This document shows, in pieces, positions 1 to 32,757 of a DNA stretch of 32,757 nucleotides (the stretch's first letter is position 1; the number at the start of each line of letters is the position of its first letter). The notes under the pieces are model-generated. The model was not told the origin of the DNA. It did no database searches and was given only the letters and a program-made list of their open reading frames with translations. Where the stretch lies: positions 1 through 32,757 of the forward strand of contig CAIQDA010000403.1 of the NCBI GenBank assembly GCA_903870415.1, read 5' to 3'. Both the position numbers and the translations under genes were made by a program. Source of the DNA: an uncultured delta proteobacterium. Lineage in GTDB: Bacteria > Myxococcota_A > Polyangia > Polyangiales > Polyangiaceae.

Positions 1-83
1 CGCAAGGCGCTCCGCCAGCCCCGGGCAAAGGTCACTGAGTTTCGGTCTGACGTCGCACATTCAACGTATGTGACGTGTCAACC

Positions 84-119
84 AAAAAAAGGACGTCCTC
101 GAAAGGGCGTCCTTTTTTC
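84..119. terminator. Bidirectional intrinsic terminator
   Basis: A run of A is followed by an inverted repeat (AAAAAAGGACG ... CGTCCTTTTTT, with two more inner pairs next to a G-U wobble) and ends in a run of T. It has a U-tract when read on either strand. It lies about 30 bp past the stop of the minus-strand lipoprotein gene at 148-834, and could also end a plus-strand gene entering from outside the window. Confidence 0.8.
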
Positions 120-147
120 TAGCTCCGTCGCCGAGGCGACGACCGAC

Positions 148-834
148 TCACGGCATGTTGTTGACGTCGTCGAGCAATCCCTCGAAGTGGACGCCGCTGA
201 GGCACTGCGTCGTGCCGCCGACGACGGGCGCTGTCGCGAAGGAGGTCGCATCGATGGTGACTTCGCGGAGCTGAACGCCCGAAAGGTCGCCCGTGAAGTG
301 CCCGGCGATGGCGCCGAGTTCCGTGACGTTGACCGAACCCTGCCCTGCGACAGGCATGAAGGTCTTCGCGCAGCCATTCGCGTCGCAGCCGGTCTGCAGG
401 ATGATGCAGAAGCCGCACGTCTCGTAGCTCTCGTCATTCGAGGTGAATTGCACGGTTCCCGCCGCGCTGATTCCGCCCATGCCCGCGTAGTTTTCGATCG
501 CGATGCGCGTGTCGGTGCCAGTTCCGTAGAAGAGCCAAATGGGATCGCCGTTCGAGTCTGCGCCCGTGTACGCCTCCGCGGGACCGGCCGTGGTGAAGCC
601 GCACGTGCCACCGTCGGAGGTCGTGCTGCCGCCCGTGCCGAGGCTTGCGCCCGCGTCCTCGACCACCGGCGTTGAGCTGTCCACACTCGCGCTCGCGTCG
701 TGGGCGGTCGAGGTGCCGGAGTCCTTTGCGCCAGCGTCGGTGCTGGTGACAGGCGTCACGGCGCTGCTCGAAGACGAACAACCCATCGCGAAGGCCGCGG
801 CCGCAAACAGAACCGGGAGAATAACGTTCTTCAT
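148..834 (-). CDS. Secreted lipoprotein of unknown function, Cys-rich core
   Basis: The 228-residue product starts with a lipoprotein signal: positive n-region, Ala/Phe-rich core and lipobox AMGC with the lipidated Cys at residue 19. A Ser/Thr/Asp/Gly-rich linker follows to about residue 75, and then a compact domain of about 150 residues. That domain has cysteines near 78, 140, 143 (a CGFC pair), 150, 155 and 211, which could form disulfides in the periplasm or at the surface. I do not recognise the family. The linker style is typical of myxobacterial lipoproteins. The ATG at 834 has no strong ribosome site, but it is the only start that gives an intact signal peptide. The gene is monocistronic and followed by the terminator at 84-119. 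Confidence 0.8.
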   Translation of the reverse strand: MKNVILPVLFAAAAFAMGCSSSSSAVTPVTSTDAGAKDSGTSTAHDASASVDSSTPVVEDAGASLGTGGSTTSDGGTCGFTTAGPAEAYTGADSNGDPIWLFYGTGTDTRIAIENYAGMGGISAAGTVQFTSNDESYETCGFCIILQTGCDANGCAKTFMPVAGQGSVNVTELGAIAGHFTGDLSGVQLREVTIDATSFATAPVVGGTTQCLSGVHFEGLLDDVNNMP

Positions 835-936
835 GAGACGGCCTTAAGCGATCCGTCGATGGCGTGCCAGCCGCGTGACCGCACGAATCGGACACCGGAC
901 CAGCGGCAGCGTTCGAAGACAGTCAGGGTGCACGTT

Positions 937-961
937 GGCCCCGGCCACCGACGACCGGGCC
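937..961 (-). terminator. GC-rich hairpin downstream of a minus-strand gene, no U-tract
   Basis: A seven-pair GC stem with one bulged C and a ten-base loop lies about 30 bp past the stop of the gene ending at 993. No T-run follows on the minus strand, so it may stabilise the RNA 3' end rather than act as an intrinsic terminator. Confidence 0.25.
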
Positions 962-992
962 GGAACGCGCACCGAGCGAACCTACGTGCACT

Positions 993-1757
993 CTACAAAC
1001 GTTCGAGCACGGTCCTGCCGCGGACGAGATCGCACGAGCCGTCGCGAATGATGGTCGGAGCCACCACTTCAAGGGGCTCGTGAGGCGCCGCAGCGTCGAG
1101 GATGAAGACGACTTCAGGAGCGAAAATCCTCAGAAACCAGCTGGAGGTCTTCACACGCACGCGCCAAGCATCGCGTCCGCGAACCTGCACGCGCTCCGGC
1201 GACCCGGCAATGAACGGCACGTGCATGCCTTTTTCGGACACGATCATCTCGAAGCGGGCCTCGGCGCCTTTTTCGAGCTCCGCCCATTGGCGAATGAGCA
1301 CGTCGAGGCTGAGGGACCCGGCGGTCAGAATTCCGGCGCCATCATCGAAACGCGTCACGTCCTCGGAGCCGCCCGCCTTCTCAAGGAAACGAAGCACGAG
1401 CGAGGAACCTTCGCGGACAAGCCGCACCCGATGCCCGCACACGAAGTCGTCTTGCGCGTAACTCTCGAGCCGAAGCGAATCCGAGCGAAAAGCCACCTCG
1501 CTCGTCGCCACGATGTCGCCGCTCTTGCGAAACACCGTGCGCCGTTTGGTGACGCCGGCTTCCGTCGTTTGGACCGTGTCACCGTCGTAGAGCTTCTTGT
1601 CACCTGCCGGCGAGCGGACCTCGGTGCGGAAGCGGACCGTCTCCGCGAACGCCGGAACCGAGACAAGACCGGCGAGCGCGACAGACCCCACAAACCATCT
1701 GCATCCTGCATGCAATGAAGGCGATGGGCGCGCGCGTACGACGTCGGCTCGTGTCAT
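993..1757 (-). CDS. Exported protein of unknown function
   Basis: I place the start at the ATG at 1757, giving 254 residues. The frame stays open to 1994, but the extra part has no protein character and would overlap the purT promoter region and start. From 1757 the N-terminus has basic residues, a hydrophobic stretch and an AFA-type signal peptidase I site near residue 38. The mature part is beta-rich, with motifs such as [13 protein letters not shown] and a pair of cysteines near 107 and 242. Its layout recalls periplasmic proteins of the DUF3108 kind, but the match is too loose to name. A GGAGGG lies directly against the ATG, closer than usual, so the exact start is uncertain. It is divergent from purT with about 150 bp between. 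Confidence 0.65.
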
Positions 1758-1908
1758 CCCTCCGTCTTCGCACGCTTCGAGTCGCGAGGAGATATTTCCA
1801 CGCGCAGAGACTGCGCCTCGTGCACGAAACCATAGGAATTTATCTAGCAATCCAAGATGGGCGTCGCCCTGCCCCTCCGCAACGTTTTTTGCTGCTACGC
1901 GAACCCGC

Positions 1909-3126
1909 ATGAGCGTCGCTCCCGTCACCCTTGGCACCGCCACCACAGGCTCGAGATTCGTGATGCTGCTGCTGGGTTCGGGCGAACTCGGCAAAGAGGT
2001 TGCGATTGAAGCGCAGCGCCTCGGCGTTCACGTGGTGGCCGCGGATCGTTACGCGAACGCGCCCGCCATGCAGGTCGCCCACGAGTCGCGCGTCCTCTCG
2101 ATGCTCGACCCAAAGGCCCTTCGTGCGCTCCTCGACGAAGTGAATCCAAACGTCGTCGTCCCGGAGATCGAAGCCATCGCGACCGACGTGCTCGTTCAAT
2201 GGGAGAGCGAGGGAAAACGCGTGGTTCCTACCGCACGAGCTGTTGCGCTCACGATGAACCGAGAAGGCATTCGACGCCTCGCGGCCGAGACGTTGGGGCT
2301 TCGAACCTCGCCCTTCCGTTTCGCGGACACGGAAGACGAGGTGCGCGCCGCTGCGAGCGAGATTGGTTTTCCGCTTCTCGTGAAGCCGATCATGAGTTCG
2401 TCTGGAAAGGGGCAATCCTTCGTCAAGACGCCGGATTACCTTGGTCATGCGTGGTCATACGCGCAAGAGGGTGGTCGGGCCGGAGGCGGTCGCGTCATCG
2501 TCGAAGGCTTCATCGACTTCGACTTCGAGGTCACCTTGCTCACGGTGCGTCACGCGGGCGGCACCAGCTTTTGTCCAGCAATCGGCCACCGCCAAGTGAA
2601 GGGCGACTACCACGAATCCTGGCAACCTCAGCCCATGAGCCCCGCGGCGCAAGCGGAGAGCGAGCGCATCGCAAAGGCCGTCACCGACGCGCTCGGGGGC
2701 CACGGCCTCTTCGGAGTGGAGCTCTTCGTCAAAGGCGACACGGTGTACTTCAGCGAAGTGTCGCCGCGCCCGCACGACACGGGAATGGTCACCCTCGCGT
2801 CGCAAGAGCTGAGCGAGTTTGCGCTGCACGTGCGCGCTATTTTGGGCCTGCCCATTCCAAGCATCGAGTGCTTCGGCCCCAGCGCGTCGCACGTTTTGCT
2901 CGTCACCGGCGAATCGAACGCGCCCGAATTTGTGATCGCCCCCGACGCTTTGGCCGCGCCACAAACGAGCCTTCGCCTCTTTGGAAAGCCGCACATTCTC
3001 GGAAGCCGTCGCCTCGGAGTTGCGCTCGCACGCGCGGCAACCACGGACGAAGCACGCCTCAAAGCGCGCGCGGTCATCGATGGCGTTCACACGGTCGTCG
3101 CTGTCTGCAAGGGCGAGCCCGCTTGA
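1909..3126 (+). CDS. purT: Formate-dependent phosphoribosylglycinamide formyltransferase PurT
   Basis: This ATP-grasp enzyme makes formyl-GAR from GAR, formate and ATP, the folate-independent third step of purine synthesis. The 405-residue product matches E. coli PurT closely along its length: the N-terminal GSGELGKEV nucleotide loop, [37 protein letters not shown], the ATP-grasp loop [10 protein letters not shown], the GHRQ and [10 protein letters not shown] segments, and the metal-binding run [15 protein letters not shown]. The ATG at 1909 gives a short N-terminal extension like that of E. coli PurT. An upstream-extended frame exists but carries no family sequence. It is a single gene, and the cobalamin riboswitch starts about 60 bp after its stop and belongs to the next gene. 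Confidence 0.97.
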
Positions 3127-3189
3127 CCCGCACGAAGAGCAAGGGCTAGGGCCAACTCCGTCGGTCGTTGGCTCGTTCAGCAGCGCCCG

Positions 3190-3370
3190 CCATGTGGAGC
3201 CGCGAGATTTTTCCCTCGCAGGGAAGCCGGTGAGAATCCGGCACGGCCCCCGCCACGGTAACCGAGGACGAACTTGGGCAAGCCACGAGGCACGTGCAGT
3301 CTACACAGACTTGCGGCGGCTTCGGAAGGGCCCAGGGGAGGATGATCCGGAAGTCCGGAGACCGGGCTCT
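3190..3370 (+). promoter_or_regulatory. Cobalamin (B12) riboswitch
   Basis: The conserved core is visible in order. GGGAAGCCGGTGAGAATCC begins at 3221, the CGGCCCCCGCCACGGTAA region ends at 3261, a GCAAGCCACGAGGC arm follows, and the B12 box (AAGTCCGGAGACCGGGCT, 3351-3368) closes the aptamer. These match the cobalamin riboswitch consensus. The outer limits are approximate because I could not fold the RNA. Downstream, a perfect six-pair hairpin (CCGCGC/GCGCGG, 3429-3446) sits nine bases before the AGGA ribosome site (3455-3458) of the lipoprotein gene at 3463. There is no U-tract, so control at translation initiation is more likely than termination. Confidence 0.93.
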
Positions 3371-3462
3371 ACACGCAGAAGCAACGCCCGCAGGATCCTT
3401 GGGAAAGGCCTGTTCGTTGCCCCCCATACCGCGCGGGTCGGCGCGGCATGCACCAGGACAAC

Positions 3463-4998
3463 ATGAATTCGAATATTCGAGCAACGGGCCCACTGTTGGC
3501 CCTCATCGCGTTGGCTTCGGCCATCGGCACACAAGCCTGCAGCGATTCCATTGATTCCGCGCGCCCGAACGTCGATGGCGGCGCAGACATGACCGATGCG
3601 CAATCCGTGCAAGATGCATCGATCAGCGCAGACAGCTCTTCGGTGGACGCTGGCACGATTGTTTGGGGCGATGCAGCCGCCCCCGATTCCGCGGCAGCAA
3701 CGGACGCCACCGTCGGCGATGGCGGAGCACAAGATGCCTCGCCCAACGACGGCGGACCGCTTGACGGCGCGACGAGGGACACGGGCTCCCCGAGCGACGG
3801 AGCCCTTGCGGACGCGGCGGCTACCACGTTCGGCAACGCCATTTGGGCGGGCACGGACTTCGGTTCCGCGGGGACCGAAATCACGGTGGTCGGCGTATCG
3901 CGCACAGGAAACGCTGCGACGCTTGCTGGCCGCCTTTCCATCGCGTCGAGCGACGTGGTGCTCTCCTCGTCGAACGGGCGCGCCTTTGCACTCGTGCGCG
4001 ACAAGGGCATCGTGAAGGTGCTCGGCGTGTCTCGCCCATGGATGGTCGCCCGCGACGTCGTCCTCACGCCCGACGCCGGCGCATACGCGGACAATCCCTA
4101 CGACGTGGCCTTCGTCCCGAGCGCGAACACGGCCTACGTTGCGCGCTACGCGGACAACGGCCTCGCGGTTTTCAACCCCGCCACAGGCGTCGTCGGAACC
4201 AGCGTCGACCTGTCGCCTGAAATGGCGGCGAGCGACCCCGACGGTCTCGTCGACGTGGCCCAACTTCTCGCGGACACGCCGAGTGGCAAGGTATTCGCCC
4301 TGCTTCAGCGCATCGATCAATTCGACTACAGCGGCGCGTGCCTCGCGGCGAAGCCTCTCATCGTCGCGGTCGATCCCGCTTCGGGGCAGCTCACCGGCGT
4401 CGTCACCGGGACGCAGTCGCACATCGAACTGCAGGGCGCGAACCCGCAGCAAATGGTCTTGAGCCCGCAGACGAGAAAACTCTACGTCGTGAGCGTGGGC
4501 TGCACCGCCGGCGACGCCTCGACCACCTTCTCGCGCCGCGGCATCGAAGAGGTCGACCTCGCCACGGGCAACGTGCGCTGGCTGGTTCAAGAAGACGGCA
4601 GCGAACGCCTCGGAGCGCTCTTGTCGTGGAACGGCCATGAGGGTTACGCACGCCAGGGAAATATGTGGTTTCCATGGAGCGCGACCAATTCAACGCTCGG
4701 CTCACCATCGTCAGCGTTCGCGGCAATCGCCCCGATGATGGTCGCGCCCGGGAGCCTCGTGAACCTGGCCACACCGAGTACGGGTGACGGCGGCACGACG
4801 TGGTCCGTCGAGTTCACGGCACCTTCCGTCGTGCGCACGGCCGTCTTCGGCTCGCCTTGGCTCAACGTGAACCCGGACCCAACCTACGGCGTCGGCGGCG
4901 TGTTCGTCTCTGACCTCAGCAATCCGCCCGTCGCATCCGTTCGTGCCCCGGCCTTCTCGCCCGCAGCCCTTCGTCGTCACGCCCCAAGCGCTCGCTGA
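3463..4998 (+). CDS. B12-regulated beta-propeller lipoprotein, candidate surface cobalamin-binding protein
   Basis: The ATG at 3463 has AGGA four bases upstream and is preferred to the ATG at 3448; the product is 511 residues. A hydrophobic signal ends at Cys26 (sequence GTQAC, an imperfect lipobox). A linker of about 85 residues rich in Asp, Gly, Ala and Ser follows. From about residue 120 the protein has repeated strands of the YncE/propeller type: NPYDVAFVPSANTAYVARY, LAVFNPATG, IVAVDPASGQL, MVLSPQTRKLYVVSVG, IEEVDLATGNVRW. The gene sits alone between a cobalamin riboswitch and a terminator eight bases after its stop, so B12 controls this one product. Bacteroides BtuG is also a propeller lipoprotein that binds B12 at the surface; the analogy is inferred from fold and regulation. 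No TonB receptor lies next to it here. Confidence 0.85.
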   Translation: MNSNIRATGPLLALIALASAIGTQACSDSIDSARPNVDGGADMTDAQSVQDASISADSSSVDAGTIVWGDAAAPDSAAATDATVGDGGAQDASPNDGGPLDGATRDTGSPSDGALADAAATTFGNAIWAGTDFGSAGTEITVVGVSRTGNAATLAGRLSIASSDVVLSSSNGRAFALVRDKGIVKVLGVSRPWMVARDVVLTPDAGAYADNPYDVAFVPSANTAYVARYADNGLAVFNPATGVVGTSVDLSPEMAASDPDGLVDVAQLLADTPSGKVFALLQRIDQFDYSGACLAAKPLIVAVDPASGQLTGVVTGTQSHIELQGANPQQMVLSPQTRKLYVVSVGCTAGDASTTFSRRGIEEVDLATGNVRWLVQEDGSERLGALLSWNGHEGYARQGNMWFPWSATNSTLGSPSSAFAAIAPMMVAPGSLVNLATPSTGDGGTTWSVEFTAPSVVRTAVFGSPWLNVNPDPTYGVGGVFVSDLSNPPVASVRAPAFSPAALRRHAPSAR

Positions 4999-5005
4999 AT
5001 ACACG

Positions 5006-5044
5006 CCGGGGAAGCGCTTTCGCCGAGCGTTTCCCCGGTTTTTT
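5006..5044 (+). terminator. Strong intrinsic terminator
   Basis: A 13-pair stem (CCGGGGAAGCGCT against AGCGTTTCCCCGG, one G-U pair) with a seven-base loop is followed by six T. It starts eight bases after the stop of the riboswitch-controlled lipoprotein gene, making that unit monocistronic. Confidence 0.92.
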
Positions 5045-5081
5045 GGCTCACGCTCCGACCCGCGCTACGCTCTCGTACTCG

Positions 5082-6329
5082 ATGCGTGGGTGGCCCGTTG
5101 TTCTAGGTGGAGCAGCCGGCGCGGCAGTGGGCTTTGCGCTCGCGGGCCGCGAAGGATGCGTCGCGGGTGCCGGCCTCGGTGCGGTGATGCTCGCGATGAG
5201 TCCCCTCGCGCGATCGGCGACTCGCGATCCACGCGTTCCGGGCGTCGACCTCGGTGAGGTGCGCGACATCCCCGTTTCGCTTCGGTGCGAGTACCACGAG
5301 ACGGGTGTTCGCCTGACCTTCGAGTTCCCGCGCAGCCTTCGCCAAGACGCCGAGCTCGAGGTTCGACTGTGGGATCGTCGGAGAAAACGCTGGGTTCCCG
5401 GACGCACCCCTTGGAATAGCGAGGGAGGCATACGCCGTCGTTCCAAGGTAATACTTGGTCAATCTTCCGTCTATTTTCCGTTTGACGCCCTCGTCTACGA
5501 CCGCGCGGGCTCGTTCGATGTGTACTTGGGATTTTTTCTCCAGGGACCGCTCGGCGAAGAGCGCCTCTTTGACCAGCGTGACCCATGCGAACTCATGCTC
5601 GGGCTTCCGGGCAAAGGGTCGACCTGGAGCTACGGTCAGCATCTGCGGCCGATGATCGACTTGCTCATGGCGATGGCCCGCTCCGATGGTCCCCCCAGCC
5701 CCGAGCGCACAGGTGCTGTGATGCGCATTCTTCAACGCTTCGAGCCGAGTACCGAGCTTTTTTCCGAGCTTCGCGCGTTCATGCGCGGCGAGGCGCCACG
5801 TCCGTTTGAACTCACCTGCCGCCACGTGCGCTTTGCGTTTCCCGAGCACGCCCTCGCGCAGGTTTTCGAATGGCTCGTCGACGTGGCCAAGGCCGACGGG
5901 GTGGTCACGAGGCGCGGACAGGAGTTGCTGGAGCTCTTCGGCACCTCTTGCCAGGTCTCGAAGCTCGAGCTCGACGACTGGCTCACGAGTCTCGACGCAC
6001 GCTCGCCGATCCCGAAACGAACGACGGAACCGCCGCCTCCCTCGCCTCGCCCTTCGACCGATCGCTGGAGCACGCGCGCTCGTGCCGCCCCGCCGCGAAG
6101 CAGCACCGTGCCCGTGGCCGCCCCGGTACCGAAGCCCAAAACGCCCTGGGAAATCCTTGAGATTCCGGACAACGCGACCGAGGAGGAAACGAACTCGGCC
6201 TACCGCAAGAAGGTCGCCCAGTACCACCCGGACCGCGTCGCGCACCTGCCAACCGAATTTCAAGAGCTCGCCCACAACAAGCTTCTCGAACTCAACGGCG
6301 CACGAGACCGGCTCAAGAAGCTTGCATGA
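5082..6329 (+). CDS. Membrane-anchored TerB-like and DnaJ-domain protein (DjlA-like layout)
   Basis: The start is the ATG at 5082 (415 residues). A TTG at 5043 in the same frame lies inside the terminator T-run and is rejected. Two short hydrophobic Gly/Ala-rich segments (about residues 5-21 and 25-42) suggest a membrane hairpin. A beta-rich region follows to about residue 185. Next come two helical blocks with the TerB-like signature of hydrophobic helix plus acidic turn (LLMAMARSDG near 194 and WLVDVAKADG near 264). After a Pro-rich linker (about 310-352) there is a C-terminal J domain (about 353-415) with the HPD tripeptide at 382-384. J domains stimulate the ATPase of DnaK. The membrane-TerB-J order is known from DjlA co-chaperones. 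The substrate is unknown. Confidence 0.85.
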   Translation: MRGWPVVLGGAAGAAVGFALAGREGCVAGAGLGAVMLAMSPLARSATRDPRVPGVDLGEVRDIPVSLRCEYHETGVRLTFEFPRSLRQDAELEVRLWDRRRKRWVPGRTPWNSEGGIRRRSKVILGQSSVYFPFDALVYDRAGSFDVYLGFFLQGPLGEERLFDQRDPCELMLGLPGKGSTWSYGQHLRPMIDLLMAMARSDGPPSPERTGAVMRILQRFEPSTELFSELRAFMRGEAPRPFELTCRHVRFAFPEHALAQVFEWLVDVAKADGVVTRRGQELLELFGTSCQVSKLELDDWLTSLDARSPIPKRTTEPPPPSPRPSTDRWSTRARAAPPRSSTVPVAAPVPKPKTPWEILEIPDNATEEETNSAYRKKVAQYHPDRVAHLPTEFQELAHNKLLELNGARDRLKKLA

Positions 6330-6336
6330 TGCACCC

Positions 6337-6367
6337 AAAAAAAACGAGGGCCCCGAAGGACCCTCGT
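6337..6367 (-). terminator. Intrinsic terminator for the minus-strand envelope operon
   Basis: Read on the minus strand, a stem ACGAGGGTCC/GGGCCCTCGT with a TTCG loop and one mismatch is followed by eight T. It lies 32 bp past the stop of the last gene of the minus-strand operon (6399-10753) and directly after the convergent J-domain gene. Confidence 0.88.
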
Positions 6368-6398
6368 GGATACGGCGACGCCCGGCGGCGATGCGCGG

Positions 6399-7532
6399 CT
6401 ACTGCGCCTTGTAGATGAAGAGTGCGCGGCTCGACATTGTGAGCTTTGGCGAGGAGAAACCCGCGTCTTTGATGGCGTCTTCGAGCGCGTCCTCGACGTC
6501 GTCGGCACTCTTGCGCGAGCGAACCGTGCCCGCCATTTTGTTCGCGGTCTTCACGGTCATCTTCACGTCGCCCACGGCCTCGAGCGACTTCTTGAGCGCC
6601 TTCTGCCGGTCGCGCTGAGAAAAGTCGCCCGTGATGGAGAAGAGAAACCGGCGGCCCTTTGCGGCGTCTTCGTGCCAGTAGCCCGAGACGTCTTCGAAGA
6701 GCTTCGGCATCGCATCGGACACCGCCTCCGTAAGCGCGCTCATTTCCGCTGAACCCGCAGGATATTGGCGACTTTGACCCGTGGCGCTCGCGAGCAAACG
6801 GCCCGTCGTGGCCTCGTACGCCTTCACGCTCGCCGACGCTTGAACCGTGGCCGTGATGCCCGCGGTAAACGTCACGTAGATGTCCGCGCCTACGACGCTG
6901 GCAACTTCGGCGATCGGATCAGAAACGACTCCGTCGATGGCCTCGACCGCCTTCGTGAGGTCGCCCACATTCTTGATCGCGTTCGCATCGACCATGTCGA
7001 ACTTGCGCTGCGTGAGGAAGCTCGCGATGCGGTCGCTGAGAAACTGCTTGCCCGCGTCGATCTTCTTGGCCGGGTCGTAGCCTTCGGGAACCACGAGAAT
7101 TTGCGGCGCTCCGATACTCTCGGCGAGGGCGGCGGACTTCTGAATGGTTCCGTCTTGTTCGAGCTTCCGTCGAAGCTCCTTCACGTTGACGTCGATGAGA
7201 ACGTCGATGACGGGGCTCTCGCCTCGGAAGATGGTCTTAAGGACTCGGCCAGCCCGCGCGAAGTCCGTGTATTGCACAATCTTCGCTCGACGCTGCTCAA
7301 TGGTGCCCTTCTCGTCGTCGCTTCCGGTCAGCGACTTGGCGGCGAAAAAGAGCGCCTCGCCCATGGCTGCGTTCTTCGCGGCGGTCATGTTCAGCCCCTC
7401 GGCGTCGCTTACGCGAAATCGCTGGAAATCCGTGTCGACCGTTTCGACGAACTGGGCGACCGGGAATGCCGCCGCGAGGGTCGGCTGGAGCGCGAGGGCA
7501 AGAACGAGAACAAACGATGGACGAATCTTCAT
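6399..7532 (-). CDS. Exported protein with FlgT/CsgG-like features, third gene of an envelope operon
   Basis: The ATG at 7532 gives 377 residues with a clean signal peptide (KIRPSF, hydrophobic core, LAAAFP cleavage zone). The next part has the pattern AEGLNMTAAKNAAMGEAL, typical of the N-terminal domain shared by FlgT and LPP20-like proteins. A middle region (APQILVVPEGYDP ... VVGADIYVTFTAGI ... VKAYEATTGRLLASATG) resembles the alpha/beta fold of CsgG/TolB-N/FlgT middle domains. A small charged C-terminal domain ends the protein. Function in the outer membrane or periplasm is inferred. It starts 38 bp after the LPP20-like gene and is followed by an intrinsic terminator, so it is the last cistron. 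No flagellar gene is nearby, so a flagellar role is not supported. Confidence 0.8.
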   Translation of the reverse strand: MKIRPSFVLVLALALQPTLAAAFPVAQFVETVDTDFQRFRVSDAEGLNMTAAKNAAMGEALFFAAKSLTGSDDEKGTIEQRRAKIVQYTDFARAGRVLKTIFRGESPVIDVLIDVNVKELRRKLEQDGTIQKSAALAESIGAPQILVVPEGYDPAKKIDAGKQFLSDRIASFLTQRKFDMVDANAIKNVGDLTKAVEAIDGVVSDPIAEVASVVGADIYVTFTAGITATVQASASVKAYEATTGRLLASATGQSRQYPAGSAEMSALTEAVSDAMPKLFEDVSGYWHEDAAKGRRFLFSITGDFSQRDRQKALKKSLEAVGDVKMTVKTANKMAGTVRSRKSADDVEDALEDAIKDAGFSSPKLTMSSRALFIYKAQ

Positions 7533-7570
7533 GGAGAACTCTCTCTCGGAAACGTGACAGCGACGAAAGA

Positions 7571-9145
7571 TTACCAACCGCGCATGGCGTCAACGACGCG
7601 CTGGACAGCCTGCGCTTGGGCCGCCTCGGCACCGGGCGCGAAGCCTGCACTACGCACGGACTTTTCAAAGAGACGACCGCGCGGACCAACCACGGTGACG
7701 TTCAGTTCGACGGGCTGCGAAACGCGGGCGCCCACGGTCTGTGACGAGCCAAACGTGACGGTCGCGACGACCTTGAGTCCGCCGCTTTCCTGGACATTGA
7801 GCCCCAAACGGCGGGTGGCAAACGAGTCAACGGCGGCATGAAGAGCGTCGCGCGGACCTGTGAGGTTCGCGGGCATGACGAGCTTCAGCGTTGCGACCGG
7901 ACTTGCCGTTGCGGGTATTTCAAAGGTTGCACGCTGACTTGGCTTCGTATCACCAAGAATAGATGCTGTACGTGTTCCCGCAAGGTCATGGGCGAGCGTG
8001 ACCTTCACCTCGGACTGACCGTACGCGGGCCCAACCGAAAACGAGACCGCGCCATCGCGGTTTGTGGCAAGCGAGCCGGGCAAGTCCACGAGACCCGCGC
8101 TCGGTGTTGCAACGAATCGCGCGCCTCTCCAGGGTTTTCCCGCGCAAGAAACCTGAAGCGAGACGGTTTTTCCGTCCGCGCCAACACCTCCGTCAACGTC
8201 CGCGCAGCTCGCGAGCCGGCGTCCGAGACGTAGCAGTTTTTCGTATTCCGCCTTCCAGCCGTTGCGCACCTTGCGACCGACCCCGGAGCGCCCCACGGTG
8301 TTCGCTTGCTCGAGCGCATCGCCGAGTGCGTAAAGAACTTCCGGGCTCAGTTTGTCGACGGCGAACGCTTGCGACACGCCTTCTGCGGCCTCGGCGAGGG
8401 CCCTGAGCACGGCGTCGACGACCACTTGCTCGCGCTTGGCGATCTCGTCTTGGTCGAGCGATGCGAGCACGTAAACCGAGCCATTTTTCCCGTCGCGGTA
8501 CTGATCGACGATGGCAACACCGTCGAGCGACGCCTGCACGAGGAGCTGCGTCGTGGCCGAGAAGGCCTGGGAATCCATCGAGGCTCGCTTCGTGCGCCCC
8601 GAGCTGTCGGTGCTTTCGACAGACTCGTTCGTCTGCTTGTCGACGGTGGTGGCGTCGATGTGCACCTGAAGCTGAGCGGCAATCTCAAAGACCGCGCGCT
8701 GCAGCGCCAAGTTGCGTTCTTGGCCGGGGCCCGCATCGCCCTTCTTGACCATTCCAACGCCGTAAAGAAGCGCGCCTTCGGACCGCTTTCCATCGAGCCA
8801 ATCGGGGCGTATTGCAGGCGGCGGCGGCATCGGACTGTCAGGAAAAGCTGGGGGAACGAAGACTCCATCGCCGGAAGGCTTGGCGCCTTTCTTGGGCGGC
8901 GTTGGGCGCGGCGTCGGTGCCGGTTTCGAGCGTGCCGCGCAGGCCGCCACCTCGGACGCGGAGACCTTTTCTCCGAGCGCTTGCGAGAGCTCGACCTCCG
9001 CGCAGTTCGCGCGAGCAGCCGTGTCGGAGGTTCCGCCGCTCTCCTCTTGCGACGAAGCAAGCGAGGCGACAGTGAGGAGCGAGACGAGGGAGCGTGTGGC
9101 GAAGCGCATCGGTTCTTTCGACGACAGACTTAGACGTTCATTCAT
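7571..9145 (-). CDS. LPP20-like exported protein with Pro-rich linker
   Basis: The product is 524 residues from the ATG at 9145, which has AGGG about eight bases upstream. A second ATG at 9109 would give a shorter, more classical signal peptide and cannot be excluded. After the signal there is a Cys-containing segment (48, 69) and a Pro/Lys linker (75-112). Residues about 112-240 look like the LPP20/FlgO-P fold: RPDWLDGKR, LLYGVGMVKKG, LALQRAVFEIAAQLQ, then a strand-rich half ending YVLASLDQDEIAKRE. The remaining 280 residues hold a helical part, a beta-sandwich-like part and a C-terminal domain with VELNVTVVGPRGRLFEKSV. It is the second gene of the three-gene minus-strand operon. Envelope location is likely; function is unknown. 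Confidence 0.8.
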   Translation of the reverse strand: MNERLSLSSKEPMRFATRSLVSLLTVASLASSQEESGGTSDTAARANCAEVELSQALGEKVSASEVAACAARSKPAPTPRPTPPKKGAKPSGDGVFVPPAFPDSPMPPPPAIRPDWLDGKRSEGALLYGVGMVKKGDAGPGQERNLALQRAVFEIAAQLQVHIDATTVDKQTNESVESTDSSGRTKRASMDSQAFSATTQLLVQASLDGVAIVDQYRDGKNGSVYVLASLDQDEIAKREQVVVDAVLRALAEAAEGVSQAFAVDKLSPEVLYALGDALEQANTVGRSGVGRKVRNGWKAEYEKLLRLGRRLASCADVDGGVGADGKTVSLQVSCAGKPWRGARFVATPSAGLVDLPGSLATNRDGAVSFSVGPAYGQSEVKVTLAHDLAGTRTASILGDTKPSQRATFEIPATASPVATLKLVMPANLTGPRDALHAAVDSFATRRLGLNVQESGGLKVVATVTFGSSQTVGARVSQPVELNVTVVGPRGRLFEKSVRSAGFAPGAEAAQAQAVQRVVDAMRGW

Positions 9146-9232
9146 CGCGACACCCTGCTTTTTCTCTCATGTCATCCACTTGGGTGACACGCGAGCGGCC
9201 GGCGCGACCTGGCGACGAGCGAGGCGGGGATC

Positions 9233-10753
9233 TCAAAGCGTATAGAGGAAACCCGCCATCAGACCGACGCCGGACTCCGCATCAAGAGACCCCGTCGACG
9301 TTTCGCCAGACGACGAAGATGAGGACGACGAATCCTTGAGCACGGGAGCGAGAGCGAGAAAACGCCCCGTCCCGAGGACGCGCAGCATAGCCCGCGGGCT
9401 CACTTGCATGCCGAGCCCGGCCTTCACGACGGCGCCGTAACCGACGATGTTGAGGTCCATGTTGGACACGCTCGGGAGGTTGTACCAAGCGCCCGCGAGG
9501 CCGGCTCCGAAGTCGAAGAATGGGCGGCCGAAGTAGACGCGCTTGAGAAGGCCGATTTCGCCTTGAGCGCCGAAAAAGCCACCGCTTCCGCCCGAAGTGT
9601 CGCTTTCGCCAACTTGCCGAATGACCTCGTTTCGCGCCTCGCTGCCGGGCACGGCGATTCCCACGTGCGCGAACACGTAGAGCTCCGACGCGCCGGTGTG
9701 CCGCGCGAGATCGTATTCGCCGACGAGACCCACGCCGAAAGCAGACGAGCCACCCGGAGCCGAGGTCGTGCCGCCTTGGATGCCGAGATTCAGGCCCGTC
9801 GAAGGCATCTCAATGGCCGACATTCCCGCGCGTACGTCGCCGCGACCGATGATGGTTTCGATGCGTGCAGGCTGCAAGTCGAAGGTGGAGCGCCCAGGCG
9901 AGCGGCTCTGCATCGCGTCCGTGAGCACGCAGCCGTCGTGAATCGACCGAACCTTTCCCCAGCCCACGTCCACGCGCTGACCGGCCTCGTTCACTTTCAC
10001 CAAATGAAAGGGTTGGTCGAGCTCGAGCACGTCGGAGCCGAGGCAAAAGCTTGCGGACGATTGCTGCGCGTCGACGAGCGGGCCGTGAAGCTGAAAGCCC
10101 GGCACATCGCGAATCGCTCGCTCCAGGGAAAATGCTGCAGACGAGGCGGCTTCGCGCTGTGCCGATCCGATGTCTTTGTTGCTTCCGTTTCCATCGACGC
10201 TGATGGAAACCTGGCCGGTGCCGCCAAAGGTTCCGTCGCCCGAAAGCGAGGGAACTCCCTCGGAGCCCACGGTCGCACTCGCCTTCGTGATGACCACGTT
10301 CGCGGAGGCCGAACAGGCCCATTGCTTCTTCTTCGATTCGTAGGAACACGAGTGCCCGACGGAGAGCGTGTACGCGTAGACCGCCGAGCAGCGCGATTGC
10401 AGCGCTTCGGTGCTCACGCGCGCTTGCCCCTTCGTGTCGACGTCGCCCATGCGCTGAGCCGCCTCCGATGCGGAGCCCATGCACCACTGCGCGATCTCCG
10501 GCGATCGGAAATCACCGTCTTTCACGTCGAAGCGCGCCTGTTCGACCGCGGCAACGATCGCGGCGACCCCGGACCTGTCGAGGCCCGACCGGTTCGTCAC
10601 GGCCTGTTTGCGCAAGAGAAGCGGCTTGCTGCTTTCGACCTGCATCTGGTCCGCGGAAAGCAGCGACTCTTTCTCTTGGGCCCCCGCCGCAGCGGAAAGC
10701 AGCGACGGCACGACCACGGCGAAAAGCATCCGACCCTGCTGCATCATGGGCAT
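9233..10753 (-). CDS. Exported protein with putative C-terminal outer-membrane beta-barrel
   Basis: The ATG at 10753 gives 506 residues with a signal peptide (GRMLFAVVVPSLLSAAAGAQ). The frame can begin eight codons earlier at a GTG. The N-terminal half (to about residue 310) is periplasmic-looking, with several cysteines (near 90, 121, 138 and 147) and a Gly/Ser-rich patch. The C-terminal half has alternating, Gly/aromatic-rich strands (FGVGLVGEYDL, LYVFAHVGIAV, FFDFGAGLAGAWYNL, VKAGLGMQVSP) and ends GLMAGFLYTL, as expected for a small outer-membrane barrel. A Ser-rich stretch sits just before the last strands. It is the first gene of the operon with the LPP20-like and FlgT/CsgG-like genes, and is divergent from the sensor kinase at 10858 with about 104 bp between. 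No family name is assigned. Confidence 0.75.
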   Translation of the reverse strand: MPMMQQGRMLFAVVVPSLLSAAAGAQEKESLLSADQMQVESSKPLLLRKQAVTNRSGLDRSGVAAIVAAVEQARFDVKDGDFRSPEIAQWCMGSASEAAQRMGDVDTKGQARVSTEALQSRCSAVYAYTLSVGHSCSYESKKKQWACSASANVVITKASATVGSEGVPSLSGDGTFGGTGQVSISVDGNGSNKDIGSAQREAASSAAFSLERAIRDVPGFQLHGPLVDAQQSSASFCLGSDVLELDQPFHLVKVNEAGQRVDVGWGKVRSIHDGCVLTDAMQSRSPGRSTFDLQPARIETIIGRGDVRAGMSAIEMPSTGLNLGIQGGTTSAPGGSSAFGVGLVGEYDLARHTGASELYVFAHVGIAVPGSEARNEVIRQVGESDTSGGSGGFFGAQGEIGLLKRVYFGRPFFDFGAGLAGAWYNLPSVSNMDLNIVGYGAVVKAGLGMQVSPRAMLRVLGTGRFLALAPVLKDSSSSSSSSGETSTGSLDAESGVGLMAGFLYTL

Positions 10754-10857
10754 GAACGTCACACCGCGGGCCGGCACCGGTCAAGGCTTGGGCGAACGAA
10801 ACGCCCGTCGCCGAAATCGGGGGTTTCTTCATCGGAGGACTCCGTTAACTTCGGTCG

Positions 10858-13800
10858 GTGAGCACCCATTGGTTCCGAATGACGATGCTGCTGTCGGCTC
10901 TCGCCCTCGTGATCGTCGTGCTGTTCGCGCCACATCACGCCAACGCGGCCGAAATCGTTGTGTCGCAAGACTTCGCCGACGCGCCTGGAGGCCCGAACGC
11001 GAGCCTCTTTCTCGATGAATCCGGCGATGCGTCCTTTGCGGACATCGAGGCGTTGCCGGGCAACCGCTGGACGCCAAGCACCTCGTCGACGCCGAACTTT
11101 GGTTACCGTCGCGGAGCGTTGTGGGTTCGCTTGCAGGTGCGCGATGCGCGCGTCGTGCCGGCGCCGCTCGTGGTGGACTTTGCGTACCCGCCCGTGGACG
11201 AGGTCACGCTCCAGGAACGAAGGGCTGACGGGACCCTCGAACGGTTCGCCGTCGGTGACCACGTCCGCCATTCCGCGTGGCCTCGTCGCACGCTTCTACC
11301 AAGCTTTTTGCTGGCCCCAAGCGCGTCGCACGACCTTCTCTTCCGTGTGAAAGACGCGTCGCTCCAAGCGCCGATCATCGTTCGGTCCGAAGCGAACGCT
11401 CGAGACCGTGAGCGCTTCGAGGACATCATTGTCGCCGCGTACTTCGCCGCCGTCCTCGCCCTTGCACTCTACAACCTTCTTCTTTTTGTCGGCACGGGCA
11501 TTCGCATATACGGTGTCTACGTCACGTATGTAGTATCGTTCGCCCTCTTCGTCTCGACGATGAACGGCGTCGGGGCTGCGCTGCTTTGGCCGTCATCGCC
11601 GTTTTTGAGCGACCGCGCGCCGCTATTTTTCGCATCCGTTGCCGTTCTCGCGGTCGTGCAAATCGTCGTCGATTTGCTGGGTCTTACCCACCGCACCGAT
11701 CGCGCGGCCCGAATGGTCCTGCGTTCGCGCCCGCATCTTGTGGCCCTCGCGGTCGCGACGATCGTGACTCCCTTTCCTTGGGCGCTCGCACTTCTCAGCG
11801 TCCTCATCGTCGTGGCGGTTGCGGGCGCGAGCGCCGTGTCCATTGGCGATGCGCTTGCGGGCTCTCGGCCAGCGAGGCTCTTTCTCCTCGCCTTCTCGGT
11901 CCTCCTCGTGGCGATCATCGCGGTCACCCTCGCCAATGCGGGCGTCGTCGAGCTTGGTGTGGGCTCACTTCTCACGCTGCCCGCAGGGTCCGCGCTCGAA
12001 CTCATTCTTCTTGCGTTTGCCCTCGCCGATCGCATCAAGGCTCTCCAGCACGAGGCCACGCATCAGGCCGAGCTCGCACGCTCCTTTGCCGAAGAGGCCA
12101 AGCGCAGCGCCGAGCATGCCCTCGACGAACAAGCCCGCACCAACCGTGAGCTCGAACGCCTCGCCAAGCTCAAGGACGCCTTTCTCGCGAACACGTCGCA
12201 CGAGCTTCGCACCCCGCTGAACGGCATCCTCGGAATCGCCGAAATCACCCTCTCTGGCGCCGCGGGAGCCTTGCCCTCGGGCGTCTCGCGCAACCTCGGA
12301 ATCATTCGCTCAAGCGCCCGCCGCCTTGGCTCCCTCGTGAACGATATCTTGGATTTTTCCAAGATACGCGAGAAGGGCCTCGCGTTGCGCCTTGAGGCGG
12401 TTCGCCTGCATGAAGTTGTGGCCTCGGTGCTCGCGATGCTCGAGCCTCTCGCCGTTGACAAGGACCTTCGCATGGTCGCCGAAATCGACGACGCGATTTG
12501 GGTTCGAGCCGATGCGGGTAGACTGCACCAAATGCTCACGAACCTCGTGGGCAACGCGATCAAGTTCACGTTTTCAGGGAGCGTGGTCGTGCGCGCAAGC
12601 GTGCTGGAGGGCCGCGTCCAGGTCTCCATCGCCGACACGGGAGTGGGCATCGCCGAGGCCGATCGTGAGCGTATTTTCAACTCATTCGAGCAGGGCGACG
12701 GTTCCGCCGCACGCGAACAAAGTGGCACAGGCCTTGGCCTCGCCGTGACCCAAAGCCTCGCGCAGCTGCACGGAGGCTCCGTTCGCGTCGAGTCAAGGCT
12801 CGCTCACGGAAGCACGTTCACCTTCGATGTTGAGGCGTGCGCCCCTGGCGATGACGAGACTCGCATCAGCCGACTGACGCGCGACGATGCGCCGCGATCG
12901 ACCTCCGCGCACCGCACCCAAGAGTCCGTGGTCGCCCGCCTGCCCGCGCTCAACGGCGAGTCCCTCCGCGTTCTCGTCGTCGACGACGAACCCATCAACC
13001 GCGAAGTACTTGCCCAACACCTGGGAAATCGCGGCTTCGAGGTCGAACTGCTTTCCGGCGGTCAGGCCGCCATCGAGCGTCTTGCCGATGCCTCGAAACC
13101 CTCGCCGGACCTCGTGCTCCTGGACGTCATGATGCCCGGCACGAGCGGCTACGACGTGCTCGAAGCCTTGCGGCCGCTTCGTCCGCTCAAAGAGCTGCCC
13201 ATTCTGCTCCTCACCGCAAAGGCCCGCGAAGCCGACTTGGCGACGGGCTACGCGCTCGGAGCCAGCGACTACTTGCTCAAGCCTGTGAGCTTCGTCGAAC
13301 TCGACGCGCGTCTTTCGCACCACGCGAAGCTCGTGCTCGCGACCCGTGCCGAACGTGACGAACTTTCAGAGCGCCGTCGGCTGCAAGGTGAACTCGCGAC
13401 CACCGAAGCCAAACTCGCGGATTCGCAGGCACTCGCGACACTCGGAACGCTCGTCGCGGGCATCGCACACGACCTTCGAAACCCGCTTCAATTTATCATG
13501 GCCGCGGTTGAACAACTTCGCGACGCTTCGGGCGAGCTTCTGTCGGACGACCCGGAGACCCGAGCAAAAGCTCTCACCACGGTCACGCGCGTCACCGGGT
13601 GGGTCGAGACGGGCGCGGCGAAGATGGAGGCCATCAGCCGCGCCATGCTCAACCAATCGCGCACGGATCACGACCGCACATTGCTCGTGCTGTCGGAGGC
13701 CATCGAAGAAGCGTGGCTCCTCTGCCGAGGACGAGCAGCGTCCGCCGACGTGACCTTCGCGGTGAGCGACGCGTCGGTGTATGTCGACCCGGTCGGATTC

Positions 13801-14181
13801 GGGCAACTCGTCATGAACCTCGTGTCGAACGCGGCCGACGCGCTCGACACAAACGATGCGATCAACGCGCCAGACGAGCCAAACGCAAACAATGCGCCTC
13901 GCGCCAAACGCATCCACGTCGAAGCCGTCGTCGAAGAAGGCTTCCTCGCCCTGCGCGTCCATGACAGCGGCCCCGGGGTTCCGCTCGAACTTCGCGAGCG
14001 AATTCGCAAGGCATTCTTCACCACGAAGCCACGCGGCCAAGGCACGGGCCTCGGGCTTGCGATCGTTTGCCGGGTCGCCGAAACGCACGGAGGAACGGTG
14101 GTCGTGGACGAATCGCCCCTGCTTGGCGGCGCGCTCTTCCACGTGCGCTGGCCAAACAGCGTCGGCACCGCACCGATGTAA
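10858..14181 (+). CDS. 7TM hybrid sensor kinase: kinase-receiver-kinase
   Basis: The product is 1107 residues if the GTG at 10858 is used; ATG codons at 10879 and 10885 are alternatives. A signal peptide is followed by a periplasmic beta-domain (about 32-185), then about seven membrane helices (about 188-392). That is the 7TMR-DISM layout. A coiled coil (395-440) leads to the first kinase: phosphoacceptor His448 in SHELRTPLNG, N-box GNAIKFT, DTGVGI and GTGLGL. A receiver domain follows (DD at 709-710, phospho-Asp 756, Lys808). A second coiled coil (825-860) leads to a second kinase with His871 in HDLRNPLQF, N-box NLVSNAADAL, DSGPGVP and GTGLGLAI. No DNA-binding output is present. The paralogous gene 64 bp downstream has the same order of cytoplasmic domains. 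Confidence 0.93.
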   Translation: MSTHWFRMTMLLSALALVIVVLFAPHHANAAEIVVSQDFADAPGGPNASLFLDESGDASFADIEALPGNRWTPSTSSTPNFGYRRGALWVRLQVRDARVVPAPLVVDFAYPPVDEVTLQERRADGTLERFAVGDHVRHSAWPRRTLLPSFLLAPSASHDLLFRVKDASLQAPIIVRSEANARDRERFEDIIVAAYFAAVLALALYNLLLFVGTGIRIYGVYVTYVVSFALFVSTMNGVGAALLWPSSPFLSDRAPLFFASVAVLAVVQIVVDLLGLTHRTDRAARMVLRSRPHLVALAVATIVTPFPWALALLSVLIVVAVAGASAVSIGDALAGSRPARLFLLAFSVLLVAIIAVTLANAGVVELGVGSLLTLPAGSALELILLAFALADRIKALQHEATHQAELARSFAEEAKRSAEHALDEQARTNRELERLAKLKDAFLANTSHELRTPLNGILGIAEITLSGAAGALPSGVSRNLGIIRSSARRLGSLVNDILDFSKIREKGLALRLEAVRLHEVVASVLAMLEPLAVDKDLRMVAEIDDAIWVRADAGRLHQMLTNLVGNAIKFTFSGSVVVRASVLEGRVQVSIADTGVGIAEADRERIFNSFEQGDGSAAREQSGTGLGLAVTQSLAQLHGGSVRVESRLAHGSTFTFDVEACAPGDDETRISRLTRDDAPRSTSAHRTQESVVARLPALNGESLRVLVVDDEPINREVLAQHLGNRGFEVELLSGGQAAIERLADASKPSPDLVLLDVMMPGTSGYDVLEALRPLRPLKELPILLLTAKAREADLATGYALGASDYLLKPVSFVELDARLSHHAKLVLATRAERDELSERRRLQGELATTEAKLADSQALATLGTLVAGIAHDLRNPLQFIMAAVEQLRDASGELLSDDPETRAKALTTVTRVTGWVETGAAKMEAISRAMLNQSRTDHDRTLLVLSEAIEEAWLLCRGRAASADVTFAVSDASVYVDPVGFGQLVMNLVSNAADALDTNDAINAPDEPNANNAPRAKRIHVEAVVEEGFLALRVHDSGPGVPLELRERIRKAFFTTKPRGQGTGLGLAIVCRVAETHGGTVVVDESPLLGGALFHVRWPNSVGTAPM

Positions 14182-14245
14182 TCGCACGACGATCATGGGC
14201 GAAGCGTGCTCAGTCGTTTAGAGTGCAAAAGCTTGGGGGTAACGC

Positions 14246-17014
<2,769 letters not shown>

Positions 17015-17040
17015 GGCGAAGCGTCGGCAGCGAGCGCGCC

Positions 17041-17526
17041 TCACGGAGCGACGATACGACCGGGGCTTCCTTCCGCCGTGTGGCAGCCATTGCACGCGCC
17101 TGAGGTCTGTGCAGTTTGCATCTTTCCGATGACGGTCTCGCCGCGGCGCAACTCCACGGTGTACGGCAACGCAACGCCGCTTCGAGCGGTAAAATTGCCC
17201 GCGCCATTCGGTGCCAGGTCGACGAATTTCCCGTCGGCTCCCGTCACGCGCACGACGACGTCGGTGCGCCCGTAGCAGTCGTCCTTCGCCGCAGCGTCAC
17301 CGAAAACCGTGCCCGCGAGCGCGTAGCGCGGACCCTTCCCTGCGGACGCGTGGCAGCCGATGCAATCGCGGCCCGGGTGCATGAGCGCGTTCCCGCTGTC
17401 GCCCCCGAGCCACTGAAGCCCCGAAGAACACTCGGAAGTCGGGACGACACCCATGTTGCCGGCACACGCGCCGACAGCGGCCGCGAACATGACGAGAGCG
17501 AGAACGAAGGAGCGCGGTCGAGCCAT
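17041..17526 (-). CDS. Diheme c-type lipoprotein with a beta-sandwich between the heme sites
   Basis: The 161-residue product has a lipoprotein signal ending VGAC, with the lipidated Cys at residue 21. Two CXXCH heme-binding motifs are present, CIGCH (55-59) and CNGCH (145-149). Between them lies a segment like a carboxypeptidase-regulatory beta-sandwich (AGTVFGD ... VVVRVTGADGKFVDLAPNGAGNF ... VELRRGETVIGKM), with one extra Cys at 84. An electron-transfer or redox-sensing role in the envelope is inferred. The motifs need the cytochrome c maturation system, which is not in view. It converges with the sensor kinase at 17014 (26 bp apart). Its start lies about 120 bp downstream of the tsf stop, beyond the tsf terminator. 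Confidence 0.88.
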   Translation of the reverse strand: MARPRSFVLALVMFAAAVGACAGNMGVVPTSECSSGLQWLGGDSGNALMHPGRDCIGCHASAGKGPRYALAGTVFGDAAAKDDCYGRTDVVVRVTGADGKFVDLAPNGAGNFTARSGVALPYTVELRRGETVIGKMQTAQTSGACNGCHTAEGSPGRIVAP

Positions 17527-17581
17527 GGCAAGGGACCGTAACTGACCTTACGCGCGGGTCCCACGCCCTTCGCTCATACGC

Positions 17582-17616
17582 AAAAAAAGCGGCAGGCTCC
17601 GAGGAACCCGCCGCTT
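17582..17616 (-). terminator. Intrinsic terminator of the rpsB-tsf operon
   Basis: On the minus strand a ten-pair stem (AAGCGGCGGG against CCTGCCGCTT, one G-U) with a ten-base loop is followed by a run of T. It begins about 30 bp after the tsf stop codon. Confidence 0.9.
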
Positions 17617-17644
17617 CTGAACCGATGGAATCGGCTCGTGTAGA

Positions 17645-18568
17645 CTACATGAGCTTCGCGACTTCTTCGGCGAGATCGTCGGTCTTCTTCTCGATGCCTT
17701 CGCCGAGCGAGAAGCGCACGAAACGGTGGATCGTGACCTCACCGCCGAGCACTTTGCCAAGCGCTTCGCGCTGCTTGTCGATGGTGGCACCGGCCTCGAT
17801 AACCGCCTCTTGTCCGAGGAGCGTGACGTCGGTGTACCATTTGGCAACCTTGCCCTCGATGATCTTCGGCCAAGCGGCCTCGGGCTTGCCTTCTTCCTTC
17901 AGCTGGCCCGCGAAGATCGCGCGCTGGCTGTCGATGTCGGACTGCGCAAGGTCGTTCTTGCTGACGACGAGCGGCCTCATCGCGGCAACTTGCATCGAGC
18001 ACTCGTCGATGAACTTGAGGAACTCGGGAGCGCTCTTCTTGCCCGCCGGGACCGAAGCCTCGATGAGCACGGCAAGCTTGCTGCCTGGGTGAACGTAGGC
18101 GTGCACGATCGCGTCGGGGGACGACGCGGCGACGTGCGACCAACGACGAACCACAGTGTTTTCGCCGGTTTTCGCGATCATTTCGTTGCGAACCGCGTCA
18201 ACGCTCTTTCCCGCACCCGGGTATTCAAGCGTGTTGAGGTCCACACCGACGGTCGCGGTCTTGGCGACTTCGATGATGTTCGACACGAAGCCACGGAACT
18301 CTTCGCCGCGGGCGACGAAGTCCGTCTGGCAGTTGACTTCGACGATCCACGCCGAAGCGCCATCGGCGGAGACGAACGTGCGAATTTCGCCTTCGGTCGC
18401 GATGCGTCCGGCGCGCGAGGCTGCCTTGACGATGCCCTTTTTGAGGATGATCTCGACGGCCGCTTCGATGTTGCCATCGGCTTCGACGAGGGCGGACTTG
18501 CAGTCGCTCATGCCGGCCTGCGTGCGCTCACGCAAGTCTTTGATGAGAGCGGGGGTAATCGCTGCCAT
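17645..18568 (-). CDS. tsf: Elongation factor Ts
   Basis: EF-Ts is the nucleotide exchange factor that restores EF-Tu from its GDP to its GTP form. The 307-residue product begins with the UBA-like N-domain (LIKDLRERTQAGMSDCKSAL, EAAVEIILKKG) and carries the diagnostic motif NCQTDFVARGEEF. The two core subdomains are followed by the C-terminal helix with the VAKWY and HRFVRFSLGEGIEKK segments. Length is normal for the family. The ATG at 18568 has AAGGA nine bases upstream. It is downstream of rpsB with a 30 bp gap, the usual bacterial order, and ends at an intrinsic terminator. Confidence 0.97.
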   Translation of the reverse strand: MAAITPALIKDLRERTQAGMSDCKSALVEADGNIEAAVEIILKKGIVKAASRAGRIATEGEIRTFVSADGASAWIVEVNCQTDFVARGEEFRGFVSNIIEVAKTATVGVDLNTLEYPGAGKSVDAVRNEMIAKTGENTVVRRWSHVAASSPDAIVHAYVHPGSKLAVLIEASVPAGKKSAPEFLKFIDECSMQVAAMRPLVVSKNDLAQSDIDSQRAIFAGQLKEEGKPEAAWPKIIEGKVAKWYTDVTLLGQEAVIEAGATIDKQREALGKVLGGEVTIHRFVRFSLGEGIEKKTDDLAEEVAKLM

Positions 18569-18598
18569 GGGAATGGTTCCTTGCTTCCGAGGTAAAAA

Positions 18599-19465
<867 letters not shown>

Positions 19466-19506
19466 GTTTGCGCGTCCTTTACGGATGGGTGGTTGGGCCT
19501 CCGCCT

Positions 19507-19546
19507 TCCCTCGACCGACGACCCCAGATTCTTGCGAATCGAGGGA
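19507..19546 (-). promoter_or_regulatory. rpsB: Folded 5' leader of rpsB-tsf mRNA
   Basis: Between the candidate promoter and the rpsB start, an eight-base perfect inverted repeat (TCCCTCGA / TCGAGGGA, 19507-19514 and 19539-19546) encloses a GATTC-GCAA-GAATC hairpin (19527-19540). The two stems share two bases, so they may compete. Autogenous control of rpsB by S2 through its leader is known in other bacteria; that this structure does so here is inference. Confidence 0.4.
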
Positions 19547-19610
19547 CCACGTTGGCCGTTTGCGCGGGGAAAGCGTGTGGATTTCCTTGGAAAAAGTCCA
19601 GGGACCGGCG

Positions 19611-19638
19611 GAGCTAGCGCAATGGCGTGGAAAGTCAA
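19611..19638 (-). promoter_or_regulatory. Candidate sigma70-type promoter for rpsB-tsf
   Basis: On the minus strand TTGACT (19633-19638) is followed, after 16 bases, by TAGCTC (19611-19616). The -35 is close to consensus and the -10 is weak. It would give a leader of about 140 bases, including the hairpin structure at 19507-19546. Confidence 0.4.
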
Positions 19639-19752
19639 CGCGAACCTTGAGGGAATGCGCTGGTATTCAGACTCCTTCGACGCATGTCGCGCGTTGCCTG
19701 TGGCTCCGAACGAGCAGCTTCGAGGTCCGGCGTTCTTTGCTACCGCGTCCCC

Positions 19753-20343
19753 ATGGCGCTCGTTCCGGTGTTCCTGCGTGCGGAGGGTGCGTGCATCGTC
19801 GTCGTTGGCGCCGGGCCCATTGGCACCCGAAAGGCCTTGGAGTGGGCCGATGCGGGCGCATGCGTTTTCGTCGTCGCGCCTGAAGCGACCGCGGAGCTGA
19901 AGTCCGCCGCTCAGGAAAAACGCGTCGCGTATCGTGCGAAAGCGTTCGAGGCCTCCGACCTCGATGGCGCGTTCTTCGTTGTCGCCGCCACAAACTCGAC
20001 CGAGGTGAATGCAGCGGTCGCCGAGGCCGCGAAGGCGCGTGGACTATTCGTCAACGCCATCGACGACTTGCCGAACGCCACGGCGTACGCCGCATCGACG
20101 ATTCGCCGCGCGCCCTTCACCATCGCCATTCAATCAGGGGCCGAGGTCCCTGCCCTCACGCGTCTCTTGCGCGAGGTGCTTGAGAGCGTATTGCCCGCGG
20201 ACACGTGGATTTCCAAGGCTCGCGAACTTCGACGGCGCTGGAAAGCGGAAGGGACGCCGATGGACGCGCGCTTTCCTGAACTGCTCGCAACGCTAGGCCG
20301 CGAGGCGCGCGAGGCGTCGACGAAGCCCCGCGAAGAAGGCTGA
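19753..20343 (+). CDS. Precorrin-2 dehydrogenase (NAD-dependent; siroheme synthesis)
   Basis: The enzyme oxidises precorrin-2 to sirohydrochlorin, and some members also insert iron. The start is the ATG at 19753 (196 residues); an upstream in-frame ATG at 19684 adds only unconserved sequence. The product matches the N-terminal half of CysG and Met8/SirC: VPVFLRAEGACIVVVGAGPIGTRKA is the Rossmann loop with the usual neighbouring residues. FFVVAATNSTEVN, FVNAIDDLPNATAYAAS and FTIAIQSGAEVPALTRLLRE follow, in the family order. The 3' end overlaps the convergent cobA by 51 bp. In E. coli the two activities are fused in CysG; here they are separate genes. Its product feeds the siroheme of the sulfite reductase nearby. 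Confidence 0.9.
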   Translation: MALVPVFLRAEGACIVVVGAGPIGTRKALEWADAGACVFVVAPEATAELKSAAQEKRVAYRAKAFEASDLDGAFFVVAATNSTEVNAAVAEAAKARGLFVNAIDDLPNATAYAASTIRRAPFTIAIQSGAEVPALTRLLREVLESVLPADTWISKARELRRRWKAEGTPMDARFPELLATLGREAREASTKPREEG

Positions 20344-21216
20344 GCGCCGTTCGACGGACGTGGCCTCGACAGGTTCGGCGCGCCGCAGAACCGCGATGCG
20401 CGCATGCACGTCGACCACATGCCCCACCACGACGAGCGCGGGCGCCTCTAGCTTCGCTTCGGTGACGAGTTCGGGAAGCGTCGCGATGGTTCCAATGACC
20501 TGCATTTCATCAGGCGTCGTCGCTTTGCTGATCCCCATGGCCGGCGTCGCGTTCGACCAACCCGCACGCACGAGCGCGTCACGCAATTGAGGGAGCGTTC
20601 CAAGCCCCATGTAGAATACAAGGGTACCTTCTTTGGGCAGATCCGCAATCTGCCGCTCGAAGCGCGCAAGGTCCGGCGAGCCATCGGACTTCGGCACGAG
20701 GTGAGCCGTCACAAAGGTAACCGTCGACGCGACCAAGCGATGGGTCAACGGCAATGCAAGGCTCGCGGCAGCACCCAACGCCGCGCTGACCCCCGGAATG
20801 ATTTCGAAGGGAATTCCTGCCTCTGCGAGCACAAGCGACTCTTCGCCTACGCGCCCAAAGATGGACGGGTCGCCGCCCTTGAGCCGAACGACGCGCTTGC
20901 CCATACGCGCAGCCTCAACGACGCGCGGGTGCAGGTCGACCTCGTGATGCCGAACTCCGCCTCCGCGACGCCCAACGGCGATGCGCTCCGCGTCGACCGG
21001 TGCGAGCGACAAAATCGCTTCGGAGACAAGCTCGTCATACGCCACCACCTGCGCCTCCGACAGGGCGCGGACGGCCTTCAGCGTCAGCAGCTCCGGGTCG
21101 CCAGGGCCCGCACCAACGAGGGAAACGAAGCCCATTTTCGGCGCCTTCGCGCTCCAGGACTCGCCCTCGCCGCCCGTGCTCCAAGAGCCCTTCGCAGAAA
21201 ACTCGCCTCGGTCCAT
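20293..21216 (-). CDS. cobA: Uroporphyrinogen-III C-methyltransferase
   Basis: This SAM-dependent enzyme adds two methyl groups to uroporphyrinogen III to make precorrin-2, the first step to siroheme and cobalamin. The 307-residue product has the family landmarks: VSLVGAGPGDPELLTLKA, YDELVSEAIL, VVRLKGGDPSIFGRVGEE, IIPGVSAALGAAA, LPLTHR, TLVFYMGL and the C-terminal LVVVGHVVDVH. The ATG at 21216 has GAGGG four bases upstream. An ATG at 21135 would begin right at the conserved core but has a weaker site. It lies 69 bp downstream of the sulfite reductase gene, with a possible promoter of its own (TAATAT at 21231-21236). Context favours siroheme supply rather than B12 synthesis, since no later cob/cbi gene is present. 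Confidence 0.95.
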   Translation of the reverse strand: MDRGEFSAKGSWSTGGEGESWSAKAPKMGFVSLVGAGPGDPELLTLKAVRALSEAQVVAYDELVSEAILSLAPVDAERIAVGRRGGGVRHHEVDLHPRVVEAARMGKRVVRLKGGDPSIFGRVGEESLVLAEAGIPFEIIPGVSAALGAAASLALPLTHRLVASTVTFVTAHLVPKSDGSPDLARFERQIADLPKEGTLVFYMGLGTLPQLRDALVRAGWSNATPAMGISKATTPDEMQVIGTIATLPELVTEAKLEAPALVVVGHVVDVHARIAVLRRAEPVEATSVERRSAFFAGLRRRLARLAA

Positions 21217-21285
21217 GGAACCCTCACACGATATTACGGTTTCGTTATGACGACTTACTCGCGACTTGTTTACGTACGCCTTTTC

Positions 21286-23058
21286 CTACGCGGCGCACTC
21301 GGCTTCGCCTTCGGTGACGCTGAACGCCTCGCTCTGGCCAAGGTCGATGAAGTCACTCTCAAGGGCCGTCGTTTCGTCGATGTCGAACAGCTCCCCGATG
21401 GCCTTCTTGACGCCATCGATCGGTGTTCGTGCGAGGAAATCATCTAGCTTTTCGCCGCTGGTGCGCTCACGCTCCCACAGGCCCAAAATGCGATCGAGCG
21501 CCGCGGGAACGCGATGCGCGGGGACCTTTCCAACGAGGCGACCGAAGCGCGAACCGGCAAGCGTGCCTTGTGCGTCTGGGACCGAGCCACCGCCGACCGT
21601 GAGTTGGTAGAGGGGCAGCGCGCGACCCCCAATCTTTCGCATGCCGCCCTGAAAGCCGATGCTCGCGACGTGGTGCTGACCGCAACCGTTCGGGCAGCCG
21701 CTCACCTTGATGCTTGCGTCGTCGAAGCCTGTCGCCTCGCCGCGAGCGACGGCGTGACCCTGCAAATGCGCGTTCAATCGCTCCGCAAGGCCACGCGACG
21801 CCGTCACGGCCACGGCGCACGTATGGGCCCCCGCGCATGAGATCACATCGGCGAAGGTTCCCGCTCCGCTTTCACCGAGCGAGAGGTCATCGAGGGCCGC
21901 GTGCAACGCAGGAAGCGACGCGCCCGTGATGTGCCGCAGCACCAAGTTCTGATCGATGGTCGTGCGCACCGTGCCGTCGCTGAAGCGCTCCGCAATCGAG
22001 GCAAGCGCGCGGAGCTGCGACGGGTTCAGATCGCCAAGCCTCAACGTCACAAACGCTGCAAAAAGACCGGGTTGCTTCTGCACGACGGCGTTGGTTCGAC
22101 GCCATGCCGCGAACCCCGAACGAGGCTCGGGCGCGTCGAGATTCACGATCGCCCCGGCCACGACGGACTCTTGCGGCGCGTTCGCAGGGTCGAAGGCAAA
22201 GCGCGGCGCCCCCTCCTGCTTCACAAGCTCCCACTCGGCGAGCACGCGCTCTTTGAACGCGTCCCAGCCGATGCTCTTCACGAGCCACTTCATGCGCGCC
22301 TTTTGCTTGTTGTTGCGCTCGCCTTCGCGATGAAAGACGCGAACGATGGCATCGCTCAAACCGAGTATTTCTCCAGCCTCCACGAACTCGACGATGGGCT
22401 GCGCCGACCGAGGCAACGTGGAGGTGCCGCCCGCTGCAAGGACGCGAAAACCGCGCTTGCCGTTCTCGACGCGCGCGAAGAACGCGATGTCGTGAATGGG
22501 ACCTCGCATCGCGTCCCGCGTCGAACCTTCGAAGGCGATTTTGAATTTGCGCGGCAACGACGACGAAAGAGGGCCGCGAAGAAAGTGCCTCACGAGGCCG
22601 TCGGCAAACGGCGTCACGTCGAAGGGTTCGCTCGGGTCAACGCCCGCAAGCGGGTTCGAGGTCACGTTGCGCACGCTGTGGCCACAGGCCTCTCGCGTGG
22701 TGATTCCCGCCTCGGCGCACAAGGTCATGGCCTCCGGCGCCGTCGCGAGAGAGAGACCGTAGAACTGAAAGTTTTGGCGGGTCGTCACGTGCGCGCGACC
22801 GTTTGCGTAGGTCTCGGCGACTTGAGCGAGCGTGCGGAGTTGGTCTGCCGAAGCGCGCCCGAGAGGCAGCTTCACGCGGAGCATCTGCTGACCCACTTGG
22901 CGTTGGCCGTAGACCCCGTTGAGAAGACGAAAGCTGCGCCACTGATCGGGCGTGAGCTCGCCGCGCTCGTAGCGTTCGAGGGTTTCGACGAAGAGGTCGA
23001 CGTCACTTTGCGTGGCGAATTTCAGGTGTCCATCACCATGAGGCGTAAGGTCAGTCAT
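21286..23058 (-). CDS. cysI: Siroheme [4Fe-4S] sulfite reductase, ferredoxin-type
   Basis: It reduces sulfite to sulfide with six electrons. The 590-residue product has the duplicated nitrite/sulfite reductase fold. The N-terminal half has RVKLPLGRASADQL, HVTTRQNFQFYGL and the RNVTSNPLAG siroheme-binding stretch. The C-terminal half has the cluster cysteines as Cx5C (408, 414) and Cx3C (455, 459), with the GCPNGCGQHH motif. The family also contains ferredoxin-nitrite reductases; the cysD-cysN-cysH context makes sulfite the likely substrate. No flavoprotein subunit (CysJ) is present, so electrons probably come from ferredoxin. Its ATG overlaps the stop of cysN by four bases (ATGA), indicating translational coupling. 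Confidence 0.93.
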   Translation of the reverse strand: MTDLTPHGDGHLKFATQSDVDLFVETLERYERGELTPDQWRSFRLLNGVYGQRQVGQQMLRVKLPLGRASADQLRTLAQVAETYANGRAHVTTRQNFQFYGLSLATAPEAMTLCAEAGITTREACGHSVRNVTSNPLAGVDPSEPFDVTPFADGLVRHFLRGPLSSSLPRKFKIAFEGSTRDAMRGPIHDIAFFARVENGKRGFRVLAAGGTSTLPRSAQPIVEFVEAGEILGLSDAIVRVFHREGERNNKQKARMKWLVKSIGWDAFKERVLAEWELVKQEGAPRFAFDPANAPQESVVAGAIVNLDAPEPRSGFAAWRRTNAVVQKQPGLFAAFVTLRLGDLNPSQLRALASIAERFSDGTVRTTIDQNLVLRHITGASLPALHAALDDLSLGESGAGTFADVISCAGAHTCAVAVTASRGLAERLNAHLQGHAVARGEATGFDDASIKVSGCPNGCGQHHVASIGFQGGMRKIGGRALPLYQLTVGGGSVPDAQGTLAGSRFGRLVGKVPAHRVPAALDRILGLWERERTSGEKLDDFLARTPIDGVKKAIGELFDIDETTALESDFIDLGQSEAFSVTEGEAECAA

Positions 23059-24350
23059 GCGTCGTCTCCGGATTCGCTGCGAATGAGTCCTGCGGCCACG
23101 GTCTCGTGCGTGGCCTCGTCCACCAGAATGAAACTGCCCGTCGTGGCGCCGTCGTCGTAGGCGTCAAAAACAAGCGGCGCGCTCGTGCTGAGGCGTGCAA
23201 CCGCCAGGTCGTTGAGCTTGAGTTCCACGGCTCCCGGCCGAAGTGCGAGCGAATCGAGGTCCAAGATTCCGTCGATGGAATCGAGGCGTGCCTTGACGCT
23301 TTTCGTGTGATTCTTCAGCCAGAATCGCGCACCTGGCCGAGCGGCATGCGTGTCGAACCAGGCAAGGGTCGCCACGATTTTTCGACCCACGCGAGGCGCC
23401 GATCCCTCGTGCGTGAGAACGTCGCCGCGACTGACGTCAACATCGTCTGCAAGGCGCAGCGCCACACTCAGCGGAGCCGCAGCTTCACCAAGCTCTTCCG
23501 GATGCCGATCGATGCCGACGACCGTCGTGCTCTTGCCTGAGGGCCACGCCACAACACGGTCGCCCACCTTCACGGTCCCCTGCGCGATTTGCCCAGCATA
23601 CGCTCGGTAATCGTGATGTTCGTCGCTGCCTGGACGGATGACCCATTGCACCGGAAAACGGAATGCAAGCGACTCGGAGTTTGCCACCGGCGCGTCTTCG
23701 AGGAGCTCGAGCAGCGATGGCCCCGCGTACCAAGGCATCGCCGTCGATCGATCGACCACGTTGTCGCCCGAGAGCGCCGCGACAGGAACGATGGTGATCG
23801 CCGTCGATGGAAGCTTGTCGGAGAACGCGCGCAAGTCCGCTTCGACCTCTCGAAAACGCGCTTCGTCGTAGCCAACGAGATCCATCTTATTGACGCCGAA
23901 AACCACGTTTTTCACACCCATGAGGCGCGAGGCGAGTGCGTGCCTTCGCGTCTGTTCGGTGACCCCGTGACGCGCATCGACGATGAGCAACGCCACGTCG
24001 GCCGTGGACGCGCCGGTGATCATATTGCGTGTATACTGCACGTGTCCGGGTGTATCGGCGACGATGAAGCGACGCTTTGCCGTGCGGAAGTAGCGGTAGG
24101 CCACGTCGATGGTGATGCCCTGCTCGCGCTCGGCGCGAAGGCCATCGGTGAGCAGCGCAAGTTCGGTGCGCGAAAAGCCCCGGCGACGACTCGCCTCTTC
24201 GACGTGCTCGAGCTGATCATCGGCAATTTGCTTGGTATCGAGGAGCAGCCGCCCCACGAGCGTGGACTTGCCGTCGTCGACATTTCCCGAAACCGAGAAG
24301 CGAAGCGCCCGTCGTTCGAGGGGCGCGGAGGTCGATGCGTCGGTGCTCAT
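23055..24350 (-). CDS. cysN: Sulfate adenylyltransferase GTPase subunit CysN
   Basis: CysN hydrolyses GTP to drive adenylation of sulfate by CysD, forming APS. The 431-residue product is an EF-Tu-like GTPase. The P-loop is GNVDDGKST (22-30), followed by the switch region ERE/QGITIDVAYRYF, DTPGHVQYTRNM, the NKMD base-recognition motif, and two beta-barrel domains. It ends without an APS-kinase domain, so it is not a CysNC fusion. The start codon overlaps the cysD stop (TAATG) and its own stop overlaps the sulfite reductase start, so three genes are tightly coupled. Confidence 0.96.
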   Translation of the reverse strand: MSTDASTSAPLERRALRFSVSGNVDDGKSTLVGRLLLDTKQIADDQLEHVEEASRRRGFSRTELALLTDGLRAEREQGITIDVAYRYFRTAKRRFIVADTPGHVQYTRNMITGASTADVALLIVDARHGVTEQTRRHALASRLMGVKNVVFGVNKMDLVGYDEARFREVEADLRAFSDKLPSTAITIVPVAALSGDNVVDRSTAMPWYAGPSLLELLEDAPVANSESLAFRFPVQWVIRPGSDEHHDYRAYAGQIAQGTVKVGDRVVAWPSGKSTTVVGIDRHPEELGEAAAPLSVALRLADDVDVSRGDVLTHEGSAPRVGRKIVATLAWFDTHAARPGARFWLKNHTKSVKARLDSIDGILDLDSLALRPGAVELKLNDLAVARLSTSAPLVFDAYDDGATTGSFILVDEATHETVAAGLIRSESGDDA

Positions 24351-25366
24351 TAAAAGTATCCCTCTCGCTTGCGGTCTTCCATCGCGGCCTCGGTGGCCCG
24401 GTCGTCGGCGCGCGTCTGCCCGCGCTCGGTGATGCGCGACGTGGCGATTTCGCGAATCACGTCGTCGATGGCGAACGCGTCGGACTCGACCGCTCCGGTG
24501 CAGGTCATGTCACCGACGGTGCGGTAGCGGACCGTGCGCGTTTCGAGCGATTCGCCAGGCAGAAGCTGTGTGGAACCCGACGATGCGTAGAGCATGCCGT
24601 CGCGTCGAAACACCTCGCGCTCGTGGGCAAAGTAGATGTTCGGCAGCGCCAGGTTCTCGCGCCGGATGTAGGCCCAGACGTCGAGCTCGGTCCAGTTCGA
24701 GAGTGGGAACACGCGGAGGTGTTCGCCTCGCTGGACGAAGCCGTTGTAGAGCGCCCACGGTTCGGGTCTCTGATTCTTCGGGTCCCATTGTCCAAAGCTG
24801 TCGCGGAAACTGAAGATGCGTTCTTTGGCTCGCGCACGCTCTTCGTCGCGGCGCGCACCCCCAATTGCCGCGTCGAAACCGTTCGTTTCGATGACGTCGA
24901 GGAGCGCGACCGTTTGAAGGCGGTTGCGCGACGCACGCGGGCCGATCTCTTCGCGGGCGCGCCCTTGCTGAATCATGTCTTCGACGGAAGACACGATGAG
25001 GCGCTCGCCGAGCTCCGCGACCCGTGCGTCACGAAACGCGATGACTTCGGGGAAGTTGTGCCCGGTGTCCACGTGCACGAGCGGGAACGGAAAGCGCGCC
25101 GGACGAAACGCCTTCTCTGCGAGCCGAAGGAGGACGAGGCTGTCTTTGCCGCCGCTGAAAAGCAGCATGGGGCGCTCGCGCTCCGCCGCGACCTCGCGCA
25201 GAATGAAGATGGCCTCGGCTTCGAGGTCGTCTAGTGAGGCGACCTCTTGTGCGAGATTCGCGAAGTTTCCACAGACAATCTCACGGTCATTTCCGTTGCG
25301 CGTTTGCTGAACTTCATGCAAGGCCGAAGCGTTCGACTTCTTTCGAGACTCCGTTATCTCAGACAT
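24350..25366 (-). CDS. cysD: Sulfate adenylyltransferase catalytic subunit CysD
   Basis: CysD transfers AMP from ATP to sulfate. The 338-residue product has the PP-loop LFSGGKDSLVLL, HVDTGHNFPE, IGGARRDEERARAKER, WDPKNQRPE and VFPLSNWTELDVWAYI. It ends with the Lys/Arg-rich tail RKREGYF typical of CysD. Compared with E. coli CysD it has about 40 extra N-terminal residues without obvious conservation. The ATG at 25366 has no ribosome-binding sequence, and the likely -10 (TATAAC) ends six bases before it. Either the message is leaderless or the real start is an internal codon. It is first in the cysD-cysN-cysI run and divergent from cysH. Confidence 0.95.
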   Translation of the reverse strand: MSEITESRKKSNASALHEVQQTRNGNDREIVCGNFANLAQEVASLDDLEAEAIFILREVAAERERPMLLFSGGKDSLVLLRLAEKAFRPARFPFPLVHVDTGHNFPEVIAFRDARVAELGERLIVSSVEDMIQQGRAREEIGPRASRNRLQTVALLDVIETNGFDAAIGGARRDEERARAKERIFSFRDSFGQWDPKNQRPEPWALYNGFVQRGEHLRVFPLSNWTELDVWAYIRRENLALPNIYFAHEREVFRRDGMLYASSGSTQLLPGESLETRTVRYRTVGDMTCTGAVESDAFAIDDVIREIATSRITERGQTRADDRATEAAMEDRKREGYF

Positions 25367-25372
25367 GTTTCT

Positions 25373-25401
25373 GTTATAGTAGACCATGACGCTGTGCGCA
25401 A
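25373..25401. promoter_or_regulatory. Divergent cysD/cysH promoter with overlapping -10 elements
   Basis: On the minus strand TTGCGC (25396-25401) and TATAAC (25373-25378) are 17 bases apart and point to cysD. On the plus strand TATAGT (25375-25380) overlaps the same bases and points to cysH, with no good -35. Five of six -10 positions match consensus on each strand. The intergenic space is only 71 bp. Confidence 0.45.
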
Positions 25402-25437
25402 CGACCATGCGCACCAGGCCCCAACGAAAGTGATGTC

Positions 25438-26190
25438 ATGAGTGTTTTTCCAGCAGTTGACGAACTCAAGTCGACCGATGCGCTCTCGGCATTTCTCGAC
25501 GCCGCGCAAGCACGCTTCGGAGAAAGGCTGGCGGTGGCGTCGAGCTTGGGCGCGGAGGACGTGGTGCTCGTGCATGCGGTCGCCGAGCGAGTTCGCGCGG
25601 GCGGGTCGCCGGTGCGCATCTTCACGCTCGATACGGGACGCTTGCCCCAGGAGACCTACGAGCTTCACGAGGCACTTGAGGCTCGGTATGGCCTGCGTAT
25701 TGAAAGCGTATTTCCAGACACGGTTGCCGTACAACAGCTCGTGCGCACGCAAGGCCCGAACGGTTTCTACCACTCGCTCGACGCGCGACACGCATGCTGC
25801 GCCGTTCGCAAGCTTGAGCCGCTGCAGCGAGCGCTCGGGGGCGTAGACGCATGGATCACTGGACTTCGCCGCGCCCAAAGCATCACGCGCACCGAGGTTG
25901 CGCTGGCCGAGCAGGACGGCACACGCGTGAAGCTCAACCCCCTTGCGCACTGGAGCGACGAGGATGTTTGGGGTCACATACGCGCAAACAAGATTCCGTA
26001 TAGTTCACTCCATGACGCGGGCTATCCGTCGGTTGGATGCGCGCCGTGCACGAGAGCCGTTGACCCCGGCGCGCACGCGCGGTCGGGACGCTGGTGGTGG
26101 GAGGACCCGGAGCACAAAGAGTGCGGTCTACACGTCGCTCGGCTTCGCCGCCTTGAAGACGCACGACGCGCGGACGAGGAAATCGCCTAG
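25438..26190 (+). CDS. cysH: APS reductase (thioredoxin-dependent, Fe-S type)
   Basis: It reduces adenosine 5'-phosphosulfate to sulfite and AMP. The 250-residue product has a PP-loop-like start (AVASSLGAEDVVLVH), FTLDTGRLPQETYEL, the Cys pair 120-121 (HACCAVRK) and Cys201/204 (GCAPC), which together ligate a [4Fe-4S] cluster. The catalytic Cys229 lies in the tail motif ECGLH. PAPS reductases lack the CC and CxxC pairs, so APS is the expected substrate. This fits the absence of an APS kinase in the cluster. The ATG at 25438 follows a weak ribosome site. It converges with the membrane-protein gene at 26207. Confidence 0.95.
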   Translation: MSVFPAVDELKSTDALSAFLDAAQARFGERLAVASSLGAEDVVLVHAVAERVRAGGSPVRIFTLDTGRLPQETYELHEALEARYGLRIESVFPDTVAVQQLVRTQGPNGFYHSLDARHACCAVRKLEPLQRALGGVDAWITGLRRAQSITRTEVALAEQDGTRVKLNPLAHWSDEDVWGHIRANKIPYSSLHDAGYPSVGCAPCTRAVDPGAHARSGRWWWEDPEHKECGLHVARLRRLEDARRADEEIA

Positions 26191-26206
26191 CCGCGTCGCT
26201 GATGCG

Positions 26207-26740
26207 TTACGCGCTGCGGGCGAAGAGGCGCGCGAAGCCAAGCGGCACAAGAATGCCGAGGCCCATCGCAGTCAGACTCGTCAACCCCGCGTGTGGACAC
26301 CCGAGGGAACCCACCGCCAGCGCGAGCGAGCCCATGCCGAGGGTGAGCACGGTCGAGGGCTCGCGACGCACCGCACGCGCCACAAGAAGCCCCGCAACCG
26401 CGCCGCCGAGAGCGCAAAGGGGCATGCACAGCGATACGCACGTGTCGCCGGTGCACACGTGTCCCACGCGGCCACCTGCAAACGAGCAGGCGAAAGGCAC
26501 GAGACCAACGAGCAGGCCGGGGTACACCGCGCGCCCCATGCCTTGCCCGCGCCAGAGGCCCACGATCGCGAGCAAAAGAGCAAAGGCCATCGCGGCGATA
26601 ACCTGCGGGCGCAACCCCGAGACGAGTCCAAGGACCGCCACGTAGAGGACCACGGGCACGAGCTCGACGAGCACACGAGCCCGGCGACCGCGACGGTAGG
26701 CCGCTTCGAGGGCGACAAGGTTCGGCGATTCAGGAGCCAT
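26207..26740 (-). CDS. Cys-containing multi-pass membrane protein, candidate anti-sigma factor (NrsF-like layout)
   Basis: The 177-residue product has a charged cytoplasmic N-terminus of about 25 residues and then about five to six hydrophobic helices. Cysteines cluster in one loop and the following helix start (VCTGDTCVSLCMPLC, about 95-109), with another Cys before it (about 84) and a GCPH motif near residue 148. The start at 26740 has GGAGG seven bases upstream and overlaps the sigma-factor stop by 11 bp, so the two are translationally coupled. A short membrane protein coupled to an ECF sigma is commonly its anti-sigma factor. The layout recalls NrsF (DUF1109), which keeps SigF inactive and uses conserved cysteines in response to metals. 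Homology is not proven from motifs alone. Confidence 0.75.
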   Translation of the reverse strand: MAPESPNLVALEAAYRRGRRARVLVELVPVVLYVAVLGLVSGLRPQVIAAMAFALLLAIVGLWRGQGMGRAVYPGLLVGLVPFACSFAGGRVGHVCTGDTCVSLCMPLCALGGAVAGLLVARAVRREPSTVLTLGMGSLALAVGSLGCPHAGLTSLTAMGLGILVPLGFARLFARSA

Positions 26741-27338
26741 GCATCAACCTCCACGCGTCACGCAGCCGCTCAATGGCGCGCTGCTTTCGCTTGCGAAATG
26801 CCGAACCGCGGCCGTCTTCACGCTCCGCAAGAACCTCGCTCAACGTCTGGCGATCGGCGTCCGAAAGCGTTCCCATGAGGTCCTCGGCGAGGCGAAGAAG
26901 CTCCGCGTTCTCAAGCATGTCCGCGGCGGTCGCATCGATGGCCGCAAGCGACTGAAACCGCTCCGTGTCGACAGGGTCCGCTTTTCGCCGCTGGTGCTGC
27001 CGTCGAAGCGTGCGCGACTCGAAGAGCACGAGCGCCACGGCCCACGGAACCACCCGTCGCGCGCGATCGTAGTCGGCGGCCTGGGAAAAGAGTTTTTGCA
27101 GCGCGTTCTGCGTTGCGTCTTCGGCGTCGGCGCCGCGGCCCAAAAGTCGCTCGGCGGCACGAAGCATTGGCGGTCGAACGGCGTCGTGCACCACGCGAAG
27201 CGCCGCGCGGTCTCCGTCGGCGAGACGCGCCATGGCTTCTTCGACCTCTGAAAATGACAACGCCACCGCCTTCGCATCGCTCGCCACGCCCGGTTCGGGG
27301 GCGCGGGAAACATCGAAGGCAGCAGCGTCGGTGGTCAT
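26730..27338 (-). CDS. ECF-type RNA polymerase sigma factor with shortened region 4
   Basis: The 202-residue product has a 40-residue N-terminal leader, then sigma region 2 (LRAAERLLGRGADAEDATQNALQKLFSQA, with the acidic DAEDATQ element, then VVPWAVALVLFESRTLRRQHQRRK). After a variable linker comes a region-4 segment (MGTLSDADRQTLSEVLAERE ... FRKRKQRAIERLRDAW). The stretch that normally carries the turn and start of the recognition helix (EIA..LG type) appears to be missing about 5-8 residues. It lies 55 bp after the Cys-rich peptide gene and overlaps the membrane-protein gene, forming a three-gene unit. Autoregulation of this unit is likely by analogy with other ECF systems. Confidence 0.85.
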   Translation of the reverse strand: MTTDAAAFDVSRAPEPGVASDAKAVALSFSEVEEAMARLADGDRAALRVVHDAVRPPMLRAAERLLGRGADAEDATQNALQKLFSQAADYDRARRVVPWAVALVLFESRTLRRQHQRRKADPVDTERFQSLAAIDATAADMLENAELLRLAEDLMGTLSDADRQTLSEVLAEREDGRGSAFRKRKQRAIERLRDAWRLMHGS

Positions 27339-27393
27339 GGTCGAATGCGGGGCGCGATAGCAGCAAACCGTGGCTTGAAGCTCGCCCCCGGAC

Positions 27394-27531
27394 TCACTTG
27401 GCGCAGTTGCAGTGTTCGCCGCAACCGCAGCTGTCGCCGCAACCGCAGGCTGCGAGCTTCGTGGCCGCGAACGACGTGACGGGAATCGCGAGGAGGGCGG
27501 CGACGAGGACGATGCGAAGCTTTGAGGACAT
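27394..27531 (-). CDS. 45-residue exported Cys-rich peptide, metallothionein-like
   Basis: This short gene has an excellent ribosome site, AAGGAG six bases before the ATG at 27531. The product begins with a clean signal peptide (SSKLRIVLVAALLAIPVTSFAA, AFA-type cleavage near residue 23). The mature peptide is about 22 residues, TKLAACGCGDSCGCGEHCNC then Ala-Lys. It contains seven cysteines spaced as CxC, CxC and CxC pairs plus one His, a thiol-rich array suited to soft-metal binding (Cu, Zn or Cd) in the periplasm. It is directly upstream of the ECF sigma factor gene (55 bp) and probably shares its transcript. It resembles in context, but not clearly in sequence, the small Cys peptides controlled by SigF/NrsF-type pairs. 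No modifying enzyme (DUF692 type) is in this window. Confidence 0.8.
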   Translation of the reverse strand: MSSKLRIVLVAALLAIPVTSFAATKLAACGCGDSCGCGEHCNCAK

Positions 27532-27671
27532 AACGAACTCCTTGGGGTTGAGCGCCCCTCCGAGGAGGGACAAAGGAGCTAGGCGCGGCGACCGAAGCCG
27601 TGACAGGGCACGCCTCGATTCTTCTTCAAAGGCTGCAAATCATCAGGCATTCACGCGACGAAGACGGTCGT

Positions 27672-27959
27672 TCAAACCCGTGAGGCATGCGCCGAAATGG
27701 GGGCGCCTTTTAGAGCGGGCTGCGCGGGAGCCGATTCGGGGACCGCGTCACCGGATGCGTGAACGCCGCGAGGCAGCGACGGTCGACGCGCCGGCGGCGC
27801 TGGAGTCACGAGGATGGAGCGCGTTGAACACCGAACGTAGTCCGCGAACGAAGGCCGCGCCGGAAGCCCTGGATGAAGCATTGCCGCCAGGTCAGGCGCC
27901 GCCACGCACACCGCAAGAAGGACCGACGCCAACACCCCACGCACTGAACAGGTAGCCAT
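27672..27959 (-). CDS. Possible small exported protein, unknown
   Basis: The frame gives 95 residues from the ATG at 27959, with a signal-like start (TCSVRGVLASVLLAVCVAA) and a Pro/Ala/Arg-rich remainder. There is no ribosome-binding sequence, and the composition is what a GC-rich shadow frame can produce. An inverted repeat (ACTGAACA/TGTTCAGT) straddles the start codon. If real, it would be the first gene of the unit with the Cys-rich peptide, 140 bp further on. The intergenic stretch on either side (27532-27671 and 27960-28151) shows no other convincing gene. Confidence 0.3.
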   Translation of the reverse strand: MATCSVRGVLASVLLAVCVAAPDLAAMLHPGLPARPSFADYVRCSTRSILVTPAPPARRPSLPRGVHASGDAVPESAPAQPALKGAPISAHASRV

Positions 27960-28004
27960 GTGTTCAGTATGCACCGATCTTGCGAGCGGGCAAAACCACT
28001 GAAC
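27943..28004. repeat. Three ACTGAAC half-sites, two forming a perfect inverted repeat
   Basis: ACTGAACA (27943-27950) and TGTTCAGT (27961-27968) are perfect inverted copies separated by ten bases. A third copy, ACTGAAC, lies at 27998-28004. The group sits between the minus-strand sigma/peptide unit and the plus-strand chemosensory operon. The half-site resembles the GTTCAG half of the Myxococcus xanthus LexA box, but the spacing differs. Confidence 0.5.
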
Positions 28005-28080
28005 GGATGGTCTACCGAATAAGGCCGCCGCTGCGGACGTCGGGCCAACGAATGCCTGCCGACACCGGAGCGATTACCGA

Positions 28081-28086
28081 TATACT
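28081..28086 (+). promoter_or_regulatory. Candidate -10 of the chemosensory operon
   Basis: TATACT lies about 65 bp before the ATG of the triple CheW-like gene, a fair -10 match without a clear -35. It is the only good -10 in the region upstream of the operon. Confidence 0.3.
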
Positions 28087-28151
28087 CGATCGGCTTGCGC
28101 CAGTTCTCGAAGCAGTCTCGCAACGAGTATCGAGCGTTTCGCATTCTTCTG

Positions 28152-29537
28152 ATGCGCCTTCTCATCGTCAGCACTTCGGAGCGAACCCTCGCCGTACCGC
28201 TTTCCCGCGTCCGCGAGGTTCTCGAACACGTGGACGTCGTGCCGTTGCCGCGAAGCGCGTCGGGCGTCGTCGGTGCCGCGCCGGTGGCCGGTGCTGTGAT
28301 TCCCGTGATTTCATTCGAAGAAGACGCCTCTCTCGAACGCGGGCCGGCGCTCGTTATCGACGGAAAAGCCGGGCCCTTCGCGTGGCGCGTCAAGCGCGTT
28401 CATTCGCTCGTCGACGTGGAACGAAGCAGCGTAAATGGCATGACCCCGAGCCGCGATCAGCCCTTTTCGGGCGTGCACAGCGAGGAGGGGCAAGCGGTCC
28501 TTCACGTGAGCATCGAGGCGCTCGAGCCGCGATCGTTTGATGGTTCCGAACCGACGACGGACCTCGCGGCGCTTGGCCAATCGGTTGCCGCACGCGAGGA
28601 AGAACTCTCGCGAAATGACTCGGGGTCCGTCATCGTCGTCCGAGCCTCGAGCGAACTCATCGCCATTCCCCTCGGCGAGGTTTTCGAGATTCAAACCACC
28701 GAGAACTTCGTTCGCTTGCCTGTGCGCGATCCCGTCGTCGTGGGCCTGTCGATGGTGCGCGGCTGCCCCACCCTCGCGCTCGACCTCGCACGGTTGGTCG
28801 GAAGCTCCGAACCTTGCACCGGCTCCGTCGTCATCGTGGTGCGTCGCCCCGCCGCCCCCGTCGCGCTTCGCGTGGACGACGTGGTCGGGCTTCGACGTTT
28901 CGACGCGCAAACCGACTTCGTCCCCGCGACCTCCAAGGGCGTCGCCGACGGGTTCATCGTCAACGGCGCCGATGGCTCGGCCCCGCTCCTCATCGACATC
29001 GGCCGCGCCGTCGATCCCGTGCTTGAGAAACACTTGCAGATTGCACCTGTTCAACGTTCCGATGCAGACCTCGGACGCACGGGCGACGAGGCGCGCCGCC
29101 TGCTTCTCGTGACGCTCGGCAAAGAGACGGCGGCCATCGCAGCCGAAAAGGTCGAGCGAGTCGTCTACGCGCCGGAGGTCACGGCGTTGAAGAGTAAGCG
29201 ATCACCGTGGCTCGTCGGCGCGGTCGACGTCGGCGGACGTGTTCTTCCGGTATGCGACGTGCGTCGCGCGTTCGGAACCGCGGAGACGACGACCGCAGCT
29301 CGCTTCATCCTCATTCGCGATCGCTTCGGCGACGTCGTTGTGGCGCTCGCCGTCGACGGCGTCGAAAGCTTCATCGAAATCGAAGCCGCGCGCATCGAGC
29401 CCTTTGGTTTCGCGCGCAACGGGCCCGCAACAGGTGTCGTGCGGCTGCCTGGGGGCCGCATCGCGAGCATGCTTGATCCAGAGCATTTGCTCGGAGTTGC
29501 GCCGTCAACGGGCGCGGCGACCGCGGGTGTGTCTTGA
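28152..29537 (+). CDS. Protein of three tandem CheW-like domains
   Basis: The ATG at 28152 gives 461 residues; a TTG at 28095 only adds unlikely sequence. Three CheW-like beta-barrel units are visible at about 1-126, 157-296 and 314-450. Each starts with a strand of the type LIVSTSERTLAVPLSRVREVLE, VIVVRASSELIAIPLGEVFEI or LLLVTLGKETAAIAAEKVERV. Each continues with a loop of the type VVGLSMVRGCPTLALDLARL or LVGAVDVGGRVLPVCDVRRAFG. CheW couples chemoreceptors to CheA; three units in one chain could bridge several partners. The first unit is the most divergent. It is the first gene of the operon, and its stop overlaps the TTG start of cheB. Confidence 0.9.
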   Translation: MRLLIVSTSERTLAVPLSRVREVLEHVDVVPLPRSASGVVGAAPVAGAVIPVISFEEDASLERGPALVIDGKAGPFAWRVKRVHSLVDVERSSVNGMTPSRDQPFSGVHSEEGQAVLHVSIEALEPRSFDGSEPTTDLAALGQSVAAREEELSRNDSGSVIVVRASSELIAIPLGEVFEIQTTENFVRLPVRDPVVVGLSMVRGCPTLALDLARLVGSSEPCTGSVVIVVRRPAAPVALRVDDVVGLRRFDAQTDFVPATSKGVADGFIVNGADGSAPLLIDIGRAVDPVLEKHLQIAPVQRSDADLGRTGDEARRLLLVTLGKETAAIAAEKVERVVYAPEVTALKSKRSPWLVGAVDVGGRVLPVCDVRRAFGTAETTTAARFILIRDRFGDVVVALAVDGVESFIEIEAARIEPFGFARNGPATGVVRLPGGRIASMLDPEHLLGVAPSTGAATAGVS

Positions 29538-30574
29538 GCCGCATCCGCGTTCTCATCGTGGACGACTCGGGCTTCATGCGCCTTGCGTTGAAGAAGATGC
29601 TCAACGATGCGGGCGACATCGAGATCGTTGGCGAGGCTCGCGACGGCCGTCAGGCGGTTCAGCTCGCAAAAACGCTGAAGCCCGACGTCATCACGATGGA
29701 CCTCGAGATGCCCGAGCTCGATGGCATCGCCGCCACGAAGGCTGTGCTTCTCGAAGTCGCCACCAAGATCATCGTCGTGAGCAGCCTCACGGAGCCCGGG
29801 GCCCGAGCCACCTTCGACGCGTTCGCGGCAGGTGCCGTCGACGTTGTCGCAAAGGGTTCGGCGGACCTCACGCTCGATCTCGCGCAGCTTGGAAAAGAGC
29901 TCACCGAAAAGATTCGCGCGTGTTCGCAAAAGGCGGCTCCATCGCGACGCTTCGCCCTCTCGCACAACACGGTCGCCGGTCCGCGACGCAAGGTGGACAT
30001 CGTGGTCGTCGCCGTCTCCACGGGCGGTCCACGCACCGTCGCCGAACTGCTCAAGGTGACCGGCGTGCTCCCGTTCCCCGTGGTCATCGCGCAGCATATG
30101 CCGCCCATGTACACCGAGAGCTTTGCGCAGAATCTCGCGGCAGAAACCGGGCTGCGCGTGCGCGAGGGCTCGTCGGGCATCGCGCTCGAACCGGGCACGT
30201 GGACCATCATTCCTGGCGGCACCGATGGCTTCGTGGGCACCGGCATCGGCGGCGCGCTCGTGCTCACCGTTCGCACGGACCACTCGGCGACCATCCATCC
30301 GTGCGCCGATCTTCTCTTCGAATCCGCGGCGCGCGTGTGCAAGTCCGCGGTCGGCGTCATCCTCACGGGCATGGGCGCGGACGGAACGCAGGGCGCCATT
30401 CGCTTCCGTGAAAAGAATTTCCCCGTGCTCGTGCAAGAACCAAGCACCTGCATCGTCCCTGGAATGCCTGGGTCGGCCATCGACAACGGTGCCGCATCTC
30501 ACGTGCTCTCGGTTCCTGACATTGGAAAACGCCTGGCCGAATGGGGCAGGCACGTTGCAGCGACGGAAGGTTGA
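29534..30574 (+). CDS. cheB: Chemotaxis protein-glutamate methylesterase CheB
   Basis: CheB demethylates (and deamidates) receptor glutamates when phosphorylated by CheA. The 346-residue product starts at a TTG that overlaps the previous stop (TTGA); no better start lies before the conserved RVLIVDDSGFMR. The receiver has DD at 10-11, phospho-Asp 56 in MDLEMPELDG, and Lys107. The C-terminal methylesterase has the catalytic Ser162 (VSTGG), His188 (QHMP) and Asp283 (GMGADG), with VPGMPGSAIDNGAA near the end. The receiver Lys is followed by Gly-Ser rather than the usual Pro. The set is complete, so the enzyme should be active. Confidence 0.95.
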   Translation: MSRIRVLIVDDSGFMRLALKKMLNDAGDIEIVGEARDGRQAVQLAKTLKPDVITMDLEMPELDGIAATKAVLLEVATKIIVVSSLTEPGARATFDAFAAGAVDVVAKGSADLTLDLAQLGKELTEKIRACSQKAAPSRRFALSHNTVAGPRRKVDIVVVAVSTGGPRTVAELLKVTGVLPFPVVIAQHMPPMYTESFAQNLAAETGLRVREGSSGIALEPGTWTIIPGGTDGFVGTGIGGALVLTVRTDHSATIHPCADLLFESAARVCKSAVGVILTGMGADGTQGAIRFREKNFPVLVQEPSTCIVPGMPGSAIDNGAASHVLSVPDIGKRLAEWGRHVAATEG

Positions 30575-30580
30575 AGCGCC

Positions 30581-30991
30581 ATGGATCCAAAGCGCGTGCT
30601 CATTGTGGATGATTCGTTTGTCATGCGTGCCTTGCTCGCAGACCTCACCGCCTCGGACCCGTCGTTCGCGATCGTCGGCGAAGCGGAAAATGGCCGCGTC
30701 GCCATCGAGCGAGCGAAGGAGACCAAACCCGAGGTCATCTTGCTCGACATCGAGATGCCTGAAATGGACGGCATTGAGGCGCTGAAGCGGCTTCGACTCC
30801 TTTCGAAGGCCCAAGTCATCATCGTCTCGTCGCTCACGCAGGTCGGTTCACCCATGGCCGCCGAGGCCAAGCGACTTGGTGCGTTCGCGGTCATCGCGAA
30901 GCCCTCGGGAACGCTCAGCCTCGACATCGACGAAAAAAAGGGCACGGAGATCGTGCGCACCATGAGGAAAGCCGTCGGACTCGACGCCTGA
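30581..30991 (+). CDS. Stand-alone receiver domain of CheB type
   Basis: The 136-residue product is a single receiver with Asp10/Asp11, phospho-Asp56 (LLDIEMPEMDG) and Lys107 (AKPSG). It is closer to the receiver of the adjacent CheB than to typical CheY: both share VLIVDDS.VMR, VIIVSSLT and a Ser/Leu/Asp tail that in CheB leads into the linker. It ends where the methylesterase would begin. It could be a phosphate sink for CheA or a regulator of another output. It starts seven bases after cheB and lies 16 bases before cheA, so it is coexpressed with both. Confidence 0.92.
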   Translation: MDPKRVLIVDDSFVMRALLADLTASDPSFAIVGEAENGRVAIERAKETKPEVILLDIEMPEMDGIEALKRLRLLSKAQVIIVSSLTQVGSPMAAEAKRLGAFAVIAKPSGTLSLDIDEKKGTEIVRTMRKAVGLDA

Positions 30992-31007
30992 TTCGAAAGA
31001 ACGAACG

Positions 31008-32757
31008 ATGACGGACGATTTTGCCGAGGCGCTTTGGGAAGAATTTGCAGCGGAGACCGAGGAGCACCTCGAGTCCATCGAACCGGGCCTGGTCGCCATC
31101 GAGAAAGATGGAGCCACGACCGAGATGATCTCACGCCTTTTTAGGGCGTTTCACTCGATCAAAGGCCTGACGCGCGCGATGGACTTGTCGGCCATGGCCG
31201 ATGCCTCGCACCACGCGGAGAACCTCCTCGGCCTCGTTCGCGAAGGCAAAGCGACCATCGACAAAGAGGTCACCGACTTGCTCCTCGAGTCCGTGGACGC
31301 GCTGCGATCGCTTCGTGAAATCGGTATTCAGACGCGCAAGAACGGCGAGCGTCCAACCGCCGTCATCGAGCGCCTCGACGCCGCGTACCAAGCGCGCACC
31401 GGGCATGCGTCGAGGAAACTGGGGCATGCCGCGGCAACCTTGATGCCCATCGTGGCGGCGCCCGACTTCGCCGACGAGGGCCCTCACACGATGGCACCGG
31501 TGTCGCGAGCGCCGCTCACGCCAAGGCCCTCGAGCGAATCTCCAGGGGGCGGCCGCGCCACGAGCGCCGAGCAATCGTTTATGGAGGCGTTCGCCGAACT
31601 CGTCGTCGAGGAGTTTCCGGTGGTCGTGGGGGCGATTGCCCAAGACGACCCGGTGAGGGCGGCGCAGTCCGTCGAAACGCTCGCGAACGCGTGCCAAGTC
31701 ATGGCGTTCGAAGGCCTCGAAGAAGAGCTTTTGAGCCTCGGACGACTCATCGCCGAAGAAGCGCCGGACCGGCGACGCCTTGCGCTCGCGGCCCTTGCGT
31801 CCATGCGCACGCGCTTTTCGCTCATCGACGAACTCTACGGAACGCGCCTCGCCGAACTGACGCGCTCCGACGCCGTTTCGATGGTCGTTCACGCAGAAAT
31901 TCGCCGCATGACCCCCGAGGTCGAGCGCCTCGGCAGCGTCCCCGCGGCACAAAGCGACCCGGTCGCGCGCGCAGCCCTTGGTCACGAAGCGCGCTTCCTC
32001 GCCGCGCTCTACGAGCTCGTGGACCGGCCGCAGCTCGCCCAAGATTGCTACCGTCTCGACGACGTCGCCATGCGCTCCGCCGAACCGCTCGGCGAAGTCG
32101 TCAGCGATTGCCTCGAGCGTTTTCGCAGCGATCTCGATGAGCACGGGCCGTCGTCGCTGCGCCGAAACGCAAGTCCGAACGCTCGTCGCCAAGAGCTTCC
32201 GCCGGAGATCCTTGGCCTCGGCCTCGACGGATCGCTTCTGGAAGTTCTCGAAGTGCCCGGGGTTCGAACGCTCCGCGTTGCCATCGCCGATCCGCTGCAA
32301 GCGGTCTACGAAGTCGGTTTTGAGTCCGAACGCGAGCCTGCGGTGACGCGTGCCATCGTCGACTGGCTCTCGCAACGCACAACCCCCGTGGTGAATCGCG
32401 CGACGTTCGAGTCGGGCCGGCCCTACCTCCGCATTCTGCTCACCTCGTCGCTCGCCCTCGTGCAATTGCGCGGTGAGCTCGTGCGCCTCGCGGGCGGCGT
32501 CGAACGCATTGACGTCAAGGCCTGCCGCGCGCGTTCGGAGATGCCCGCGGAGAAGAAGCTTACGGACGCCGATCGAGCGGACGACGCGAACGAGCCGAAA
32601 GAAGCCAAGGATTCCGTCAAGGAAGCCGCCCAGGCAAAAGCGGCCGCCACGATGCTTCGCGTGCGCGGCGAGGTCGTCGACGCGCTGATGGCGCAAGTGG
32701 GCGAGCTCCTCACGCTGAGCAACACGCTCGATCAAGCCGTCGGCGGCGCTGGAACCG
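31008..32757 (+). CDS. cheA: Chemotaxis histidine kinase CheA (3' end outside the window)
   Basis: 583 codons are visible from the ATG at 31008 and the frame is open at the window end. An HPt (P1) domain spans about 5-105, with the phosphoacceptor His49 in FRAFHSIKG. After a Pro/Ser linker, residues about 190-290 look like a second HPt fold (FMEAFAELVVEEFP ... LANACQVMAFEGLEEELLSL), but the His is replaced, so it cannot be phosphorylated there. A further alpha/beta region (400-500) may be a P2-like docking domain. An acidic/Lys linker then leads to the start of the dimerisation domain (MLRVRGEVVDALMAQVGELLTL). The ATPase and CheW-like domains must lie beyond 32757. It phosphorylates CheB and the orphan receiver in the same operon. 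Confidence 0.93.
   Translation, partial: MTDDFAEALWEEFAAETEEHLESIEPGLVAIEKDGATTEMISRLFRAFHSIKGLTRAMDLSAMADASHHAENLLGLVREGKATIDKEVTDLLLESVDALRSLREIGIQTRKNGERPTAVIERLDAAYQARTGHASRKLGHAAATLMPIVAAPDFADEGPHTMAPVSRAPLTPRPSSESPGGGRATSAEQSFMEAFAELVVEEFPVVVGAIAQDDPVRAAQSVETLANACQVMAFEGLEEELLSLGRLIAEEAPDRRRLALAALASMRTRFSLIDELYGTRLAELTRSDAVSMVVHAEIRRMTPEVERLGSVPAAQSDPVARAALGHEARFLAALYELVDRPQLAQDCYRLDDVAMRSAEPLGEVVSDCLERFRSDLDEHGPSSLRRNASPNARRQELPPEILGLGLDGSLLEVLEVPGVRTLRVAIADPLQAVYEVGFESEREPAVTRAIVDWLSQRTTPVVNRATFESGRPYLRILLTSSLALVQLRGELVRLAGGVERIDVKACRARSEMPAEKKLTDADRADDANEPKEAKDSVKEAAQAKAAATMLRVRGEVVDALMAQVGELLTLSNTLDQAVGGAGT

Follow-up and report, generated by a model that had tools for sequence, protein, structure and literature searches.

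A cobalamin riboswitch and the single BtuG-like propeller lipoprotein gene behind it in a member of the Polyangiaceae

What does a bacterium gain from placing a single lipoprotein gene under the control of its own cobalamin (vitamin B12) riboswitch? The question is raised by a locus in the genome of an uncultured delta proteobacterium of the family Polyangiaceae (assembly GCA_903870415.1). The window, which here means the whole analysed stretch of 32,757 nucleotides of contig CAIQDA010000403.1, contains one such riboswitch, followed by a gene whose product is predicted to be a lipid-anchored beta-propeller. The reading favored here, to which a probability of about 0.7 is given, is that this gene forms a B12-repressed single-gene unit for an outer-membrane, corrinoid-capturing lipoprotein of a BtuG-like superfamily, and that the captured corrinoid would be passed to the TonB receptor of another switched operon.

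A one-gene unit behind a cobalamin riboswitch

The elements of the locus are as follows.

3181-3384, + strand: cobalamin riboswitch aptamer (RF00174; cmscan 85.9 bits, E 4.6e-20)
3385-3462, + strand: leader from aptamer to start codon, a candidate translational expression platform that includes an AGGA ribosome-binding site at 3455-3458
3463-4998, + strand: switch-controlled lipoprotein gene, 511 amino acids plus stop (open reading frame; homologues in 12 of 59 relatives)
3463-3540, + strand: lipoprotein signal peptide up to the lipobox Cys26 (from sequence)
3541-3819, + strand: Asp/Ala/Gly-rich linker of variable length (from sequence; variable region in alignment A1, see below)
3820-4995, + strand: predicted beta-propeller domain, BtuG-like by fold search (AlphaFold2 and Foldseek)
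5005-5043, + strand: intrinsic terminator (stem 5005-5039 with 15 pairs, 9 of them G-C, then a T run)

The B12 aptamer proposed in a first-pass annotation of this DNA is borne out by a covariance-model scan of the window, in which RF00174 matches over its full length (model positions 1-189 of 189) with a score of 85.9 bits compared to a gathering threshold of 31.5 bits. The annotation had the riboswitch in the right place but began it at 3190, nine bases inside the aptamer, which starts at 3181. This is the sole Rfam match within the window, and a whole-genome riboswitch search puts RF00174 at the same position. The lipoprotein gene starts with an ATG at 3463, 78 bases downstream of the aptamer, and has its stop at 4998; an alternative in-frame ATG is possible at 3448. 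The lipobox cysteine is residue 26, within the sequence GTQAC, and a lipobox-type cysteine is found in 17 of 17 members of the same protein family (family A) that have a complete N-terminus. The domain that follows the linker comprises approximately 390 residues. Searched alone, the window protein has no match in Pfam or NCBIfam, and its PDB matches are at chance level only.

Because a PurT-type ATP-grasp gene lies upstream and a gene encoding DnaJ and TerB domains lies downstream, the lipoprotein gene is the only gene between the switch and the terminator, so that the closed unit described earlier stands. Elsewhere in the window, at 19684-25414, a uroporphyrinogen methyltransferase-like (siroheme-type) gene, as read from sequence, lies beside sulfate-assimilation-like genes, and these genes more likely serve the synthesis of siroheme than that of B12.

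Switch linkage and receptor-linked relatives

A protein search found family-A relatives in 12 of 59 related genomes. When a profile of 18 family-A members (A1) is run over 108 genomes of the taxonomic family, 41 genomes have strong places, 50 in all, with scores of about 190 bits or more; a further 38 weak places (below 100 bits) resemble generic propellers or fragments. Thirty of the 50 strong places sit 39-406 nt downstream of a riboswitch among the riboswitches listed, and direct Rfam scans around the other 20 reveal 6 further riboswitches. This means that RF00174 occurs within about 0.4 kb upstream of 36 of 50 close homologues, in 36 of the 41 genomes, compared to a rough chance expectation of about 1e-4 per gene that assumes a switch density and a genome size. 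Among the riboswitches listed, none is within 600 nt of any of the 38 weak places. Thirteen of the 50 close homologues are without a switch despite scanning of the surrounding DNA, namely six paralogues in genome G035, two copies in G021, second copies in G108 and G109, and single copies in G059, G087 and G089. The fourteenth place without a switch, in G002, is on a contig that begins inside the gene.

Several further arrangements were observed in these genomes. Four of the G035 paralogues are in tandem (L050:4943-10911, contig C133), and that contig has no cobalamin riboswitch. In the same genome, where the family-A copies are switchless, another YVTN-like lipoprotein is encoded behind a cobalamin riboswitch (L026:2156-3529, contig C697). 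Lone lipoproteins of a different-looking family, with the motif WGRHGGP, are encoded behind cobalamin riboswitches at L031:7049-8689 and L039:7140-8703, in genomes without strong family-A genes. Cobalamin riboswitches at L036, L040 and L041 lie near genes that read from sequence as class I ribonucleotide reductase-like, an arrangement that follows the usual logic of a B12-independent isoenzyme.

The linkage extends beyond the taxonomic family. Of 377 genomes of the phylum, 104 have an A1 match with E 1e-10 or lower. RF00174 was sought in 16 genomes outside the family, chosen by their best-scoring A1 matches, and 13 of them contain a homologue with a same-strand upstream RF00174. The switch is 114-346 nt upstream in eight (G054, G039, G413, G055, G336, G263, G427 and G041) and 1.3-2.4 kb upstream, one gene away, in five (G446, G343, G447, G258 and G130). 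In all five of the latter, a TonB receptor adjoins the propeller gene, with the Pfam barrel and plug checked in three, and a receptor likewise adjoins the homologue in G039, G057 and G107. The order is switch, receptor, propeller in G057 and switch, propeller, small lipoprotein, receptor in G107. Among the 16 genomes, no RF00174 was found upstream of the homologues of G309, G399 and G302; in G399 and G302 the propeller gene comes after a TonB receptor gene that extends as far as the contig edge. The receptors adjoining propeller genes score below the NCBIfam cut-off for BtuB.

The genome to which the window belongs (4.69 Mb, 98.3% complete, 511 contigs) contains two cobalamin riboswitches. The earlier remark that no TonB receptor is adjacent holds for the window locus, but the second switch controls one. 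The annotation's suggestion to look for receptors under similar switches leads to an operon (contig C204) that encodes a 266-aa small lipoprotein, a 634-aa TonB receptor and a 420-aa propeller lipoprotein homologous to that of the window.

L003:2779-4038, - strand: second propeller lipoprotein of the same genome (family B)

Family B (set A3), which includes this 420-aa lipoprotein, is homologous to family A (hhalign E 1.4e-12, or 4.7e-12 when the smaller set A9 is used). For the distant homologues linked to receptors (A10), the E values are 1.4e-25 against family A and 2.8e-19 against family B. The former value comes from A9 against A10, which have no row in common, and is used because A1 and A8 (E 2.9e-43) share the row L052. 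Generic propellers of the same phylum match family A at 1.4e-5 and 2.8e-4 and family B at 0.006 and 0.13.

Of the 108 genomes of the taxonomic family, 67 have family B. Its places above 226 bits number 68, with 5 lower-scoring fragments dropped. A same-strand switch lies within 5.5 kb upstream in 27 of the 68 among the riboswitches listed, and a direct scan of 38 of the remaining 41 places adds 13, for a total of 40 of 68. Many of these switches are 2.1-2.8 kb away, which is about the length of a receptor gene, and a TonB receptor is directly upstream in 34 of 49 loci examined. In G021, the operon has further genes for a FecCD permease, an ABC ATPase and a protein of the periplasmic binding type; among their best NCBIfam matches, which stay below cut-offs, are BtuC and a corrinoid ATPase. 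A family-A gene with its own switch is convergent beside this operon.

At many loci, cobalamin-switch operons encode, next to a TonB receptor and a propeller lipoprotein, a small lipoprotein-like protein of approximately 250-270 aa (A4; L003:5939-6736 on C204 in the window's genome). It features the motifs DVVSLGxGG and, at the C-terminus, FDLDAIA, has no Pfam match and no PDB profile match, and is not a homologue of the propellers (probability 0.9% and 0.3% in hhalign). It is a candidate third component of the uptake system. An apparent 1095-aa receptor-propeller fusion (L024:6183-9470, contig C484 of G018) was rejected, since its middle part is read in the wrong frame, with the receptor sequence carrying on in a different one; it is therefore taken as two genes with a probable assembly indel.

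Family-wide switch linkage and homology to receptor-linked lipoproteins therefore place the window gene in a BtuG-like, B12-switched superfamily that spans the phylum, as a member detached from the receptor genes. The first-pass annotation had suggested an independent or distantly related BtuG-like scavenger, which the switch, the predicted fold and the BtuG match support, but it had missed this wider superfamily and its receptor-linked members.

Receptor linkage also bears on the alternative that survives best, in which the propeller lipoprotein is part of the B12 uptake regulon yet does not itself bind corrinoid: it would serve the TonB receptor as a structural lid or partner, or would bind cobalt or a corrinoid carrier. 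The linkage to receptors in relatives is firm, as this alternative would have it. The window's genome, like most relatives seen, nevertheless encodes the protein by itself and under a switch of its own, an arrangement that better suits a capture protein than a fixed subunit, and BtuG, the best fold match of the protein, binds B12 directly (PMC6143338). A role without corrinoid binding is consequently regarded as unlikely.

The predicted propeller and its nearest structural relatives

The propeller fold that had been claimed for the lipoprotein is supported by structure prediction, and BtuG is the best match in a blind fold search. AlphaFold2 modeling of the window domain from 2 sequences (the window protein and one homologue) gives an all-beta model of low confidence (pLDDT 48.9, pTM 0.55). 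Foldseek comparison of this model with 350,542 PDB chains ranks BtuG2 first (E 5.6e-9), with BtuG1 also on top, and 15 of the first 17 rows are BtuG. A replicate model of a same-genus homologue (from L023), with the window protein as partner sequence, is better but still of low confidence (pLDDT 58.3, pTM 0.64), and here the first 16 of 16 rows are BtuG (5.0e-10 to 1.5e-8), followed by 1l0q, TolB and YncE. The BtuG rows represent several structures of few proteins, and sequence identity in the structural alignments with BtuG is only about 10-17%. BtuG is a seven-bladed propeller; the pLDDT values of these two models are too low for counting blades.

Other comparisons point to the propeller class more broadly. 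VIA-align of the window model places YncE first (3vh0_A, Z 17.9, rmsd 3.5, 248 aligned) and BtuG1 lower (8blw_B, Z 16.3, rmsd 4.1, 262 aligned), scores that separate neither from the other. The family-A profile matches YVTN/YncE propellers in the PDB, the best being 1l0q (E 1.1e-12), and BtuG chains at E 0.5-2.6 only. With receptor-linked members included, BtuG 8bn0 reaches E 0.0011 at rank 2 behind 1l0q, and in a second such profile BtuG 8p97_B is at rank 1 (E 0.0027), with at least 7 of 12 rows BtuG. The propeller class is thus supported by PDB profile matches, by Foldseek for both models and by VIA-align for the first.

These results frame a less probable alternative, in which the protein is a generic periplasmic propeller of the YncE/YVTN type whose role is unrelated (redox cofactor or stress) and which came under B12 regulation by happenstance. 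The first place of YncE in VIA-align and of the YVTN surface-layer protein 1l0q among the profile matches speaks for it. Against this, Foldseek twice ranks BtuG above all other propellers, family A matches the receptor-linked lipoproteins (1.4e-25) far more closely than it does generic propellers from that phylum, and the switch linkage extends to other families and classes. YncE and YVTN surface-layer propellers (3vgz, 1l0q) share the fold class, and YVTN-type repeats match the family profile, but they are weaker than BtuG in Foldseek, and we know of no link between them and a B12 switch.

The window gene shares with BtuG (Bacteroides BtuG1-3; PDB 8ptf, 8ptd, 8okv, 8bmx, 3dsm) a lipoprotein product, a propeller and B12-riboswitch control, and BtuG structures are the best Foldseek matches of both models. 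As with BtuG, a TonB receptor adjoins the gene in some relatives and at the second propeller lipoprotein of the same genome. It differs in having no DUF5074 match, in standing alone rather than beside btuB, and in belonging to another bacterial lineage. DUF5074 (PF16819), which we take to be the Pfam propeller family of BtuG, has no match in the window protein, the 18 family-A members or two receptor-linked members of family B. It scores above cut-off in 4 of 282 genomes of the phylum, none of them in the window's own family, and those of the matches that were read (L077-L081) are generic propellers or unrelated ORFs and were rejected as BtuG. The window protein is not classed as BtuG because the Pfam model is unmatched, no receptor adjoins it and binding is only predicted; as far as can be told, it is BtuG-like in regulation, anchoring and fold class.

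BtuH and DUF4465 (BtuJ) are accessory B12-binding lipoproteins of switch-controlled loci. In the parts of the literature drawn on for the comparison with BtuG and DUF4465 (PMC6143338, PMC10404256, PMC13398666, PMC11287211), DUF4465 is reported in Myxococcota and described as a beta-jelly-roll, a fold that differs from the propeller of the window gene, and DUF5074 is named as a propeller neighbor in DUF4465 loci. The window protein has no DUF4465 match in Pfam.

Proposed control by the leader and proposed role in corrinoid uptake

An alignment of the window with a same-genus relative (L053) shows 263 of 301 aligned leader bases to be identical (87%), compared to 66% for the propeller coding DNA, 30 of 54 (56%) for the upstream flank and 29 of 58 (50%) for the downstream flank. 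No part of the locus is thus as well conserved as the RNA leader, which holds for the aptamer and the start-codon region alike. In the candidate expression-platform region (3385-3462), 67 of 79 alignment columns are identical in the same-genus relative. That the riboswitch is a relic, or acts elsewhere and precedes the gene by accident, is highly improbable, since only the homologues without a switch speak for it, and the conservation of the leader relative to its flanks and the linkage in 36 of 50 close homologues speak against it.

In the predicted leader fold, GUUG pairs with CAAC directly after AGGA; the folding energy of the platform is no better than that of shuffled sequences (z -0.04). 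No terminator-like site was found between aptamer and start codon, which makes translational control likelier than transcriptional. With the folding energy of the platform ordinary, this mode of control is an inference. By analogy with its class, the riboswitch would be an OFF switch through which B12 represses the gene.

Of 12 genomes tested, 9, the window's among them, lack CbiC (PF02570, precorrin-8X methylmutase) and 3 have it, and the MetH activation domain is found in 12 of 12. Since the genome has the MetH domain and no CbiC, its B12 is probably scavenged; this is one marker, which fits a scavenger and is no proof of auxotrophy.

In the favored reading of a B12-repressed capture lipoprotein, the riboswitch at low B12 would leave the message on, most likely at the level of translation, as expected from its class. 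The lipoprotein would then be exported and lipid-anchored at Cys26, the acidic linker would keep the propeller away from the membrane, and the propeller, presumably exposed at the surface, would trap corrinoid outside the cell in the manner of BtuG. The corrinoid would be handed to the TonB-dependent receptor from the genome's other B12-switched operon, a step suggested by operon linkage in relatives. High B12 would turn off both units, again as expected from the riboswitch class. The lone propeller may be read as a free trap that acts in trans.

The 2018 and 2023 BtuG papers, in the portions drawn on, describe BtuG and lipoprotein-capped receptors in Bacteroidetes only, and the titles and abstract openings of the open-licence papers searched describe no such B12-switched propeller-lipoprotein system for Myxococcota. 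It is a tentative proposal, put at somewhat less than even odds, that this is a second, non-Bacteroidota lineage with lipoprotein-assisted B12 uptake on the same propeller design. Each genome would have two homologous propellers. One would be encoded with a TonB receptor, in the way that BtuG accompanies BtuB; the other, alone under its own riboswitch, would trap corrinoid at the surface as a free-standing protein and supply the receptor in trans. If so, such a trap would be useful to cells that lack B12 synthesis.

B12-switched propeller lipoproteins, often beside TonB receptors, span several families and classes of a phylum other than that of Bacteroides, which suggests that BtuG-style vitamin capture is not confined to Bacteroides. 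They constitute a candidate capture system for bacteria that are seemingly unable to make B12, and they supply many sequences in which B12-binding residues may be sought by conservation.

Follow-up and report, generated by a model that had tools for sequence, protein, structure and literature searches.

A putative copper/silver-responsive ECF sigma factor circuit in Myxococcota, with a cysteine-bearing six-helix membrane protein and a short exported Cys-rich peptide

Small exported peptides rich in cysteine are easily passed over, and one that stands directly before an ECF sigma factor and a Cys-bearing membrane protein raises the question of whether the three form a single regulatory circuit and, if they do, which signal it answers. 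The window analysed here, a stretch of 32,757 nucleotides from a member of the Polyangiaceae, contains such a unit. All three ORFs lie on the minus strand, in the order and at the positions of the original prediction: the peptide gene (27394..27531, 45 aa) is separated by a 55-nt gap from the sigma gene (26730..27338, 202 aa), which in turn overlaps by 11 nt the gene for a six-helix membrane protein of 177 aa (26207..26740). The last is the presumed metal sensor and anti-sigma factor, a role suggested by its conserved columns and an AlphaFold2 model, and is called the sensor below. The translated peptide, MSSKLRIVLVAALLAIPVTSFAATKLAACGCGDSCGCGEHCNCAK, consists of a Sec-type signal (about residues 1–22/23; MSSKLRIVLVAALLAIPVTSFA) and the tail ATKLAACGCGDSCGCGEHCNCAK, which holds six cysteines arranged as CxC-x3-CxC-x3-CxC and not the seven counted earlier. 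The ribosome site that had been noted for the short gene is AAGGAG, a few bases 5' of its ATG. In the window the unit is flanked by sulphate-assimilation and chemotaxis genes. Elsewhere in the window we observed a cobalamin riboswitch (3181–3384, plus strand; Rfam RF00174, 85.9 bits) upstream of a 516-aa ORF (3448–4998) that has no Pfam match, adjacent DUF6175 and LPP20-lipoprotein-domain proteins with no function assigned (6399–9145, minus strand), and a tandem pair of large hybrid histidine kinases, of which the first carries a 7TMR-DISM sensor module (10858–17014, plus strand).

Homologues of the membrane protein were detected in 42 of 145 relatives, in 71 of the 318 genomes of the class and in more families of the phylum, each time as a single complete copy or close to it. 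Once duplicates had been removed, 91 distinct loci from Myxococcota were available, and a sigma gene lies directly upstream of the membrane-protein gene in 89 of them. An automatic detector that looks for a short ORF in which a hydrophobic, signal-like segment is followed by a Cys-rich tail found one 5' of the sigma gene in 46 of the 89 loci that had enough upstream sequence for peptide detection. It fired in 1.8% of random windows (26 of 1438) and in none of 22 NrsF-family loci; about half of the sensor loci are without a peptide. The original prediction depended on gene order being shared with relatives and on the short gene being kept there, and both were found. Among copies within the window's genus, dN/dS is 0.15–0.24; the peptide is under purifying selection and the short gene is real. 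It has no Pfam or NCBIfam family match over the cut-off, and its tail varies widely in relatives (CGCGDSCGCGEHCNC, ECCAPGAACCKPGAACC, CCPGPCCASGCPMCP or long Lys/Cys tails; Sorangium cellulosum So0157-2 and its relatives carry CPCADCPCPDCPCG). On a quick sensor tree, in which deep branches are weak, the peptide is present in both halves and changes state about ten times, compared with a shuffled mean of 29.5, so that the peptide is probably old and was lost in several lineages.

The assignment of the second gene to the ECF sigma factors held up. Pfam Sigma70_r2 (PF04542) is matched over the cut-off (1.5e-07) in a short, 202-aa protein, and NCBIfam TIGR02937 gives 4.7e-08, which is below that model's cut-off. 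Pfam gives no match for region 4, and alignments with full-length ECF models reach about residue 166. The translated sigma factor contains no cysteine.

The sensor has no Pfam or NCBIfam family match over the cut-off. Its AlphaFold2 model (pLDDT 77.7, pTM 0.56) shows six helices plus a small hairpin (residues 95–102). The candidate ligands H94, C96, C101, C105 and C109 lie in the loop that joins helices 3 and 4, and C148 and H150 in the one that joins helices 5 and 6; by the positive-inside rule both Cys loops are predicted to be periplasmic and the N-terminus, where Y15 and R19 are conserved, cytoplasmic. Among 88 proteins, C96 is conserved in 84, C101 in 78, C105 in 84, C109 in 82, C148 in 83 and H94 in 61; position 150 is a cysteine in 51 of the 88 and a histidine in the window's genus. 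The loop cluster of cysteines described earlier for the membrane protein is thus borne out by conserved residues in predicted periplasmic loops. As modelled, this anatomy is the one expected of a membrane anti-sigma factor with a periplasmic soft-metal site, and by analogy with such proteins we infer that the sensor binds both the sigma factor and metal. Searches of the PDB with the model (Foldseek and VIA-align) returned nothing above helical-bundle noise, and a search by sequence found no solved relative.

Several loci depart from the common form. A second sensor-like domain without a sigma factor of its own is encoded behind a motif site (described below) at three loci (L148, 5591–7426; L168, 5968–6429; L173, 7128–7577), and the one in L148, where the Cys cluster is partly missing, forms an in-frame fusion with an outer-membrane efflux protein (family profile 4e-42; OEP 3e-38). 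A locus binned under Phycisphaerales (L156) nearly matches the Myxococcales locus L146 in its sensor region and motif sites and is probably misbinned. Another, binned under Bdellovibrionales (L153), looks AT-richer and is a possible transfer.

In order to find out how the unit might be controlled, we compared the DNA 5' of its genes. The unit loci share a bipartite motif, BGTCAC-N14/15-BGCCYA (B = C/G/T). In the window it is represented by a predicted autoregulatory ECF promoter on the minus strand (27580..27605), with a -35 element TGTCAC (27605–27600), a spacer of 14 and a -10 element CGCCTA (27585–27580), placed 48 nt 5' of the peptide start codon (genome match G000:C403:27580-27604, where G000 is the window's genome). 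For counting, we accepted BGTCAC followed after 11–16 nt by a -10 like CGCCTA, no more than 200 nt from the peptide start. A motif precedes the peptide at 43 of 46 loci, compared with 0.25 expected from shuffles, and precedes the sigma gene at 28 of 42 peptide-less loci, compared with 0.49 expected; these counts are not blind, since the pattern was derived from the same loci, and shuffles and genomes without the sensor served as controls. The strict motif was found in 23 of 71 genomes with a sensor but in only 11 of 247 without one (Fisher 1.9e-09), and it is almost unique per genome in genomes of 11–15 Mb. One of the 11 sensor-less genomes has its motif at a contig end that itself carries a Cys-peptide, MKIIRAIS...APCCAGHDCCPGCPFCPSHLHA (L233; G193 C189 4444-4470); its sigma and sensor genes were probably cut off by the contig end. 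From this co-occurrence, the sigma factor would be the one that recognises BGTCAC-N14/15-BGCCYA. In one peptide-less clade (L146, 94–519; L239; L156) the motif lies 5' of a gene that directly precedes the sigma gene and encodes an exported protein of about 140 aa containing two cysteines (MYKPKLISILTVLIGVAAASVPATSFAG...); this protein perhaps stands in for the Cys-peptide there. Judged from gene order, the shared motif and conserved residues, the unit is almost certainly one autoregulated, conserved circuit.

What the circuit responds to is indicated by the other genes that follow the motif. G002, a genome of the window's genus, has two further strict motif sites. One of them (G002:C102:575-601) stops 7 nt short of an operon that encodes an outer-membrane efflux protein (OEP), a CusB-like adaptor carrying a heavy-metal-binding domain (HMBD) and CusA, a CusA/CzcA-type transporter (TIGR00914, 1074 bits; cut-off 701); the other has no target of this kind. 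In the named 10-kb loci (321 kb in total), 26 extra motif sites were found beyond those 5' of sigma or peptide genes, where the motif density of the window's genome would predict about 1.5. Pfam assigns the genes directly behind the extra sites to OEP in five cases, multicopper oxidase in three and FAD oxidoreductase in one, and a cupredoxin lies behind a motif site in another genome. The 109 neighbours of peptide-less loci include OEP (12), ACR_tran (5), Cu-oxidase_3 (5), CusB-type (4) and HMBD (3) proteins. Of the 24 named peptide-less loci, 14 have extra local motif sites, but none of 11 peptide loci does (Fisher 0.0009), as if the buffering peptide and efflux replaced each other, a contrast that is confounded by descent.

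In the window's own genome, none of 22 loose motif sites, except that of the locus itself, lies convincingly before a metal gene, and the peptide operon is the only clear motif target. A close orthologue of the G002 HMBD–CusB protein was not found there either, so that for the window's genome the copper link is by homology. Since the motif stands before CusCBA-type operons, multicopper oxidases and a cupredoxin in relatives, the regulon points to copper/silver defence, and on this genomic evidence copper or silver is quite probably the signal.

Taken together, these observations suggest the following course of events. When no metal is present, the six-helix membrane protein would hold the sigma factor at the membrane, judging from the coupling of the two genes and from how such pairs work. 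Binding of metal by the periplasmic residues H94, C96, C101, C105 and C109 and by C148, with H or C at position 150, would free the sigma factor, which would then act at BGTCAC-N14/15-BGCCYA and have its own operon transcribed, the Cys-peptide first. Since the peptide gene is the first gene of this self-transcribed operon, the levels of sigma factor, sensor and peptide would rise together. The Sec-exported peptide may buffer periplasmic copper in the manner of a minimal metallothionein. In lineages without the peptide, the motif, by its position, would drive genes for CusCBA-type efflux, multicopper oxidases and cupredoxin.

The peptide could also have a different role within the same circuit, either as a copper chaperone like CusF or as a feedback ligand which moves metal to or from the sensor cysteines and thereby closes the response. 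The peptide is encoded in the operon of the presumed sensor and, like it, is Cys-rich and periplasmic; the cysteines of the sensor are kept in loci with and without a peptide. Against such a role, the tails vary both in length and in the spacing of their cysteines (CPCADCPCPDCPCG and ECCAPGAACCKPGAACC as opposed to long Lys/Cys tails), which makes a specific docking partner hard to see, and many loci work without any peptide. We regard a chaperone or feedback ligand as a possible but unlikely function and consider buffering a fairly likely one. As a small, probably copper-binding product the peptide would resemble CusF and metallothionein-like peptides, but it differs from them in that its CxC-type tail of about 20 residues is without a folded domain and that it belongs to no Pfam or NCBIfam family.

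A second alternative concerns the origin of the sensor, which could be a far-diverged DUF1109 (NrsF/CarR) anti-sigma factor, the unit then being a diverged SigF–NrsF or CarQ–CarR system. The SigF–NrsF–bufferin system (BufA1/DUF2282) of Caulobacter and its relatives is induced by Cu (PMC8224329) and by Cr and Cd (PMC3511200), and its likeness to the unit is plain: an ECF sigma factor, a six-helix Cys-bearing membrane anti-sigma factor (putative here) and small exported Cys-peptides (PMC3511200, PMC8224329, PMC12452194). The sensor does have DUF1109-like traits, with six helices in the model, predicted periplasmic cysteines, an ECF sigma neighbour at 89 of 91 loci and a copper context, and CarR is itself a diverged six-helix DUF1109-like anti-sigma factor that answers copper (PMC9304148, PMC8156234). 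The NrsF/DUF1109 relationship proposed in the original prediction nevertheless found no support in profile searches, as PF06532 matched neither the window protein nor 15 relatives (zero of 16 members), nor anything else in the whole genome. A profile–profile comparison with Polyangia NrsF (hhalign) gave a collinear match with E 0.012 that block-shuffled controls matched or beat. Since there is no Pfam or NCBIfam match and the comparison was no better than with shuffled columns, membership is unsupported and the sensor is not detectably NrsF/DUF1109 by sequence. In addition, the sensor has a histidine and a four-Cys cluster where NrsF has two single cysteines, the promoter TGTCAC-N14/15-CGCCTA differs from the SigF promoter GTAACC-N16-CGAA (PMC3511200), and in several genomes the NrsF family and the sensor family occupy separate loci.

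The bufferin part of the comparison fared no better. Bufferin precursor groups such as Buf2 and EGKCG have been profiled (PMC12452194), and the peptide, a very short query that is hard for profile search, matched no known precursor family in Pfam or NCBIfam. The MNIO enzyme (PF05114) had no match in the window's genome, which is 98% complete, while the Caulobacter control was positive. Since the genome lacks an MNIO enzyme, a bufferin type is not supported.

The CarQ–CarR–CarS system of Myxococcus xanthus likewise combines an ECF sigma factor with a six-helix membrane anti-sigma factor and answers copper and singlet oxygen (PMC9304148, PMC8156234). It always includes carS, serves carotenogenesis and is limited to the Cystobacterineae, whereas the unit has no carS, is linked to a Cys-peptide or a copper-efflux regulon and is wide in Myxococcota; CarR is set apart here by description. 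No carQ–carR–carS operon was seen at the sensor loci, where the genes behind the sensor encode OEP, multicopper oxidase, FAD oxidoreductase and CysH. Descent of the unit from either DUF1109 system thus appears rather unlikely to us.

Two further copper-linked ECF systems were compared. CorE and CorE2 of M. xanthus resemble the unit as ECF sigma factors that drive multicopper oxidase and copper export genes (PMC3107203), but in CorE it is a Cys-rich extension at the C-terminus of the sigma factor itself that senses metal, and there is no anti-sigma factor, whereas the sigma factor here is paired with a membrane protein. A CorE-type sigma factor was rejected, as the one here is without any cysteine and has neither a Cys-rich C-terminal extension nor a CxC linker. 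SigAb–AabA/AabB of Acinetobacter is a copper-induced ECF operon with anti-sigma partners (PMC12153292); its partner proteins, gene order and regulon are others, and no Cys-rich exported peptide is reported for it.

The nature of the signal is subject to a third alternative, in which disulphide, electrophile or general thiol stress, or Cd, Zn or Hg, would trigger the circuit and copper genes would be one output of several. A cluster of cysteines can react with a wide range of soft metals and oxidants, NrsF answers Cr and Cd (PMC3511200) as well as Cu (PMC8224329), FAD oxidoreductase genes are found behind motif sites, and in the window's genus sulphate-assimilation genes adjoin the unit, the window itself holding a complete set next to it (21286–26190; sulphite reductase, CysN, CysD and CysH). 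However, what can be recognised among the outputs is efflux of the Cus type, multicopper oxidases and a cupredoxin, and cysH stands beside the unit in the window's genus only, so that cysH is not part of the system; a sulphur link of the unit was rejected on the same ground. We consider a signal of this broader kind improbable. Of the self-contained metal- or thiol-stress circuit envisaged originally, one co-regulated metal circuit is what stands, given the gene order, the unit's own motif, the conserved sensor cysteines and the copper/silver neighbourhoods and regulon, while a thiol-stress signal is without positive support.

That the short ORF is untranslated and only the promoter and the sigma–sensor pair are real would agree with the absence so far of a detected peptide and of the ORF itself from part of the sensor family, but is scarcely credible against dN/dS of 0.15–0.24, a ribosome site, a place right behind the promoter and independent signal-plus-Cys-tail sequences at 46 of 89 loci compared with 1.8% of random windows.

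The unit is thus probably a self-amplifying ECF circuit responsive to Cu(I)/Ag(I)-type metal, of a family not yet described. In the literature searched, which was covered in part, we found no description of the sensor family, the promoter or the peptide; the circuit is apparently undescribed, although of a known general kind. Going further, we lean slightly towards a new class of membrane metal sensor and anti-sigma factor that has an ECF group and a promoter code to itself. Depending on the lineage, it would be connected either to a periplasmic Cys-peptide that is gene-encoded, unmodified and quick to vary, and so a minimal metallothionein for export, or to efflux and oxidation. Few copper responses based on an anti-sigma factor are known, and such a circuit would add to them one family each of sensors and peptides as well as a promoter code; the phylum has many ECF factors whose trigger is unknown. 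Since the motif is nearly unique per genome, its regulon can be read directly. Mature CxC-repeat peptides of about 20 residues are usually missed by annotation, and here a search by regulatory signature brings up dozens in one go. Finally, the apparent swap of peptide and efflux pump within one regulon offers a testable case of a single sensor that is connected to different metal defences.
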